DNA of 64,000 nt from an uncultured Bacteroidota bacterium (GTDB taxonomy: Bacteria; Bacteroidota; Bacteroidia; 2-12-FULL-35-15): assembly GCA_903926385.1 (NCBI GenBank), contig CAIYIS010000045.1, forward strand, positions 237,569 to 301,568, given 5' to 3'. A program made the translations under genes and the position numbers. This document shows, in pieces, positions 1 to 64,000 of this stretch. The first letter of the stretch is position 1. The number at the start of each line of letters is the position of its first letter. The notes beneath the pieces were generated by a model. That model searched no databases. It was not told the DNA's origin and worked only from the letters and a program-made list of their open reading frames with translations.

Positions 1-643
1 CGATAATCATATAATCCAGTTCGCCCCACTCTGCATCGCCCAGCATTTGAGTTAATGCACGTGCAGCCATAGGCCCTCTCCAAACAATAGCTTGTGATGT
101 ATCGGCAAAGAAACCGATGGAAAGTAATTTTACTCCATAGCTTTCTACCGGAACTATTTTACTTACTCCATCCACATCCTGCAACATTGGTTTTTCGTGA
201 ACCACATCAAACATGATGGTTTGCGAAGGGCCGTAAATATCGGCATCTACCAGTCCTACTTTTGCTCCTTGTTTGGTGAGTGCCACTGCAAGGTTAGAAG
301 CTACTGTAGATTTACCTACTCCTCCTTTGCCGGAGGCTACAGCAATAATGTTGCGTACGTGAGGCAACAAGGGTGCTGTGGTTTTATTAGCAGTTACATT
401 TGACGACATTTTTACATCCACTATGGCTTCTTTGTCTACAAAATGAAGCACAGCATTTACACATGCTTTGTGTATCATTTCTTTCATCGGACAGGCCGGA
501 GTGGTTAGCACCACAGTAAAGCTTACATTTTTTCCGTTTACTTCCAGGTCTTTTATCATTCCCAGTGTTACCAGATCTTTGTGCAAATCCGGATCATCTA
601 CATTTTTTAATGCTTCTAATACTTGTTCTTTTGTTATGCTCAT
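1..643 (-). CDS. Mrp/ApbC family Fe-S cluster carrier ATPase (N-terminal part, cut by window edge)
   Basis: The reading frame starts at the ATG complementary to 641-643 and runs off the left edge, leaving about 214 residues. It opens with a MIP18/DUF59-type domain (VDDPDL near residue 15; TTPACPMKE near residue 50), followed by a deviant Walker A P-loop SGKGGVGKS near residue 104 and the VDADIYGPS switch motif. This layout is that of cytosolic Mrp/NBP35-type P-loop ATPases, which carry and hand over Fe-S clusters to apoproteins. The C-terminal CxxC cluster-binding motif expected of the family lies outside the window. An imperfect promoter match (TACCTTTA, minus strand) lies about 25 bp upstream. 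Confidence 0.93.
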   Translation of the reverse strand, partial: MSITKEQVLEALKNVDDPDLHKDLVTLGMIKDLEVNGKNVSFTVVLTTPACPMKEMIHKACVNAVLHFVDKEAIVDVKMSSNVTANKTTAPLLPHVRNIIAVASGKGGVGKSTVASNLAVALTKQGAKVGLVDADIYGPSQTIMFDVVHEKPMLQDVDGVSKIVPVESYGVKLLSIGFFADTSQAIVWRGPMAARALTQMLGDAEWGELDYMII

Positions 644-762
644 TGTGTTTTTAAATTATGGACGATAAAGGTAGATAAAAATTTGTTGTCTGTTATCAGT
701 TGTATTTTATTAGTTGTTGGTTGTTGGTTTTTGGTTGTTAGAACCCCCGTATTCTCCAATTA

Positions 763-1221
763 CTAATGTTTAACCGTGTCGGCCAAACTTAATTTGGTAG
801 AATCCACCCAGGCAAGCAGTCTGTTTTTTTGTGCTTCGGTTAGTTTGGCATTGCCATGAATAAGGGTGTAAGAGCTCAATGGCATTTCGCCTTCTTCTAA
901 TTGCTCTCTTATTTCTTTCATCTTTTTTATCTTTCGTTTCAGTTTATAGGTGTTGAATTCCGAAAAGTTAATTTCTCTTTTTCCTTCGTTAACATGGTCG
1001 TTTAACCACCAGGCCACCGGCTGAATGTTGTTATACCATGGGTAGCTGGTATGGTTGGAGTGGCAGTCGTAACAAGATGTTTCCAATATGTTTCTTACAT
1101 CGGCAGGCATAGCCATTGCATTAGGGCCATCGGCACTGCCTTCGTTTTTGGCAGGGTGAAAAAACTGAATGACTACTAAGGCTGCAAGCAGCACCACAAG
1201 GATTTTTTTAACTAGTTTCAT
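763..1221 (-). CDS. Haem-binding domain protein (c-type, membrane-anchored)
   Basis: A 152-residue protein with an uncleaved-looking N-terminal hydrophobic segment (about residues 4-21), so probably anchored facing the periplasm. A single c-type haem motif C50-x-x-C53-H54 is followed by an aromatic stretch (YPWYN, AWWLNDH) and a conserved charged helix. This pattern matches the small haem-binding family widespread in Bacteroidota (Pfam Haem_bd type). An electron-transfer or sensing role is possible, but the substrate is unknown. It precedes another exported protein gene on the same strand by about 30 bp in reverse order, so the two may be cotranscribed. Confidence 0.85.
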   Translation of the reverse strand: MKLVKKILVVLLAALVVIQFFHPAKNEGSADGPNAMAMPADVRNILETSCYDCHSNHTSYPWYNNIQPVAWWLNDHVNEGKREINFSEFNTYKLKRKIKKMKEIREQLEEGEMPLSSYTLIHGNAKLTEAQKNRLLAWVDSTKLSLADTVKH

Positions 1222-1252
1222 AATTGTTTTTGTTAATTAATTATTTGTTTAC

Positions 1253-2164
1253 TTATTTTATTTCTTCGCTTTTTTCCAAATCCTGACGTATGCGGAAAGC
1301 TATGCCTACATTAAAGATGGGATAAGATTGGGTGGGAGTGTACACCGGATTGTAATATACTTTTTCGTTGGTGTTGTACATATATTGTATAGGGCTTTTG
1401 CCAAGGGTATAGCCCGCTTCGGCAAAGAGCAGGAGCTTGGGTACTACAAAATAATCGACAAATACTTTTAATTGTTCTTCGTCATACCTTACGTAATCGT
1501 AGTTATTGCCTTTGGATAAACGAAAGGAGCGAGTAAGCGATTTGAAGCAAACGCCCGAATAGAGGCGATTTTTGAGCAGATTAAATTCTACTTTGTAATT
1601 GGTTGGCAACACTCCGTAAAGGCTGATGCGTTTGTTTATTTTCCAGTCGAGGCCAACGAGGGGCATAAAGAAATTACCAAACGCCTCGCGGTTGTAATAC
1701 AATCCGGCTTTTATTTTTAATTTGTCGTTGGGTAAATAGTTTTCGAGAAAGATGCCTCCCAGTTGATAGTTATTACTGTTCATGGCATTGTCTCTGAAAT
1801 CGGAGGCCAGCTTAGGAATAACGATGGTAACGGTTTTCCATTTTTTAGATTTAGAAACAAACTGAAACCCGAGAGGAACAGAAACGCTTGCCAACTGACG
1901 GGAATAAGAGGTGTCGGGCATAATGGTAGAGTTTAGCAACTCCGAGTTGATGCGCACCAGAAGCATGTTTCCGTTTTTAAATTCTTTTGGAAAGAAAAGA
2001 CTGAATGCATAATTGTCGGTATGGTTTTTAGAACGAACGCTGTCTTTATACATAGCCGAGAAGGTTTGGTAATTAAAACTTACAATATCTGCAAAGGGCT
2101 GTGCAATGGCATTTGCCGAAAGCAATACCACAAATACCAAAAGCAGAAGTTTGTTTTTTTTCAT
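1253..2164 (-). CDS. Outer-membrane beta-barrel protein (DUF6268-like)
   Basis: 303 residues with a clear Sec signal peptide (MKKNKLLLLVFVVLLSANAIAQ) and then alternating aromatic/polar strands such as GLYYNREAFGNFF and LYGVLPTNYKVEF, ending in a strand near FNVGIAFRIRQ. The pattern is of an outer-membrane beta-barrel and resembles the DUF6268 family from memory; this could not be checked by search. It ends 31 bp before the start of the haem-binding protein gene and probably shares its transcript. Function unknown. Confidence 0.72.
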   Translation of the reverse strand: MKKNKLLLLVFVVLLSANAIAQPFADIVSFNYQTFSAMYKDSVRSKNHTDNYAFSLFFPKEFKNGNMLLVRINSELLNSTIMPDTSYSRQLASVSVPLGFQFVSKSKKWKTVTIVIPKLASDFRDNAMNSNNYQLGGIFLENYLPNDKLKIKAGLYYNREAFGNFFMPLVGLDWKINKRISLYGVLPTNYKVEFNLLKNRLYSGVCFKSLTRSFRLSKGNNYDYVRYDEEQLKVFVDYFVVPKLLLFAEAGYTLGKSPIQYMYNTNEKVYYNPVYTPTQSYPIFNVGIAFRIRQDLEKSEEIK

Positions 2165-2207
2165 TACACAAAGAAAAAGAAAATTTGTGAGAATGCAGGT
2201 GGTTATT

Positions 2208-2402
2208 CTAATTTCTTTCGGCAGGCTCTTCCGACAAATCTTTTAGACAAAACAAAATGAAAGTGGCAATAACAGGCAATAGCATACCAATAACAAACCA
2301 CAGGCGGGGATTGCGCCCCATACGCTTAGCCATACGCGAGGTGATGATAGGAATGCTCAGCAAAAAAAGAATGCCGATACTAAAAAAGATTACTGCTCCC
2401 AT
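2208..2402 (-). CDS. Small two-helix membrane protein
   Basis: 64 residues: a hydrophobic helix at residues 3-20, a basic loop (MAKRMGRNP) and a second helix at about residues 34-51, then an acidic tail. The basic loop between the helices predicts both termini outside the cytoplasm. A TAnnTTTG-type -7 promoter element on the minus strand (2421-2428) lies about 20 bp upstream of the ATG, which supports this being a real gene. No family was recognised. Confidence 0.62.
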   Translation of the reverse strand: MGAVIFFSIGILFLLSIPIITSRMAKRMGRNPRLWFVIGMLLPVIATFILFCLKDLSEEPAERN

Positions 2403-2420
2403 TGATATTAGTTAAGGGCG

Positions 2421-2428
2421 CAAATGTA
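2421..2428 (-). promoter_or_regulatory. Candidate Bacteroidota -7 promoter element (TACATTTG)
   Basis: TACATTTG on the minus strand matches the Bacteroidota primary-sigma -7 consensus TAnnTTTG, 18 bp upstream of the start codon of the small two-helix membrane protein. The -33 element is not obvious. Confidence 0.5.
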
Positions 2429-2498
2429 AAATAATTTCAGATTGCACGGCCCCTGTAACTGTGGTTTACGATAAGCGAAAGGAATTACTGTTTTGTTT

Positions 2499-4067
2499 TT
2501 ATTGTTTCACAACTCTTTTTCTTATCACTCCTTTTTCTGAAATAACTTCTGCTATGTACATACCTGCGGGCAAGGCGCTGATATCAATTGTTGATTGGCT
2601 ATTGTTGATTGTTGATTGGAGAATGCATTGCCCCATCATTGTATATATATGTGCGTCTTTTATTACAGAGTTAGTAGTTGTAATTTTTATTTCGCTGGTG
2701 GCGGGGTTGGGGGAGATTTCTAGTGTTGATGGTGGGGTGTTGGTTTCGGAAATGGAAGCTGTAAAACACATAGGTAGTATATCGCCTCCGTTGATGGTAT
2801 GAATTAATGAATCGGCAACAGAATAAACAATGGCACCGCTGTGGGCAACGAATACAGGAGTAGAAACAGTAACCACAGGACTTCCAACTATGGTAACAGG
2901 GTCTTGTTCCCAAAAGCAACCGGTAGCTCCGTTTTGGTCTGCCTTTACCAAGTAAATGGCTCTGCCAAAAACATAATTCCAAATTCCTCCGGCCATAATA
3001 AAGCCACCATCTGATGTTTGTTGGCCTGCAAAAAAACGGTCGGTGGAGGTATATCCATATTTTTTAGACCACATAAGGTTTCCGGCTGCATCTGTGCGGA
3101 TGGCTAAGGGGTCTTCTTGTATGGAGGTTGGGTTGCCACTCGAACCGCAAATAAAATACCCCCCATCCGAAGTTAAAGAAACAGACCATGCGGCATCTGG
3201 TAAGGACGAGCCATACGTTTTTGCAAATAGTACATTGCCGCTGCTATCTGTTTTGATTAATAAAACATCTGAGCTTGATAACCCGAAACTATTGGTGAAG
3301 CCCGCCAGTATGTAGCTTCCGTCTGCTGTTATTTGTATGGAAGTACCAACTTCGGATGAAGTGCCTCCGTATGTTTTTGCCCAAAGTAAATTTCCGTTCG
3401 AATCTAATTTGAACAATAATACTTTGCAGTTGCCACTAGGGGTATTACAATTTTCACCCACCACTATATAACCGTTGTCGCTTGTTTGGCAAACCTCTCC
3501 GAGATATTTATTATAAGTACCACCAAAGTTTCGAGTCCATAAAGTATCTCCGTTGGCATCTGTTTTTACCAGAAAAGCATTATAATTAATCGAATCAATG
3601 TTAGCTTGCCCGGCAATAATAAAACCTCCGTCAGTTGTTTGTTTTATATTTTGACCATAGCCGGCAAAAGGAGTGGGGTATAGTTTTTCCCATAAAAAAT
3701 TTCCGTCAACATCTGTTCTTAACAAAAACATAGCTCCGTGAGATACGCCATTAAATCCGGATGCAATTCCTGTAAGGGCATACCCACCGTCAGAGGTTAG
3801 GGCAAGGTTATAAATATAATGCTGTCCAATTATAGTTTTTGTCCACAGGGTGTCTCCGTTTCCATTGGTTTTTACAAGGCAAATAGAATTTCCGCTACCT
3901 CCTACATAGGCTTGTCCGGCAATAATAAATCCTCCATCAGCAGTTTGTTTTATTGCTTGAGCTTCTTCTGTTCCATTATTTATTCCAATGGCTTTTTGAA
4001 ATGTGGTTTGCTGCCCGCATGCGTAGAAAGCATAAAGTGAGATAAAAATTGAGAAGCATAGTTTCAT
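2499..4067 (-). CDS. T9SS-exported beta-propeller-like repeat protein
   Basis: 522 residues with an N-terminal hydrophobic signal (the sequence FYACGQQ could also be read as a weak lipobox). The body holds about seven repeats of some 50 residues, each with a QTxDGGFIIAG-type strand followed by LVKTDxNGDTLW, a layout of secreted delta-60/propeller-like proteins. The last 80 residues (ISPNPATSEIKI, then a C-terminal strand VIRKRVVKQ) form a type A T9SS sorting domain, so the protein should cross the outer membrane through the PorU-dependent pathway. Probably surface-attached or released; ligand unknown. Confidence 0.85.
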   Translation of the reverse strand: MKLCFSIFISLYAFYACGQQTTFQKAIGINNGTEEAQAIKQTADGGFIIAGQAYVGGSGNSICLVKTNGNGDTLWTKTIIGQHYIYNLALTSDGGYALTGIASGFNGVSHGAMFLLRTDVDGNFLWEKLYPTPFAGYGQNIKQTTDGGFIIAGQANIDSINYNAFLVKTDANGDTLWTRNFGGTYNKYLGEVCQTSDNGYIVVGENCNTPSGNCKVLLFKLDSNGNLLWAKTYGGTSSEVGTSIQITADGSYILAGFTNSFGLSSSDVLLIKTDSSGNVLFAKTYGSSLPDAAWSVSLTSDGGYFICGSSGNPTSIQEDPLAIRTDAAGNLMWSKKYGYTSTDRFFAGQQTSDGGFIMAGGIWNYVFGRAIYLVKADQNGATGCFWEQDPVTIVGSPVVTVSTPVFVAHSGAIVYSVADSLIHTINGGDILPMCFTASISETNTPPSTLEISPNPATSEIKITTTNSVIKDAHIYTMMGQCILQSTINNSQSTIDISALPAGMYIAEVISEKGVIRKRVVKQ

Positions 4068-4130
4068 AATACAGGAGTAAAAGTAAATGCTTGTGTAAAG
4101 ATAGTTTTTTTTTATTTACCAGAAATTATT

Positions 4131-4138
4131 TAATTTTG
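4131..4138 (+). promoter_or_regulatory. Candidate -7 promoter element (TAATTTTG)
   Basis: TAATTTTG fits TAnnTTTG and lies 33 bp before the ATG of the basic protein that starts at 4172. Confidence 0.4.
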
Positions 4139-4171
4139 TGGTGCCGTATTCATCCTCTAAATTAAAACCTC

Positions 4172-4729
4172 ATGATGGTACCTAAAATATATAATGCATT
4201 GAAAGAATATGTAGCTATTATATGCAAACGTTCTTCGTTTCGGAGTTTGCTGGATGCTGACGAAATTACCCATAATACTTACTTTTTAAATCAGAACGAT
4301 TCGCTGGAGGAGTTAAAGATTAAAGTAATTGCCGAAAAAAACAGGGAGATTAATCGGATTAAAAAAGCCAGAATGAGCCCTGTAAAATATGCCGTTTTGA
4401 TAGAAAAGAGTAATACGTATACTCGTAATCGTTGCAAAGAAGAGCCTGAATACAAAAAAAGACTTGCCAGGCAAAAAAGCGATTCGGCCAAAAGGATAAG
4501 GCAAGCCAAAGGCCAGTCGTATCAAAACATTTTGATTAGTAAAAAAAGAACGTATGCCATTCATAAACTGGGTCGCTTTTACAAAGGCCCGATAAATTGC
4601 AGGCGGGAGTCGCATAATAAATGTAACCGAATGCCGATAGATAAACATAGGCATCATACCATCTGTCCCCTTCCTAAAAGCTATTTTAAAAGGGCTGGAA
4701 GGTGTTTTCCGGTTTTGAAAAATGAGTAA
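4172..4729 (+). CDS. Unrecognised basic protein
   Basis: 185 residues, very rich in Lys and Arg, no signal peptide or membrane segment. The first 40 residues contain IICKRSSFRSLLDADEITHNTYFL, written here as IICKRS...LLDADEI...THNTYFL, which loosely recalls sigma-70 region 2 (the DAxDIxQxxFL helix), but no region 4 follows; the rest is basic and helical with several Cys/His in the last 50 residues. Codon use looks like that of its neighbours and a -7 promoter element precedes it. Two consecutive ATG codons leave the exact start open. It could be a degenerate sigma-like remnant or an unrelated nucleic-acid-binding protein; I do not assign a function. Confidence 0.5.
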   Translation: MMVPKIYNALKEYVAIICKRSSFRSLLDADEITHNTYFLNQNDSLEELKIKVIAEKNREINRIKKARMSPVKYAVLIEKSNTYTRNRCKEEPEYKKRLARQKSDSAKRIRQAKGQSYQNILISKKRTYAIHKLGRFYKGPINCRRESHNKCNRMPIDKHRHHTICPLPKSYFKRAGRCFPVLKNE

Positions 4730-4788
4730 AAATAATTACCGGAGGGTATATTCTGCACTAAACAGCTTTACAAATTCTGCTTCTTAAA

Positions 4789-5086
4789 CCTCACCCCCGG
4801 CCCCTCTCCTTGAAAAAAGGAGAGGGGGGCCAAGACTTGAAAGTGGCAAAGGCCTCACTTCTTCATTTTCTAGAGAGATTCCTCACTGCGTTCGGAATGA
4901 CAGATGATTTATGTTGATTTGGGAAAGGGAAGGAAAACGGCAAAGCCGTTTTCCTTCCCTTTCTTCTGTCCCCTCAGCTTGCTTGTCATTCCGAACGCAG
5001 TGAGGAATCTCCTTATTTACCAAGTTTGTCGGTCACGCACAGGCCCCCTCCCCTTTTTTTCGAGGGAGGGGATAAAGGGGGGAGGT
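4789..5086. repeat. Hairpin-rich intergenic repeat, copy 1 (with nested element)
   Basis: The segment begins with CCTCACCCCC and a hairpin of CCCTCTCCTT/AAGGAGAGGG, and ends with a facing hairpin of CCCTCCCC/GGGGAGG type and GGGGGGAGGT. The stretch between them (CCAAGACTTGAAAG, GGCCTCACTTCTTCATTTTCT, GTCACGCACAGG) recurs at 6374-6539 in the same orientation. Copy 1 is about 130 bp longer because another inverted-repeat element (4875-5011) sits inside it. Confidence 0.85.
4875..5011. mobile_element. MITE-like element with perfect 28-bp inverted ends
   Basis: Left arm 4875-4902 (GAGATTCCTCACTGCG, TTCGGAATGACA) is the exact reverse complement of right arm 4984-5011. The 137-bp element has no coding capacity and contains a second perfect palindrome, 18-bp arms at 4924-4941 and 4945-4962 around an AAA loop. 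The related copy at 6374-6539 lacks this insert but keeps GAGATTCCT at the junction. Motifs of the GTCATTCCGAACGCAGTGAGG type are, from memory, common dispersed repeats in Bacteroidota genomes. Confidence 0.7.
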
Positions 5087-5258
5087 ACGACCAACATTAG
5101 TAATAAATGGATTCGGGACAGAAAATACTGTTTGTGTATGGGGTAATGTAACAGACGGATAAAAACGAGGGGGAAAGGGTAAATCTATCTCCAAAAGACA
5201 TTGCACCAGCGTTCACTGAAATAAGTAAAAAGGGCTTAAGGGGGGTAAAAAAGGTCTT

Positions 5259-5545
5259 TCGCATCGGAAAGAGGGGCTATCGCATCGGATAAGAGGGCTA
5301 TCGCATCGGAAAGAGGGGCTGTCGCATCGGAAAAGAGGGCTATCGCATCGGAAAAGAGGGCTATCGCATCGGAAAAAGGGGCTATCGCATCGGAAAGAGG
5401 GGCTATCGCATCGGAAAAAGGGGCTATCGCATCGGAAAAGAGGGCTATCGCATCGGAAAGGAGGGCTATCGCATCGGAAAGAGGGGCTATCGCATCGGAA
5501 AGAGGGGCTATCGAATGGGAAAAAGGGGTTATCGCATCGGAAAAC
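5259..5545. repeat. 21-bp tandem repeat array, 14 units
   Basis: Fourteen units of a 21-bp sequence, TCGCATCGGAAAGAGGGGCT-A, stand in exact 21-bp register from 5259 to 5532, the last partial. TCGCATCGG and GGCTA are almost invariant; unit 13 is the most diverged (TCGAATGGG). Variation is confined mainly to the purine run (AAAGAGGGG, AAAAGAGGG, AAAAAGGGG, AAAGGAGGG). One forward frame is open through the array but has no start codon, so it is not read as protein. It ends 51 bp before the ATG of the helical/Fn3-like protein gene at 5597. Confidence 0.97.
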
Positions 5546-5596
5546 GAAATTTTAAAATAAGTAAAACAATAAATTAATAACTAAAAACTAAAGAAT

Positions 5597-6262
5597 ATGC
5601 TAGAATCACATTGTTCAGTGTCGTATCACAAAACAGGAAACGGCAAATTAGAAAATTTCGCGTTAGGAGTTCGCGATGGTTGGTTTAACAACACCACTAT
5701 ATTTACAACTCCACCCATAACCCGCACCGTGTTTGAGGGGTATATTTCGGATTATGCATCCAAATATTCGGCTTATAAACATGGTGGCACAGCTCAGAAA
5801 GGCCCTTTTCTGACTGCAAAAGGTGTATTGATAGGTGCATTGGATAGCTTTGCAGTATCTACCGACACCCGTGCGGCAGGGGATGAGGCTATTATTTTAT
5901 TGGGAGGTTTTGTGCCTACCAAAGTGGTGGAAGTAGCAACTGTACCGCCCGATGTGCCGGTAGTAACTGTTAAAAGAGGCGACTCTACAGGTATTATCAT
6001 GGCATCTTGTCCTACAGTGCCGGGGGCTACAGCTTACGGAGCGTTTATTTGTCTTAATCCGTGGGTAAGTACATTAATTGATGCAGACGGTCAGTTGGTA
6101 ATGGGTCCGGGCGAAAGCTTTATTAAACTGGACTTAAAAAAATCGCGCAAAAAGAAATTTGTAGGCATGGCAGCAGGCAAAACATATTACATTTATTTTT
6201 ATGCTTCTAATGCTGCCGGTGTGAGTGCCCTCAGCGAGGTGAGAAGCATACTGTGTGCATAA
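5597..6262 (+). CDS. Small helical + Fn3-like domain protein (member A of a pair)
   Basis: 221 residues, no signal peptide. Residues about 40-105 look helical and end in a GDEAIILLGGF motif; residues about 118-220 read as a fibronectin type III-like sandwich (PPDVPVVTVKRG, VPGATAYGAF, then AAGKTYYIYFYASNAAG). From memory this two-part layout is that of a Bacteroidota-specific family of roughly 200-residue proteins annotated only as Fn3-containing; no function is known to me. The protein at 50954 shares the GGF-VKEV junction and the AGK-x-x-Y strand, so the two look like divergent relatives. A 21-bp tandem array lies directly upstream and related repeats flank both sides. A strong terminator follows. 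Confidence 0.85.
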   Translation: MLESHCSVSYHKTGNGKLENFALGVRDGWFNNTTIFTTPPITRTVFEGYISDYASKYSAYKHGGTAQKGPFLTAKGVLIGALDSFAVSTDTRAAGDEAIILLGGFVPTKVVEVATVPPDVPVVTVKRGDSTGIIMASCPTVPGATAYGAFICLNPWVSTLIDADGQLVMGPGESFIKLDLKKSRKKKFVGMAAGKTYYIYFYASNAAGVSALSEVRSILCA

Positions 6263-6282
6263 TCGAAAATAAGAATTTCAAT

Positions 6283-6320
6283 AAAAAATCCCGCTCTTAA
6301 ATAAAGGGCGGGATTTTTTT
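6283..6320 (+). terminator. Rho-independent terminator after the Fn3-like gene
   Basis: Stem AAAAAATCCCGC / GCGGGATTTTTT with a 13-nt loop, followed by a T run, 20 bp after the stop codon of the gene ending at 6262. Confidence 0.9.
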
Positions 6321-6373
6321 TGGGTGGGTGAATGCTTTAGAAGGGATGAAGGGCAAAACAGAGGTTTGTTTTA

Positions 6374-6620
6374 CCTCACCCCCGTCCCCTCCCCTTGAAA
6401 AAGGGGAGGGGGGCCAGAACTTGAAAGAAGGAAAGGCCTCACTTCTTCATTTTCTGGAGAGATTCCTAACCAAATAAGTTAGTCCGTCACGCACGGGCTC
6501 CCCTCTCCTTTTTTCAAGGAGAGGGGCAGGGGGTGAGGTGTTTTTACGCTTTGGCCCCCTCTCCTTCGGAGAGGGCAGGGGACAGGCCCCTCTTGCGGAG
6601 ATGGTCGGGGGAGAGGTGTT
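6374..6620. repeat. Hairpin-rich intergenic repeat, copy 2
   Basis: 6374-6539 repeats the layout of 4789-5086 in the same orientation: CCTCACCCCC, a CCCTCCCC/GGGGAGGG hairpin, GGCCTCACTTCTTCATTTTCT, GTCACGCACGGG, and a facing CCCTCTCCTT/AAGGAGAGGG hairpin ending in GGTGAGGTG. It lacks the nested 137-bp element of copy 1. A further hairpin (CCCTCTCC TTC GGAGAGGG) and a diverged half-copy extend to about 6620. No coding capacity. Confidence 0.8.
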
Positions 6621-7039
6621 ATTTTGATGTGAATAAAGACGAATTTAAAATCTGAAATTTGTGAAAGAATACGATTTGGGTAGTTGCGGAATACAAAATT
6701 TGGAGTTTTAACGCAAAAAGCCCCCTGTTTTTTACTGCCCGAAAGGTTAAAAACAAACTATTTTTGGTTTTCATCTGCCATTCACCCTGCCAAAAGTACC
6801 GTTCACCTTGCCAAAAGTACCAAATTCTAAAAGTACTACCTTATTGTCAAAAATTAGTTGGTACTTTGCACCAACAAATTTGGCCATATTAATAAATCAT
6901 AAACATGCAATTTAAATTTTACCAATTAAAATAGAATTTGTACGTTTGTTGCCCTAAAAAAAAATAAAGCAAAATCATTATTCAAAATCAATTAGTAATA
7001 ACAATAAAAAAAACAATTTAATCAAAAACAAAAATCAAT
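6621..7039. other. Intergenic region before the Ton operon
   Basis: AT-rich, with no gene seen. It contains two copies of TTCACC(C/T)TGCCAAAAGTACC at 6781 and 6802, 21 bp apart, and a partial third AAAAGTAC at 6829, then GTTGGT-N7-ACCAAC. A -7 promoter element TACGTTTG follows at 6941. Confidence 0.6.
6941..6948 (+). promoter_or_regulatory. Candidate -7 promoter element of the Ton operon (TACGTTTG)
   Basis: TACGTTTG matches TAnnTTTG and lies 92 bp upstream of the exbB start, giving an AT-rich leader of about 85 nt. Confidence 0.5.
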
Positions 7040-7837
7040 ATGAGTAATCAAAAAACAACATCAGGCGGATTTAACTTTATGTCTGCATTAGTAGCAATTG
7101 TAGTATCTATTGCAGTTGGAATTATTATTTACAAAGTAGTGTTAGGAGCAGCCGGAAACTTTGATGTAGAGGGTCACCCAAAACCAGGAAATTATTTAGG
7201 AATGATGTACAAAGGAGGATTTATTGTTCCGTTGTTAATTGGTATCTTAATTATAGTTGTTACTTTTTCTATTGAGCGTTTGATTACTATTGCTCGTGCA
7301 AAAGGAAAAGGAAACACTACCAACTTTGTTAAAAACATTAAAGCCATGATTGCTGCTCATCAATATGACGAAGCAATTACAGCATGTGATAAACAACAAG
7401 GTTCTCTTGCCAATGTGGTTCGTGCAGGTGTTGAAAAACTAAAATCAATTCATGGTGATGGTTCGATGAACAAAGAAACAAAAGTGGCGTCACTTCAAAA
7501 AGAAATTGAAGAAGCAACATCACTTGAGTTACCAATGTTGTCGAAAAATCTTGTTATTATCTCTACATGTGCATCCATTGCTACATTATGGGGGCTAATC
7601 GGAACAGTATTGGGTATGATTCGTTCGTTTGCCGCGTTAGCAGCAGCAGGAGCTCCTGATACCAACGCATTATCTCAAGGTATTTCTGAGGCACTTATCA
7701 ATACCGCTCTTGGTATTACAGCTTCGGTAATCGGAATTATTATGTATAACTATTTTTCTACCCGTGTAGATGCTATTACTTATAGTATGGACGAGGCAGG
7801 TTTTACCATTGTACAATCAGTAAGTGCAGCTGAATAA
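7040..7837 (+). CDS. exbB: ExbB/TolQ/MotA-family proton-channel protein
   Basis: 265 residues with membrane segments near residues 13-36, 55-78, 170-195 and 215-240. The segment carrying TLWGLIGTVLGMIRSF and the later ALINTALGITASVIGII helix are the conserved core of ExbB/TolQ/MotA proteins, which form a pentameric proton channel around ExbD and power TonB. The N-terminal extra membrane segment is usual for Bacteroidota ExbB. First gene of a tightly packed operon with two exbD and one tonB. Confidence 0.95.
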   Translation: MSNQKTTSGGFNFMSALVAIVVSIAVGIIIYKVVLGAAGNFDVEGHPKPGNYLGMMYKGGFIVPLLIGILIIVVTFSIERLITIARAKGKGNTTNFVKNIKAMIAAHQYDEAITACDKQQGSLANVVRAGVEKLKSIHGDGSMNKETKVASLQKEIEEATSLELPMLSKNLVIISTCASIATLWGLIGTVLGMIRSFAALAAAGAPDTNALSQGISEALINTALGITASVIGIIMYNYFSTRVDAITYSMDEAGFTIVQSVSAAE

Positions 7838-7874
7838 TCGGAAGCAACTTTTTTTAACCTATATATAATAAGAC

Positions 7875-8537
7875 ATGCCTAAAATAAAAATGCCGAAAGG
7901 CAACCCATCACTTGATATGACTCCAATGGTGGATTTGGCGTTCCTTTTGGTTACTTTTTTTATGCTTACCGCTTCTGTTCGTATGACCGAACCTGTTATT
8001 GTAGATACGCCCGATTCTCATTCTGATAAACTATTACCCGAAAATGTAATTATGTTGACAGTTGATAAAAGAGGAAAGGCCTATTTTAATATCAGCAATG
8101 TGGAGGTAAGAACAAAAACGTTGGAACGGATGGGGAAGCAATACAATATGACTTTTACCCCTGCTGAAATAAAAGCATTTGGTAAAATGACCAGTTTTGG
8201 AGTACCAATGAATCAGTTGAAAAAGTTTATTGCCTTAAGCGAGAAAGAAAAAGAAAAGTTTGTTTCTCCCGGTGTTCCTCTCGATTCGCTCGATAATCAA
8301 TTATCTTACTGGATACGTTTCGGACATATTCAGGAAAGAACATTGGCAAAAGAGGCACAGGAAAAAGCGAAAAGCGTGGGACGCACATTTAAAGATACAC
8401 CTTTGCGTTTTGCAATTAAAGCAGACGGACAATCGAATTTCTTAAATGTAAAAGATGTGATAAAGGTTTTGACAGATAACGATATTTATGTGTTCAACCT
8501 GATTACAAACCTTGAAAAAGGTGATGAGAAAAAATAA
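7875..8537 (+). CDS. exbD: ExbD/TolR-family protein, first copy
   Basis: 220 residues: short basic N-terminus, then DMTPMVDLAFLLVTFFML with the proton-relay Asp at residue 19, one membrane helix, and a periplasmic domain. The periplasmic part is longer than in classical ExbD (about 140 residues) because of a charged insert near residues 85-150, a common feature of Bacteroidota copies; the family core resumes at RFAIKADGQSNFLNVKDVI. It works with ExbB to convert proton-motive force into TonB motion. Followed after 36 bp by a second exbD. Confidence 0.95.
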   Translation: MPKIKMPKGNPSLDMTPMVDLAFLLVTFFMLTASVRMTEPVIVDTPDSHSDKLLPENVIMLTVDKRGKAYFNISNVEVRTKTLERMGKQYNMTFTPAEIKAFGKMTSFGVPMNQLKKFIALSEKEKEKFVSPGVPLDSLDNQLSYWIRFGHIQERTLAKEAQEKAKSVGRTFKDTPLRFAIKADGQSNFLNVKDVIKVLTDNDIYVFNLITNLEKGDEKK

Positions 8538-8573
8538 CTTTTGAATTAAAAATATAACTTATAACATAAAGAC

Positions 8574-9233
8574 ATGGCAGAAGTAAATACCGGTGACGGT
8601 GGCGGGCATGGTAAACACGATAAGAAACGCGCTAAGAAGTCGTCAACTCGAATTGACATGACACCGATGGTGGATTTGGCGTTCTTGCTTCTTACGTTTT
8701 TCGTTTTGACGTCCACTTTCAGCAAATCAAAAGTAATGGAGATTCCGTTTCCTAAGGATCCGAAAGATTTGAAAGTACAGCAAAAAGTAAACAATGCGAT
8801 TACTTTTTTAATGACAAAAGACAATAAAATATACTATTACAACGGGGAGTTTTATCCTAAAAACAACAAAGATGGTAAACCTCCAACCACTATTACGGCT
8901 ACTGATTTTTCAGGAAAAGGATTACATGAATTATTGTTGGATAGAAATAAACCAACCGTAGATGCAATCAAAAAACTGGAAGAACGTTATAAAAACAAAG
9001 AAATTGCAGACACTACCTATAGAAGATTAGCAATTGCCGAACAAGGCCGTAAAGCTGTTCCTGAAAAGGGCATTGTTGCAGGATTAACTGTTCTTATCAA
9101 AACAGACGACAAAGCAGTTTACAAGAATGTGGTAGACTTAATAGACGAGGTGAAAATTTGCAACATTGGTATCTATGCCATAGTGGATATGATGCCAAGT
9201 GAAAAAGAACTAATAGATGCAGCATCTAATTAA
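8574..9233 (+). CDS. exbD: ExbD/TolR-family protein, second copy
   Basis: 219 residues with a longer basic, Gly/His-containing N-terminus, then DMTPMVDLAFLLLTFFVL; the relay Asp is residue 34. One membrane helix and a periplasmic domain with its own insert, ending with a conserved VDLIDEVKICNIGIYAIVD core. Two unlike exbD copies beside one exbB are usual in Bacteroidota and may assemble as a heteromeric stator. ATG at 8574; the gap to tonB is 16 bp. Confidence 0.95.
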   Translation: MAEVNTGDGGGHGKHDKKRAKKSSTRIDMTPMVDLAFLLLTFFVLTSTFSKSKVMEIPFPKDPKDLKVQQKVNNAITFLMTKDNKIYYYNGEFYPKNNKDGKPPTTITATDFSGKGLHELLLDRNKPTVDAIKKLEERYKNKEIADTTYRRLAIAEQGRKAVPEKGIVAGLTVLIKTDDKAVYKNVVDLIDEVKICNIGIYAIVDMMPSEKELIDAASN

Positions 9234-9249
9234 TAAAAGATAAAGAAAC

Positions 9250-10062
9250 ATGGCAGAAAAGACATTATTTAACGAATGGACCGATGTGGTGTCGGAAGGG
9301 CGTAATTCTCTGGTTTTTCAAAACAGAAACCAGGTTTACGGAGCTTTCGAACTTCGCAGACGTTACAATCGAACAGTAACCATTGCGCTTTCTATAGCAG
9401 TGATTGCCTTTTTATTTTTGGTGAGTATTCCAAAAATAATGGAATTGATAGAAGGACTGAAAAAAGAAGAGGTGAAGAGTATTGAGATTACTTCGGCAGA
9501 TTTAACACCTCCTCCGCTGGATGATAAAACACCACCACCACCACCACCGCCACCACCACCACCGGTAGAACAAACAATTAAGTTTACACCTCCTGTGGTA
9601 ACGGATGAACAAGTGGTAGATCCTCCTCCGGTAATTACAGAAGATTCTCCAAAAATCAGTACAGAAACACATGAGAAAACAGGAGATGACGAAATTGTGG
9701 TTCCGGAAGAAACCAATAAAGTAGTTGCACCGGTAGAAGACCAGATATTCCTGGTAGTTGAACAGGCTGCTGATTTTCCGGGAGGGATTAACGAGATGTA
9801 TAAATTTATCCAGAAAAGTGTGGTATATCCACAGGTAGAAAAAGAAGCCGGAATTACCGGAACTTGCTACGTATCTTTTGTGGTTGAGAAAAACGGAAGT
9901 ATTACCGATGTACAAGTGGCAAGAGGAGTTTCGGGAGGACCGGGCTGCGATAAAGAAGCTATGCGTGTTGTGAAAATAATGCCGGCATGGAAACCTGCCC
10001 GTCAGGCTGGACACGAAGTGCGTTGTCGTTTTACTTTGCCAATCAAGTTTTCGATAAAATAA
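9250..10062 (+). CDS. tonB: TonB energy-transducing protein
   Basis: 270 residues. A cytoplasmic N-terminus with the Bacteroidota signature NQVYGAFELRRRYNR precedes a membrane helix at about 40-60. A proline run (eleven consecutive Pro near residue 95) and a charged linker span the periplasm. The C-terminal 90 residues form the TonB domain that docks to TonB boxes of outer-membrane receptors (FPGGINEMYKF, YPQVEKEAGITGTCYVSFVV, MPAWKPARQAG). It should act with the ExbB/ExbD proteins encoded just upstream and could serve receptors such as the one at 38 kb. Confidence 0.95.
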   Translation: MAEKTLFNEWTDVVSEGRNSLVFQNRNQVYGAFELRRRYNRTVTIALSIAVIAFLFLVSIPKIMELIEGLKKEEVKSIEITSADLTPPPLDDKTPPPPPPPPPPPVEQTIKFTPPVVTDEQVVDPPPVITEDSPKISTETHEKTGDDEIVVPEETNKVVAPVEDQIFLVVEQAADFPGGINEMYKFIQKSVVYPQVEKEAGITGTCYVSFVVEKNGSITDVQVARGVSGGPGCDKEAMRVVKIMPAWKPARQAGHEVRCRFTLPIKFSIK

Positions 10063-10067
10063 ATTTA

Positions 10068-10298
10068 GTGTTTTCAGGCAGTCACCCGTTATTAGAGAAA
10101 CTTCGTGTTTATTCTAATTATGCTATGGTGGCGGTTTATATGGCACTCGGCATCATGTTTTTTTTTACAGATGTGGCTGTCGAAACGTTTCCTTCTTACC
10201 GAAAAGAAATTGGATGCACAATGATGATTTATTCGGTTGTCCGGATAATATTAACCTACAGAAAAAATAAAAGAGAGAAAGATGAGTTCGCGGATTAA
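10068..10298 (+). CDS. Small two-helix membrane protein of the Ton operon (first)
   Basis: Read from the GTG at 10068, six bases after the tonB stop, it gives 76 residues; a longer frame that starts inside tonB is less likely. Two membrane helices flank a short loop (FFTDVAVETFPSYRKEIG), and the protein ends in a very basic tail. Its pattern (FFFxD, PxxRxxxG, RxxxxYRxxKxKxE) is shared with the next gene, so the pair looks like an ancient tandem duplication. It overlaps the next gene by 17 bp. No known function. Confidence 0.7.
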   Translation: MFSGSHPLLEKLRVYSNYAMVAVYMALGIMFFFTDVAVETFPSYRKEIGCTMMIYSVVRIILTYRKNKREKDEFAD

Positions 10299-10551
10299 AA
10301 TAAAACACAGCTGGAATATGCTTCGTTTTTATTTAAGCTTCATGCTTCTCTCTTTTTATTTAACTATAGCCTTCCTTTTTTTGTTTTCAGATATGTGGAA
10401 AGACTTGATTCCGACAGGTAGGGGCTTAATCGGACTAGTCCTGTTAGCTTTCGGGGCGTTTCGTTTTTATGTTGCTTACCGCAGGTACAAAACTAAAAAA
10501 GAAAGAATAAAAGCTGTACAATCTACCAATTCCAATTCTTCAGTTGAATAA
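10282..10551 (+). CDS. Small two-helix membrane protein of the Ton operon (second)
   Basis: 89 residues, starting at the ATG 17 bp before the end of the previous gene. Two membrane helices (about 12-34 and 45-62) separated by FSDMWKDLIPTGRGLIG, then YRRYKTKKERIKA as a basic cytoplasmic tail. It resembles the preceding protein in topology and in spacing of Asp, Pro, Arg and Gly around the loop. Close packing between tonB and a PstS-like gene implies cotranscription and perhaps a role in the same envelope machine. Not recognised. Confidence 0.72.
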   Translation: MSSRIKIKHSWNMLRFYLSFMLLSFYLTIAFLFLFSDMWKDLIPTGRGLIGLVLLAFGAFRFYVAYRRYKTKKERIKAVQSTNSNSSVE

Positions 10552-11464
10552 ATATCTGTTTATATTCATTGTTTCCGTTTTCATTCTGGCTTGTGCCGGA
10601 CAACAAAACGAGCCAACCGATACAGCTACTTCGGGTGCTGTGACTGTTATTGTTGACGAATCGTTTCAGCAATTATTCGATACACAAATTTATACTTTCG
10701 AGAGCTTGTATCCGAATGCCCGTGTAAAAGCTAAATACATGTCGGAAACTAATGCCCTGCAGCAAATGATGAATGATTCGTGTAAGGTTGCAGTAATGTG
10801 TCGCGATTTGACAAAAGATGAACGTAAGTCGTTTGAACAAAAAAACATTTTCCCTATTTCTACCAAAATAGCAGAAGACGCAATTGCCTTAATTGTGAAC
10901 CCTGAAAATATCGACTCATCGCTTACTATAGAAAAGGTGAAATCTATTCTGCTTGGCAATGATACACTATGGAGTCAGATTAATCCAAAAAATAAATCTG
11001 GAAAAATAAAAGTAGTATTCGACAATGCAGGTTCGGCCAACGAGCGCTATATGAAAGATACTGTGCTGAAAGGAAAAGATTACGGAAAGAATGTGTTTGC
11101 TGTTAAATCGAATCCGGAAGTAATAGATTATGTAAGCAAAAATAAAAATGCAATTGGTTTTTTGAGTGTAAACTGGATAAGCGATCGTGACGACACGGTG
11201 GCACTTAATTTTCTAAAAAAAATAAATGTGCTGGGTATTAAGAAAGACGATGCATCTGAAGCTTATCAGCCTTTTCAGGCCTACATCAAAACAAAAGATT
11301 ATCCGTTTTGCAGAGATGTGTTTACCATCAATCGTCAAACCCGTAGCGGACTTGGTATGGGTTTTGTATCATTTGTAGCTGGTGAGAAAGGACAACTGAT
11401 GATTTTAAAAGCAGGTTTGGTTCCTTCCATTGCGCCTACTCGAATGGTCAGAATAAGTTATTAA
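10544..11464 (+). CDS. PstS-like substrate-binding lipoprotein
   Basis: 306 residues from a TTG start overlapping the previous gene by 8 bp. The signal ends in a lipobox (ILAC, Cys at about residue 17), so it is a lipoprotein. The fold is that of phosphate-type periplasmic binding proteins: VTVIVDESFQQLFD, ALQQMMNDSCKVAVMCRDLT, and a C-terminal FVSFVAGEKGQLMILKAGLVP helix. No ABC permease genes are nearby; in Bacteroidota such proteins commonly sit in Ton operons next to a TPR gene, as here. The ligand could be phosphate, but binding residues were not verified. Confidence 0.82.
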   Translation: MNKYLFIFIVSVFILACAGQQNEPTDTATSGAVTVIVDESFQQLFDTQIYTFESLYPNARVKAKYMSETNALQQMMNDSCKVAVMCRDLTKDERKSFEQKNIFPISTKIAEDAIALIVNPENIDSSLTIEKVKSILLGNDTLWSQINPKNKSGKIKVVFDNAGSANERYMKDTVLKGKDYGKNVFAVKSNPEVIDYVSKNKNAIGFLSVNWISDRDDTVALNFLKKINVLGIKKDDASEAYQPFQAYIKTKDYPFCRDVFTINRQTRSGLGMGFVSFVAGEKGQLMILKAGLVPSIAPTRMVRISY

Positions 11465-11487
11465 ATAAATAAAGAGAGAAAATAAAA

Positions 11488-13083
11488 ATGAAAAAAGTAA
11501 GATTATTTGTAAGTGCTGCGTTAATGCTGTCCACAACTGTATTTTCGCAATCGCTGAACGAAGCAATAAAACAAACCGTTAACGAACAGTTTGAACCTGC
11601 CGAAATAAGCTTCAAATCGTTGATACAAGCCACACCTAATAGCGGTGAGATTTACTTCTATTACGGAGAAAATTTCTTCAGAAATAATAATTTAGATAAG
11701 GCACTGGTGATGTATAACAAAGCCGTGGAGGTGAATGCAACCAGTCCGTTTGGATACATTGGTTTGGGTAAAATACAGTGGGAGCAAGGAAAACAAACCG
11801 AAGCAAAAGCTAATTTTTATAAAGCACAAACATTATCTGCTAATAAAAATGCAACAGTGTTGATGAAAATAGCGGAAGAGTATATCAATGCTGATCAAAA
11901 AAACTTGGTGGATGCGTTCACTTTACTCGATCTTGCAGCTAAACTTGAACCGAAAAATCCGGAAGTGTTTATCTTAACAGGAGATGCTTTTTTAGAACAA
12001 AATAACGGAAACAAAGCCATCGAGAATTATGAAAAAGCTTCGGCACTTGATGCTAAATCTGTAAAGGCAATTCTACGTCAGGGGCAGCTTTGGAACCGCA
12101 GTCGTAATTACGAAAAAGCGGTGGAGTTTTATAAAAAATCAAAACTTGTCGATTCATCTTTTGCACCTGCTTACCGCGAGTTGGCCGAAATTTATTTCCG
12201 TATGCAAAAATACAAAATAGCATCCGACCAATATAAAAGATACCTGGAGCTGAATCCAAACTGCAGTGCAAAGGCCCGTTATGCTGGGTTTTTGGAAGAA
12301 GCGAAACAATACAAAGAATCTGTAGAAGCATGTAAAGACGCCTTAAAATGCGATACTAACAATATCTATTTGTACCGTTACCTGTCGTTTGATTATTATA
12401 ATTTGAAAGATTACGAAAACGGGATGATGAGCAGTAATGCATTCTTTAAACGCGTTACGCAAAGCGTAAAAGTGCTTTCTCAGGATTATGAATATCATGG
12501 AAAATTCAATTCCCAAACCGGAAAAGATTCTCTTGCCATAATTGATTTTAAAAAGGCAATGGAAATGGATACTACCCGCAAAGACCTGAACAACGAAATA
12601 GCTTCGAGTTATATGAAAATGAAAAAATATGCTGAGGCAGTTGAAATTTATAGTAAGAAAATAAAGTCAGGAAAAGGTACGGTTAACGATTCGCTTGCTA
12701 TAGGTCGTGCATATTATTATCTGAAAGATTTTACAAATGCCGATTCTACTTTTGCTCAGGTTGCTCGTTTACGCCCTAATTTATTTCAGGGATATTTGTG
12801 GAGAGCAAAAACCAATGTGCAGCTCGACCCTGATCCGAAAACAAGCAACAAGTGGTTGGCAAAAACCTATTATGAAAGTTTTCTGGCCAAACTAAAACCG
12901 GAAGACAATGAAAAACAAAAGTCGTATGTAATAGAGGCTAATAATTATCTTGGATTTTACTTCCTCAACAAAAAAGAATACTGTACTGCCAAAACATACT
13001 TCCAGTCTATTCTGACATTGGACCCAGCAAATTCTACTGCTAAAAAAATTATTGAAAGTGCAGAAAGTAAAAAATGTCCTTAG
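11488..13083 (+). CDS. TPR-repeat periplasmic protein
   Basis: 531 residues with a Sec signal peptide (MKKVRLFVSAALMLSTTVFSQ). Tetratricopeptide repeats fill nearly the whole chain; examples are NNNLDKALVMYNKAVEVN near residue 70, NGNKAIENYEKASALD near 172 and QKYKIASDQYKRYLELNP near 240. A protein-protein scaffold in the periplasm is likely. It starts 23 bp after the PstS-like gene and closes the Ton operon before a strong terminator. Partners are probably the Ton components or the lipoprotein upstream; this is inferred from context alone. Confidence 0.88.
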   Translation: MKKVRLFVSAALMLSTTVFSQSLNEAIKQTVNEQFEPAEISFKSLIQATPNSGEIYFYYGENFFRNNNLDKALVMYNKAVEVNATSPFGYIGLGKIQWEQGKQTEAKANFYKAQTLSANKNATVLMKIAEEYINADQKNLVDAFTLLDLAAKLEPKNPEVFILTGDAFLEQNNGNKAIENYEKASALDAKSVKAILRQGQLWNRSRNYEKAVEFYKKSKLVDSSFAPAYRELAEIYFRMQKYKIASDQYKRYLELNPNCSAKARYAGFLEEAKQYKESVEACKDALKCDTNNIYLYRYLSFDYYNLKDYENGMMSSNAFFKRVTQSVKVLSQDYEYHGKFNSQTGKDSLAIIDFKKAMEMDTTRKDLNNEIASSYMKMKKYAEAVEIYSKKIKSGKGTVNDSLAIGRAYYYLKDFTNADSTFAQVARLRPNLFQGYLWRAKTNVQLDPDPKTSNKWLAKTYYESFLAKLKPEDNEKQKSYVIEANNYLGFYFLNKKEYCTAKTYFQSILTLDPANSTAKKIIESAESKKCP

Positions 13084-13105
13084 AAGTTAAAATGGATTTC
13101 TTAGC

Positions 13106-13137
13106 AAAAAAGCTCCCTGTCATTAGGGAGCTTTTTT
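13106..13137 (+). terminator. Rho-independent terminator of the Ton operon
   Basis: Perfect 13-bp stem AAAAAAGCTCCCT / AGGGAGCTTTTTT with a 6-nt loop, ending in a T run, 22 bp after the TPR gene. Confidence 0.93.
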
Positions 13138-13295
13138 GTTTTTTAGGCATTATAAGTAATGGTAGGTATTCCTAATATTGTTTCGGAAGGCATTTCTGTT
13201 TTCGGCAATTAATGCAAACCAATTTTTCTAGGGTTTTGAATTGAAGTCCAAACCTGCCCCTTCGCTTTTGTCAGTAAAATAAGAGTGTTTAACGC

Positions 13296-13317
13296 AAATG
13301 TGATTTATATCACATTT
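13296..13317. promoter_or_regulatory. CRP/FNR-family-type palindrome upstream of korAB
   Basis: AAATGTGAT-TTAT-ATCACATTT has perfect 9-bp arms around 4 bp and contains TGTGA-N6-TCACA. It differs from the ideal E. coli CRP site only in two central bases. It lies about 27 bp upstream of the -7 element at 13344, i.e. centred near -50, where an activator could work. Which CRP/FNR-family regulator binds in this organism is unknown. Confidence 0.75.
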
Positions 13318-13343
13318 TTCGAGTTCCGCATTGGTATTAAACC

Positions 13344-13351
13344 TATCTTTG
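13344..13351 (+). promoter_or_regulatory. Candidate -7 promoter element of korAB (TATCTTTG)
   Basis: TATCTTTG matches TAnnTTTG, 80 bp upstream of the korA ATG at 13432. Confidence 0.6.
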
Positions 13352-13431
13352 TCTCCCGAAAACAAAAAACAAAATATTGAACCTCTCCATAATCAATATA
13401 TAATTCAAAATACACAAATTACAAATTGCAA

Positions 13432-15282
13432 ATGGCTGCAACAACAGAGATTAAAACAGATGTAGTAATACTTTTTGCCGGAGATTCCGGAGATGGTATT
13501 CAGTTAACAGGTACCCAATTTACAACCACAGCTGCACTTTATGGCAACGACATCAGTACGTTTCCTAATTTTCCGGCCGAAATTCGTGCCCCGCAAGGCA
13601 CCATAGCCGGTGTTTCGGGTTTTCAGCTTCACTTTGGTTCTCACGAAATTTATACTGCAGGCGATGCTTCGGATGTATTGGTGGTAATGAATGCTGCAGC
13701 ATTAAAAGCTAATCTTCGTCAATTAAAGGCAGGAGGAATAATTATTGCCAACACCGATGGTTTTGATGCAAAAAATTTAAAACTTGCCAAGTATCCCGAT
13801 GGTGTAAATCCTTTGCGCGATAGTTCTCTCGAAAAATTTAAAGTTTACGAAATTGATGTTACCAAAATAACCCGCACAGCTCTTGATGGCTCAGGGTTGG
13901 GAACAAAAGAAATGGATCGTTCTAAAAATATGTTCGTTTTAGGATTTATCTATTGGATGTATAACCGTAAACTCGACAATTCGATTGAGTTTTTGAAAGA
14001 ACAATTTAAAAAACGTCCGGACCTGATCGAAGCAAACACAAAAGTGCTGAAAGCAGGATTTAATTATGGAGATACAGTGGAAGCTCCGATGGCACGTTTT
14101 GAAGTTAAACCTGCACCAGTTGAAAAAGGAACCTACAGAAGCATTATGGGAAATCAGGCAGCTGCCATAGGCTTGATAGCTGCAGCCGAAAAATCGGGAT
14201 TGCCTTTGTTTTTGGGGACGTATCCTATCACACCGGCTTCGGATATACTTCATGAATTAGCAAAATACAAAAACTTCGGAATAAAAACTTTTCAGGCCGA
14301 AGACGAGATAGCGGCTATCACTTCTTCTATTGGTGCGGCTTTTGGAGGCTCTTTGGCAGTTACTACTTCATCTGGTCCTGGAATTGCCCTTAAAGGCGAA
14401 GCCATTGGTCTTGCACTGATGCTTGAATTACCTCTGGTGGTGGTTAATATTCAGCGTGGTGGACCAAGTACAGGGTTGCCTACCAAAACAGAACAAGCCG
14501 ACCTTATGCAGGCTTTATATGGTAGAAATGGCGAAGCTCCCGTTCCTGTTGTGGCAGCTTATTCGCCTTCCGATTGTTTTTATACTGCTTTCGAAGCTTG
14601 TAAAATTGCTGTAGAATTTATGACTCCGGTTTTCTTTTTGAGCGATGGTTATATTGCTAACGGAGCTGAGCCTTGGAAATTCCCTGCAGCTGCCGATATG
14701 CCTGAAATAAAAATTCAGTATGCAAAAAATGAATTGAAAGAAGGCGAATTGTACAAACCTTATAAGAGAAACGAAAAATTATCGCGTCCGTGGGCTGTGC
14801 CCGGAACCAAAGGGTTGGAGCACCGTATAGGCGGTATTGAAAAAGAAAACGAAACCGGTAATATTTCATACGACCCGGAAAACCACGAACTGATGGTAAA
14901 ACTTCGTCAGGCTAAAGTGGACGGTATAGCTAATTACATTCCATTGCAGACTATCGACAATGGAAATGCAAAAGGTAAACTGCTTGTTTTGGGTTGGGGC
15001 TCTACATACGGCTCTATCAAAACTGCCGTGAAAGAAGCCATTGCCGAAGGTTATGATGTGTCGCATGCTCAGGTTAAATATTTAAATCCTTTCCCTAAAA
15101 ATTTGAGTGAAATGCTGAGCAACTTCGAGTATATATTGATTCCGGAGATTAACAACGGACAATTGATTAAAGTGATTCGTGATAAATATTTTGTTGATGC
15201 CAAAGGATTGAACAAAATTCAAGGTTTACCTTTTACTTCTAGAGAAATTAAAAATAAAATTATTGAAATACTTAAAGGATAG
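13432..15282 (+). CDS. korA: 2-oxoacid:ferredoxin oxidoreductase, fused gamma-alpha subunit
   Basis: 616 residues from the ATG at 13432 (an upstream in-frame TTG at 13426 is less likely). The N-terminal 190 residues are a gamma-type domain (FAGDSGDGIQLTGTQF, FPAEIRAPQGT); residues from about 235 form the alpha domain (LGTYPITPASDILHELA, EDEIAAITSSIGAAFGG, TSSGPGIALKGEAIGLA) that builds the thiamine-diphosphate active site with the beta subunit. This gamma-alpha fusion is the 2-oxoglutarate:ferredoxin type. It would make succinyl-CoA, or carboxylate it in reverse, with ferredoxin as electron partner. Substrate choice (2-oxoglutarate or pyruvate) cannot be settled from motifs alone. Confidence 0.92.
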   Translation: MAATTEIKTDVVILFAGDSGDGIQLTGTQFTTTAALYGNDISTFPNFPAEIRAPQGTIAGVSGFQLHFGSHEIYTAGDASDVLVVMNAAALKANLRQLKAGGIIIANTDGFDAKNLKLAKYPDGVNPLRDSSLEKFKVYEIDVTKITRTALDGSGLGTKEMDRSKNMFVLGFIYWMYNRKLDNSIEFLKEQFKKRPDLIEANTKVLKAGFNYGDTVEAPMARFEVKPAPVEKGTYRSIMGNQAAAIGLIAAAEKSGLPLFLGTYPITPASDILHELAKYKNFGIKTFQAEDEIAAITSSIGAAFGGSLAVTTSSGPGIALKGEAIGLALMLELPLVVVNIQRGGPSTGLPTKTEQADLMQALYGRNGEAPVPVVAAYSPSDCFYTAFEACKIAVEFMTPVFFLSDGYIANGAEPWKFPAAADMPEIKIQYAKNELKEGELYKPYKRNEKLSRPWAVPGTKGLEHRIGGIEKENETGNISYDPENHELMVKLRQAKVDGIANYIPLQTIDNGNAKGKLLVLGWGSTYGSIKTAVKEAIAEGYDVSHAQVKYLNPFPKNLSEMLSNFEYILIPEINNGQLIKVIRDKYFVDAKGLNKIQGLPFTSREIKNKIIEILKG

Positions 15283-15341
15283 ATTCAGTATTGAATTGAA
15301 AATAGAAAGTAGTTCAGAAAAAACAATATCAAATTAAAAGA

Positions 15342-16370
15342 ATGGAAGCAGTAATAGTAGAACCAAAATTAACAGCAAAAGATTTTGTAACCGACCAGGA
15401 AGTACGCTGGTGTCCGGGTTGCGGAGATTATTCGATAATTAAACAAGTACAAACTGTAATGCCCGAACTGGGTATACCTCGCGAGCAAATCGTTTTTGTT
15501 TCGGGTATCGGTTGTTCATCCCGATTTCCATATTATATGGAAACATTCGGAATGCACAGTATACATGGTCGCGCAGCCGCTATTGCCAGCGGTTTAAAAG
15601 CAGCTCGCCCCGATTTATCAGTGTGGATTGTTTCAGGCGATGGCGATTCATTATCCATCGGAGGGAATCATTTGATACATTTATTGAGAAGAAATTTTAA
15701 TGTAAATTTATTAATGTTTAACAACGAAATTTACGGACTAACCAAAGGACAATATTCTCCGGCTTCGCCAATGGGTACTGTTTCCAAGTCGTCTCCTATG
15801 GGTTCAGTCGATTTCCCTTTCAATCCGGCTGCATTAAGTTTAGGTGCCAACGGAACATTTGTGGCCCGCTCTATGGATCGCGACCCTATACACTTACGAG
15901 AAGTATTAAAAAGAGCGAATGCTCACAAAGGAACTTCGATGGTAGAAATTTATCAAAACTGCAATGTGTTTAACGATGGAGCTTTTGAAGTATTTACCGA
16001 AAAAGGAACTAAAAAATTAAATACATTAATGGTGGAACAAAATAAGCCATTGATATTTGGTGAACAAGGAGAAAAAGGAATTAAGCTTGACGGATTCAAA
16101 CCTGTTGTGGTAAATCTGGCTGATGTTTCGGCTAATGATTTATGGATACATGATGAAACCGATCAGGTAAAAGCAAATATGCTGGTTCGTTTCTTTAACA
16201 AACCAGGAGAAGAAAATGCGTTGCCTCGCCCGTTCGGAGTGTTTTATACCGAACAACGTTTTTGTTACGAAGATGCTCTTGCTGCTCAGATATCAGAAAC
16301 AATTGCAGCTAAAGGCAAAGGTGATTTAGATGCTTTGATTAGCGGTCGAAATACATGGACAATTAATTAA
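15342..16370 (+). CDS. korB: 2-oxoacid:ferredoxin oxidoreductase, beta subunit
   Basis: 342 residues. WCPGCGDYSI at residues 23-32 supplies Cys residues for the [4Fe-4S] cluster, and VSGDGDSLSIGGNHLIHLLRRN plus MFNNEIYGLTKGQ (given here in two parts) form the thiamine diphosphate/Mg site. No separate ferredoxin domain is present, as usual in the two-subunit Kor enzymes. It starts 59 bp after korA and is followed by a strong terminator, so korAB form a two-gene operon under the palindrome-bearing promoter upstream. Confidence 0.94.
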   Translation: MEAVIVEPKLTAKDFVTDQEVRWCPGCGDYSIIKQVQTVMPELGIPREQIVFVSGIGCSSRFPYYMETFGMHSIHGRAAAIASGLKAARPDLSVWIVSGDGDSLSIGGNHLIHLLRRNFNVNLLMFNNEIYGLTKGQYSPASPMGTVSKSSPMGSVDFPFNPAALSLGANGTFVARSMDRDPIHLREVLKRANAHKGTSMVEIYQNCNVFNDGAFEVFTEKGTKKLNTLMVEQNKPLIFGEQGEKGIKLDGFKPVVVNLADVSANDLWIHDETDQVKANMLVRFFNKPGEENALPRPFGVFYTEQRFCYEDALAAQISETIAAKGKGDLDALISGRNTWTIN

Positions 16371-16426
16371 TCATTGATTGTTGTTAGCTGTACGTTGGCG
16401 CTAAGGCGCTAAAAATCCTATCCAGA

Positions 16427-16463
16427 ACAATGAACTCCCTGCAGGTTGCAGGGAGTTCATTGT
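16427..16463 (+). terminator. Rho-independent terminator of korAB
   Basis: Perfect 17-bp stem (ACAATGAACTCCCTGCA and its complement) around a GGT loop, followed by TTTTT. Confidence 0.92.
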
Positions 16464-16575
16464 TTTTGGCTGGATGCAGAAACCTAATTTTGACTTAAAT
16501 GTTCACTCATTTTGCTTGTTATATTTATGTTCATAAAATACATTATAATTAGTAAGCATAACTTATTATTAACCG

Positions 16576-16583
16576 TAAATTTG
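16576..16583 (+). promoter_or_regulatory. Candidate -7 promoter element (TAAATTTG)
   Basis: TAAATTTG matches TAnnTTTG, 38 bp before the ATG of the large T9SS protein. Confidence 0.5.
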
Positions 16584-16621
16584 TAAAACCAAATATTAGT
16601 GTCTAATCTTTAACCAAAAAA

Positions 16622-19600
16622 ATGAAGAAAATTACAAAACCAAAAAAGAAAAATGGCATTTTTAATAGATGCTTATTAGGTTCCGCCATTCTGCTCGGAA
16701 CAACATTAAGTTCATTTGCACAAACAACATTTAATTACACAGGAGCTGTGCAGACGTATACGGTCCCTTCAGGAGTTACTCAGATTACTGTTGATGTGCA
16801 AGGTGCTCAGGGAGGTGATGGTGTCAATGCATCTGTTGGTGCATTTGGAGGTCGTGTACAAGCCACACTTTCGGTTAATCCCGGTGATGTATTAGATGTT
16901 TTTGTTGGTGGTGCTGGTGGCAACTGCGAAACATGTGCATCAGGAGGGTTTAATGGAGGTGGTGGTACGAACGCAATGGTTGGGGGCAATCAAGCTGCCG
17001 GAACCGGTGGTGGTGCTTCTGATATACGAGTTACTCCATATGCGCTCGCAAACAGAATAGTTGTTGGTGGTGGCGGTGGTGGTGGTGGCTACACAGGTGC
17101 TGCTGCTAATGGTGGTGTTGGTGGTGGTTTAATAGGCGGCACTGGAGCTACATGGAGTGGTTATCAAGGCGGAACTGGTGGAACTCAATTTGCAGGAGGG
17201 ATAGGTGGAAATGGCTCATCTAATGGTCAGCCAAACGCAGGCGATGGTACCTTCGGATTTGGAGGTGCCGGTCAGGGATGGTCAGGCGGTGGTGGCGGTG
17301 CCGGTGGTGGTTATTACGGTGGTGGCGGAGGTTTCATCGGTGGTGGTGGAGGTGGAAGCAACTATGCAGATGCAGGAGCTACCTCGGTATCTCATACTGC
17401 AGGCTACAGAGCAGGAAACGGGCTGGTAATCATTACACCGATAGTTTCGGGTCCGACAATTTCCTCCTTTACACCTAACAGCGGATGCCCTAATTCTACC
17501 TCAGTTGTTATTACAGGTACTAATTTTACAGGTATCACTGCAGTTCTTTTTGGGGGAACCAATGCACTTTCTTTTACAGTTAATTCTTCAACTCAAATAA
17601 CGGCAACTGTCGGAGTCGGATCCACCGGAACTATACAGGTGGTGGGCAGCACTACAGCTACTAGTATCGGTACATTTACCGTAAATGCTTTACCTGCCGC
17701 TCCTACTGCTGTTACTGCTACTCCTGCTTCGATTTGTGCAGGCAACTCATCCAATCTTAATGCAACATCCGTAGGTAACACCATCAATTGGTGGGATGCC
17801 GCATCAGGAGGAACCTTACTTACAAATGTTGCCAGTGGAACTAATTATTCGGTAATGCCGTCAGCTACCACAACATATTTTGCCGAATCTCAAAATGCAG
17901 TTTCAGGAGGTAGTGGTTCACAAACTTTCAATTATACCGGTGCTGTCCAAACGTTTACTGTTCCTGCAGGTGTTATAAGTTTAACCATCGACTCGAGAGG
18001 TGCTCAAGGTGGTGCTGCAACAAATCCATCAGTAGGACCAGGAGCTAACGGTGGAAGGGTGCAGGCTACTATCTCGGTTACTCCCGGTGATGTCTTAAAT
18101 ATTAATGTAGGAGGAATGGGAGTTGATGGAACTACCGGCTCTGGTGGTACCGGAGGTTTTAATGGTGGTGGTGCCGGAGCATTGTATCCCGGCAACTATG
18201 CTGGTGGTGGCGGTGGTGGAGCTTCCGATATTCGCGTTAGCCCTTATACCCTAAATGACCGTTTGGTGGTAGCCGGTGGCGGTGGCGGTGGTGCATATAA
18301 TTATAGTACGGCAGGTGCCGACAGAGGAGGAATGGGTGGAGGAACTATTGGTGAAGGTGGATATTCCGGAAGTGTTCTTTTAGGCAACGGTTACGCTGGA
18401 AATGGCGGTACACAATCTGCCGGTGGAACTGCCGGAAATTATACCAGTTATTGCATAGCTTCTGATGGTGTTTTAGGTGTTGGTGGAGCAGGCGGACCGT
18501 GTACCAATTCCGGTGGCGGTGGTGGTGGCGGTTTCTATGGAGGAGGTGGTGGTGTTTGGGCCGGAGGAGGTGGCGGAAGCAGTTTCCCTGCTGGTGCTAC
18601 TCACACACAGGGTTACCAAACCGGAAATGGTCAGGTTATTATTTCATGGGTTAGCACTATTCTAGGTTGTGCCAGCTCTACAAGAACTTCGGTTGATGTT
18701 ATTGTAACTCCTTTACCTGTTATCACTTCTTCATCAGCTACAGCATCTTCAATTTGTGTAGGCGATACTTCCGACTTAAATGCTGTATCACTTGGTAATA
18801 CCATTAATTGGTGGAACGCTGCATCAGGCGGAACATTACTTACAAGCGTACCAAGCGGAACAGACTACTCTGTAAGTCCAACTTCAACTACTACTTATTA
18901 TGCAGAAGGCGTCACTCCAAGTTCAGCAAGCAGTATCCTTAATGGTACTGTTGCAGCTAACAGCAGTGGCGGAACCTATACGTTGGGTTATACCTTTACT
19001 CCATCGTCAACACTTACGGTTACAGGTGTGAGAAGATATTTTGGTACAAAAATTTCTGTATGGGATAACGCTGGAACTTTACTTATGACTCAAGCTTGCT
19101 CGGGTACAGATGGTGTTTGGTCAACTACTCCATGTACACCTCTTGTTTTAAATGCCGGTTCTACTTATTACATTGGAGCTTGGACTAATGGAGGTGCCTA
19201 TTATTGGGATTTCCCTTCTTACCCATATGTGCTTTCTGCCGGAACTATTGGTTATGGTCAGTATGCTTCTACTGATTCTTGGCCTTCCATCTCAGATCTT
19301 GGAATGTTTTATGTGGACTTAGAATTTTCCGGTGGAACAGGTGGTTGTACAAGCGTTTCCAGAACAGCTGTAACTGTAACCGTAAATCAATTACCTACTG
19401 TATCTGCCAACGCATCAGCAACAACAATATGCGCAGGAGATGCTGAAACATTGACTGGTAGCGGTGCTGTGTCTTATGTTTGGGACAATAGTGTAACAGA
19501 TGGAGTAAGCTTCAATCCAACTTCAACAGTAACTTACAATGTTACCGGAACAGATGGTAACGGTTGTATGAATACAGCATCAGTATTGGTTAACGTAAAT

Positions 19601-20725
19601 CAATTACCTACTGTATCTGCCAACGCATCAGCAACAACAATATGCGCAGGAGATGCTGAAACCTTAACAGGTAGCGGTGCTGTGTCTTATGTTTGGGACA
19701 ACAGTGTAACCGATGGTGTAACGTTCAATCCAACTTCAACAGTAACTTATAATGTAACGGGAACAGATGGTAACGGTTGTATGAACACAGCATCAGTATT
19801 GGTTAACGTAAATCAATTACCTGCTGTATCTGCCAATGCATCTTCTACCAGTATTTGTATGGGCGATGCGGAAACCTTAACTGGTAGCGGTGCTGTATCC
19901 TATGTTTGGGACAACAGTGTAACAGATGGAGTAAGCTTCAATCCAACTTCAACAGTAACTTACAATGTTACCGGAACAGATGGTAACGGTTGTATGAATA
20001 CAGCATCAGTATTGGTTAACGTAAATCAATTACCTACTGTATCTGCCAATGCATCTTCTACCAGTATTTGTATGGGCGATGCCGAAACCCTGACAGGTGG
20101 AGGTGCCGTATCCTATGTTTGGGATAACAACGTAACAGATGGAGTAAGCTTCAATCCTACTTCAACTGTAACCTATAATGTAACCGGAACGGATGGTAAT
20201 GGATGTATGAACACAGCATCAGTTTTGGTGAATGTAAACACATTGCCAACTGTAACTTATACCGAAACAACGTTGTTTTCTTGCGTAAACTGGGCTCCGT
20301 TTTCACTTGCAACCGGCACTCCTGTAGGAGGTGTTTATTCTGGAATTGGAGTAGCAGGAACTAATTTCGACCCTGCTGCTGCAGGTGCAGGAACTGCTAA
20401 TGTTACCTATACCTATACCGATGGTAATGGTTGTGCAGGTTCTGCTTCATCAGCTCTTACTGTAGATGCCTGTACAGGTATAAGCACTATTACTGCTTCA
20501 ACTGCAATTGCAGTCTATCCAAATCCTTCAAATGGTGTTTATAACATTACCATCAGCGAACCAACACAAGTAACTGTTTACAATGCTTTGGGTCAAGTGG
20601 TGTTAATTCAAGAAGTAAATGCTAACACCACTCAAATCGATTTGAGTAAAATGATGAATGGTATTTATACTTTAAATGCGGTTACGGCAAATCATCAGCA
20701 AACCATCCGTTTGATAAAAAACTAA
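16622..20725 (+). CDS. Giant T9SS-exported glycine-rich / Ig-like surface protein
   Basis: 1367 residues with a long basic signal peptide cleaved near SSFAQ. Two glycine-rich domains (about 36-275 and 432-680, each opening with FNYTGAVQT and rich in GGGGGG) enclose a TIG/IPT-like domain (about 277-355) and an Ig-like domain. A third Ig-like segment and a DUF4082-like jelly-roll (about 763-905) follow, then four 71-residue repeats (923-1206), one diverged repeat and a type A T9SS sorting domain (VYPNPSNGVYNI near 1300). This is the build of a cell-surface adhesin or matrix protein. The near-identical 213-bp DNA repeats may allow copy-number change. Confidence 0.88.
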   Translation: MKKITKPKKKNGIFNRCLLGSAILLGTTLSSFAQTTFNYTGAVQTYTVPSGVTQITVDVQGAQGGDGVNASVGAFGGRVQATLSVNPGDVLDVFVGGAGGNCETCASGGFNGGGGTNAMVGGNQAAGTGGGASDIRVTPYALANRIVVGGGGGGGGYTGAAANGGVGGGLIGGTGATWSGYQGGTGGTQFAGGIGGNGSSNGQPNAGDGTFGFGGAGQGWSGGGGGAGGGYYGGGGGFIGGGGGGSNYADAGATSVSHTAGYRAGNGLVIITPIVSGPTISSFTPNSGCPNSTSVVITGTNFTGITAVLFGGTNALSFTVNSSTQITATVGVGSTGTIQVVGSTTATSIGTFTVNALPAAPTAVTATPASICAGNSSNLNATSVGNTINWWDAASGGTLLTNVASGTNYSVMPSATTTYFAESQNAVSGGSGSQTFNYTGAVQTFTVPAGVISLTIDSRGAQGGAATNPSVGPGANGGRVQATISVTPGDVLNINVGGMGVDGTTGSGGTGGFNGGGAGALYPGNYAGGGGGGASDIRVSPYTLNDRLVVAGGGGGGAYNYSTAGADRGGMGGGTIGEGGYSGSVLLGNGYAGNGGTQSAGGTAGNYTSYCIASDGVLGVGGAGGPCTNSGGGGGGGFYGGGGGVWAGGGGGSSFPAGATHTQGYQTGNGQVIISWVSTILGCASSTRTSVDVIVTPLPVITSSSATASSICVGDTSDLNAVSLGNTINWWNAASGGTLLTSVPSGTDYSVSPTSTTTYYAEGVTPSSASSILNGTVAANSSGGTYTLGYTFTPSSTLTVTGVRRYFGTKISVWDNAGTLLMTQACSGTDGVWSTTPCTPLVLNAGSTYYIGAWTNGGAYYWDFPSYPYVLSAGTIGYGQYASTDSWPSISDLGMFYVDLEFSGGTGGCTSVSRTAVTVTVNQLPTVSANASATTICAGDAETLTGSGAVSYVWDNSVTDGVSFNPTSTVTYNVTGTDGNGCMNTASVLVNVNQLPTVSANASATTICAGDAETLTGSGAVSYVWDNSVTDGVTFNPTSTVTYNVTGTDGNGCMNTASVLVNVNQLPAVSANASSTSICMGDAETLTGSGAVSYVWDNSVTDGVSFNPTSTVTYNVTGTDGNGCMNTASVLVNVNQLPTVSANASSTSICMGDAETLTGGGAVSYVWDNNVTDGVSFNPTSTVTYNVTGTDGNGCMNTASVLVNVNTLPTVTYTETTLFSCVNWAPFSLATGTPVGGVYSGIGVAGTNFDPAAAGAGTANVTYTYTDGNGCAGSASSALTVDACTGISTITASTAIAVYPNPSNGVYNITISEPTQVTVYNALGQVVLIQEVNANTTQIDLSKMMNGIYTLNAVTANHQQTIRLIKN
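19388..20239 (+). repeat. Four tandem 213-bp coding repeats
   Basis: Units begin at 19388, 19601, 19814 and 20027, each starting CAATTACCT and encoding QLPxVSANAS to VLVNVN. Units 1 and 2 share the ICAGDAE variant, units 3 and 4 the ICMGDAE variant, so duplication went in pairs. Confidence 0.97.
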
Positions 20726-20762
20726 TGGCAATACAAATGATGAAGTAATCATCATTTAATAC

Positions 20763-20796
20763 AATCCCGCTCTGATGATTCAGAGCGGGATTTTTT
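20763..20796 (+). terminator. Rho-independent terminator of the giant T9SS gene
   Basis: Perfect 13-bp stem AATCCCGCTCTGA / TCAGAGCGGGATT with a short loop, followed by TTTTTT. Confidence 0.92.
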
Positions 20797-20855
20797 GTGC
20801 TTAATGGTTGGAAAAGATAGCCACAGTTTCACGGTAGAGGTGTTTTTCTTTTTTT

Positions 20856-20936
20856 TCGAGGAGGATGTGAATCTTATATTTCCAGACGCCTAGCTTATAT
20901 TTCCGTCTTCCCCGCTTAGATTTGCGTCCTCCTCAA
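20856..20936. repeat. Short element of the 51.7-kb repeat family, reversed
   Basis: Read on the minus strand it begins GAGGAGGACGCAAATCT and ends AAGATTCACATCCTCC-TCGAAAA. The 51691-51870 array has the same two ends (GAGGAGGACGCTAATCT, AAGATTCACATCCTCC-CCGAAAA). Between the ends are three 21-bp units (20912-20932, 20891-20911, 20870-20890 reading leftward), the second opening GGAAGACGGAAAT as in the longer array. Ends are roughly inverted copies of each other (GAGGAGGA...AATCTT). Confidence 0.85.
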
Positions 20937-21111
20937 CCGATTTTTCAAAATATGATTTGAATTTCGCCATATTTTCTTTTTGTAATTCAATTTTTTAATG
21001 ACCTAGAGCTACTAATAGGGTTTACACAGAATCACAGTGGTTTTATAACAGCAATTACATATCGCTTTAGCCTTCACCACCACCCTCACCTTGAAACCCG
21101 AAACCTTTTCC

Positions 21112-21119
21112 TATCTTTG
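21112..21119 (+). promoter_or_regulatory. Candidate promoter of trhO (TTG, 18 bp, TATCTTTG)
   Basis: TATCTTTG fits the -7 consensus and a TTG at 21091-21093 stands 18 bp upstream, near the usual -33 spacing. The ATG is at 21146. Confidence 0.6.
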
Positions 21120-21145
21120 CCCCTCAATTTTTAATCCCTGAAACC

Positions 21146-22201
21146 ATGTTATTGCAAAACAGAGTGAACAAAAAGGAGCTAAAAAAACGAATACAGGAAG
21201 AAACCATCCTGAGGACCACTGTATCGTTTTACCGCTACGTAATTATCGAAAATCCTGCCGAGCTGCGTAATCAGTTGTTTGAGTTGTGGCAGGAACTGAA
21301 TATTTTGGGTCGCATCTATGTGGCTCACGAAGGCATTAATGCTCAGATGTCGGTGCCCGAAACCCGCTGGAACGATTTTATAGAAGCTCTTTACAGGGAT
21401 TTAAGGTTTAAAGATGTTCCATTAAAAATAGCGGTGGAAGACAACGGTAAATCGTTTTATAAACTAACTGTAAAAGTTCGTCCTAAGATAGTGGCAGATG
21501 GGCTTAATGACGATGCATTTGATGTAACCAATGTAGGCAATCATCTCACCGCACGCCAGTTTAACGAAGCTATGGCTCAGCCCGGCACCATAGTGGTGGA
21601 CATGCGCAATCATTACGAATCGGAGGTGGGCAAGTTTAAAGGAGCCATAACACCCGATGCGGATACCTTCAGAGAAGAATTGCCCCAGGTGATAGAAGAA
21701 CTGAAAGATAAAAAAGGCCAAAAAATATTGATGTATTGCACAGGAGGTGTACGTTGTGAGAAAGCAAGTGCATACCTCAAGCATCATGGTTTTAAGGATG
21801 TTAATCAGCTTCACGGTGGCATCATCGATTATGTGCGTCAGATAAAAGCCGAAGGATTGCCAAGCGAGTTTATCGGCAAAAACTTTGTTTTTGATGAGCG
21901 GGTGGGCGAGCGCATAACGGAGGATGTGATAGCCAATTGTCATCAATGCGGAGCACCTTGCGACACGCATGTAAACTGCGCGAATGACGATTGTCATTTA
22001 TTGTTTATTCAGTGTCCCGCTTGTGCCGAAAAAATGAAAGGGTGTTGCACTCCTGAGTGTATGCACATAGCTTCTTTGCCTGCAGAAGAGCAACGCGCAC
22101 TTCGAAAAGGTAAGAAAAAGGAAGATTCTCTGTCGGTTTACAAAAGTCGATTGCGCCCAAACTTGAGAGATGTGCTGGCTCAACGAAAAAAGGAGGAATA
22201 G
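21146..22201 (+). CDS. trhO: tRNA uridine(34) hydroxylase (rhodanese family)
   Basis: 351 residues. The N-terminal alpha/beta domain (RIYVAHEGINAQMS near residue 60) and central rhodanese domain, with MYCTGGVRCEKAS and the catalytic Cys at residue 198, match TrhO/YceA enzymes, which hydroxylate C5 of uridine 34 in tRNA with O2. The C-terminal region has paired cysteines (CHQCGAPC, CANDDC, CPACAEKMKGCC) that likely bind metal, longer than in the minimal family. It stands alone between its own promoter and the next gene. Confidence 0.92.
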   Translation: MLLQNRVNKKELKKRIQEETILRTTVSFYRYVIIENPAELRNQLFELWQELNILGRIYVAHEGINAQMSVPETRWNDFIEALYRDLRFKDVPLKIAVEDNGKSFYKLTVKVRPKIVADGLNDDAFDVTNVGNHLTARQFNEAMAQPGTIVVDMRNHYESEVGKFKGAITPDADTFREELPQVIEELKDKKGQKILMYCTGGVRCEKASAYLKHHGFKDVNQLHGGIIDYVRQIKAEGLPSEFIGKNFVFDERVGERITEDVIANCHQCGAPCDTHVNCANDDCHLLFIQCPACAEKMKGCCTPECMHIASLPAEEQRALRKGKKKEDSLSVYKSRLRPNLRDVLAQRKKEE

Positions 22202-22325
22202 TTTTTGGAGAAAGGGAGTAAACAAGTTAAATTAAAAAGTTTAACTTTGCAGTGAAATAAAATGAATAAAAGTAACACGTCAGCTATTAACTAACTTTAA
22301 CACCCGCCTATAAGCAAAATTCTAC

Positions 22326-22333
22326 TATATTTG
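22326..22333 (+). promoter_or_regulatory. Candidate -7 promoter element of the uppS-bamA operon (TATATTTG)
   Basis: TATATTTG lies 56 bp before the DUF6089-like ATG. A second match, TAACTTTG, lies at 22242-22249, so tandem promoters are possible. Confidence 0.5.
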
Positions 22334-22389
22334 TTTCCTTTTTATTGGCTTGAAAGGCAATAAAATTCGATTCGTATCGTTTATTATAA

Positions 22390-23232
22390 ATGAAAAAACA
22401 GTTTTTCATCTTTATTTGTATTTTGTTATCAGCTTTATCGAGCTATGCACAATTCTACGCTAAGAACAAACAAAGCGCAGATTTAGGTATTTTTCTGGGA
22501 GGGTCGTATTACATAGGCGATTTGAATCAAACCAAGCAGTTTTTGTTTACCAAACCTGCCGCTGGGGTATTGTTTCGTTACAATCAGAATCCACGCTTGG
22601 CTTATCGAATAGCCATTCTTTTTGGTAGTGTAGAAGGGCATGATTCGTATTCGCAAAATCCGTATCAGAAACAGCGTAACTTGAGTTTTAAGTCGACTAT
22701 TAATGAAGTGTCGGCAGCTTTGGAATTCAATTTTAACAATTACCGAATAGGAATAGAAAAGGAAAAATTTTCGCCATATATCTTTTTCGGAATCGGAGTT
22801 TTTGCATTTAATCCCAAAGGTCAACTGGCAAATGGCAACTGGGTAGACCTGCAGCCGCTGCGCACCGAAGGCGAAGGAATGGAAGGCGGTTCGAAAAAAA
22901 AACCGTATAATTTAATCCAGGTTTGCCTGCCGTTTGGTTTAGGATTTAAAACTAATATTGCACGTAAATTAGGTTTGGGAGTGGAATGGGGCATGCGAAA
23001 AACATTTACCGATTATCTGGACGATGTAAGCGGAAAGTATTATGCTCCTTATAAATTAAACGGTTTAACAGCTGCTTATTTATCGGACCCGAGCAAAGGA
23101 ACGGATCCTAATTACAGTAATGTGGGAAGTGCAAGAGGAAATCCGACAAACAAGGACTGGTATTCATTTGTTGGAATCATTTTGTCATTCAAATTGGGAT
23201 CGAGCAAAGAAAAATGTCCAACAGTAGAATAA
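22390..23232 (+). CDS. Outer-membrane protein, DUF6089-like
   Basis: 280 residues with a Sec signal peptide ending near SSYAQ. DLGIFLGGSYYIGDLN and PYIFFGIGVFAFNP-like strands and the closing FVGIILSFKLG strand fit an eight-stranded barrel of the DUF6089 type, which in Bacteroidota regularly precedes uppS and bamA, as here. It may serve outer-membrane biogenesis, but this is from neighbourhood only. Two TAnnTTTG promoter elements (22242-22249, 22326-22333) lie upstream, so it probably starts the cell-envelope operon. Confidence 0.85.
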   Translation: MKKQFFIFICILLSALSSYAQFYAKNKQSADLGIFLGGSYYIGDLNQTKQFLFTKPAAGVLFRYNQNPRLAYRIAILFGSVEGHDSYSQNPYQKQRNLSFKSTINEVSAALEFNFNNYRIGIEKEKFSPYIFFGIGVFAFNPKGQLANGNWVDLQPLRTEGEGMEGGSKKKPYNLIQVCLPFGLGFKTNIARKLGLGVEWGMRKTFTDYLDDVSGKYYAPYKLNGLTAAYLSDPSKGTDPNYSNVGSARGNPTNKDWYSFVGIILSFKLGSSKEKCPTVE

Positions 23233-23286
23233 AAAAGTAACAAAACGACACAGTAAATCGTCTTACAAAAAGGACGATTTTTAAAT

Positions 23287-24030
23287 ATGAGTTTGAAAGA
23301 AAAAATAAATCCTGCAAAATTGCCACAGCACATTGCCATCATTATGGATGGTAACGGAAGATGGGCCAAACAAAAAGGAGCAGAAAGAATTTATGGCCAT
23401 GAGAACGGGGTTAAATCTGTTCGCGAAACAGTAGAAGCTGCAGCCGAACTAGGAATAAAGTACCTTACCCTATATGCCTTCTCTACCGAAAACTGGAACC
23501 GTCCTCAGGAAGAGGTGATGGCCTTGATGCAATTATTGGTGCATACTATCAATGCCGAAACACCAACTCTCAACAAAAACAATATTCGCCTGCAAGCCAT
23601 CGGGAATCTTAAAAGTTTACCCAAAGATTGTTTTGACGAATTGCAGGATGCGATTGCAAAAACGCAGCACAACACACAAACCACATTGGTTCTGGCCCTG
23701 AGCTACAGTGCTCGCTGGGAAATAACCAATGCTATGAAGGAGATAGCCGAAAAAATAGAAAACAAAACATTAACGGCAAGTCAGATTAACGAAGAAACGA
23801 TTACTGCTCACTTATGTACAGCCTCCATTCCGGAGCCTGAACTGATGATCAGAACCAGTGGCGAACACCGCATCAGCAATTTCCTGTTGTGGCAATTGGC
23901 CTATTCCGAACTGTATTTTACCGATACTTTATGGCCCGATTTTAAAAGAGAAAATTTTTACGAAGCAATCATTGATTATCAAAACCGCGAGCGCAGATTT
24001 GGAAAAACCAGCGAGCAATTAATATCATAA
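23287..24030 (+). CDS. uppS: Isoprenyl (undecaprenyl) diphosphate synthase
   Basis: 247 residues. [14 protein letters not shown] with catalytic Asp at residue 21, [15 protein letters not shown], and the [20 protein letters not shown] region (catalytic C-terminal block, here in part) are diagnostic of cis-prenyltransferases. It makes undecaprenyl diphosphate, the lipid carrier for peptidoglycan and surface polysaccharides, in the cytoplasm. It starts 54 bp after the DUF6089-like gene and 9 bp before bamA, the usual Bacteroidota arrangement. Confidence 0.97.
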
Positions 24031-24039
24031 AAAAACTAG

Positions 24040-26670
24040 ATGTACAAAAAACTATCAGCGCTAATTTGTTTTTCAATTCTTGCATTTTCATTAAAAGCTC
24101 AGGTAACACTGGGCGGTGTAGATTCCTCAGCCATAGATTTATCTTCTCCTAAAGAATACGAAATAGGAGGTATTACCATTACAGGTGCCAGCCATATGGA
24201 CCAAAATGTACTTATCCTTTTGTCAGGTTTATCGGTTGGAGATAAAGTGCAGGTACCGGGAGATAAATTTTCTTCAGCTATTGAAAATCTTTGGAAACAG
24301 GGATTGTTTGAAGACATCAACATAACCGCAAATAAAATTCAGGGAAAAAACATTTTCATCAATATAGAAGTACTCGAACGACCACGTTTGGCTAAGTTTG
24401 CCTTGAAAGGAATGACCAAGAGTGAGGCAGACGACCTTCGCGAAAAGATAAAGCTCATAAAAGGTAAAGTGGTTACCGATGGTTTAATAGCATCTACTCA
24501 GGGAACAGTGAAAGATTTCTTTAAGAATAAAGGATTCATGAATGTGAGTGTGAAAATAAAGAAAGAGAGAGATGAGAAGTTGGACAATAGTGTGGTGTTG
24601 ATGATTAATGTGGACAAAGGGAAAAAGATTCGTATCAAAGACATAAATATTACAGGGAATAACAATATTAAACTTTGGAAACTCCGTAGAAAATTTAAAG
24701 AAACCAAACGCAGACGCTGGTGGAATCCTTTCAATTCGGGAAAACTAGATGAAGATAATTACGAAAAAGACAAAAAAGCTTTAATAGCTAAGTACAACGA
24801 AAAAGGTTATCGCGATGCTCGCATTGTGCACGATTCTATTTATCAACTTAAAAAAACCAAATATAAGTTTAATCTTAAGAAAAGTTTTAACGAATTCCGA
24901 ATTGTTCATGATACGTTGGATGCTACCAAAAGAATAAGTATTGATATTGCAATAGAAGAAGGACACAAATATTATTTCCGTAATGTATCATGGATTGGGA
25001 ACAGCAAGTATGCAACCAAAGATTTAATTAATGTTTTTGGAATTAAAAAGGGGGATGTTTACGATCAGGCCAATATGGATTCGAAATTATTCAGCAATCC
25101 AAACGGAAATGATATCAGTTCTTTGTACATGGATGAGGGGTATCTTTTCTTTAACATCACTCCTGTAGAAACAATGGTTTCAGGAGATTCAATAGATTTG
25201 GAAATGCGCATATTTGAAGGGAAACAAGCCACAATCAATAAGGTAACTGTAATCGGAAACACTAAAACAAATGACCATGTTATTCTGAGAGAAATAAGGA
25301 CCAAACCAGGGCAGTTGTTCCGCAGGTCGGATATTATGCGTACACAACGAGAACTTTCTCAGCTCGGGTATTTCGACCCCGAAAAAATGAATGTGGTACC
25401 AACCCCTAACCCTGCCACTGGTACAGTAGATATTGAATACACGGTGGAAGAAAAACCGTCCGACCAAATTGAATTGTCTGGTGGGTATGGTGCTGGTCGG
25501 GTGGTTGGAACTCTCGGTGTAACTTTCAATAATTTTTCGGGTAAAAATTTCTTTAAAAAAGAATCATGGCGTCCTTTACCATCAGGTGATGGGCAGAGGT
25601 TGAGCGTGCGAGCCCAGTCAAATGGTTTGTATTATCAATCCTATAATATGTCATTCACCGAACCTTGGTTAGGTGGAAAAAAACCAAATGCATTAAGTGT
25701 TACCGCTTATTATTCGGTCCAAACAAATGGACAAACAAAAAAAGTTACAGATGACTCAGGTAACAAGGTGGCCAATCCATTGCGAGCGGATTTGAATATT
25801 ATGGGTGTCTCTGTTGGTTTGGGAAAACGTTTAAAATGGCCTGACGATTATTTTACGCTTTATCAGGAGTTGGATTATGCTTACTACACATTACATAATT
25901 TCACTTCAATTTTTACATTTAGCAATGGTTATTCAAATAACATTTATTACAAAGCGGCTCTTCAAAGAAATTCCCAATCAGGAAACCCTATCTTCCCTTC
26001 TGGAGGTTCTCAAATAGCATTGACAGGACAATGGACACCTCCATATTCTTTGTTTAATAATGTCGATTATTCAAGTCCTACTTTAACTGCTCAGGATCGA
26101 TTTAAATATGTGGAATATCAAAAATATAAATTTACAGCTCACTTTTATACTCCTATCACCAACAAACGTGGACCAGATGGAAAAGAAGCTCGAAATCTAA
26201 TTTTGCGTACCTCGTTTGGATTTGGATTCTTAGCTCCATACAATAGTGCAGTAGGTCAATCACCTTTCGAAAGATTCTATTTGGGCGGTAGCGGATTAAC
26301 AGGATATGCATTAGATGGCCGAGAGATTATTGCTTTAAGAGGATATGACGACCAATCGCTTTCTGCATCAACAGGAGCTTCCTACATTACCAAATACACT
26401 GCTGAGTTGCGTTTCCCGATTACATTAAATCCTCAGGCAACCATTTTTATGTTAGGTTTTGTTGAAGCAGGAAACTCGTGGGCAACCAAACAGGAATTTA
26501 ATCCTTTTCAGGTTTATCGTTCTACAGGTTTGGGAATACGGGTATTTTTGCCAATGTTTGGATTGCTAGGATTTGATTATGGATGGCGTCTTGATGATGT
26601 TCCAAGCAATTTAGGAATGCAAAAAGGACAATTTCACTTTACAATTGGGGCGGCAATTGGAGAGTTGTAA
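24040..26670 (+). CDS. bamA: Outer-membrane assembly factor BamA
   Basis: 876 residues with a Sec signal peptide (cut near LKAQ). Five POTRA-like repeats occupy about residues 40-470 (for example IGGITITGASHMDQNVLILLSGL near 41 and KVTVIGNTKTNDHVILREIRT near 400, each shown in the sequence as a beta-alpha-alpha-beta-beta unit). The C-terminal Omp85 barrel carries YLGGSGLTGY and RGYDDQ and ends in a strand of FHFTIGAAIGEL type. It inserts beta-barrel proteins into the outer membrane. POTRA 3 has an unusually basic insert (KRRRWWNPFNSGK near residue 225), common in this phylum. Confidence 0.96.
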   Translation: MYKKLSALICFSILAFSLKAQVTLGGVDSSAIDLSSPKEYEIGGITITGASHMDQNVLILLSGLSVGDKVQVPGDKFSSAIENLWKQGLFEDINITANKIQGKNIFINIEVLERPRLAKFALKGMTKSEADDLREKIKLIKGKVVTDGLIASTQGTVKDFFKNKGFMNVSVKIKKERDEKLDNSVVLMINVDKGKKIRIKDINITGNNNIKLWKLRRKFKETKRRRWWNPFNSGKLDEDNYEKDKKALIAKYNEKGYRDARIVHDSIYQLKKTKYKFNLKKSFNEFRIVHDTLDATKRISIDIAIEEGHKYYFRNVSWIGNSKYATKDLINVFGIKKGDVYDQANMDSKLFSNPNGNDISSLYMDEGYLFFNITPVETMVSGDSIDLEMRIFEGKQATINKVTVIGNTKTNDHVILREIRTKPGQLFRRSDIMRTQRELSQLGYFDPEKMNVVPTPNPATGTVDIEYTVEEKPSDQIELSGGYGAGRVVGTLGVTFNNFSGKNFFKKESWRPLPSGDGQRLSVRAQSNGLYYQSYNMSFTEPWLGGKKPNALSVTAYYSVQTNGQTKKVTDDSGNKVANPLRADLNIMGVSVGLGKRLKWPDDYFTLYQELDYAYYTLHNFTSIFTFSNGYSNNIYYKAALQRNSQSGNPIFPSGGSQIALTGQWTPPYSLFNNVDYSSPTLTAQDRFKYVEYQKYKFTAHFYTPITNKRGPDGKEARNLILRTSFGFGFLAPYNSAVGQSPFERFYLGGSGLTGYALDGREIIALRGYDDQSLSASTGASYITKYTAELRFPITLNPQATIFMLGFVEAGNSWATKQEFNPFQVYRSTGLGIRVFLPMFGLLGFDYGWRLDDVPSNLGMQKGQFHFTIGAAIGEL

Positions 26671-26728
26671 TAAATTATTAATTTCGCACCGTTTTAACAC
26701 AGATTACAAAAATTTAAAATAGATAAAA

Positions 26729-27346
26729 ATGAAAAAAATAGTAGTAATTGTAAGTGTTTTACTTGCCACAGGTACAGCAGCACTTGCTCAAAAAATTGCA
26801 TATATCGATTCTGAATATATTTTGGGACAAATTCCGGAGTACAAAGCAGCACAGTCCGAAATTGACAAAACCTCGGTTGGCTGGCAAAAAGAAGTGGAAG
26901 CTAAATATACTGAAATCGACAAAATGTATAAAGCTTATCAGGCAGAACAGATCTTACTGACAGATGATATGAAAAAGAAACGTGAAGCTGACATTGTTGC
27001 CAAAGAAAAAGATGCCAAAGACTTGCAAAAACAACATTTTGGTGTTGACGGTGAGTTATTCAAAAAGCGTCAGGAATTAGTTAAACCGATTCAGGATAAA
27101 ATTTATAACGCTGTTAAAGCTCTTGCTGAAAAAGGAGGATATTCTATTATTTTCGATAAATCCAGCGACCTTACTATGCTTTACACAAGCCCTAAACTTG
27201 ATAAATCAGATGAGGTGCTTACTCAATTAGGTTACAAAGGAGGCAAAGCAGGTAGCGGAACTAAAGGAGGTTCAGGAGGAGGAACAGCAGTGCCTCCTAA
27301 ACCAAATGAAAATACAAGTCCGGAGCCGGTAAGAGAAAAAAAATAA
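26729..27346 (+). CDS. Skp/OmpH-family periplasmic chaperone (first)
   Basis: 205 residues with a Sec signal peptide (cleaved near ALAQ). IAYIDSEYILGQIPEYKAAQSEI begins the mature chain and is followed by a long charged coiled coil (about 45-135), then IYNAVKALAEKGGYSIIFDKSS. This is the Skp/OmpH layout: a trimeric chaperone that holds unfolded outer-membrane proteins for BamA. It has a Gly- and Pro-rich tail of 40 residues lacking in Skp. Directly downstream of bamA. Confidence 0.94.
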   Translation: MKKIVVIVSVLLATGTAALAQKIAYIDSEYILGQIPEYKAAQSEIDKTSVGWQKEVEAKYTEIDKMYKAYQAEQILLTDDMKKKREADIVAKEKDAKDLQKQHFGVDGELFKKRQELVKPIQDKIYNAVKALAEKGGYSIIFDKSSDLTMLYTSPKLDKSDEVLTQLGYKGGKAGSGTKGGSGGGTAVPPKPNENTSPEPVREKK

Positions 27347-27390
27347 TAAACAAGTCAAATAATTAAAAACAAAAAACAAAAACAAAAAAC

Positions 27391-27963
27391 ATGAAGAAAA
27401 TCGTTAAAATTGCATTAGTAGGTGTTGCCGTTATCCTAAGTTCATTTACCGCTTCTGCACAAAAAATCGCTCATATTAATTTGGATTCATTAATCAGTAT
27501 CATGCCGGAGTCTAAAACAGCACAACAAGCTGTTCAGGATTATGCAAAACAATTGGAAGAGCAAGTTACTGCAATGCAAGCAGAGTTAAAAACAAAGTAT
27601 GATGACTATCAAGCTAAAATGAAAGATATGCCGGAAGTAGTGCGTGCTTCGAAGGAAAAAGAATTAAACGATTTGAATCAACGCCTTCAAGATTTCCAAC
27701 AACAAGCTCAAGGAGATTATCAAAAGAAAAGTGCTGAACTTTCTAAACCTGTTTATGAGAAGGCAAAAAAAGCTGTTGATGCAGTTGCTAAAGAAAACGG
27801 ATTTAAATATGTGTTAGACACAAGTACCGGTTTGGTAATTTATAACGAACCTGCTGATGATATCATTGGATTAGTGATTAAAAAACTTGGAATCACTCCT
27901 GGAGCAACTCCGGTAGCTCCTATAGCTCCAAAAGGCGGAACACCTCCTCCAACAAAAAAATAA
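27391..27963 (+). CDS. Skp/OmpH-family periplasmic chaperone (second)
   Basis: 190 residues, paralogous to the preceding protein: signal peptide cut near ASAQ, KIAHINLDSLISIMPESKTAQQ, coiled coil at about 50-120, and the closing AVAKENGFKYVLDTS segment. A short Pro-rich tail follows. Tandem skp copies after bamA are usual in Bacteroidota. A strong terminator follows, ending the uppS-bamA-skp-skp transcript. Confidence 0.94.
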   Translation: MKKIVKIALVGVAVILSSFTASAQKIAHINLDSLISIMPESKTAQQAVQDYAKQLEEQVTAMQAELKTKYDDYQAKMKDMPEVVRASKEKELNDLNQRLQDFQQQAQGDYQKKSAELSKPVYEKAKKAVDAVAKENGFKYVLDTSTGLVIYNEPADDIIGLVIKKLGITPGATPVAPIAPKGGTPPPTKK

Positions 27964-27981
27964 TTTTCTTTTTGTCAGTTA

Positions 27982-28020
27982 ATAAAAGTCCTGTTTTTAG
28001 TATTAAAACAGGACTTTTAT
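27982..28020 (+). terminator. Rho-independent terminator after skp
   Basis: Perfect 16-bp stem ATAAAAGTCCTGTTTT / AAAACAGGACTTTTAT around a 7-nt loop. Confidence 0.9.
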
Positions 28021-28046
28021 TTTCTACTTAAAATTAATAGAAAGTA

Positions 28047-28877
28047 ATGCCAGATTTAACAAAGAACCCCATTGGAATATTTGATTCGGGCTATGGTGGA
28101 CTAACCGTATTAAAGGCAATTGCAGAAGAATTGCCAGGTTACGATTATCTATACCTGGGAGACAATGCCCGTGCACCTTACGGTAATCGGTCGTTTGAAA
28201 CTGTTTATGAATACACACTTGAATGTGTTCAGCAACTCTTTTCAATGGGTTGCGAACTGGTTATCTTGGCCTGCAATACAGCTTCAGCAAAAGCATTACG
28301 AAATATCCAACAAAAAGATTTGCCCCTCATTGCTCCTCACAAAAGAGTTTTAGGGGTTATTCGGCCAACAACAGAGATTGTAGGTAAATACAGTAAAACC
28401 GGACATGTTGGAGTGTTGGGAACCACCGGAACCATTACATCTAATTCTTACCCTATCGAAATAGCAAAGTTGTTTCCTCAGTTAACCGTACATCAGGAAG
28501 CTTGCCCTATGTGGGTTCCGCTGGTAGAAAATTACGAAATGGCTACAGCAGGTGCTGATTATTTTGTAGAAAAAAATTTGAATTCACTTTTGACAAAAGA
28601 CAAAAATATTGATACTATCATTTTAGGATGTACTCATTACCCCTTGCTAATTCAAAACATCAAAAAGTTTTTACCCGAGGGAATCACCTTGCTTTCGCAG
28701 GGAGATATTGTGGCCCACAGCCTGACTGATTATTTAAAACGACACCCCGAAATGGAACAAAAATGTAGTAAGGGAGGCAAATTTCAATTTTTCACAACCG
28801 ATTCGACAGAGAATTTTGATGCTGCAGCTTCTCTTTTTTTCGGTGCTGAAGTAAAATCAAAACACCTGGCATTGTAA
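28047..28877 (+). CDS. murI: Glutamate racemase
   Basis: 276 residues. The two catalytic cysteines are in VILACNTASA (Cys76) and ILGCTHYPLL (about residue 197), and GIFDSGYGGLTVLKAI opens the chain. It supplies D-glutamate for peptidoglycan. It follows the outer-membrane operon but behind a terminator; its 3' end is only 2 bp from the convergent carbonic anhydrase gene, leaving no room for a separate terminator. Confidence 0.96.
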   Translation: MPDLTKNPIGIFDSGYGGLTVLKAIAEELPGYDYLYLGDNARAPYGNRSFETVYEYTLECVQQLFSMGCELVILACNTASAKALRNIQQKDLPLIAPHKRVLGVIRPTTEIVGKYSKTGHVGVLGTTGTITSNSYPIEIAKLFPQLTVHQEACPMWVPLVENYEMATAGADYFVEKNLNSLLTKDKNIDTIILGCTHYPLLIQNIKKFLPEGITLLSQGDIVAHSLTDYLKRHPEMEQKCSKGGKFQFFTTDSTENFDAAASLFFGAEVKSKHLAL

Positions 28878-28879
28878 AA

Positions 28880-29401
28880 TCACTCTTCTTCTTTAAACCA
28901 GCTGCTATACATTATATAATTATCTGCAATTCGGTTTATCTCTCCTTTTATTAATTCCTGATTTATGTCTTTTACTTTCTTTGCGGGCACACCTGCATAA
29001 ATTACTCCCGACTCCACCTTAGTATTTTCCAACACCACTGCACCTGCGGCAATGATGGTATTACTACCAATCTCGCAATTGTCCATAATAATTGCTCCCA
29101 TTCCCACAAGTACATTATCATGAATGGTGCAGCCGTGAACTAATGCATTATGCCCGATAGAAACATTATTACCAATCATTGTTTTTGTTTTCTGATAAGT
29201 GCAATGTATCACTGCTCCGTCCTGTACATTGACCTTATTACCCATTCGAATGGAATTAACATCACCTCTAACCACTGCATTGAACCATATACTGCAATTA
29301 TCGCCCATCACCACATCGCCCACTACTGTGGCGTTTTCTGAAAGATAACAATCATTGCCGAATTCCGGGTGTATTCCTTTTACTGGTTTTATTAGCGCCA
29401 T
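28880..29401 (-). CDS. Gamma-class carbonic anhydrase-like hexapeptide-repeat protein
   Basis: 173 residues with left-handed beta-helix hexapeptide repeats (VVGDVVMGDNCSIWFNAVVRGDVNSIRMG, in part, then QDGAVIHCT, IGHNALVHGCTI). Three His likely bind zinc or iron (in VIHC, IGHN and VHGC). This is the YrdA/PaaY/gamma-CA group; many members are weak carbonic anhydrases, others uncharacterised. Starts at the ATG complementary to 29399-29401; a DUF493 gene lies just upstream on the same strand. Confidence 0.9.
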   Translation of the reverse strand: MALIKPVKGIHPEFGNDCYLSENATVVGDVVMGDNCSIWFNAVVRGDVNSIRMGNKVNVQDGAVIHCTYQKTKTMIGNNVSIGHNALVHGCTIHDNVLVGMGAIIMDNCEIGSNTIIAAGAVVLENTKVESGVIYAGVPAKKVKDINQELIKGEINRIADNYIMYSSWFKEEE

Positions 29402-29417
29402 ACTGATAATTTTAATA

Positions 29418-29693
29418 TTAAAACGACATCAAACCTTCGATGCCGTCCATTTCTTTGTACTTATTAATAATAGACTCCGCATCCAGCATTACTTCTGTAA
29501 TGGTAATACTGATGTATCGTCCGTTGAATGATTGTTTTTGAGTAATAACAGCCTCGTCCGAAAACTTAGACTGTACCAATGCAATTTGCTTATTGGCGGC
29601 AGGGATGATAAACTTGAACATATATAATCGGGGCCAGGTGCCTTCCTTGTTCAGGGAATCGCGTAACTTTTCTACAGAGTCATTGTTTATCAT
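29418..29693 (-). CDS. DUF493 family protein (YbeD-like)
   Basis: 91 residues, soluble, single ACT-like alpha/beta domain: WPRLYMFKFIIPA, GRYISITITEVM and a last helix DAESIINKYKEMDGIEGLM. Matches the DUF493/YbeD fold. Function unknown; the fold suggests a small regulatory or ligand-binding role. It is 16 bp upstream of the gamma-carbonic anhydrase gene and probably cotranscribed. Confidence 0.88.
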   Translation of the reverse strand: MINNDSVEKLRDSLNKEGTWPRLYMFKFIIPAANKQIALVQSKFSDEAVITQKQSFNGRYISITITEVMLDAESIINKYKEMDGIEGLMSF

Positions 29694-29747
29694 AAAGTAT
29701 GTACCGGAAGTGAAATCAGGTCGAAAAGAGTATTATGGAATAAAGGA

Positions 29748-30293
29748 TTAAGGTATGGTTATATCGTCAGTGGTCACCTCATTGCTTTGGTGCCCCTCTC
29801 TGTCGCGCAAAGTAATTCTATACCTGATTCGAGTATGACCGGGCACAAAATAAGGAGCTGACCTGAATTTAGCCCTTATCTCTCCCTCTATGGCTTTATA
29901 TTGCCCCTCCGGAGTAATATCTGGAACACGGTATGTAAAAAGTAATGGTTGCCAGCCCGGGTTACCCTGAGTGACATCCCAGGAAACAAATATGCCTGTA
30001 GGATGACCATAATTAGGATTTCCCGGATCCTGATTAATACTGTCGTACATGTATTCCATAATAAAATCCGGAGCAGATGTCTGGTCGCCCGAAACAATGC
30101 CTATATCTCCGTCACCGTCTTTAAATTTAATTATACAATCTGCCGAGTCCCAAACACCGGGTGTAGACTGATATTTTACAAACTCCTTAAATTCTATGGA
30201 TGGTTCGACAGGGAATAATTTCTTTTTCACACACGATAAAAATGTAGTGCAAATCATAACCGATAGGAATAAAAATAAAATAATCCGCTTCAT
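29748..30293 (-). CDS. Lipoprotein of unknown function
   Basis: Read from the ATG at 30291-30293 (181 residues): MKRIILFLFLSVMICTTFLSC gives a signal with the lipobox FLSC. A longer frame adds 53 residues but would put the lipobox inside the protein. The mature part has EFKEFVKYQSTP, a DGDGDIGIVSGD motif resembling a calcium-type loop, and a C-terminal Ig-like segment (RIRYRITLRDREGHQSNEVTTDDI). Similar short Ig-like lipoproteins are common in Bacteroidota; no function known. Confidence 0.75.
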   Translation of the reverse strand: MKRIILFLFLSVMICTTFLSCVKKKLFPVEPSIEFKEFVKYQSTPGVWDSADCIIKFKDGDGDIGIVSGDQTSAPDFIMEYMYDSINQDPGNPNYGHPTGIFVSWDVTQGNPGWQPLLFTYRVPDITPEGQYKAIEGEIRAKFRSAPYFVPGHTRIRYRITLRDREGHQSNEVTTDDITIP

Positions 30294-30367
30294 TACTTGA
30301 AATTGGAATATAAAGGTAGCAATTATTTTTTCAACCAAATAAAATAATTTTGATATAAGTTTTTTAT

Positions 30368-30375
30368 TAGGTTTG
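30368..30375 (+). promoter_or_regulatory. Candidate -7 promoter element (TAGGTTTG)
   Basis: TAGGTTTG fits TAnnTTTG, 54 bp before the LuxE-like ATG; a second match TAATTTTG lies at 30345-30352. This interval is shared with the divergent lipoprotein gene. Confidence 0.45.
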
Positions 30376-30429
30376 TAAAACCAAATGAGTAATATAAAAA
30401 GCGAAGCAGAACTAATTGAGACTTTTTGA

Positions 30430-31422
30430 ATGAAACCCAATATCGACAGCATTTTCTGTATTAGCTCTGCGGATGAATTTCAAAAAGCGGCAATAGACAT
30501 TTTTCGGTTTCAGGCGAAAGAGAATGAAATTTACCATCGTTTTATAACCTCCTTGAAAATAAAGACAGAGCAGGTAAACACCGTGCAGCAGATACCGTTT
30601 CTACCCATCGAATTTTTCAAAAACCATACTGTTGTTTCCGAAAAAAATAATGTGAATGCTCACACCACCGTATTTTCGAGCAGTGGCACAACTGGCATGA
30701 ATCAAAGCAAACATTTTGTTACAGATGTTTCTGTATACGAAAAAAGTTATTTAAAAGCATTCGAACAGTTTTATGGAAACATAGAAGATTACTGCATTTT
30801 GGCATTGCTGCCATCGTATCTCGAACGTCAAGGTTCATCGTTAATTCACATGGCAGCCGACCTCATCGAAAAAAGTAAGCGCCCCGAAAGTGGCTTTTAC
30901 CTTAGTAATTATGACGAATTGATTTCGAAACTAAATCAACTTGAAGAGCAAAAACAGAAAACACTTTTAATTGGTGTAACCTATGCTTTGCTCGATTTAA
31001 TTGAGAAAAACAGATTTAAGCTGAACCATACTTTTGTTATGGAAACCGGAGGAATGAAAGGCAAACGAAGAGAAATGGTAAGAGAAGAATTGCACCAAAT
31101 GCTCTGCAATGGTTTTGGAGTATCCTGCATTCACAGCGAGTATGGAATGACAGAATTATTGTCTCAAGCTTACTCTAACGGAAACGGAATATTTTATTGC
31201 CCGCCCTGGATGCGAGTAATGATACGAGATACCAACGACCCCTTTGCTTATTTACCAATAAATAAAACAGGAGGAATCAATGTTATTGACCTGGCCAATA
31301 TCAATTCGTGTTCGTTTATTGCCACTCAAGATTTAGGTAGATTGTATGCTAACGATTCATTCGAAGTGCTCGGACGATTTGACAACAGCGATATTAGAGG
31401 ATGCAACCTAATGATTGAATAA
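30430..31422 (+). CDS. LuxE-like acyl-protein synthetase/acyltransferase family protein
   Basis: 330 residues. VFSSSGTTGMNQSKHFV near residue 80 is the adenylate-forming P-loop-like motif, with IHSEYGMTELLSQAYSNGNGIF near 245 as the second signature and a C-terminal DLGRLY...LGRFDNSDIRGCNL block. This is the LuxE (PF04443) branch of the ANL superfamily, shorter than full acyl-CoA synthetases. In LuxE the product is an acyl-thioester enzyme; the substrate here is unknown. The last gene on this strand before tyrS, which converges on it. Confidence 0.82.
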   Translation: MKPNIDSIFCISSADEFQKAAIDIFRFQAKENEIYHRFITSLKIKTEQVNTVQQIPFLPIEFFKNHTVVSEKNNVNAHTTVFSSSGTTGMNQSKHFVTDVSVYEKSYLKAFEQFYGNIEDYCILALLPSYLERQGSSLIHMAADLIEKSKRPESGFYLSNYDELISKLNQLEEQKQKTLLIGVTYALLDLIEKNRFKLNHTFVMETGGMKGKRREMVREELHQMLCNGFGVSCIHSEYGMTELLSQAYSNGNGIFYCPPWMRVMIRDTNDPFAYLPINKTGGINVIDLANINSCSFIATQDLGRLYANDSFEVLGRFDNSDIRGCNLMIE

Positions 31423-31432
31423 TCTATAACTA

Positions 31433-32716
31433 CTAACCTACTTTAATTACGTAATAGTTTTTCTTGCCTTTCTGAACAAGCATGTATTTATTATTAATCA
31501 GCTGTTCGGCATTAACACTCATTTCGGCATTCTCCACTTTTGTTTTGTTTACCGAAACTCCTCCTCCCTGAATCATTTTGCGGGCTTCGCCTTTAGATGG
31601 AAATATTTTAGTTTTCTCTGTAATCAGCTCTACAATATTAATCCCCGCTTCCACCTCTTGACCGGACACGGCAAACTGCTCCACTCCTTCGAACACAGAT
31701 AAAAAATCTTCTTCCGAAAGTTTTTGCAACCCTTCGGCAGTGCCTTTGCCAAACAGAATTTCCGAGGCTTCCACAGCAGCGTTAAAATCGGCTTCGGAGT
31801 GAACACGTATGGTGATATCTTTAGCCAGCGCCTTTTGCAGAGTGCGCAAATGTGGGGCTGCAGCATGTGCCGTTTCGAGCGATTCTATTTCTTCTTTGGT
31901 AAATAAAGTAAAAATGCGGATATATGTTTTGGTATCTTCATCGCTTGCATTGAGCCAAAATTGATAAAATTTATATGGCGAAGTTTTAGCTTTATCCAGC
32001 CATATATTACCACTTTCGGTTTTACCAAACTTGGTACCATCTGCTTTTTTTATCAAAGGTGTGGTTAATGCAAAAGCCTCTCCACCCGATTTACGCCTGA
32101 TGAGTTCGGTGCCTGTAACAATGTTTCCCCATTGGTCAGAACCGCCCATCTGTAGTTGAATATTTTTATTTTTCCATAAATGATAAAAGTCGTAACCCTG
32201 CACCAGCTGATAACTAAACTCAGTAAAACTCATTCCGTTTTCCATTCTGTTTTTTACCGAATCTTTGGCCATCATATAATTTATACTGATGTGTTTTCCG
32301 ACATCGCGAATAAATTCTAAAAAGCTGAAACCTTTAAACCAGTCGTAATTATTAACTATTTCGGCCGAGTTGGGCCCGCAATTAAAATCCAGAAACTTTT
32401 CTAATTGTTTTTTCTGACAAGCCACATTGTGATTTAAAGTAGCTTCGTCAAGCAAATTTCGTTCGGCCGATTTGCCCGAAGGGTCGCCAACCATACCAGT
32501 GGCACCGCCCACCAAAGCTATAGGTTTATGACCTGCCTGCTGAAAATGCAGCAACAACATTACCGGAACCATATTGCCTATGCCCAGCGAATCGGCTGTA
32601 GGGTCGAAACCAATATAACCCGCCACCATTTGCTTGTTCAATAGTTCTTCGGTTCCGGGCATTATGTCTTGTATCATGCCCCTCCATCTCAATTCGTCAA
32701 CAAACTTTTTTTCCAT
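31433..32716 (-). CDS. tyrS: Tyrosyl-tRNA synthetase
   Basis: 427 residues from the ATG complementary to 32714-32716. A longer frame (start at 32737) is rejected since its start lies inside the -7 promoter element. [17 protein letters not shown] replaces the HIGH motif, [14 protein letters not shown] binds tyrosine, and KFGKTESG is the KMSKS variant. A C-terminal S4 RNA-binding domain begins near residue 365 ([24 protein letters not shown]). Cytosolic, essential. Confidence 0.97.
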
Positions 32717-32734
32717 ATCTTTTTTTTCGAGGTG

Positions 32735-32742
32735 CAAATGTA
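32735..32742 (-). promoter_or_regulatory. Candidate -7 promoter element of tyrS (TACATTTG)
   Basis: TACATTTG on the minus strand matches TAnnTTTG and ends 19 bp before the chosen tyrS start. Confidence 0.55.
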
Positions 32743-32901
32743 GGAAATGTATGCGTTAATTTCTAAAACCAATTCATTATAGGATTTGAAATTGCACTAA
32801 CATATAGACTGCTTATGCTAGTTTATAAAGAAAGATGGCAATTTTTCACCCTATTCCCATGCCCTTATTAAACAAGTCCTGCACACACTCAAACTTATTC
32901 G

Positions 32902-32909
32902 TAATTTTG
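32902..32909 (+). promoter_or_regulatory. Candidate -7 promoter element (TAATTTTG)
   Basis: TAATTTTG lies 16 bp before the ATG of the dioxygenase gene, fitting a short leader. Confidence 0.55.
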
Positions 32910-32925
32910 CACCTATCTTAAAAGC

Positions 32926-33810
32926 ATGGATAGAAAATCTTTTTTAAAAACCTTATCATTATTACCTTTATCAGCATCAGCTATGAAATTAAACGAACTG
33001 AGTACTATGGCTAGTAACTTTGCCACCACCGAAAAAATGCCTGTAATTTTTGTAGGACACGGAAGCCCTATGAATGCCATTGAGGACAATGAGTTTTCGA
33101 AGGGCTGGAAAGCGGCAGGAGCAGCCATCACAAAACCCAATGCGGTATTGTGCATTTCGGCTCACTGGGAAACCAAAGGTACATGGGTTACGGCTATGCA
33201 AAAGCCACAAACCATTCACGACTTTGGTGGTTTTCCTCAAGCTTTGTTTGATGTGCAATATCCTGCTCAGGGAAATCCGCTGCTTGCAGGCGAAATAAAA
33301 ACAAGCATCAAGCAAACGGAAGTGGGCTTGGACAATAAATGGGGCCTCGACCACGGATGCTGGAGTATTTTAAATCAGATGTTCCCCGAAGCCAATATAC
33401 CGGTGTTGCAGTTAAGTTTGGATTATACCAAACCAGCACAATATCATTACGATTTGGCAGCTGAGTTGATGTGGTTGCGAAGCAAAGGTGTGTTGATAAT
33501 GGGGAGTGGTAATTTGGTTCACAACCTGGGTATGGTGGCCTGGGATAAACTAAATGTTTCGGGATTTGGCTATGAGTGGGCAATGGAAGCAAACGAAAAG
33601 ATGAAAAAGTATATACTTGGTGGCGAACACAAGTTGCTTATTGATTATAAATCTCAGGGAAAAGCATGGGATATGGCTATTCCCACTCCCGAACATTATT
33701 TGCCTTTGCTTTATGTTTTGGCATTAAAAAAAGAGAAAGAAACGGTGAGCTTATTTAATGATAAAGCTGTGGCGGGTTCGCTTACCATGACTTCGGTAAA
33801 GATAGGTTAA
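32926..33810 (+). CDS. ygiD: DODA-type extradiol dioxygenase (YgiD-like) with N-terminal extension
   Basis: 294 residues. From residue 38 it follows the class III extradiol dioxygenase/YgiD family: PVIFVGHGSPMNA and CISAHWETKGTW supply metal-binding histidines, with a later GSGNLVHNLGMV. Family members open catechol rings such as 4,5-DOPA. The first 37 residues are extra: DRKSFLK followed by a hydrophobic run LSLLPLSASA resembles a Tat signal with RK in place of RR, so the protein may be exported or the motif may be vestigial. A bidirectional terminator follows. Confidence 0.87.
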   Translation: MDRKSFLKTLSLLPLSASAMKLNELSTMASNFATTEKMPVIFVGHGSPMNAIEDNEFSKGWKAAGAAITKPNAVLCISAHWETKGTWVTAMQKPQTIHDFGGFPQALFDVQYPAQGNPLLAGEIKTSIKQTEVGLDNKWGLDHGCWSILNQMFPEANIPVLQLSLDYTKPAQYHYDLAAELMWLRSKGVLIMGSGNLVHNLGMVAWDKLNVSGFGYEWAMEANEKMKKYILGGEHKLLIDYKSQGKAWDMAIPTPEHYLPLLYVLALKKEKETVSLFNDKAVAGSLTMTSVKIG

Positions 33811-33828
33811 TACCACAATCTAATGTTT

Positions 33829-33868
33829 AAAAAAAAGCGTCCTGCAAAGTTGCGGGACGCTTTTTTTT
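33829..33868. terminator. Bidirectional terminator
   Basis: AAAAAAAAGCGTCC and GGACGCTTTTTTTT flank TGCAAAGTTGCG, so it can end transcripts of both the dioxygenase (plus) and the PKD protein (minus). Confidence 0.9.
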
Positions 33869-33878
33869 AAACAAACAA

Positions 33879-35735
33879 TTATTTTGTAATCACAAGTTTT
33901 TTGGTGATGGTTTTAGATTCAGTTTTTAACTGAAGCATGTAAATACCAGCCGAAACAGATGATGCATTAAACTCTGTGGTGTAGGTGCCACTGGTTTTAT
34001 TTCCGTTTTCAATTCCTGCAATTTTATTACCTAACAAGTCGAATAAACTTAATTCAACACTCGAATTTTTAGAGAGCGAATAGGTGATATTAGTAGTTTC
34101 GGTAAACGGATTTGGATAGTTTTCCAAAGTCTCAGTTGCTGCTGTGTGTTCTGTTATACCTGTAGTTAAAGAAGGTAATACGGTAATGGTAGAAATCTGA
34201 TTAACCCCATGACCCGGCCATATAGAATCGCAATAAGTAGCTGTACAACCATTAGAACTTGTAATGGTTAAACAAATCTGATAAGGAATAGACCAGTTAT
34301 AGGTATGTACAGGATAAGCTGTGGTAGATGTAGTGCTGTCGCCCCAGTTCCATAAATAAGAAGTAATGGTTCCGTTTGAAGATGCGTTATTATAAATAAA
34401 GTAATTATACATATTCGTAGAATCTTGAATGATTATAAAATTAGCACTGCACACATTGCCTGCTGTAACAGTTCCGCAGAAAGTGTCGTAACAAGCCGAA
34501 TCGACAGTGGAGGAAACGGTGAGACAAACACTGTAATTACCGGAATTGGTATAAAGATGATAAGGATTTTGCTGAGTGGATGATGTTCCATCTCCGAAAG
34601 TCCATTGATAATTGGTAGGCGAGCCTGAGCCACCAGCAGTAAAGGTTACACCATTAGAAGTGGTATCAGCTACAAATGTATAACTTGCCGAACAGCTCGA
34701 TATATAAGCAGTTTGACAATGTGTGTTAGTGCAGCTGGTCATGGAATTAGACACTGTTAAACAAATATTGTAAACACCACCCACTGTATATTGATGAATG
34801 GAATCGCTGGGATTGGTGCTGGTATTGCCATCGCCATAATCCCATAAATAAGTTAAGTTACTTCCGTAAGAGTAATTAGTTAAATGCACAGCATTACCCA
34901 CCACAGAATTGACAAAGAAATTAGCCTGACAGTTTCCGTAAGCAGAAACATAGCTACAATACGTATCAGAACAAGATGTATCGACAGTGGATGAAACCGT
35001 GAGACAAACGTTGTAGTATCCATTGGAAGTGTAGGTGTGATAAGGGTTCTGTAAATTAGAACTACTTCCATCCCCGAAAGACCAGTTATAGGTATTGGCT
35101 GTACCGGATGATGTAGAAGCAAAGGTAAAACCATTTCCTAACGAATCCTGAACTTCGGTATACGAAGCAAGGCAATTCGAAATCAATATAGTGTCGCAGT
35201 ATGTATTAGTGCATGTAGCCCCTGCATTGGTAACGGTTAAACAGATTGTGTAATAACCTGCATTAGCATACGTGTGCTGAAATGCCGCTGCTGCAGATGT
35301 ACTGGTGGTACCATCGCCTAAATCCCAGAAGAAAGTTAAGTTACTGCCTATAGAATAATTGTTAAACTGAAATGTGTTTCCGATTGAATCGATTGCCGTG
35401 AAGTAAGCTGTACACGTTGGTTGTGTATTGTTAATTACTACCACAGAATCGCAAAAAGAACCGGTACATGTTCCTAAAGAATCAGAAATGGTTAAGCAAA
35501 CCGGATACGTTCCGGTAAGGTAAGTGTGAGTAACATTAGCACTCCAGTTAGAAGAAGTACCATCACCAAAATTATAAGAATAATAGGTGTTAGCATTAAC
35601 TCCGGTAGAAGTACTGGTGAACGAAACACTGCCATTATTGGCAGGATTAACAATAAAGGTAAAGTTTGCCACACATTGTGCAAATGAGCCTGTGCCAATC
35701 ATCAGAGCAACGGCTAATAGTTTTAATTTTTTCAT
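33879..35735 (-). CDS. PKD-repeat T9SS-exported protein
   Basis: 618 residues, Sec signal peptide MKKLKLLAVALMIGTGSFAQ. About six PKD domains follow, each with a WxFGDGTSS or WDYGDGNTS loop, HTY strand and a YxxCLTVS strand with paired cysteines (CSDTYCS type). The last 75 residues are a T9SS type A sorting domain (NYPNPFTETTNI, then KTITKKLVITK). PKD domains usually mediate adhesion or polymer binding at the surface. The promoter region is shared with the divergent sigma factor gene. Confidence 0.88.
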   Translation of the reverse strand: MKKLKLLAVALMIGTGSFAQCVANFTFIVNPANNGSVSFTSTSTGVNANTYYSYNFGDGTSSNWSANVTHTYLTGTYPVCLTISDSLGTCTGSFCDSVVVINNTQPTCTAYFTAIDSIGNTFQFNNYSIGSNLTFFWDLGDGTTSTSAAAAFQHTYANAGYYTICLTVTNAGATCTNTYCDTILISNCLASYTEVQDSLGNGFTFASTSSGTANTYNWSFGDGSSSNLQNPYHTYTSNGYYNVCLTVSSTVDTSCSDTYCSYVSAYGNCQANFFVNSVVGNAVHLTNYSYGSNLTYLWDYGDGNTSTNPSDSIHQYTVGGVYNICLTVSNSMTSCTNTHCQTAYISSCSASYTFVADTTSNGVTFTAGGSGSPTNYQWTFGDGTSSTQQNPYHLYTNSGNYSVCLTVSSTVDSACYDTFCGTVTAGNVCSANFIIIQDSTNMYNYFIYNNASSNGTITSYLWNWGDSTTSTTAYPVHTYNWSIPYQICLTITSSNGCTATYCDSIWPGHGVNQISTITVLPSLTTGITEHTAATETLENYPNPFTETTNITYSLSKNSSVELSLFDLLGNKIAGIENGNKTSGTYTTEFNASSVSAGIYMLQLKTESKTITKKLVITK

Positions 35736-35787
35736 TTTTGTAAAGTTTAAGGTTAAATAAATTAATTTTGATACTTGTAATACTTGC

Positions 35788-35866
35788 TTTTTTGAAAAGG
35801 TTGCCTGAAGAATGAAAAATAATTATTTTGTAAAATTATAAATTTTCAGGCAACCTTTTCAAAAAA
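35788..35866. repeat. Perfect 22-bp inverted repeat between divergent genes
   Basis: Left arm 35788-35809 (TTTTTTGAAAAGGTTG, CCTGAA) and right arm 35845-35866 are exact reverse complements around a 35-nt AT-rich spacer. Lies between the PKD gene (minus) and the ECF sigma gene (plus). Either strand would give an RNA hairpin followed by A/T-rich sequence, so it could be a bidirectional terminator-like structure, an operator, or a repeat element end pair. Confidence 0.9.
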
Positions 35867-35909
35867 GGGAGTATAGTAGTTAATTGATTGAAATACCTGC
35901 AGGTTTTTA

Positions 35910-36464
35910 ATGGAGAATGATTCGGAATTGATAGACGGCTGCAAAAGCGGCAGTGATTCTGCATTTGAGAAGCTATATCAAAAATATGCTTCGAAAATGA
36001 AGGGCGTAGCCTATCGTTATGTTAACGATGCGGATATTGCTGAAGACATCATTCAGGAGGCATTTGTAAAGGTTTTTGTAAATATTAAATCGTTTGATGC
36101 TTCTCGCTCTTTCGAAGGTTGGTTGCACCGGGTGGTTGTAAATGCAGCCATTGACCAGTTTCATAAATCGAAAAAGAAACTGGAAAACATTGCCGATTTA
36201 AAATACCTGACAGAAACCGACAATGATGATGCACCTGAAGACAACCACGAATACAGCATGGAAGAATTGTTAGAGTCAATAGGGATGTTGCCCGAAGGGT
36301 ATAAAATGGTATTTAATATGTATGTGATTGATAATTTTTCGCACAAAGAAATAGCTGCGGCTTTAAACATCACCGAAGGTACATCAAAATCGCAGCTTTC
36401 GAAGGCAAGAGAATATTTAAAAAAGATATTAGAAAAATATAAAACAGTTTCAGATGCAAGATAA
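35910..36464 (+). CDS. ECF-type RNA polymerase sigma factor
   Basis: 184 residues. Region 2 spans about 20-90 (FEKLYQKYASKMKGVAYRYV, DIAEDIIQEAFVKVF) and region 4 about 125-180 (PEGYKMVFNMYVIDNFSHKEIAAALNI, TEGTSKSQLSKAREYL). It redirects RNA polymerase to a small regulon. It overlaps by 11 bp the next gene, which encodes a membrane protein and is a candidate anti-sigma partner. Target promoters are unknown. Confidence 0.94.
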   Translation: MENDSELIDGCKSGSDSAFEKLYQKYASKMKGVAYRYVNDADIAEDIIQEAFVKVFVNIKSFDASRSFEGWLHRVVVNAAIDQFHKSKKKLENIADLKYLTETDNDDAPEDNHEYSMEELLESIGMLPEGYKMVFNMYVIDNFSHKEIAAALNITEGTSKSQLSKAREYLKKILEKYKTVSDAR

Positions 36465-38139
36465 AAAAGATAAACTGGACGAGCTTTACAGAAACAAACT
36501 TAAAGATTTTAAGTTACCTGTTTCGGATAAAGTATTTGCAAACGTAAAGAAGGAAGTGGCAGCGGCAGGAAAAACGAATAAAATGAAATTTGGCTACTGG
36601 CTGATTGCTTCAATATTATTTTTGGGAACCACTGCTGCATGTTATTTTGTTAGCGCTTCATTTTTTGCAGGCAGACATGCTGCTCAAGTTAATCTTGTTT
36701 CCATCGATTCGTTGAACGAAAAACAAAATGCAATAAATACTATTGCCTCGCCTGCTGCTGAAACGAAGTCTGTGAAAGCAAATGCAACGGAAGAGAAAAA
36801 TACTGAAAATACTAACACAACAGAAGTAAACAACAAACCTTCTGTTAAAACGGAATCTTCAATGCCTACATCACCTAATTCTATAACTAAGGATGGCTCT
36901 TCTGTTAATCCAAAATCAGGACAAAATGAAAAGGCAGTCACAGGGAATAATAAACCATCAGCTACCGTTTCTCCAACAAAAAAAGAAACACCGAAACAAG
37001 TTGAAAGCAGAACAAAAACTAATAAACAAGATAACGAGCCTGCTACAATACAATCCGAATCTTCGGCAGAAAAAAACACAAAAGCAAAACCTGTTTTGAA
37101 AAAGGACAATGTTAAACCAACTGAAATTGCAGGTAAAAACAAAACAGAAACAATTGCAAACACATCATCAGAGAAAGAAGCATCTGAAGCGAAAACAAAA
37201 GAAGATGTCTTGAATTCAGGACATCCCAATAAAACAGAAGTTGCTGCCAAAAGTATTACTGATAGCACTAGCATAATTCATGAAAAATTAAATGCAACAA
37301 CGGAGGGGCAAAAAAATGATTCTATTCAGAAAGCAATGCTGGCAAAAGCGGAAGACAGTATTCAACTAAAAAAGTCTCCTGTACCTCCTTTGCCTGATAA
37401 CAAAACTGCTGATAAGAAGATTGGTTTTTATTTGGAATTAGTAGGGGGCCCTTCGTTTTCGTACCGAACATTATCAACAGGAAATAATGACGGTGCCGCA
37501 AACAGAAACGATAACGAAAAGAAGCAAACGACCTACAATGCAGGGATAGGAGCGGGTGTGATATTTAAAAATAATTTATTTGCAAGTATAGGTGTTCGTA
37601 TAAATAATAAGAGCGAGAGTTATCATTTCAACGGTACTCCGGGTTCTTCGAATACGGTTTTCAATCCTTGGAGAGATTCCACAGGCGTTATCATTGTTGA
37701 TTCTGCCGGCCATCCTGTTGGGTATGATACTTTAACCAACACAATAAAAGGTGCTGCTGAACAAAATGTTAAAAATCATTACCAGTTTTTGTCAATCCCG
37801 ATAATGATTGGGTATCGATTTACTGTTAAAGATAAATTGTTTATTGCGCCAAGCATTGGTCTCGGAATTGATTATTTGTTATCGGCCACATCATCATGGA
37901 CAGATACCAGAACAAAAGAGATAATAACTTATTCCAAGGCAGGAGGTAATTTCGCATCGGTTACTTTATCCGGCAGAGTGAATGTGGATATAGGCTATAA
38001 TCTGTCCCCGCACTGGAGCATATTGTTGCAGCCCGGCTACACACGGTCATTACAGTCCATTTATAAGAAGGAGGATGAATTAAAACTACTGCCTTATAGT
38101 TATGATGTAAACTTTGCAGTGAGGTACAAGTTTAAATAA
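36454..38139 (+). CDS. Membrane-anchored protein with outer-membrane beta-barrel domain (possible anti-sigma partner)
   Basis: 561 residues. Residues 1-45 are charged and cytoplasmic (LDELYRNKLKDFKLPVSDKVF), a single membrane helix lies at about 49-71, and residues 80-310 are a Ser/Thr/Lys/Asn/Glu-rich linker. The C-terminal 240 residues are a PorT-like outer-membrane beta-barrel (FYLELVGGPSFSYRTL, YNAGIGAGVIFKNNLFASIGVR, ...YDVNFAVRYKFK). Translational coupling with the sigma gene and the cytoplasmic stub suggest an anti-sigma role, in which the barrel end could report on the outer membrane. The barrel assignment is by strand pattern. Confidence 0.8.
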   Translation: MQDKKDKLDELYRNKLKDFKLPVSDKVFANVKKEVAAAGKTNKMKFGYWLIASILFLGTTAACYFVSASFFAGRHAAQVNLVSIDSLNEKQNAINTIASPAAETKSVKANATEEKNTENTNTTEVNNKPSVKTESSMPTSPNSITKDGSSVNPKSGQNEKAVTGNNKPSATVSPTKKETPKQVESRTKTNKQDNEPATIQSESSAEKNTKAKPVLKKDNVKPTEIAGKNKTETIANTSSEKEASEAKTKEDVLNSGHPNKTEVAAKSITDSTSIIHEKLNATTEGQKNDSIQKAMLAKAEDSIQLKKSPVPPLPDNKTADKKIGFYLELVGGPSFSYRTLSTGNNDGAANRNDNEKKQTTYNAGIGAGVIFKNNLFASIGVRINNKSESYHFNGTPGSSNTVFNPWRDSTGVIIVDSAGHPVGYDTLTNTIKGAAEQNVKNHYQFLSIPIMIGYRFTVKDKLFIAPSIGLGIDYLLSATSSWTDTRTKEIITYSKAGGNFASVTLSGRVNVDIGYNLSPHWSILLQPGYTRSLQSIYKKEDELKLLPYSYDVNFAVRYKFK

Positions 38140-38159
38140 GATTCTAACTTTTTGTCAGA

Positions 38160-40628
38160 GTGTTTTTCTACTTTTGCGGTGTGAAAAAACGCTTTACTTG
38201 TTTTCGTTTTCATTTTACAACAAAACCTTACCATAATTACCATGGGCAGATAAATTGCTTTGCGTTTATCGTTGTTTTTTTTATGTCCGTTTTTTGTGTC
38301 AAGGCACAAACCTTTACCCAAACCATTCGTGGAAAAATAACCGATATTGATTCCAAGTCAACAATAGTTGGTGCCAATATTATTTTACTCAATGCTGAAA
38401 CCTTTACAGGTGCTGCATCAGATGAGAATGGCAATTTTCGATTGGAGAAAGTGCCTGTAGGTAGACAGGCCATTAAAGTAACTTCTATAGGTTATGAAGA
38501 TGCCGTGATTAGTAATATTATTGTTACTTCGGGCAAAGAAGTAGTGCTTACATTAGAGCTTCGCGAAAAAGTGGTGACTACCGAAACTGTTGAAATTATT
38601 GCCGAAACAGACAAAACAAAAGCAAACAATGATTTGGTAACGGTTAGTTCTCGAAATTTTCAGGCAGAAGAAACAGGACGGTATGCAGGAAGCAGAGGCG
38701 ATCCGAGTAAAATGGTGGCAAATTATGCTGGTGTGTCATCGGGTAATGATGCACGGAATGATATTATTGTACGAGGAAATTCGCCACTAGGTGTGTTGTG
38801 GCGATTGGAAGGTGTGGACATTCCTAATCCAAACCATTTTTCAGCGCAAGGTGCTACAGGAGGCCCTATTAGTATGCTCAATAATAATATTCTTGGCAAC
38901 AGTGATTTTCTGACAGGTGCTTTTCCTGCGGAATATGGCAATAAAACAGCTGCTGTTTTCGATTTAAAACTTCGTAACGGAAACAATGAACACAACGAAT
39001 TCACCGGGCAACTCGGAATTAACGGTGTAGAGCTGGGTGCAGAAGGCCCGATATCTAAAAAGCAGGGCAGTTCGTTTCTGGTCAATTATCGTTATTCCAC
39101 ATTACAGGTGTTCAATGAACTTGGTATCCGCTTTGGTGTGTCGGCTAGTCCACAGTATCAGGACATCTGTTTTAAAATAAATATTCCTACGCTCAAAGCA
39201 GGAGTGTTCACAGCATGGGGAATTGGAGGTAAAAGCAAATTATCCTTACTCGATAGTCAACTTAAACAGAGCGATTGGTCGTATATTAAAAAAGGTGAGG
39301 ACTTGATATTTCAAACATCAATGGGTGCAGCAGGTATTTCAAATCTGTATTTTTTTAATACAAAAGTGTCGGGGAAATTTATTTTATCGGCTTCAGGCAC
39401 TCAGCTGGACGGGCTTATAGACACTATTGCTCCCGCCAGTAAAGCCACGTTTATGACGCAACGAAATATTTCTACAGAAGCTAATTTTATCACTAATTAT
39501 ACATTGACAGATAAAATAAATGCCCACCATCTTTTAAAAGCTGGTGCTACTTATCAGGACATTTTTATGAATGCTCAATCCTATAAATATTCCACCGTTT
39601 ATTCAAAATACATTTATAGTCTGGATGTAAAAAACTCGAACACCGGATTAGTCCAGTCCTTTGTTCATTGGCAATGGAGACCAGTCGAGAAACTAACCAT
39701 CAATACAGGTGTTCATTATCAACTGTTGTTGCTCAATAATACGAATGCCCTGGAACCTCGATTTGGATTGCGTTATCAGGTTTCGAAAAAACAGAATGTA
39801 AGTTTGGGGTACGGAATGCACAGCATGATGCAACCTACTATTTATTATTTTTACAAAAACTATGTTCCTTCTACAGGCGAGTATTACAGCAGCAATCGAA
39901 ATCTTGATTTCAGCAAGAGTCAACATGTAATAGCGGGATACGATTATAATTTTGCAAAAGAATATCGTGTCAAATTTGAAACCTATTATCAATATATTTA
40001 TAACGTACCTCAGCAAACCAACGAACGCAGTAGTTTTTCGATGATGAATGTGGGCAATGATTTGGAGGGGATTCCTCTTGTAGATTCCCTGACCAATAAA
40101 GGTACAGGACAAAATTACGGTGTAGAAATTACAATCGAAAAATTCTTTAGTAAGCATTTCTATTTTCTCCTCACTTCGTCCATATACAACTCGAATTACA
40201 AAGGAAGTAATGAGGTGGTGCATAATACCAGTTATAACGGGGGATATGTGGCCAACGGACTAGCAGGGTATGAACTGCCATTGGGGAAAAATAAAAACAA
40301 GTATATTTGCCTTGATTTAAAGTATACTCAGGCTGGTGGAAATCGATACACTCCTATTGATATTGAAAAATCGAAACTAGCAAATAGGGCTATTTACAGA
40401 GGTGATGAAGCGTATTCTGAAAAGTATAAAGATTACTCCCGTTTTGATGTTAAACTTTCGTACAAATCGAACCGAAAAAAAACATCTGAAATGTTTTTCA
40501 TAACAGTCGAGAATATTTTTGGAGCACAGAACATTTTAAGAGAATCTTACAACACCGATACTCAAACCATTCAAAAGGAATATCAATTGGGTGTATTTCC
40601 ATATGGAGGTTTCAGGATAGAGTTTTAG
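38160..40628 (+). CDS. TonB-dependent outer-membrane receptor
   Basis: About 820 residues; the start is uncertain (GTG at 38160 or 38181, with the -7 element TACTTTTG at 38169-38176 lying between). A hydrophobic signal ends near VKAQ. A carboxypeptidase-like regulatory domain (GKITDIDSKSTIVGANIILL) precedes a plug (VRGNSPLGVLWRLEGVDIPNPNHF) and a 22-strand-type barrel, ending in YGGFRIEF. The substrate is unknown; the Ton system at 7-10 kb could energise it. Confidence 0.9.
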   Translation: MFFYFCGVKKRFTCFRFHFTTKPYHNYHGQINCFAFIVVFFMSVFCVKAQTFTQTIRGKITDIDSKSTIVGANIILLNAETFTGAASDENGNFRLEKVPVGRQAIKVTSIGYEDAVISNIIVTSGKEVVLTLELREKVVTTETVEIIAETDKTKANNDLVTVSSRNFQAEETGRYAGSRGDPSKMVANYAGVSSGNDARNDIIVRGNSPLGVLWRLEGVDIPNPNHFSAQGATGGPISMLNNNILGNSDFLTGAFPAEYGNKTAAVFDLKLRNGNNEHNEFTGQLGINGVELGAEGPISKKQGSSFLVNYRYSTLQVFNELGIRFGVSASPQYQDICFKINIPTLKAGVFTAWGIGGKSKLSLLDSQLKQSDWSYIKKGEDLIFQTSMGAAGISNLYFFNTKVSGKFILSASGTQLDGLIDTIAPASKATFMTQRNISTEANFITNYTLTDKINAHHLLKAGATYQDIFMNAQSYKYSTVYSKYIYSLDVKNSNTGLVQSFVHWQWRPVEKLTINTGVHYQLLLLNNTNALEPRFGLRYQVSKKQNVSLGYGMHSMMQPTIYYFYKNYVPSTGEYYSSNRNLDFSKSQHVIAGYDYNFAKEYRVKFETYYQYIYNVPQQTNERSSFSMMNVGNDLEGIPLVDSLTNKGTGQNYGVEITIEKFFSKHFYFLLTSSIYNSNYKGSNEVVHNTSYNGGYVANGLAGYELPLGKNKNKYICLDLKYTQAGGNRYTPIDIEKSKLANRAIYRGDEAYSEKYKDYSRFDVKLSYKSNRKKTSEMFFITVENIFGAQNILRESYNTDTQTIQKEYQLGVFPYGGFRIEF
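38169..38176 (+). promoter_or_regulatory. Candidate -7 promoter element (TACTTTTG)
   Basis: TACTTTTG matches TAnnTTTG; if used, transcription would start near 38183, at or just after the GTG at 38181. Confidence 0.4.
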
Positions 40629-40748
40629 GGCTTTTGCCTAATAAAAATTGTAGGATTAACTGTTGTTTTGTTGTAAATATTGTAATGAATAAAAGGGGCA
40701 ATAGGTTTTCTTTGACTTTTATTTCATCGTGAGTAACCACTACAAAAT

Positions 40749-40783
40749 AAAAAAACTTCGAACCTATTTGTCCGAAGTTTTTT
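40749..40783. terminator. Bidirectional terminator
   Basis: AAAAAACTTCG / CGAAGTTTTTT stem around a 12-nt loop, between the convergent receptor gene and the STELLO-type gene. Confidence 0.85.
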
Positions 40784-40809
40784 AAGTATTTGACTAACGA
40801 ATGAATGTT

Positions 40810-41814
40810 CTAATCTATCAATGCGCTGATATCCTTTATCCAAGCCTTAAGTAAAGTTATTTCGTCTTTTCCAATAACATTTATGTCAATTAATTTTTGA
40901 TAACAAGTAATTAAGTTATCACAAATGTTTTCTTTTCCGGCTTTCAGAGTAAGGCTTTGCAGTTCTTTACAAATATTCAAATTATTAGAATACCCCGGAA
41001 TTTCATCTTCAAAATCTTTCATCAAGTTGTGCTCGTTGCGTTCCTGCCACACAGTCGATTCGTGATAAAGCACGCTCCAACCGCATTCCCATGCTATACG
41101 CTGTGCCACATAACTGCGCCAGATGTCGGTCATTCTGAAACTGCAGTATGACGGAAGATACATCAATGCAAATGCTTCTTTGAACCAATATGTATTTTGC
41201 GAGTTGAACGGACTCCATGCATTACGACCTAAAGCTAGTTTTGTTTTTATTTCGAATGACAATGGAAGCGGGTACGTTAATCGGTATACTGCATCCACAT
41301 CAGGGTTTTCGTCTGCCAATCCTTGTTGAATAGGGCAGTTCACCATGTCGTGTTTTAACGAATTAATATCGGTTTGTTTCTTCTGAAGTTCTTCCAGAGG
41401 ATATCCCCGAGGCCAAATGAATTTGCTTGTAAAATAATTGTAAACATTTACCCAACCCGTGTTTTCGAATGCATAACTTTTTACTTCGCGTTGCTTGGCA
41501 TCCCAGAATTCTTCTCTCGGAATATTATCATCATCGGTCTCTACCAGTTCGGTTGAGCCATTTTTAATGGCTAATAAATAGCCAAGATTTTTTCGCGAAT
41601 AATGACGAGTAGGCGTAATCTTAGCAAGTTCAAAAGGTAGTGTAAGCTGACGATCTACACTCCAGAAATCGCAACCTGCTAATTCAAAATCAGCAGGAGA
41701 TTTGGTATCGCCCATTACAATAAAATTCAGATTACGACTTTTGCATTCATTGGCAAACTGTTGTAAAATGGGGTGTTTGTCGTTGGCAATAGATGTGATG
41801 ATTAATGATTTCAT
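40810..41814 (-). CDS. STELLO-type (DUF288) glycosyltransferase family protein
   Basis: 334 residues, no signal. The N-terminal half shows a GT-A-like nucleotide-binding fold (SLIITSIANDKHPILQQF, VMGDTKSP) and LVETDDDNIPREEF, where DDD is the likely metal-binding motif. It matches the STELLO/DUF288 family known from plants and some bacteria; sugar and acceptor are unknown. It precedes two further glycosyltransferase genes in genomic order on the same strand, so it belongs to a surface or glycoprotein glycosylation set. Confidence 0.8.
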   Translation of the reverse strand: MKSLIITSIANDKHPILQQFANECKSRNLNFIVMGDTKSPADFELAGCDFWSVDRQLTLPFELAKITPTRHYSRKNLGYLLAIKNGSTELVETDDDNIPREEFWDAKQREVKSYAFENTGWVNVYNYFTSKFIWPRGYPLEELQKKQTDINSLKHDMVNCPIQQGLADENPDVDAVYRLTYPLPLSFEIKTKLALGRNAWSPFNSQNTYWFKEAFALMYLPSYCSFRMTDIWRSYVAQRIAWECGWSVLYHESTVWQERNEHNLMKDFEDEIPGYSNNLNICKELQSLTLKAGKENICDNLITCYQKLIDINVIGKDEITLLKAWIKDISALID

Positions 41815-41985
41815 AATATTGGCCTCATCCTTTAATACCTTTTCCTCAGAAAAGGATACAGAGACGAGTATTTTGTTTGTTGTTATTTGTAATGATAAAT
41901 TTTTCTCTGTATTAATTTTACTTGGTTGATTTTCTCTTTCATTTTTACTGATCTTATTGTGTGCGGTAAATGAAAAGATGTTATT

Positions 41986-42720
41986 TTACAAAGTTGGTTT
42001 TTTTCCGCTCAAACGTAAAAAGAAATAATAAAACAGTGTTTGATACGCATTCTTAATTGCATTTTTCGAAACCCTTGGAGATGGTGCCTGATAATGAATA
42101 GGTACTTCAAAGTTTCTTCGTTTACGCAATAAGTATCTCAATTCAGTTTGATAGAAATGAGCTTTAGATTTAAACGGATGTTCAATAATTTTTGCTACCA
42201 CATCTCGGTGAAAACCTTGATAACCAGAGGTCATATCGTGTAGTTTAGTTCCCAACAAAACATTGGCAAGTACCGTTCCTGTTTTCGAAAGCATCCTTCT
42301 TTTAAAAGGAGAATCACCCATAGATCCCCCATTAATAAAGCGACTGCCAAAAGCACATTCGTTACCCTCGTTGAGTACACGTAGAAACATAGGAATGGCC
42401 CTCGGGTCATGACTCAAGCCTGCATCCATTTCAATTATCAAATCATGTCCGGCCTCGTAAGCCACACGCAATCCTTTCACATAAGCATCCACCACATTGC
42501 GGTTTTCGGGCGACCACACAGTAACATACCGCGAATCTCTTGCACTAAGTTCTTCACATAGTTCAAGCGTTTTATCCTTGGAGGCGTTATCTATAATAAA
42601 ATAGACGTTTCCGGGATGAAGCTCGTTGATAACAAAATTAAGCATTTCAATAAAAGGTTTAAAGTCTTGCTCTTCATTTGCCAACGGTATTACTATGGCC
42701 CACTTTTTATAATAAAACAT
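41986..42720 (-). CDS. Family 2 glycosyltransferase (dolichol-phosphate-mannose synthase type)
   Basis: 244 residues. WAIVIPLANEEQDFKPFIEML opens a GT-A fold; IDNASKDKT and IIEMDAGLSHDPRAIP carry the nucleotide and metal-binding acidic residues (MDAGLSHDP in place of DxD). The core matches DPM1/GtrB-like GT2 enzymes that load a sugar onto a polyprenyl phosphate. No C-terminal membrane helices. The polyprenyl-sugar would be donor for a membrane GT-C enzyme such as that encoded just upstream. Confidence 0.9.
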   Translation of the reverse strand: MFYYKKWAIVIPLANEEQDFKPFIEMLNFVINELHPGNVYFIIDNASKDKTLELCEELSARDSRYVTVWSPENRNVVDAYVKGLRVAYEAGHDLIIEMDAGLSHDPRAIPMFLRVLNEGNECAFGSRFINGGSMGDSPFKRRMLSKTGTVLANVLLGTKLHDMTSGYQGFHRDVVAKIIEHPFKSKAHFYQTELRYLLRKRRNFEVPIHYQAPSPRVSKNAIKNAYQTLFYYFFLRLSGKKPTL

Positions 42721-42756
42721 TTTTTAGTTGCTTTGTTGTTTTTAGAAATTGAACGC

Positions 42757-42764
42757 CAAATTTA
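42757..42764 (-). promoter_or_regulatory. Candidate -7 promoter element (TAAATTTG)
   Basis: TAAATTTG on the minus strand overlaps the stop codon of the GT-C gene and lies about 37 bp upstream of the GT2 ATG. Confidence 0.45.
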
Positions 42765-44579
42765 ATCTTTTTTATTACTTAAAGCCTGAGTAAATTTATT
42801 TTCTCTTGCTTTATCATCATTGTTTTTAAAATAGTAAAGTGAAAAATTATCGTAATCTGCCTTTAATTTTTCGTGTGTAACCATTGGCAAACGGTTGGTA
42901 ATGTAATTATCGAGATAGGCCGGAAAGTTAGTGTATTGAAAGTTTTCACCAAGTTTAGCGGTTAGTTGTGCTATCAGTTTGCTATCGTAAGTAATAATTT
43001 CGGTACGTATTTGGTATGGCGAAAAGTTAATATTTGCAAAACGGAATGTGTCTTTGGTAATAGGCCGAGCATGCACAGGAAAAACAAAATTAATATTCTT
43101 GCTTTCGAAATACTCTATAGAACCATGCTTTTCGTGGCCAATACGTTCTCTATGGTCCACTTTTGAATGGGCTATCACTGTATCAGTTAATCCGTGAAAC
43201 TCCTGAATGTAAGTAAAGTTGGCATAATACCCCATACACGCTTGTCCTCCTTTAATAAGCATTCGGGCATCTATTCCGTCAAAACAATTGTGAAGAGCCT
43301 TACCCAATTTAATTTCTTCCTGCATTGGATAATAACTGGTGTACACATAACGTTCGTCAGAAACATCGCCATTCCACGTGGTTATTTCTTTGCCGTTTTT
43401 ATCGGTTGCCTTAAATACATCCATTCGTATTGATGTTTCAAGAAATCCAGCCAGTACCAGAATTCCCAAAATAAGATTAATGTTTTTATGTTTTACCAGT
43501 TTGGTAATGGAATAAAAGATAATGAAGTAAAGAAAAGGGGCTATTGGTATAATGAATCTGGCGTACATAAAATCACCACCTACCTTTGCAACAAAGAAAA
43601 TCAGATACAGAATAACAATCTTGGTGCTCACCAAAAATGCACAATTCATTTTATCACTTAAAAACACTTTTAAGTTTTTAATAAATTTATTCTTGATTAG
43701 AGGCAGTACAATAAAAAAAGGAAGAATGATGGCAAGAATGGAAACAAAATGCGGTTTGAAATATAACCAGATATACTGAAACCCTTTGCTGTAAAAACTC
43801 TCGTTACCCAATTTGTCGTAGTATGTATTCGGGAAAATGTAGCCATAATAATTATATCGCCACAAGAAATAAGGAATGTAAATGATGATGACCGCAAGGT
43901 TGAAAAACAAAAGGGTTTTGATAATAGTAACCAACTCTTTTTTCTGAAAAAACAAATTGCATGCGAAAAGTAAATTGGCCAGAAATAGGATTAACAGCGT
44001 GTCAGGGCGTGTCATCATAGCCAGACATAAAAACAATCCGGTGAGCATATATCTCTTGGTTTCTTTTATGGATGTAAAAAAGAAAACATAAAAAGCCGAA
44101 CACAGCAGAAAACTAAAGAATGATGTTTCGAGTCCTGAAGTAGCCCACGTATTGTAATCGTAATTAAGTGCAAGAGCAAGTGTGATGAATGGAATCAAAA
44201 AAACTCTGTTGTGTTTTGCAATTTTATAAACCATGAGAGAACTCAGAATAAGCGTTCCGATGGATGATAAAATTCCGAGCACCTGCACAGTGATGGTTGG
44301 GTCGCGTTTTAGCCAAGTAAAGAAACTAACTAGCATGATCCATAAAAAATCCGTGAAGCCCTCTACTCTTTCCCCTTTATTGTATACAAGACCGTTTCCA
44401 CCAACCAGATTTTGTACATATCGTAAAGCAATAAAAATATCGTCTCCAAGCCATCTTAGTTTGTAAGAATAAATAATACTAATCAGAATGGTTAATACAG
44501 AAATAAGAATGAATAAATTTTTATTTTCTTTTACAGGTGTTACAGCAGGTTGTGCTTTTGTCTTCGCTTTATTTGCCAT
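42762..44579 (-). CDS. GT-C family polytopic membrane glycosyltransferase
   Basis: 605 residues. Eleven or so membrane helices occupy about 24-390. The first periplasmic loop has the acidic catalytic motif WLGDDIFIALRYVQNLVGGNGLVYN, with GERVEGFTDFLW following. This matches GT-C enzymes of the arabinosyl/mannosyltransferase type (AftB-like). The 200-residue soluble C-terminal domain is periplasmic. It probably transfers a sugar from a polyprenyl phosphate carrier, such as the product of the GT2 gene next to it. Acceptor unknown. Confidence 0.85.
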   Translation of the reverse strand: MANKAKTKAQPAVTPVKENKNLFILISVLTILISIIYSYKLRWLGDDIFIALRYVQNLVGGNGLVYNKGERVEGFTDFLWIMLVSFFTWLKRDPTITVQVLGILSSIGTLILSSLMVYKIAKHNRVFLIPFITLALALNYDYNTWATSGLETSFFSFLLCSAFYVFFFTSIKETKRYMLTGLFLCLAMMTRPDTLLILFLANLLFACNLFFQKKELVTIIKTLLFFNLAVIIIYIPYFLWRYNYYGYIFPNTYYDKLGNESFYSKGFQYIWLYFKPHFVSILAIILPFFIVLPLIKNKFIKNLKVFLSDKMNCAFLVSTKIVILYLIFFVAKVGGDFMYARFIIPIAPFLYFIIFYSITKLVKHKNINLILGILVLAGFLETSIRMDVFKATDKNGKEITTWNGDVSDERYVYTSYYPMQEEIKLGKALHNCFDGIDARMLIKGGQACMGYYANFTYIQEFHGLTDTVIAHSKVDHRERIGHEKHGSIEYFESKNINFVFPVHARPITKDTFRFANINFSPYQIRTEIITYDSKLIAQLTAKLGENFQYTNFPAYLDNYITNRLPMVTHEKLKADYDNFSLYYFKNNDDKARENKFTQALSNKKD

Positions 44580-44604
44580 ATAGGTTTCCGTTTAATTTAG
44601 TTTT

Positions 44605-44612
44605 CAAAAGTA
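44605..44612 (-). promoter_or_regulatory. Candidate -7 promoter element (TACTTTTG)
   Basis: TACTTTTG on the minus strand lies 26 bp upstream of the GT-C start at 44579. Confidence 0.5.
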
Positions 44613-44732
44613 ATCAAAAATTGTTACTTCCAAATTCGTTCAACTAAATTAGCACATGGTATTTAAAATCATGAGGATTCGATACTCCATCAGTAGAATG
44701 AAAATAAAATCGACTGGTTGGTTTATTCTACT

Positions 44733-44740
44733 TACATTTG
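44733..44740 (+). promoter_or_regulatory. Candidate -7 promoter element (TACATTTG)
   Basis: TACATTTG lies 28 bp upstream of the ATG at 44768. Confidence 0.5.
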
Positions 44741-44767
44741 TTAACTAACTTATAAAACACACTATCC

Positions 44768-45205
44768 ATGCAAAAGACAGCACAACTAATTAGCCTGTTC
44801 ATTCTATTTACTTTTGGTACAACTACCACTTCTATCGCACAAGTAACTACAAAAGCAATTACCGATGCATTCTTTGCGCTTTATGCAAAAGACCCGGGCA
44901 AGGCGGTAGAATATGCCTTTTCCACAAATAAGTATATGCTTAAAAAACCGGAAGTGGTTAGTAATGTGAAAACGCAGTTGAAGTCGCTTTCGGGAGTGCT
45001 TGGCACATATTACGGTAATGAATTAATTTCGGATAATTCAATTGCTCCAAGTTTTAGGGAAATTAAATTTCTTATTAAATACGACCGCGAACCCATTCAA
45101 TTTACCTTTCTACTTTATAAACCTTTTAATACCTGGATGGTTCTCAACTTTGCATATAACGAGAATCTGGATAAGGAAATTGCCGGAGCAGAAAAAACGA
45201 AATAG
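44768..45205 (+). CDS. Periplasmic protein of unknown function
   Basis: 145 residues with a signal peptide (MQKTAQLISLFILFTFGTTTT, cleavage near SIAQ). The mature part is a small alpha/beta domain: FFALYAKDPGKAVEYAFSTNKYM, then FREIKFLIKYDREPIQFTFLLYKPFNTWMVLNFAY (in part), with a predicted four-strand sheet. The order helix then strands resembles NTF2/DUF4783-like folds. No family was recognised. A good -7 promoter element precedes it, and it stands alone, converging on the LysM pair. Confidence 0.7.
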   Translation: MQKTAQLISLFILFTFGTTTTSIAQVTTKAITDAFFALYAKDPGKAVEYAFSTNKYMLKKPEVVSNVKTQLKSLSGVLGTYYGNELISDNSIAPSFREIKFLIKYDREPIQFTFLLYKPFNTWMVLNFAYNENLDKEIAGAEKTK

Positions 45206-45252
45206 AGAATAGATTCTTTAACCGATTTGGCGAGTAGGATTAGTGGTATCGT

Positions 45253-46122
45253 TTAAAAATGATACCCCTTATAATTTTTGGTAAATTCTTCAGGAGCGAT
45301 AGGTTGATTTACTTTCATGTCGTGGTATTCGTAAGTTTCAAAAACACCTTTGTCATCAAAAACCTTATTGTTTACAGGGAGCAACAAGTCTTTATCGATT
45401 AAAAGCAAAGTAAGTTTTGCATAAGCATTAGGTACCTGAATAATGTCACCTTCTCTCACATCATTATAGTTACTTATTTTTGGGTTGTTTTCCAAAATCA
45501 TATACTCACTCAGTCTTAGCTTGCGAGCAATGGTAACAAGGTTTTCACCTTTCATCACCTTGTAAGGGCCCCATGCATAATCAGGAAACGAAATGGCCAG
45601 TTTGTAGCATGGTTTTCCATCATACATTTCTTCTCCGAAAACAGAAAAAACTTTATCAAGTTTATCTCCCGATTTTTTATAACCGTCTTTTAAAATATCT
45701 GCCAGATATTGAAATCCCATTTCATGTATGGTATGATGCTGGTCTTTTCTCATCATTGAGCCATAAGGGTCGAGCGAAAGGTTTACATAAGGAAATGAAC
45801 CGGGATTAACATACGCTTCTCCTTTGTTCCATCCCTGTATCCATAGTACTTCTATACCTTTTATATAGAGATACAATTTACGGGGGCTTATTTGCAACTT
45901 CACTTTCGATTCGGTGTGTTGCATTCTTCCTTTTATTCGCTCATTGCATTGCAGGCTGTATCGAAGTGTTTTTACATTATCTATCGATGTAAAAATTTTT
46001 TCAATTAACTCGCGGTTGCCGGGCGTAGAAGTTTTTTTAGTGGAATGAGTAAACGATAATAACACCACACTAATACACAAAAGTGCTCCGTAAACTGCTG
46101 TATGATGTAACTTGAATCTCAT
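45253..46122 (-). CDS. DUF1571-like periplasmic protein with embedded LysM (first copy)
   Basis: 289 residues with an N-terminal hydrophobic anchor. The fold matches DUF1571-type, LolA-like domains: IDNVKTLRYSLQCNERIKGRM, SKVKLQISPRKLYLY, and the closing LLLPVNNKVFDDKGVFETYEYHDMKVN (in part). Residues about 175-225 are a LysM domain (YKVMKGENLVTIARKL, NPKISNYNDVREGDIIQVP) set inside that fold. LysM binds peptidoglycan. The RKDQHHTI motif near 118 is shared with the paralogue upstream. A -7 element (CAAAGATA complement, 46145-46152) lies upstream. Confidence 0.8.
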   Translation of the reverse strand: MRFKLHHTAVYGALLCISVVLLSFTHSTKKTSTPGNRELIEKIFTSIDNVKTLRYSLQCNERIKGRMQHTESKVKLQISPRKLYLYIKGIEVLWIQGWNKGEAYVNPGSFPYVNLSLDPYGSMMRKDQHHTIHEMGFQYLADILKDGYKKSGDKLDKVFSVFGEEMYDGKPCYKLAISFPDYAWGPYKVMKGENLVTIARKLRLSEYMILENNPKISNYNDVREGDIIQVPNAYAKLTLLLIDKDLLLPVNNKVFDDKGVFETYEYHDMKVNQPIAPEEFTKNYKGYHF

Positions 46123-46144
46123 TTGTAACTTTTCCTTTGTGGCA

Positions 46145-46152
46145 CAAAGATA
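46145..46152 (-). promoter_or_regulatory. Candidate -7 promoter element (TATCTTTG)
   Basis: TATCTTTG on the minus strand lies 23 bp upstream of the start at 46122. Confidence 0.5.
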
Positions 46153-46179
46153 GTTTTTAATCGTTTCTTTATTCTATTT

Positions 46180-47031
46180 CTAAAAACTATAATCTTTAAA
46201 ACTTGTCGAAAATTCATCGCTTGCAAAAACTGGATTGATGAGCACATTAAAAAATTCGTACTCTTCGAAAAGTCCAGCTTCATCATACACCATAACTTTA
46301 ATTGGGATGAATGTTTTTTTATCTATAAACACAATTACTTTATTAGAATAGGGCACAGGGATTAGTAATGTTTTGCCCTCTTTTATAGTTCCGAAATAGC
46401 TCGACAAATCATTCTTGTATCTTATTTTGTAATCGGATGTATTTAGCTTGTGCGAAATACTTGTTACCGTTTCTCCTTTCTGGGTAGTGTATTCAATGTA
46501 TTTATATTCGGGATAATCAATGATGACCTGATAGCATTCCGTATTGTTCCAGGTTAACACTCCTGCATATTTAAAATGTTTATTAAAATCTTTCGGAGCT
46601 TTAATAATGGTATTGGCTATAGTAGCTCCTACATATTGAGTACCCAGTTCAAAAATGGTATGATGCTGATCTTTGCGCATAATACTTCCATAGGGGTCGA
46701 GGTCGAGGTTAACAAATGGGAGTGTGCGCGAATGGACAGTGGCATTTCCTTTGTTTTTGCCTTCCAGCCATAGCACTTCAACACCTTTAGAGATACTTCC
46801 GAAATAAATCTTTTTGGGAGAGTAATTTATTTTTACTTTCGATTCGGCTATGTGCAGATTGTTATTCACCCTCTCGGTGGCTCTTACCTCATACTTTTGA
46901 GTTTTGATATTCTTTATACTGTCCATCATTTGCTGAATGATGTCGCGGCACGAAACTGTTTCGCTGGGCGATGACGCACCAAGAAACATAAGCATAACCA
47001 TTAGCACCGGAACTATACGCAGAAATCTCAT
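46180..47031 (-). CDS. DUF1571-like periplasmic protein with embedded LysM (second copy)
   Basis: 283 residues, paralogous to the protein encoded downstream: IKNIKTQKYEVRATERVNNN, SKVKINYSPKKIYF, the same MRKDQHHTIFELG motif, a LysM-like segment near 175-225 (YTTQKGETVTSISHKLNTSDYKIRYKN, in part) and the closing FIPIKVMVYDEAGLFEEYEFF strands. N-terminal signal with cleavage near ASS. The LysM here is shorter and less regular than in its partner, so binding may differ. Both genes probably come from a tandem duplication. Confidence 0.78.
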   Translation of the reverse strand: MRFLRIVPVLMVMLMFLGASSPSETVSCRDIIQQMMDSIKNIKTQKYEVRATERVNNNLHIAESKVKINYSPKKIYFGSISKGVEVLWLEGKNKGNATVHSRTLPFVNLDLDPYGSIMRKDQHHTIFELGTQYVGATIANTIIKAPKDFNKHFKYAGVLTWNNTECYQVIIDYPEYKYIEYTTQKGETVTSISHKLNTSDYKIRYKNDLSSYFGTIKEGKTLLIPVPYSNKVIVFIDKKTFIPIKVMVYDEAGLFEEYEFFNVLINPVFASDEFSTSFKDYSF

Positions 47032-47206
47032 TTCTGCAAACTTACTAAAAATGTTTGGAATCAGTTTATTCGTTTTTAGAAAGAATCATACCCGATTGCT
47101 TTTGCCCATTTTGAAGATGAACTTAATCATCAGCATTATTTTTTATTCACATTCCTTTTATCGATGGAATAATAATTTGTATTTTCGTAAAAAAATAAAT
47201 TCGCAT

Positions 47207-47944
47207 ATGAATATAGTTGGAATTATACCTTCGCGATATGCATCCACCCGATTTCCGGGCAAACCGTTGACGGATATAGCCGGAAAGTCGATGATACAAC
47301 GCGTGTACGAACAGGCCCGAAAAGCTAAATCGCTATCGGATGTGTATGTGGCAACTGATGATGCCAGAATAGAAGAGCACGTAAAATCCTTTGGAGGCAA
47401 GGTAATCATGACTAGCGACAAGCACCAGAGCGGCACCGATCGTTGTTTCGAAGCGGTGTTCGAAATTCCGGGAATGGCCGATGTGGTAATAAATATACAA
47501 GGCGATGAACCCTTTATTCATCCCGAACAAATAGACCAGGTGGCTTCTTGTTTTCTGTCGCCAAGTACCCAAATTGCCACCTTGGTAATGAAGATGAAAA
47601 CCACTGTCGACCTTTTTAATCCAAATGTTCCAAAGGTGGTTCTGAATAAAGATATGGAAGCCATTTATTTTAGTCGTCAGGCTATACCTTATATGAGAGG
47701 TGTTGAGCCCGAAGAGTGGTTAAATCATTTTACTTTCTTTAAACATGTGGGAATATATGCCTACACAGTTAAGGCGTTGAAAGAAATTACCTCCTTAAAA
47801 CAATCCACCCTCGAACTCGCGGAAGGATTGGAGCAACTTCGGTGGATTGAGAACGGATATAAGATAAAAGTTAAGTTTACTGAATTTGAGAGCGTTGCCG
47901 TGGATGCGCCAGAAGACTTAAAAAAATTACCTAAATTCTTATAA
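47207..47944 (+). CDS. kdsB: 3-deoxy-manno-octulosonate cytidylyltransferase
   Basis: 245 residues from the ATG at 47207 (MNIVGIIPSRYASTRFPGKPL); the longer in-frame reading from 46937 overlaps the divergent LysM gene and is rejected. GIIPSRYASTRFPGKPL binds CTP, and VINIQGDEPF is the second signature. It activates Kdo as CMP-Kdo for lipopolysaccharide core synthesis. The adjacent HU-SPOR gene follows after 33 bp. Confidence 0.95.
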   Translation: MNIVGIIPSRYASTRFPGKPLTDIAGKSMIQRVYEQARKAKSLSDVYVATDDARIEEHVKSFGGKVIMTSDKHQSGTDRCFEAVFEIPGMADVVINIQGDEPFIHPEQIDQVASCFLSPSTQIATLVMKMKTTVDLFNPNVPKVVLNKDMEAIYFSRQAIPYMRGVEPEEWLNHFTFFKHVGIYAYTVKALKEITSLKQSTLELAEGLEQLRWIENGYKIKVKFTEFESVAVDAPEDLKKLPKFL

Positions 47945-47977
47945 AAATGTAGTACTTTCACGTCCCCAAAAACAGAA

Positions 47978-49018
47978 ATGCAAAAGGTAGATAAACATAT
48001 AAGCGAATTATTATACGAACACGATTGTGTTATTGTACCTGATTTTGGTGGGTTTGTGAGTAATTATAATTCGGCTGCCATTCATCCGGTTCAGCATACT
48101 TTTACTCCTCCTTCAAAAAAAATAGTATTCAATGTTAATCTGAATAACAACGATGGTTTATTAGCCAATCGTATTGTAATAGCCGAAAACACTAACTATC
48201 CGGAAGCCATTCGATACATCAGCAGATTTGTGGAATACACCAATGCTGAATTGAAAAAAGGAACAAAAGTAAAAATAGATGAAGTAGGAACTTTATTTCT
48301 GGATGTAGAACGCAACATTCAGTTCGAACCATCTTCTACCAATTATCTGTTGCAGTCGTTTGGATTACCTTCTTTCCAATCGCCAGCTATTAAGCGCGAC
48401 AATATTGGCAAACGAATAGAAAAAGAATTTAAAGACCGCGGGCCTGTGGCTCAGGAACGAAAAAAACTGAACGTAAAACGTATGGTTACGTTGGCCATCG
48501 TTACTCCTCTTGTATTCGGACTTATCTGGATTCCGCTGAAAACAGATTTGCTGAAAAATGTAAACTATTCTGATTTGAATCCGTTTGCTCACTCCAAGTC
48601 TGGCGTAACCATTCCGGCAGTAAAGGCACCCAAAACAGCCACTTTACCTAAACAAGGTAAAGCTGTAGCAGCCTATCCGGTTAAAAAAGTCGACACCATT
48701 GCTTCTGTAACCGAAAACAATGCTCAACCTAATGCCGTGGAATCTGTAAAACCCGATTCAACCTTGGTTAAAAACGAAAAGAATGCAACACTCGATTTTA
48801 AATTTCATGTGGTAGCGGGTTGTTTTTCTATCGAAAGTAATGCAATTAATTTTGTGGCTTCCTTGCAACAGCAAAATATAGAAGCCGCTATTATTGGCAA
48901 AAACAATAAAAATTTATTTGTGGTAAGTTGCGGCAACTATGCAACATTTAAAGAAGCCAATCAGCACATCAGTGCACTGCGCAAACAGTTGCCTGATTTA
49001 TGGCTGTATAAAAACTAA
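47978..49018 (+). CDS. HU-like (CCDC81-type) / transmembrane / SPOR fusion protein
   Basis: 346 residues. An N-terminal pair of HU-like domains (HISELLYEHDCVIVPDFGGFVSNY, AELKKGTKVKIDEVGTLFLD, within residues 1-130) is of the bacterial CCDC81 type. A membrane helix at about 168-188 (VTLAIVTPLVFGLIWIPL) puts the HU part in the cytoplasm and the rest in the periplasm. The C-terminal 75 residues are a SPOR domain (FHVVAGCFSIESNAINFVASL), which binds denuded peptidoglycan at septa. This layout is known in Bacteroidota but its role is unclear. Confidence 0.9.
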   Translation: MQKVDKHISELLYEHDCVIVPDFGGFVSNYNSAAIHPVQHTFTPPSKKIVFNVNLNNNDGLLANRIVIAENTNYPEAIRYISRFVEYTNAELKKGTKVKIDEVGTLFLDVERNIQFEPSSTNYLLQSFGLPSFQSPAIKRDNIGKRIEKEFKDRGPVAQERKKLNVKRMVTLAIVTPLVFGLIWIPLKTDLLKNVNYSDLNPFAHSKSGVTIPAVKAPKTATLPKQGKAVAAYPVKKVDTIASVTENNAQPNAVESVKPDSTLVKNEKNATLDFKFHVVAGCFSIESNAINFVASLQQQNIEAAIIGKNNKNLFVVSCGNYATFKEANQHISALRKQLPDLWLYKN

Positions 49019-49075
49019 TCCTTAAGCGGCTTTCTTTTTCTCGAATCTCCTATTTACAGTTTCTTCAAAAATTGG

Positions 49076-49651
49076 TTAGGGCTTAGTGTTCTCCTCCGGC
49101 AAAGCCGTTTTTTTAGCTCTGCTGTTTTTATAAAGTTTGATAGCAATAAGCAAAGTACCTGAGAAGATAAGCAACCCCAGTATTCCGTAAACAAAGCCTG
49201 TATTACTTTTCAGCACTATTAAAAACACAATAGATACCAGAAAAATGGTAGCCACCTCGTTCCACAAGCGCAGTTTGAACGATGTGTATTTTATTTCATC
49301 GCGTTGCAATTTTTTAAACATTACATGACATTCCATGTGATACAGCACCAATCCGCCCACAAAACAAAGTTTCAAAATAAAATACGCCTGAGGCAGGTAC
49401 CACGAAGGTATTTCCCATACTATCCATCCTCCAAACACCCCGGCAAGTATCATCGATGGCCAGGTTATTCCGTACCACAATCGTTTTTCCATTATCTTAT
49501 ATTGTGTTTGCAACACTGTTCTGGCAGGCTCTTCCATTTGTTCGGCTTCGGTATGATAAATAAACAAACGAACAATATAAAACAACCCGGCAAACCAGGT
49601 TACTACAAATATAATGTGCAATGCAAGCAAATAAGGAAAGGGATGTACCAT
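49076..49651 (-). CDS. HemJ/CopD-like membrane protein (protoporphyrinogen oxidase family)
   Basis: 191 residues from the ATG at 49649-49651. Five membrane helices; the first includes ALHIIFVVTWFAGLFYIVRLF with the conserved His, and the family core RLWYGITWPSMILAG and HMECHVMFKKL follow. HemJ oxidises protoporphyrinogen IX to protoporphyrin IX in haem synthesis; CopD relatives share the fold, so the exact reaction is not certain. A Lys-rich C-terminal tail is cytoplasmic. Confidence 0.85.
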   Translation of the reverse strand: MVHPFPYLLALHIIFVVTWFAGLFYIVRLFIYHTEAEQMEEPARTVLQTQYKIMEKRLWYGITWPSMILAGVFGGWIVWEIPSWYLPQAYFILKLCFVGGLVLYHMECHVMFKKLQRDEIKYTSFKLRLWNEVATIFLVSIVFLIVLKSNTGFVYGILGLLIFSGTLLIAIKLYKNSRAKKTALPEENTKP

Positions 49652-49745
49652 AATTTTTGTGTTTATTTCCGGCAAAGGTAGGAAAATGTTTATTTGTTCA
49701 ATGGTTCAATGGTTCATTCATTTCAGATTTAAACTCCGAACTCCT

Positions 49746-50438
49746 TTACCCCGCCAATCCCATCCTTTCAGCTGCAATGATGAGGCCGGCTTTGCTATTT
49801 ACTTCAAAATATTCTTTCAAACTCTCTATTTGTTTGTAAACAGTCGACTCCGATTTGTGCACTATTTCTGCTATTTTTTTAGCCGACTTACCTTGGCATA
49901 GGAGTTTTAATATTATAATATTCGTTTCGGAGAGTTCTTTTTTGGGTTTGTTTTTAGCTGTGTTTACGGGGGTTTGGGAGGGAGGCACTTTTGCTTTTAC
50001 TTCTTCCAGAATAACCGGTGCAAATTCGCTGTTGATAAATGCAGGATTATTTTTCAGTTCTGTCACGTAATCCAGAAACTCCCGAATGCCGCAGTGCGAG
50101 GGCAAACACACATGCACACCTGCTTTGACCAACTCGGGTAATAGTTCGGGAAAAGTATTGTGCGAACGAACAATAATATGGAGTTGAGGATAATGTTCTA
50201 CCAGCAAGAACACACATTGATATCCCATGAAATGAGGCATGGCAAGGTTGACGAGAAGAATATCGGGTGGTGATGATTGGATAAACGAAAACAATTCGGA
50301 AGGGCTGGAAGTAAGCAAAACCGGTTCTACTTTGTGGCGTCTGATGAGCAAATTTTTTAGCGAGTCGCAGATTATTTTCTGGTCTTCAAAAACACCGAGG
50401 CGGATGGGTTGCACATTTTTTGCATCTGTTTTGATCAT
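49746..50438 (-). CDS. LuxR-type transcription regulator with degenerate receiver domain
   Basis: 230 residues. A response-regulator-like receiver spans about 10-130 and a LuxR HTH about 165-228 (LSETNIIILKLLCQGKSAKKIAEIV, in part, and SESTVYKQIESL). The acidic pair is present (FEDQ) but the phospho-acceptor site is Asn64 (PDILLVNLAMP) instead of Asp, and the switch Lys near 112 is absent (CLPSHCG). It therefore cannot be activated by normal Asp phosphorylation. No histidine kinase is adjacent. Target genes unknown; the Fn3-like gene begins 516 bp away. Confidence 0.88.
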   Translation of the reverse strand: MIKTDAKNVQPIRLGVFEDQKIICDSLKNLLIRRHKVEPVLLTSSPSELFSFIQSSPPDILLVNLAMPHFMGYQCVFLLVEHYPQLHIIVRSHNTFPELLPELVKAGVHVCLPSHCGIREFLDYVTELKNNPAFINSEFAPVILEEVKAKVPPSQTPVNTAKNKPKKELSETNIIILKLLCQGKSAKKIAEIVHKSESTVYKQIESLKEYFEVNSKAGLIIAAERMGLAG

Positions 50439-50953
50439 GGCAGAGTAAGTTATGTGATTAATTTTATTACATCTGTTCTACAAAAATAAACAAAATAAAT
50501 CGAAATATATTGCGTTGAGTTAAAAATATTTTTCAAACATCACTTACCTGTCAGCGCATTACCCTGTGTTGTGTTCCGAAAACTGGAATTATTAAGTGTA
50601 AAATTTGTAATTTTTATTTCCGATTTCTCCACTTTTATTTTCCGAAAACTGCACAAGTAAGCCCCAAATTACTTCCAAAAAGCGAAAAAAAAATTTCCAA
50701 ATTACCCACCGCAATTCGGTAATTTACTACCGCAATTATTCCATAAGCCCTCCTTAAATTTGTAACACAAAAACTGCATACGTTTTACAAATTGATAAAC
50801 TAAAAACACAGCAAGAGGTAAACCAAAAACAACAACATCAGTTCGGGACCTACCCTCCCCATTAGGCAATAACAAAAATCCGTCTTCACACCGTAAAACC
50901 GAGCAGGAGGTAAAGTAATAAATCAGTATTAATTAGTAAAAACAAAAATCGTT
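50439..50953. other. Long promoter/leader region of the second Fn3-like gene
   Basis: AT-rich with no coding sequence. The -7 element TAAATTTG stands at 50755-50762, giving a leader of about 185 nt before the ATG at 50954. The leader contains GTTCGGGACC, CCCTCCCC and CCGAGCAGGAGG blocks without an obvious stable hairpin. Upstream of the promoter, the 9-mer ACCGCAATT occurs twice (50708-50716 and 50729-50737) and TTTTATTTCCGA / TTTTATTTTCCGA recurs near 50620. Confidence 0.5.
50755..50762 (+). promoter_or_regulatory. Candidate -7 promoter element (TAAATTTG)
   Basis: TAAATTTG fits TAnnTTTG; 191 bp separate it from the ATG at 50954, so the transcript would have a long untranslated leader. Confidence 0.5.
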
Positions 50954-51655
50954 ATGAAAAAATTAAATTTTAAGAGCGAACGTGTTTTTAAAAAAGCGTT
51001 TCGCAAAAAACTAAAAAAGAGTAAAAAGAGTAGTATTGCCGCTGTAGTGGCTATGAGTATTGTGTTGCCTGTTCATCAGGTAACAGGTGTTTTGATGTTT
51101 CCGAAAGATAAAAACGGACGCAAAAACCGGGCTACAGATATAGTGGCCGGTTGCACAAGCAATACGTGGGTAACCATAGATGTAGCCGTATTAACCGCAG
51201 TAACATTGGCCATTACCAATTATGGTAGTGCCTTAGCCAGCGACAGGCCGGGGCTGTTTACCATTATGAAAAATGCCATTATCGAAAAATTGTTGGTTCC
51301 TTTTCAGGCTGCAGCCAATGCCAATCCGGTAGAAAGCCGCAGAATTTTAGAAAGTGGTGGGTTTAAAGTTAAAGAAGTGGCCATTCCTCAAATAAAGGAA
51401 TTCAAATGCCAGGATGGTACTTCTTCGGGTTCGGTAGATTTGATTACTGCAGGTGGGCCTAAAAACAAAGCTCATTTGCATCAGTGGTACAGTTCTATAG
51501 ATGGTATTAATTTTACTAGAGAACAAGCCACCACTGGTATTCGTACCACCATCACTAATCTGCCGGCTGGCAAATATGCCTATTTTACTACCGAATTATG
51601 CGTTCAGGATGTCAAACAAGGCATGTCTCAGATTATTCGGATAATGGTAAAATAA
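50954..51655 (+). CDS. Small helical + Fn3-like domain protein (member B of a pair)
   Basis: 233 residues. The first 40 are extremely basic (FKKAFRKKLKKSKKSS) and run into a hydrophobic stretch SIAAVVAMSIVLPVH, which may be a membrane anchor or signal. Residues about 70-150 look helical and end in ILESGGFKVKEVAI; an Fn3-like sandwich follows, with PAGKYAYFTTEL near 210. The GGF-VKEV junction and AGK-x-Y strand recur in the protein at 5597. Function unknown. A 21-bp tandem array and a terminator directly follow, inside the likely transcript. Confidence 0.82.
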   Translation: MKKLNFKSERVFKKAFRKKLKKSKKSSIAAVVAMSIVLPVHQVTGVLMFPKDKNGRKNRATDIVAGCTSNTWVTIDVAVLTAVTLAITNYGSALASDRPGLFTIMKNAIIEKLLVPFQAAANANPVESRRILESGGFKVKEVAIPQIKEFKCQDGTSSGSVDLITAGGPKNKAHLHQWYSSIDGINFTREQATTGIRTTITNLPAGKYAYFTTELCVQDVKQGMSQIIRIMVK

Positions 51656-51690
51656 GCAAAAAGGCCAAAAACGCCTCCGAAAAAAGTCGA

Positions 51691-51870
51691 GGAGGACGCT
51701 AATCTTGGAAAGGAAGACGGTAATCCAAGAAAGGCGAACGGTAATCTTGGAAAGGCGAACGGTAATCCAAGAAAGGAGGACGGAAATCCAAGAAAGGCGA
51801 ACGGTAATCTTGGAAAGGCGAACGGTAATCCAAGAAAGGCGAACGGTAATCCAAGATTCACATCCTCCCC
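51691..51870. repeat. 21-bp tandem array with inverted terminal ends, 8 units
   Basis: Eight 21-bp units (51691-51858) of the form GGCGAACGGTAAT-core-AA, where the 6-bp core is CCAAGA or its exact reverse complement TCTTGG. Core order over units 1-8 is T, C, T, C, C, T, C, C (T = TCTTGG). The array opens with GAGGAGGACGCTAATCTT and closes with AAGATTCACATCCTCC, roughly inverted copies. The same two ends bound the element at 20856-20936. Every frame is open because 21 is a multiple of three. Confidence 0.95.
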
Positions 51871-51890
51871 GAAAAGTAACAAAAACACCA

Positions 51891-51927
51891 CCCCTCTGTT
51901 TGAGCACATCCAAACAGAGGGGTTTTT
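51891..51927 (+). terminator. Rho-independent terminator after the 21-bp array
   Basis: Perfect 12-bp stem CCCCTCTGTTTG / CAAACAGAGGGG around an 8-nt loop, then TTTTT. The array thus lies in the 3' untranslated region of the Fn3-like gene. Confidence 0.94.
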
Positions 51928-52368
51928 ATGCCCAAAACCTATACCTATACTATTATATATAGTGTAAAACTCCCCCCTCCCCACTCTTGGAGTTAGCCAT
52001 ACTGTCGACTCAATGTATCTTTTGTGCCGTTTAATTGGATTTTTTGTGTATGTTTGTGGGGTGAGGGGGGGGCTTTATGTATTGTCTCGTTCCACAACTG
52101 AATGTGAAATTAGAATGAGATGCTCTCAGGAACAGAAAAATAAAAAACTATCGAAACAGCAAACTTTCGTAAGTCTTAATTAAAAGTATAGACTAGCGAA
52201 AGTTTTAGTAAAAATGTTTCGGATATGGATATGTTATCAGAAATTTTACGAACGAGTACCAACAACGTCAGCGGAAATTGCAAGGGCGAAAACGGGTTAC
52301 ATTATTTAACAGAACTTGAAAATAAAAAGATAAATTTGCACCCTGTGAATTATAACAACAGAAACTAA
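51928..52368. other. Intergenic region before the restriction-modification genes
   Basis: No gene seen. An imperfect 16-bp inverted repeat (AAACTTTCGTAAGTCT at 52161-52176; AGACTAGCGAAAGTTT at 52190-52205; 14 of 16 pairs) with a 13-bp spacer lies 163 bp before the methyltransferase, and a -7 element TAAATTTG at 52331-52338. Confidence 0.6.
52331..52338 (+). promoter_or_regulatory. Candidate -7 promoter element of the restriction-modification operon (TAAATTTG)
   Basis: TAAATTTG fits TAnnTTTG and lies 31 bp before the methyltransferase ATG. Confidence 0.5.
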
Positions 52369-53355
52369 ATGGGGAAAACATTAACGAGAAATAAAGATTT
52401 ACCAATATTTTTTGGCGAAGTTCAATTGAAAGGAGAACGCCAACAAGTTGGCGTTGAAGGAAAGGAAAAGGAAGAACGTACTTTATATTACAAACATCCA
52501 CACGGAGAACTTTGGAAAGGTAACAGCATAAAATGGTTGGAATCATTAGAACCAGAAAGCATAGATTTAATCTTTGCCGACCCTCCTTATAACATTAGCA
52601 AAGCAGATTGGGACACATTTGAAAGCCAGGAAGAATACATAAAGTTTTCAATGCAATGGATTGAACAAGCGGCAAGAGTTTTGAAACCAACAGGAACTCT
52701 TTTCATTTGTGGTTTCTCTGAAATACTTGCCGACCTAAAACATCCGGCAACAAAGTATTTCAAAGGTTGTCGTTGGATTATTTGGAACTACAAAAACAAA
52801 GCAAACCTTGGAAGCGATTGGGGAAGAAGCCACGAAAGTATTCTGCACTTTCGCAAGACAAAAAACTTTACTTTCAATATTGATACCATACGCATACCTT
52901 ACGGAGAGCATACTTTAAAATATCCAAGCCATCCTCAAGCTGATTCAAGTCAGTTTGGAAAGGGCAAAAAAGAAAAAGAGAATTGGATACCAAATCCATT
53001 GGGAGCAAAGCCAAAAGATGTATTGGAAATACCACAAGACATAATTGAGGTTCCAACAACCTGCAACGGAATGCACGAAAAGACACCGCACCCAACACAG
53101 AAACCGGAAGAACTTATAAGAAAAATAATTTTAGCTTCATCCAATATTGGCGATACAATACTTGACCCCTTTTGTGGTTCAGGTACAACTCCGGTATGTG
53201 CTGAACAATTACAACGCAAATGGAAAGCGTGTGATTTATCACCGGAGTATTTAGATTGGGCGGTAAACAGAATTGAACTTGTGGAAGATTGGGGTATTGA
53301 CAAATGGATTAAATATGATTTTGAAAATCAGAAACGAAGAAACTCAATAAGATGA
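52369..53355 (+). CDS. Type II DNA methyltransferase (N6-adenine or N4-cytosine)
   Basis: 328 residues. The catalytic motif IV, LIFADPPYN near residue 67, precedes the cofactor motif I, LDPFCGSGTTP near 264, so the order is that of beta-class amino-methyltransferases; HPTQKPEELI near 243 is motif X. DPPY is usual for adenine methylation but does not exclude N4-cytosine. A charged, variable stretch near 150-230 is the likely target-recognition domain. It overlaps the endonuclease gene by four bases (ATGA), so the two are translationally coupled. Confidence 0.93.
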   Translation: MGKTLTRNKDLPIFFGEVQLKGERQQVGVEGKEKEERTLYYKHPHGELWKGNSIKWLESLEPESIDLIFADPPYNISKADWDTFESQEEYIKFSMQWIEQAARVLKPTGTLFICGFSEILADLKHPATKYFKGCRWIIWNYKNKANLGSDWGRSHESILHFRKTKNFTFNIDTIRIPYGEHTLKYPSHPQADSSQFGKGKKEKENWIPNPLGAKPKDVLEIPQDIIEVPTTCNGMHEKTPHPTQKPEELIRKIILASSNIGDTILDPFCGSGTTPVCAEQLQRKWKACDLSPEYLDWAVNRIELVEDWGIDKWIKYDFENQKRRNSIR

Positions 53356-54248
53356 ATTTAAAACAACTTGTAAATAAAGCCAAAGACAAAAGCAATTTCG
53401 TTGACTTGAAAGCATACATTGCTTTTTGTAATGAATACTTGAATTACATTAATGATAATTTACAAGCAACAATCGTTTCTCAAAACGAAAATCATTATCG
53501 CTTTTATCAATACAAGAAGGAAGGCAACTTTCAAATCACAAGACCTATTAATTCTACTTTGATGTATGATGCAAAGACATTTTCAAAAGCATCAAAAGAG
53601 TTTTTAAAAGTATTGCAGACAATAAAGACCATCAACAAAAATGATGAAACATTACGAAACATTCTCAACAACTCCACTTACACCATTCAACAATCTGTTG
53701 GCTCTGCATTAGACGGTTTACCAGCCGGACAATCAAACACAGCAAGAAAATTAAACGGTGATTTGTTTGAACACTTCATTCGTTTAATCATTCGTGAAAT
53801 TGGAATTCCTTGTAGTGCCGGTGTTATTCAAGTTCCAGTAGTAGTTGAAGGAGAACCTCAATTTAATATGAGTTATCAGCACGACTTAATAATTGAGAAA
53901 AATTTTGATGTGAAAGTTATTGGTTCTATTAAAACATCAAGCAAAGACCGCATAGACAAAATTTTCATAGACAAGTTTCTTTACAACAAGCTAACAGAAA
54001 AAGCAACCCCTCACATAGCAATTTTCCTTAATGACGTTCAAAGAAAAAATGCCAAACGAGAAAATGAATATGGTATTAGTTCAACATTTCTTCCCGGACA
54101 TTTCAAAGGTTACACAGTAAAACTTAATCCACTTGACGGAGTTTACTATTGCGACATCAGACCAAATATGAGAACAGAAAGTATATTAAAAGACCACATA
54201 AAAACTTTTGACAACTTACTCATTGAAGACATTTGGAAATTTGTATAG
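53352..54248 (+). CDS. Type II restriction endonuclease
   Basis: 298 residues, cytosolic, helical N-terminal half. The conserved block near 130-200 has GDLFEHFIRLIIREIG, QHDLIIEKNF and GSIKTSSKDRIDKIFIDKF; the Asp and the S-I-K-T-S-S stretch resemble the PD-(D/E)xK core of the CCGG-recognising enzymes (Cfr10I/BsaWI kind). That similarity is from memory and the third acidic residue is not clearly placed. It follows the methyltransferase with a 4-bp overlap. Target sequence not predictable here. Confidence 0.8.
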   Translation: MNLKQLVNKAKDKSNFVDLKAYIAFCNEYLNYINDNLQATIVSQNENHYRFYQYKKEGNFQITRPINSTLMYDAKTFSKASKEFLKVLQTIKTINKNDETLRNILNNSTYTIQQSVGSALDGLPAGQSNTARKLNGDLFEHFIRLIIREIGIPCSAGVIQVPVVVEGEPQFNMSYQHDLIIEKNFDVKVIGSIKTSSKDRIDKIFIDKFLYNKLTEKATPHIAIFLNDVQRKNAKRENEYGISSTFLPGHFKGYTVKLNPLDGVYYCDIRPNMRTESILKDHIKTFDNLLIEDIWKFV

Positions 54249-54739
54249 ACCGCATTGACGAAAGACAAAACTTCTGATAACATAAGTAGCCGTTGCACAA
54301 CCCTCTTTTTAAAACAAAAATAAAACAGAAAACGGAAAAACCGACCTCAATAGATGCGTTTTAAGAGAGGATGGGATTTTATTCTAAAATTCTGCAACAC
54401 TAAAATTCTAAAATTTCTGTTCTTCCCCTTGGGGGTGGCGTGTGTATTATCTCATAATTAATAATGCCCCTCACGAGTAAAATAAGAAATTCGCAAATAA
54501 TCCAGCGGTAAGCACTACCCACCTAGCCGAAATTCGGGTTAACTTATCGATAAAACAAATTTCGAAACAAACTATTTGCAATCCTTGCGCCCTATTTCAT
54601 TTTAAATCAATAGTAAAAGTTACGAAGAAACAAAGAGAATCGGGATAACTTCGAAACTAAAATGGAAGATTTAGTATAAACCAGCTTCATTAATGCAGAT
54701 AGCAATATCCGTGTTTTTGATGATAAACTTAGTTAACCT

Positions 54740-54865
54740 TTGCAAAGAAATTACAATCAAAACGTGTTCGGTCAGGGACACACACCTGAAAAATCGAAAA
54801 AGAGATTATGGACCATTGTTCTTATGATTGTACTTTTCATGTTGACTTTCGTTTTAATTAAATAA
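54740..54865 (+). CDS. Possible 41-residue single-helix membrane protein
   Basis: From a TTG at 54740 (or GTG at 54764) the frame reads about 18 polar residues (GQGHTPEKSKKR), then a 20-residue hydrophobic helix (LWTIVLMIVLFMLTFVLI) ending K-stop. A hairpin with an 8-bp stem starts 3 bp later. The composition is protein-like, but the start codon is weak and no ribosome site is visible, so it may be the remnant of a longer gene. Confidence 0.35.
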   Translation: MQRNYNQNVFGQGHTPEKSKKRLWTIVLMIVLFMLTFVLIK

Positions 54866-54867
54866 CC

Positions 54868-54888
54868 TCCACCTATTGATTAGGTGGA
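54868..54888 (+). terminator. Possible hairpin after the short membrane ORF
   Basis: TCCACCTA / TAGGTGGA around TTGAT; the T run is absent on the plus strand, so termination is uncertain. Confidence 0.4.
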
Positions 54889-55092
54889 AAATTACCCCCC
54901 CGCCTGATATTTAAAAATAAGAGTAAAACAAATGTGTTTTTATGCAGTGTGCCCTTTGGATATGCTGTGTGTGCAGGTGCTTTGGTGTTTGCTCTACTCT
55001 AAAATTTCCAGTCTGCAATCTGTGGCTAACCCATCCGCCCCTCCCATTTGAAATCTGAAATTTCCCTACAGGAAACCAATCAACTTTTCGTT

Positions 55093-55100
55093 TACCTTTG
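55093..55100 (+). promoter_or_regulatory. Candidate -7 promoter element of the pirin gene (TACCTTTG)
   Basis: TACCTTTG matches TAnnTTTG, 19 bp before the ATG at 55119. Confidence 0.6.
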
Positions 55101-55118
55101 CATCCTAATTTTTAGCAA

Positions 55119-55997
55119 ATGACAACCAAATCAGTAGAACTCGTATTGAGCCCCAGAGAGCCGCATTATGTAGGCGATGGCTTTAGAGTACATAATTTTA
55201 TTCCCGATGGCTTTCGGCTGGATATGCAGCGCATGAATCCGTTTATCATGCTCGATTATAATTCTAAATTTTATTTTCCGCCAACGGAAAAGCCCAGAGG
55301 AGTGGGGGTTCATCCTCACCGCGGATTCGAAACCGTTTCTATAGCTTACAAAGGCCGGGTGGCTCATCACGACAGCAGTGGAGGAGGAGGTGTAATAGGC
55401 GAAGGCGACATACAATGGATGACGGCTGCCAGCGGGGTGTTGCACAAAGAATATCACGAAAAAGAATGGAGCCTGCAGGGAGGAGAATTTCACATGGTGC
55501 AGTTGTGGGTTAATTTGCCGGCCAAGGATAAAATGAGTCGGCCCAAATATCAGGCATTGAAAAACGAAGAAATCAATCGCTATACTCTGCCCGATAAAGG
55601 AGGAGAAATAGAAGTGATAGCAGGCGAATACAAAGGAGTAAAAGGTTCGGCATCTACGTTTACTCCCATACACCTGATGAATGCCAAGCTTAACAAAGAC
55701 ACGGTGGCCGATTTTTCGTTTCCGGCTGCCTACAACACCGCGTTGCTGGTAATAGAAGGAAGCATAGTGGTAAATGGGCTGGAAGCAGCGCCTGTCAATC
55801 ATTTTGTGTTGATGGCTAATGATGGAGAAGCGTTTACCATAGAAGCCTCGGAAGATGCAGTGGTGCTGGTATTGAGCGGAGAAACCATAAACGAGCCCAT
55901 AGCAGCCCACGGGCCCTTTGTAATGAATACCCGAGTGGAAATAGCTCAGGCCTTCGATGATTTTTACAGCGGAAAATTCGGTCATTTGGAAGATTAA
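55119..55997 (+). CDS. Pirin family protein
   Basis: 292 residues of double cupin fold. The N-terminal cupin has GVGVHPHRGFETVSIAYKGRVAHHDSSGG, with the metal-binding His residues (HPHRG, HHD), and QWMTAASGVLHKEYHEKEW; a second, diverged cupin occupies about 170-275. Pirins are iron-binding proteins, some with quercetinase activity, others redox-linked regulators. The role here is unknown. A clear promoter element precedes it and it stands alone. Confidence 0.93.
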   Translation: MTTKSVELVLSPREPHYVGDGFRVHNFIPDGFRLDMQRMNPFIMLDYNSKFYFPPTEKPRGVGVHPHRGFETVSIAYKGRVAHHDSSGGGGVIGEGDIQWMTAASGVLHKEYHEKEWSLQGGEFHMVQLWVNLPAKDKMSRPKYQALKNEEINRYTLPDKGGEIEVIAGEYKGVKGSASTFTPIHLMNAKLNKDTVADFSFPAAYNTALLVIEGSIVVNGLEAAPVNHFVLMANDGEAFTIEASEDAVVLVLSGETINEPIAAHGPFVMNTRVEIAQAFDDFYSGKFGHLED

Positions 55998-56108
55998 ATA
56001 TCAATAACAGTGGGGCTATTGCGACAATACGGGAGTGCAGTATTTAAGCATAGCTGTATTTCATTAATATTTCGTAATATTGCGCTCCAATAATAAAAAT
56101 GTAAATAA

Positions 56109-57197
56109 ATGAGTAAAGTAGCATTAATAACAGGTGTAACGGGTCAGGATGGTGCCTATCTGGCCGAATTGCTTTTGGGCAAAGGGTATATAGTGCATGG
56201 TATAAAACGCAGAAGTTCTATGTTCAATACCGGACGTATTGACCATTTGTATAAAGACCAACACGAAAAGAAAGTAAACTTTTTTCTTCATTACGGAGAT
56301 TTAACCGATTCGACCAGTTTGATTCGTATTATTCAGGAAACACAGCCTGATGAAATTTATAACCTAGCTGCACAAAGCCATGTTAAGGTATCGTTCGAAA
56401 CTCCTGAATATACTGCCAATGCTGATGCTATAGGCACATTGCGTATTTTGGAAGCTATCCGTATATTGAAACTGGAAAAGAAAACTCGTTTTTATCAGGC
56501 GTCTACATCCGAGATGTATGGCTATGTACAGGAAATTCCTCAAAAAGAAACAACACCTTTTTATCCGCGCTCTCCTTATGGTGTGGCCAAGGTATATGGT
56601 TTCTGGATAACCAAAAACTATCGCGAAGCCTATAACATTTATGCTTGCAACGGAATATTATTTAATCACGAAAGTCCGCTGCGTGGCGAAACATTTGTGA
56701 CTCGTAAAATAACAAGAGCTGCCGCTAAAATACATTTAAACTTACAGGAAAAATTATTTTTGGGTAACCTCAATGCCGAGCGCGATTGGGGACATGCCAA
56801 AGATTATGTGGAAGGTATGTGGATGATGATGCAGCAAAAAGAAGCCGATGATTATGTGTTGGCTACAGGCAAAAAAATTACCGTTCGTAAATTTGTGGAG
56901 TTGGCCTTTGCCGAAGTGGGCATAACCTTGAAATGGGAAGGAAAAGACGAACACGAAAAAGGGATAAACACAGCCACCGGAAAAATAGTGGTTGAAGTAG
57001 ACCCTCGCTATTTCCGCCCTACAGAGGTTGAATTGTTGATAGGAGATGCATCTAAAGCAAAGAAAAACTTAGGATGGGTTCCGAAATATACATTGGAACA
57101 ACTGGTAACCGAAATGGTGGCCAGCGATGTGAAACTATTCGAACGCGATAAATACTTGCTCGAAGGTGGTCACGATGTGATGGATTTTAATGAGTAA
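56109..57197 (+). CDS. gmd: GDP-mannose 4,6-dehydratase
   Basis: 362 residues, short-chain dehydrogenase fold. [19 protein letters not shown] is the NAD(P) site, STSEMYG and [10 protein letters not shown] carry the catalytic Ser/Thr, Tyr and Lys (YxxxK), and [20 protein letters not shown] binds GDP-mannose (in part). It makes GDP-4-keto-6-deoxymannose, the first step to GDP-L-fucose. The next gene completes that pathway. Confidence 0.97.
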
Positions 57198-57275
57198 ATA
57201 GCTCTGAGGGCTGGGTGAATGCTGCATTTTGTTTCAGTATTCAAATTTCGATATTAATAATTAGTTAGGTTACCA

Positions 57276-58202
57276 ATGAACGAATCGAGCAAAATTTACA
57301 TAGCCGGACACCGCGGAATGGTGGGTTCGGCCATACAGCGCAAACTAATAAAGGCGGGTTATACAAACCAGATTACTCATACGAGTAAGGAATTAGATTT
57401 AAGAAATCAGCAAGCAGTTGCTGATTTTTTTGCAAAAGAAACCCCTGAGTATGTTTTTTTGGCAGCAGCCAAAGTGGGCGGTATAGTGGCTAATAACACC
57501 TATCGTGCAGATTTTATTTATGAGAATATCATGATTCAGTCTAACATTATTCATCAGGCTTATGTGCATGGAGTAAAAAAACTGATGTTTCTGGGTTCGT
57601 CTTGTATTTATCCTAAACTGGCTCCTCAGCCACTGAAAGAAGAATATCTGCTTACCGGACTTTTGGAAGAAACCAACGAACCGTATGCTATTGCAAAAAT
57701 TTCTGGAATAAAAATGTGTGATGCATACCGCAGTCAGTATGGTTGCAATTTTATTTCGGTAATGCCTACCAATCTTTATGGCAGCAACGATAATTACGAT
57801 TTGAATAATTCACACGTGTTGCCGGCTTTAATCAGAAAATTTCATACTGCCAAAAATACCAATTCACCTTCGGTAGAAATATGGGGAACAGGAGCACCTA
57901 TGCGAGAGTTTCTGCATGCCGATGATTTGGCCGATGCTTGTTTTTTTCTGATGCAAAATTACAATGAACCGGGTTTGGTAAACATTGGTGTAGGCGAAGA
58001 TATTACCATTAAAGACCTTGCTCTGCTTGTAAAACGAATAGTGGGTTACGAAGGAGAACTTAATTTTGATACATCTAAGCCAGACGGAACACCGCGAAAA
58101 TTGATGGATGTAAGTAAACTTCATGCACTCGGATGGAAACATAAAATAAATCTGGAGGAGGGTATTGCGGGAGTTTATAAGGAAGTGAAGGATAAATTAT
58201 AA
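57276..58202 (+). CDS. fcl: GDP-L-fucose synthase
   Basis: 308 residues. [18 protein letters not shown] is the NADP site, SSCIYP and [10 protein letters not shown] hold the Ser, Tyr and Lys of the catalytic triad. It epimerises and reduces the gmd product to GDP-L-fucose. The two enzymes supply a donor for the polysaccharide genes that follow. Confidence 0.97.
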
Positions 58203-58262
58203 TAATAATCACATTGTGTAATATCCCTAATAGGATTTAAAAGCCTAACAGAGATAATTAAA

Positions 58263-59939
58263 ATGAAAAAGCTGCTCTACATACTACTTTCATTACCTGC
58301 AATTCTTCTTGCGCAGCAGAATTTGCCATTGAACAGAGAGTGGAACCTCAATGCGGATAAATACAGCAATTATATTCACAAACATAAATCGGGAAATGAT
58401 ACAGTACTTACCGGTAAAGGGGATAAAGCAACAGAAGTAATTGTTGAGCGAAGCCTTTCCTGTTTTAAGCCACAGATAGTAACTCCTGTGTTTGCCAAAA
58501 AAGATAAATCGAAAGGTGGGTACATTTATCGTAAACTCAAAAAAGAGAACTTTGTTATCGTAAACGATACAGCCGATAATTTACATCTCACATTAGACCC
58601 TATTTTGAGTGTGCAACTTGGCAAAGATTTTATGGACAAAACGGGAGAACGAATATATACCAATACCAGAGGGTTTGTACTGAAAGGTGCAATTGGAAGT
58701 AAGGTGGTGTTCGAATCTTCCTTTTACGAAAACCAATCTACTTTTCCGAAGTATATGGATGCATATATTGCTTCAACCAATAATCTTTTTCCTCAAACAG
58801 CAAATTATAAATATGCAGTTGTTCCAGGACAAGGACGTTCAAAGCCATTCGGTAAAAACGGATACGACTATGCTCTGGCATCAGGCTATGTTTCGTACAG
58901 TCCGTATAAAATGCTGAACATTCAAGTAGGAAACGGAAAGCACTTTGTGGGTGATGGGTATCGTTCGCTTTTATTATCGGATAATGCATTCAATTATCCT
59001 TTTGCCCGTATCACCACTACTTTCCGAAATTTTCAATACACCAATTTGTACACATCGTTTATGAACCTTACGGATGGTGGAGTAAAAACACCGCCTCACA
59101 GCGAACGGCTGTTTCAGAAAAAAGTGGGAAGCTTTCAGATGCTGAATTATACTATTGCAGACAGAGTTCAGTTGGGGTTGTTTCAGGGTATGATATGGGA
59201 GGCAGCCGATTCGAACAATCGTCAGCATGTTAGTTTCAACACCTTCGACCCGGTAATTGGAGTGAATGTGCTCAATTACGGAATGCGTAATACCAATAAT
59301 ATTTTGCTGGGAGCAACGATGAAAGTAAAATTCACTAAATCAATATCTGTATACGGGCAGTTTATGTATGATGACGCGTACTCAGGAACAGAGACCGGAG
59401 GGAAAAATAAATACGGATATCAGGTTGGATTAAAATATTTCGATTTATTTACAATTAAAAATTTACATTTACAATTTGAATACAATGCGGTAAGTCCGTA
59501 TGCCTATGCTGCCAATAATCCGGAGCAAAGTTATACGCATTATAATCAGTCATTGGCACATCCGCTGGGTGCTAATTTTAATGAAGCTATTGGATTTTTG
59601 AATTACAGATTAAAAGATTTTTTTGTAGAAATAAAAGGAAACTTTGCTGTTAAAGGGGCTGATAGCTCTTCGTTTAATTATGGAGGAAATGTTTTTAAAT
59701 CGGATAATAACTTTGGGGTTAATCAAGATGTAATCAGTACCACACTTGGTCAAGGTTTAAAAACTACCATATTGACAGAAGATATTCACTTCGGATATTT
59801 GGTAAATCCAAATACAAACTTTACTATTGTGCTTGGAATTACGAATAGATCCGAAACAGCAGGAAACGTTACCAATACTATGCAATTTGTTTACTTTGGA
59901 GTTCGTACTTCGTTAGCTAATTTGTATTACGATTTTTAA
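58263..59939 (+). CDS. Wzi-like capsule assembly outer-membrane protein (first)
   Basis: 558 residues with a Sec signal peptide (MKKLLYILLSLPAILLAQ). The barrel contains LNIQVGNGKHFVGDGYRSLLLSDNAF and a YPFARITTTF strand, with the same core in the paralogue at 61064, and ends in FVYFGVRTSLANLYYDF. The Wzi family anchors or assembles capsular polysaccharide on the outer membrane. It begins 61 bp after fcl and shares a transcript with the glycosyltransferase gene downstream. Confidence 0.86.
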   Translation: MKKLLYILLSLPAILLAQQNLPLNREWNLNADKYSNYIHKHKSGNDTVLTGKGDKATEVIVERSLSCFKPQIVTPVFAKKDKSKGGYIYRKLKKENFVIVNDTADNLHLTLDPILSVQLGKDFMDKTGERIYTNTRGFVLKGAIGSKVVFESSFYENQSTFPKYMDAYIASTNNLFPQTANYKYAVVPGQGRSKPFGKNGYDYALASGYVSYSPYKMLNIQVGNGKHFVGDGYRSLLLSDNAFNYPFARITTTFRNFQYTNLYTSFMNLTDGGVKTPPHSERLFQKKVGSFQMLNYTIADRVQLGLFQGMIWEAADSNNRQHVSFNTFDPVIGVNVLNYGMRNTNNILLGATMKVKFTKSISVYGQFMYDDAYSGTETGGKNKYGYQVGLKYFDLFTIKNLHLQFEYNAVSPYAYAANNPEQSYTHYNQSLAHPLGANFNEAIGFLNYRLKDFFVEIKGNFAVKGADSSSFNYGGNVFKSDNNFGVNQDVISTTLGQGLKTTILTEDIHFGYLVNPNTNFTIVLGITNRSETAGNVTNTMQFVYFGVRTSLANLYYDF

Positions 59940-59985
59940 TTTTTAAATATTTTTACCGAATATCGGTAGAAGAAGAGGAGGGATT

Positions 59986-61080
59986 ATGGAATTTTTGATA
60001 CTTGTTTTTATTACTTCATTTATGGTTGTGTTATTAGCCACACCATCTCTGATTAAAGTTGCCTTTTTGAAGAGGTTATTCGATGCTCCGGGAGAGTCAA
60101 GAAAAATTCACGACAGGCTAATTCCTACTATTGGGGGAATAATAATATTTGCCGGTACCTTGTTTTCTTTCTCACTTTGGCTGCCTACAGGATTGTTGCA
60201 CGACCCCATAATTGCTATCAAAGCAATGAACGATTACAAATATTTGGTAGCAACATTACTTGTCATGTTTTTTATAGGAATAAAAGATGACATTATTGGA
60301 ACAGCTCCGGTAAAAAAATTGATAGCTCACATGATGGTGAGTATGATTTTGGTACTGATGGCGGATATCAGAATTGTAAGTATGCACGGGCTGTTTGGTA
60401 TCGAAATATTGCCGATGTGGGCAAGTATATTTCTTTCATTATTTACTTATGTGGTGGTGGTAAATGCTTTTAATTTAATTGATGGAGTGGATGGTTTGGC
60501 AAGTGGAATAGGACTTATTGCCTCTTCAGCTTTTGGTGCCTGGTTCGCATTAGCGGGCGACAGTGTTATGGCATGTCTTGCATTTGCATTAGCTGGGTCT
60601 TTGCTTGCATTCCTAATTTTCAATTTTTCACCGGCCAAAATATTCTTAGGCGACTCCGGGTCGCTCACCATAGGACTTATTATTTGTGTTCTGGCTATAA
60701 AACTAATCAGTTTTGATGTGAGCTCAATACAGAATATGTTTATTCTGCGTATTTCTAAACCTATTTTTGCTATGTCTGTTCTAGTTTATCCACTCGTAGA
60801 TACATTGCGTATCTTTATATATAGGGCTGCACATGGCATGTCTCCTTTTTCAGCCGACAGAAATCACCTTCATCATCGTTTGCTCGATATAGGTTGTAGT
60901 CATCGAAAAACCTCAATCGTACTTTATCTGGTAAATATATTTATTATTGCACTAAGTATTTCGCTCACTTACTTAAACCCAACTTATACATTCTTAATTC
61001 TGGGAGGAACCACTGCATTTCTTACTTTACTTCCCTACATAATTAAGAAACAAATAAAGCGTCATGCTAAAGGTGGATAA
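59986..61080 (+). CDS. WecA/MraY-family polyprenyl-phosphate sugar-1-phosphate transferase
   Basis: 364 residues and about ten membrane helices. Cytoplasmic loops hold the family signatures: DAPGESRKIHDRLIPTIGG, FFIGIKDDIIGTAPVKK, NAFNLIDGVDGLASG, FLGDSGSLTIG and AHGMSPFSADRNHLHHRLLD (the HxH loop). It transfers a sugar-1-phosphate from UDP-sugar to undecaprenyl phosphate and so starts a surface polysaccharide. It lies between two Wzi-like genes, overlapping the second by 17 bp. Confidence 0.94.
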   Translation: MEFLILVFITSFMVVLLATPSLIKVAFLKRLFDAPGESRKIHDRLIPTIGGIIIFAGTLFSFSLWLPTGLLHDPIIAIKAMNDYKYLVATLLVMFFIGIKDDIIGTAPVKKLIAHMMVSMILVLMADIRIVSMHGLFGIEILPMWASIFLSLFTYVVVVNAFNLIDGVDGLASGIGLIASSAFGAWFALAGDSVMACLAFALAGSLLAFLIFNFSPAKIFLGDSGSLTIGLIICVLAIKLISFDVSSIQNMFILRISKPIFAMSVLVYPLVDTLRIFIYRAAHGMSPFSADRNHLHHRLLDIGCSHRKTSIVLYLVNIFIIALSISLTYLNPTYTFLILGGTTAFLTLLPYIIKKQIKRHAKGG

Positions 61081-62692
61081 AAGGTATTCAGTTTTTTTAC
61101 TATTTGCTTTATTGTGGTGCGGAGAATCATTCTCTCAGCAATTGAATTATACCCTTAATCGTGATTTCTTATGGGGAGTTGATGATTACTTTAATAATAA
61201 AGAGCAGAATTTTCAGACGTTTATTAAGCCATACCGTGTTTGTGACATCAATTCAATAAAAGATTCTTCTGCCCGAGTGCATGGTTTACTCGATGGATTG
61301 AAAAAAAATAAGCAGAATGACAATAAAAACAAAAGTACTGTTGAGCTAGCTCCTTTACTGATTGCTGAAACAGGTTATCAGGCTAGTTCGCCTTCTCGTT
61401 TGACAAGTGATTTGGCTATAGGAGGTAGTTTGGTGTGTACTCTAGGTAAAAAAATTTCCATTAATTTTAAAGCGCTTGCAGGTAAGGCTACCTTCGACAG
61501 CCACACCGATTCTGTTATTTCTAAAACACAAGTAATTCCGGGAATGGGATATGCGTACAGAGCCAATACAGATTCGTTGAACCCTATATATGCCTACCAG
61601 TATTATTCGGGTTATTTGTCCTATTCTCCTAATAAAATCTTTAATGTTCAAATAGGGCAGGACAAACAATTTTGGGGCGATGGATACCGTTCTTTGTTTT
61701 TATCTGACGTGTCGGCTCCGTATCCATACATGAAAATTACGACCAATATTTGGCATCTGACCTACGTAAATTTATATACCATTATGAAAGATGTTACCAA
61801 TCCGTCAGGTTTCAAATCAGATTGGCTTAACAAATATGCTACTTTTCATTACCTCGGATGGAATGCTACCAAACGCATTAATATTGGCCTTTTTGAATCT
61901 GTGGTTTGGCAAGGTGCCGATAGTAGCCGATACAGAGGATATGACGTAAATTACTTGAACCCTGTTATGTTTTTTCGTCCTACCGAGTATTCTCTTGGGT
62001 CGAGCGATAATGCCTTGATTGGATTGAGTTTTAAAGTTAAGTTGTTTAAAAAACAACAGATTTACGGACAATTAATGCTCGATGAATTTGTGTTGAAAGA
62101 AGTGATGGCCGATATTAAGCACACTTACAAAAATGATTCAACTTCCAAGTCAGGTTGGTGGGCCAATAAACAAGCTTTTCAGATTGGATGGAAGAGTTTC
62201 GATTTGTTCGATATCAGAAATCTGAATTTTCAGACCGAATATAATTATGTCCGCCCTTATACCTATTCTCATGGAAGCGTTCAGCAAAATTATGGTCATA
62301 TGGATCAACCGTTAGCTCATCCATTAGGAGCTAATTTTTGGGAAATAGCCAACTTTATAAATTATCGATTTGCTAAAAGAATATTTGCTGAGATGAAATA
62401 TGTATTTGCCGTCTACGGTGCCGACAGTGCTGGGACCGATTATGGAAACAATATTTTTATTTCATATACTAATAGACCTGCGGATTTCGGGAATTTTACT
62501 ACTCAAGGTTTCCAAACTAAATTAACCACAGCATCCATCCGTTTAGCCTATTTATTGGCACCCGATATTGGATTAAAAGTGGAATTGGGTTTTGCAGATA
62601 GGATAGTTCAGACCAAATACAATACTACTCAAACTCCATACTTATTTATTGGTTTAAAGACAGATCTGAGTAATTTTTATAACGATTACTAA
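61064..62692 (+). CDS. Wzi-like capsule assembly outer-membrane protein (second)
   Basis: 542 residues with a signal peptide (YSVFLLFALLWCGESFSQ). It shares with the protein at 58263 the blocks FNVQIGQDKQFWGDGYRSLFLSD, YPYMKITTNIW, HPLGANFWE and the final LSNFYNDY strand. The start lies inside the end of the transferase gene (17-bp overlap), so the two are coupled. Two unlike Wzi copies could serve two polysaccharides or form one export complex. Confidence 0.86.
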   Translation: MLKVDKRYSVFLLFALLWCGESFSQQLNYTLNRDFLWGVDDYFNNKEQNFQTFIKPYRVCDINSIKDSSARVHGLLDGLKKNKQNDNKNKSTVELAPLLIAETGYQASSPSRLTSDLAIGGSLVCTLGKKISINFKALAGKATFDSHTDSVISKTQVIPGMGYAYRANTDSLNPIYAYQYYSGYLSYSPNKIFNVQIGQDKQFWGDGYRSLFLSDVSAPYPYMKITTNIWHLTYVNLYTIMKDVTNPSGFKSDWLNKYATFHYLGWNATKRINIGLFESVVWQGADSSRYRGYDVNYLNPVMFFRPTEYSLGSSDNALIGLSFKVKLFKKQQIYGQLMLDEFVLKEVMADIKHTYKNDSTSKSGWWANKQAFQIGWKSFDLFDIRNLNFQTEYNYVRPYTYSHGSVQQNYGHMDQPLAHPLGANFWEIANFINYRFAKRIFAEMKYVFAVYGADSAGTDYGNNIFISYTNRPADFGNFTTQGFQTKLTTASIRLAYLLAPDIGLKVELGFADRIVQTKYNTTQTPYLFIGLKTDLSNFYNDY

Positions 62693-62805
62693 TTTATTTA
62701 CAAGCGACAGTTCATAATAATTTCATTTTTTTCTTGATTTTATATTTTATATGAACTACTTTCGCAATTCGAATTGAAATTCACCCTTAATAAAACGATA
62801 AGAAC

Positions 62806-63000
62806 ATGTTTGAATTAAGTAAAAAAATATTGGTAAAAGTTAGTTTTGACAAAACGCTTTTCCGCAAAGAGCTTACCAAAGCCGTAAAATGGCTAAAACC
62901 CGATGAGAAAATGTTACTGATGGTATGGTGTCTGACCACTTTTGGGAATCAGTATCAAGATGTGATAAAGGAAGTATTTAAGAATATCACAAAGTCTTAA
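62806..63000 (+). CDS. Small conserved protein of unknown function
   Basis: 64 residues, soluble: [20 protein letters not shown] begins, then [27 protein letters not shown] and a final helix. From memory, close relatives occur widely in Bacteroidota as short hypothetical proteins. Two or three helices with an amphipathic middle. Its 3' end overlaps the convergent queG gene by 14 bp. Function unknown. Confidence 0.75.
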
Positions 63001-64000
63001 GAAAATCCAAATTTCTTTTTAGTCCTGCAAATTTAGTTCGCTTAACTGCCGAATCTTTAAAGACACGTTTAAACGTTTCTTCCGTGATTTCGTGCCAATC
63101 ATTTATTGTCATTTCTAGTAATTCTTTTTCAGGCTTGAAGTAGGATTCTGTATGTGGTTTTGAGAAACGATTCCATGGGCAGACATCTTGGCAAACATCG
63201 CATCCAAATGCCCAATTCTCAAACTTTCCTTTTACTGATGTTGGGATATTTTCTTTTAATTCAATAGTGAAGTAAGAAATACATTTACTTCCATCTACCA
63301 CCTGTGGAGCTACTATGGCTTGAGTAGGGCAGGCTTGCATACATCGATTGCAGGAACCACAATAATCTTTCATTACACCATCGTATTCGAGTTCTAAGTC
63401 GATGATAAGTTCAGCAATAAAAAAAAACGAACCACTGTTTTTGTTAATTAGGTTGCCGTTTTTACCCACCCATCCTAGACCGCTCTTTTTTGCCCAAGCC
63501 CTGTCCAGCACAGGTGCCGAGTCCACAAACGCTCTTCCATCGACATCACCAATTCGTTCCTTTATAAATAGTAGTAATTGGTTTAGTTTTTCTTTTATTA
63601 CAAAATGGTAGTCTTTTCCATAAGCGTACTTACTAATTTTAGGAGCAGAATCGTCAACTTGTTTTTCGGAAGGGAAATAATTTAAAAGTAAAGAAATAAC
63701 AGATTTTGCTCCCGGAACGAGTAGACGAGGGTCTAGACGTTTATCGAAATGGTTTTCCATATACGTCATGCTGCCATTCATGTTTTTATTAAGCCAGTTT
63801 TCGAGCCGCGGAGCCTCTTCTTCCAGAAAATCAGCCTTAGAAACACCGCAATATTCAAACCCAAGGCGGTTAGCTTCGGATTTTATAAGTTTAGTGAGTG
63901 TAGCAGATTTCAAGATTTTAATATTTTGGATAAAATTAGGGATTTTATTTATTTCGGAATCTAAAAATGTGTCTAAATGAGTTGGCAAAAAAGAAGCCAT
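62987..64000 (-). CDS. queG: Epoxyqueuosine reductase (start near or beyond window edge)
   Basis: 337 residues as read here. [17 protein letters not shown] and [16 protein letters not shown] bind two [4Fe-4S] clusters, and the N-terminal DUF1730-like part ([23 protein letters not shown]) binds the cobalamin cofactor. QueG makes queuosine in tRNA. The ATG at 64000 lies at the very edge, and similarity to QueG begins only near residue 32 ([14 protein letters not shown]), so the true start may be a TTG at 63913 or may lie outside the window. Confidence 0.92.

Follow-up and report, generated by a model that had tools for sequence, protein, structure and literature searches.

The DNA analysed in this study, referred to below as the window, is a stretch of 64,000 nt of an uncultured Bacteroidota bacterium (Bacteroidia; 2-12-FULL-35-15), corresponding to positions 237,569-301,568 on the forward strand of contig CAIYIS010000045.1 (assembly GCA_903926385.1). 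It contains two genes, each of which is accompanied by a tandem array of 21-bp units, and a third, short element. Throughout the text C-numbers denote contigs of the home genome (G000), L-numbers denote loci and other G-numbers denote other genomes. The features of the window are as follows:

5259..5545, strand not assigned: array 1, composed of 13 full 21-bp units (TCGCATCGGAAAGAGGGGCTA) and a partial 14th
5597..6262, + strand: P0001, 221 aa, with a predicted helical bundle (residues 15-102) and a predicted Fn3 domain (106-219)
6285..6320, + strand: likely intrinsic terminator 3' of P0001, read from the sequence as a hairpin (AATCCCGCTCTTAAATAAAGGGCGGGATT) followed by a T-run
20856..20936, - strand: short solo A-type element, with both inverted-repeat ends and 2-3 degraded 21-bp units
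50954..51655, + strand: P0002, 233 aa, with a disordered basic N-terminus, a helical bundle (53-134) and an Fn3 domain (151-231)
51687..51872, + strand: gene-linked A-type element, with inverted-repeat ends (TCGAGGAGGACGCTAATCTTGG / CCAAGATTCACATCCTCCCCGA) around array 2; cores CTTGG and CCAAG
51890..51928 (approximately), + strand: strong intrinsic terminator 3' of array 2, with a 13-bp stem and a T-run

The units of array 1 follow one another at intervals of 21 bp throughout, with zero indels, and the P0001 reading frame starts approximately 50 bp later. Array 2 consists of 8 units (51701-51856), likewise all 21 bp apart with zero indels, and it is situated 35-45 bp past the stop codon of P0002; since it lies between this stop codon and the terminator, it falls within the likely transcript. 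The unit sequences of the two arrays are unlike. The first-pass annotation of this DNA had described the arrays as exactly 21-bp periodic, placed about 50 bp upstream of P0001 and about 35 bp downstream of P0002 (inside its transcript), and as unlike in sequence but equal in period, and the spacings, the terminator and the units themselves agree with this description. It had also recognized two gene-array pairings. Both of these are real, but the dispersed elements with inverted ends, the solo copies and the third element of the window (20856-20936), which has no adjoining gene of the family, were overlooked. Two other repeats are present in the window: an unrelated 21-bp unit (TTCACCCTGCCAAAAGTACCG) occurs twice downstream of P0001 (6781-6821), and a 213-bp tandem repeat in 4 copies (19381-20254) is located within a 1367-aa ORF (16622-20725).

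P0001 and P0002 are distant members of one family (identity about 13-19%), which were joined only by iterative profile search. The AlphaFold2 models of both proteins (mean pLDDT 84.5 each, with a pTM of ~0.5 that makes the domain arrangement uncertain) show a helical bundle with an Fn3-like beta domain behind it, in agreement with the shared helical front and Fn3-like back proposed in the initial reading. Pfam fn3 matches 4 of the 38 members, and the significant matches to solved structures obtained in the fold search were to Fn3 domains only. Profile and fold searches of the family recognized no catalytic or known DNA-binding domain; P0001 and P0002 have no transposase match in Pfam, NCBIfam or PHROGs, and no match to ParB, ribbon-helix-helix or Rep proteins was found. 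P0001 does not have the basic tail that P0002 has. In the four pairs of related genes for which dN/dS was calculated, three being paralogous pairs of the home genome, it amounted to 0.15-0.26, which indicates that the genes are maintained by purifying selection.

With regard to known defence systems, PADLOC gives no match for P0002, and one weak ZorA match was recorded among the 38 members. Two candidate classifications of the genes were rejected: a phage or plasmid origin, as P0002 has no relatives in viral contigs, phages or plasmids, and a type III toxin-antitoxin system, as a ToxN/PemK endoribonuclease fold is lacking and the fold search finds Fn3 only. A second helical family (~320 aa) was observed 75-157 bp downstream of 21-bp arrays (L027:17441-18394, L049:1854-2822, L036:12743-13693 and L045:4836-5822); three scanned members of this family have no Pfam match.

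The figures for the home genome cover 1.52 of its 4.27 Mb. Among the lags from 10 to 69, three stood out in this sample, with 52 (lag 21), 61 (lag 42) and 45 (lag 63) qualifying arrays; the remaining lags had 0-5 each. A shuffled-sequence control produced zero arrays, except for one masked contig. The 21-bp arrays are not a product of chance. In total, 71 arrays were intergenic and one was located within a long gene; by extrapolation, there are ~200 arrays per genome. About 50 of the 71 sampled arrays adjoin unrelated genes. CRISPR arrays were considered and rejected, as successive units join directly, head to tail with an exact spacing of 21 bp, and have no spacers between them. Repeats in multiples of 7 bp, including heptamers (e.g. 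AGTTTAA), were also observed in intergenic regions, at L126 and other loci.

We examined how often genes of this kind are found next to an array. When this and similar helical families are counted together in the sampled 1.52 Mb, an array occurs no more than 400 bp away from 20 of their 23 genes. This figure is partly circular, since the models of some families had array neighbours as their seeds; among the members not used as seeds, 4 of 7 have an array. Because of this partial circularity, it is the test in other genomes, where members were picked by protein alone, that carries the weight. There, a 21-bp array is situated no further than 300 bp from 27 of 51 members (25 of 49 after removal of two duplicated places), and the background, measured on other genes of the home genome, is about 5% (27 of 536 within 300 bp). 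The first-pass annotation had set this comparison in advance as the means of refuting the pairing, and the pairing came through it.

At periods of 15-30 bp other than 21 there was at most one linked array each, with the exception of 28 (a harmonic of 84). The location of the array depends on the clade: members of the P0002 clade have it 15-87 bp downstream of the gene, and other clades have it for the most part upstream (31-360 bp in most), with a few downstream exceptions (e.g. L076, L062 and the home-genome C72/C45-start pair). The linkage reaches further families of the class. A scan of genome contigs returned two loci only, both from one MAG, and G185 has four family members, with a 100-kb sample that holds no array besides one linked. 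The pairing of gene and array is real, and it extends across the class.

It might be argued that the arrays are neutral minisatellites, whose unit length of 21 bp is favoured by slippage or template switching at hairpins, and that the genes are situated in insertion-tolerant regions. Concerted evolution is indeed apparent within arrays, with cores inverted in place, and heptamer repeats are present elsewhere in the genome. Moreover, random placement weighted by gap length gave a mean of 11, compared with 20 observed, although this test is biased in the conservative direction (arrays enlarge their own gaps) and is not the main one. On the other hand, neutrality does not account for the exclusive period across the families of the class or for the conservation of side and distance. 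It is also at odds with the near absence of arrays from four genomes without detected members (in two of these, members were searched by the P0002-type profile alone), in which 398 kb of sampled DNA contained one weak AT-rich heptamer-type array. We consider this explanation very improbable.

The upstream position of the arrays in most clades other than that of P0002 would also be expected of cis-regulatory or promoter arrays recognized by an unrelated regulator, with the copy number of the units tuning the neighbour genes. Gene pairs are divergent at 25 of 66 arrays, compared with 110 of 392 large gaps. However, this excess is small, the array sequences vary by locus, and in the P0002 clade the arrays are exclusively downstream, which leaves the regulatory explanation very improbable.

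The folding of the arrays was of interest with respect to the question of whether they act as DNA or RNA. Their fold potential exceeds that of unit-permuted controls (mean z -1.3 for 68 arrays, 19% of them positive). Dyad or alternating cores are clear in many arrays and weak or absent in array 1, which has no folding excess. The array of L002 folds as one long rod (z -8.95) and array 2 together with its terminator reaches z -5.05, values to be read with the tendency of dinucleotide shuffles to overstate z for repeats. Both examples, and the location of array 2 between stop codon and terminator, would fit a structured RNA (in the 5' or 3' UTR) that regulates the neighbour gene or forms a complex with its protein. 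Against this, folding in the 40 linked arrays is without sense-strand preference (14 vs 20, p=0.21), array 1 is unfolded, arrays occur on either side of the genes and in many cases far from any gene of the family, and Rfam has no match in the window. The RNA reading was rejected as the main model on account of array 1 and the strand symmetry of the linked arrays, and it is retained as a decidedly unlikely rival. The excess of folding without sense-strand preference, combined with the exact two-turn period, favours the view that the arrays function as DNA.

Further copies of the array-2 type are spread over several sites of the genome, beside unrelated genes. Their ends are inverted repeats, made up of TCGGGGAGGATGTGAA plus the cores of the first and last units, and two types can be distinguished by the core, A (CTTGG/CCAAG) and B (ACCGGGT/ACCCGGT). 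The A and B elements are often paired (A then B, ~50 bp apart). Solo elements of the A/B types are present on C5, C18, C28, C42, C48, C59, C61 and C77, as well as at position 20856 of the window. The A/B end pattern has 21 exact matches genome-wide, and all 21 are ends of array elements; one mismatch adds 4 more matches, 3 of which are element ends and one of which (C59:67674) is unexplained. The A-type end pattern is absent from 36 relatives, which points to species-specific spread. Array 1 has three solo relatives (C57, C8 and C48), of which the C8 and C48 copies show either a clear dyad within the unit or a core that alternates with its inverse. Approximately half of all arrays have inverted-repeat ends scoring above shuffled controls, a score that is partly inflated, as palindromic units score too. 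No target-site duplication was seen by eye at the A-type copies.

Among 11 groups of arrays sharing a unit sequence, none had two gene-linked members and 7 had exactly one. Label shuffles gave no group with two linked members in 19% of cases and both conditions together in 5% (P ~0.05); the presence of at most one gene-linked copy per array sequence family is therefore suggestive only. Several array clusters lack a linked gene within the third of the genome that was sampled. On C83, a truncated P0002-like gene (L127, ~6850-7360), of which the 3' end only is present, lies beside a C61-type array.

The structure of these elements raises the possibility of the arrays being MITE-like elements, non-autonomous and built around a minisatellite, that are mobilized by an IS or RAYT transposase, with the genes as passengers or preferred neighbours. 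As in MITEs, inverted-repeat ends enclose a dispersed intergenic minisatellite in the A/B elements, and RAYT genes or fragments adjoin 21-bp arrays on C1 and C42 (L033:1-477, L117:5254-5520). A precedent is provided by the BrickBuilt MITE of Porphyromonas gingivalis, which has repeats of 23 bp and inverted ends that are short (PMC4596501). The ends of a MITE should, however, be common to an autonomous insertion sequence, and in this genome every exact match to the A-type ends is the end of an array and none flanks a transposase. There are 8 RAYT matches, several of them fragments, for ~200 estimated arrays, and passenger status would leave the clade-specific side and distance, the purifying selection and the class-wide linkage unaccounted for. 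This origin of the unit appears unlikely to us. As individual drivers, RAYT was rejected because of the small number and fragmentary state of its genome matches, and an IS parent of the A/B ends because none was found in the genome, as represented by an assembly of 85 contigs from which an IS could be missing.

Tandem dyad-bearing sites located beside the gene of their binding protein are typical of F-plasmid sopC and of other partition or iteron arrays. The arrays described here differ in being chromosomal, with an estimated ~200 per genome, and in having partner proteins without a ParB, ribbon-helix-helix or Rep match. The closest system in organisation is RAYT-REP/BIME (REP-associated tyrosine transposases and their repeats), which also combines one gene beside its own repeats (in our case usually on one side) with many solo intergenic copies. 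Its tandem units have cores of alternating orientation, a feature that is clear in many of our arrays and weak or absent in array 1. The capture of gene 3' ends between repeats, reported for rayt genes (PMC2817692), is a further common feature. The differences lie in the protein, which combines a helical bundle with an Fn3 domain and has no match to a transposase (Y1/HUH tyrosine transposase in RAYT-REP), and in the repeats, which have a period fixed at 21 bp, vary in sequence from array to array and are mostly one-sided.

In element anatomy BrickBuilt is the closest: its minisatellite, intergenic and with units of about two helical turns, is bounded by inverted-repeat ends and dispersed through the genome of a member of the Bacteroidota. 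It comprises 23-bp units of one sequence family in 19 copies, its ends match IS5 elements and it has no linked gene family (PMC4596501), whereas here the period is 21 bp, there are many sequence families, no matching IS was found and a gene is linked. The TAACTGA heptamer arrays are abundant intergenic direct repeats, which have been reported from some Bacteroidetes as well; they are built of one fixed heptamer, and the portion of the report considered here mentions no inverted ends or helical/Fn3 partner gene (PMC4679880). The earlier proposal that the gene and array form a unit outside known feature types is supported; the linkage persists and the definitions of RAYT-REP and MITE apply only in part. 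The genes with their own arrays, and the copies of these arrays scattered without the gene, suggest an undescribed protein-plus-repeat system rather than coincidence, with the qualification that the literature compared was open-licence and that a subscription journal may contain a description.

It is conceivable, though somewhat short of probable, that the helical-bundle/Fn3 gene is the sole protein-coding partner of a private 21-bp array family, and that the array is a DNA platform. Such a platform would present a site at every second turn of B-DNA, which would allow molecules of the cognate protein to line up on one face of the DNA, probably via the dyad core. The array would be the dispersing part: array-bearing elements might be copied to new intergenic places by recombination or transposition machinery from elsewhere, not supplied by the protein, which could then act in trans, by binding or bridging, on the linked array and on the solo copies. 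The organisation would resemble that of RAYT-REP with a non-enzymatic protein. The first-pass annotation had offered three roles for the arrays, namely binding the protein, shaping the DNA and driving the spread of the unit. Of these, spread of the arrays is supported by the dispersed, species-specific solo copies. We infer binding from the period of two helical turns, from the dyads seen in many arrays and from the absence of a strand bias; we also infer the mobility and role of the unit.

This cognate-protein reading is the best supported of those considered and is put forward tentatively. In its favour are the linkage, the exclusivity of the period, the solo copies, the dN/dS values, the excess of dyads and the gene capture on C83. 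Counted against it are the lack of a recognizable DNA-binding or catalytic fold, the unfolded array 1, the missing basic tail of P0001, the many arrays adjoining unrelated genes (~50 of 71), the clusters without a gene, the case of G185 and the fact that no target-site duplication was seen. A more general proposition, doubtful but possible, is that of a hitherto undescribed two-part system of Bacteroidota, in which the members of a large family of non-enzymatic helical-bundle/Fn3 proteins each recognize their own DNA array of two-helical-turn period, the linked array being the source and the solo arrays the dispersed targets, and in which the protein would mark, bridge or spread its private sites. 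The pairing ties together two unknowns of the Bacteroidota, recurrent small helical/Fn3 proteins and intergenic 21-bp minisatellites, and makes their function directly testable. If the reading is true, repeat and protein would form a system that has no transposase and whose arrays change fast in sequence, with the period and the protein staying fixed.

Two further observations concern the A/B elements. The short B-type array of L121 (4175-4390, on C59) is enclosed by flanks, including the terminator, which match the surroundings of array 2 (A type) in the window, and it looks as if the core of the array had been swapped. In addition, A/B elements are located at or near contig ends on C28, C61, C77, C18 and C42 (in the last case ~530 bp away).
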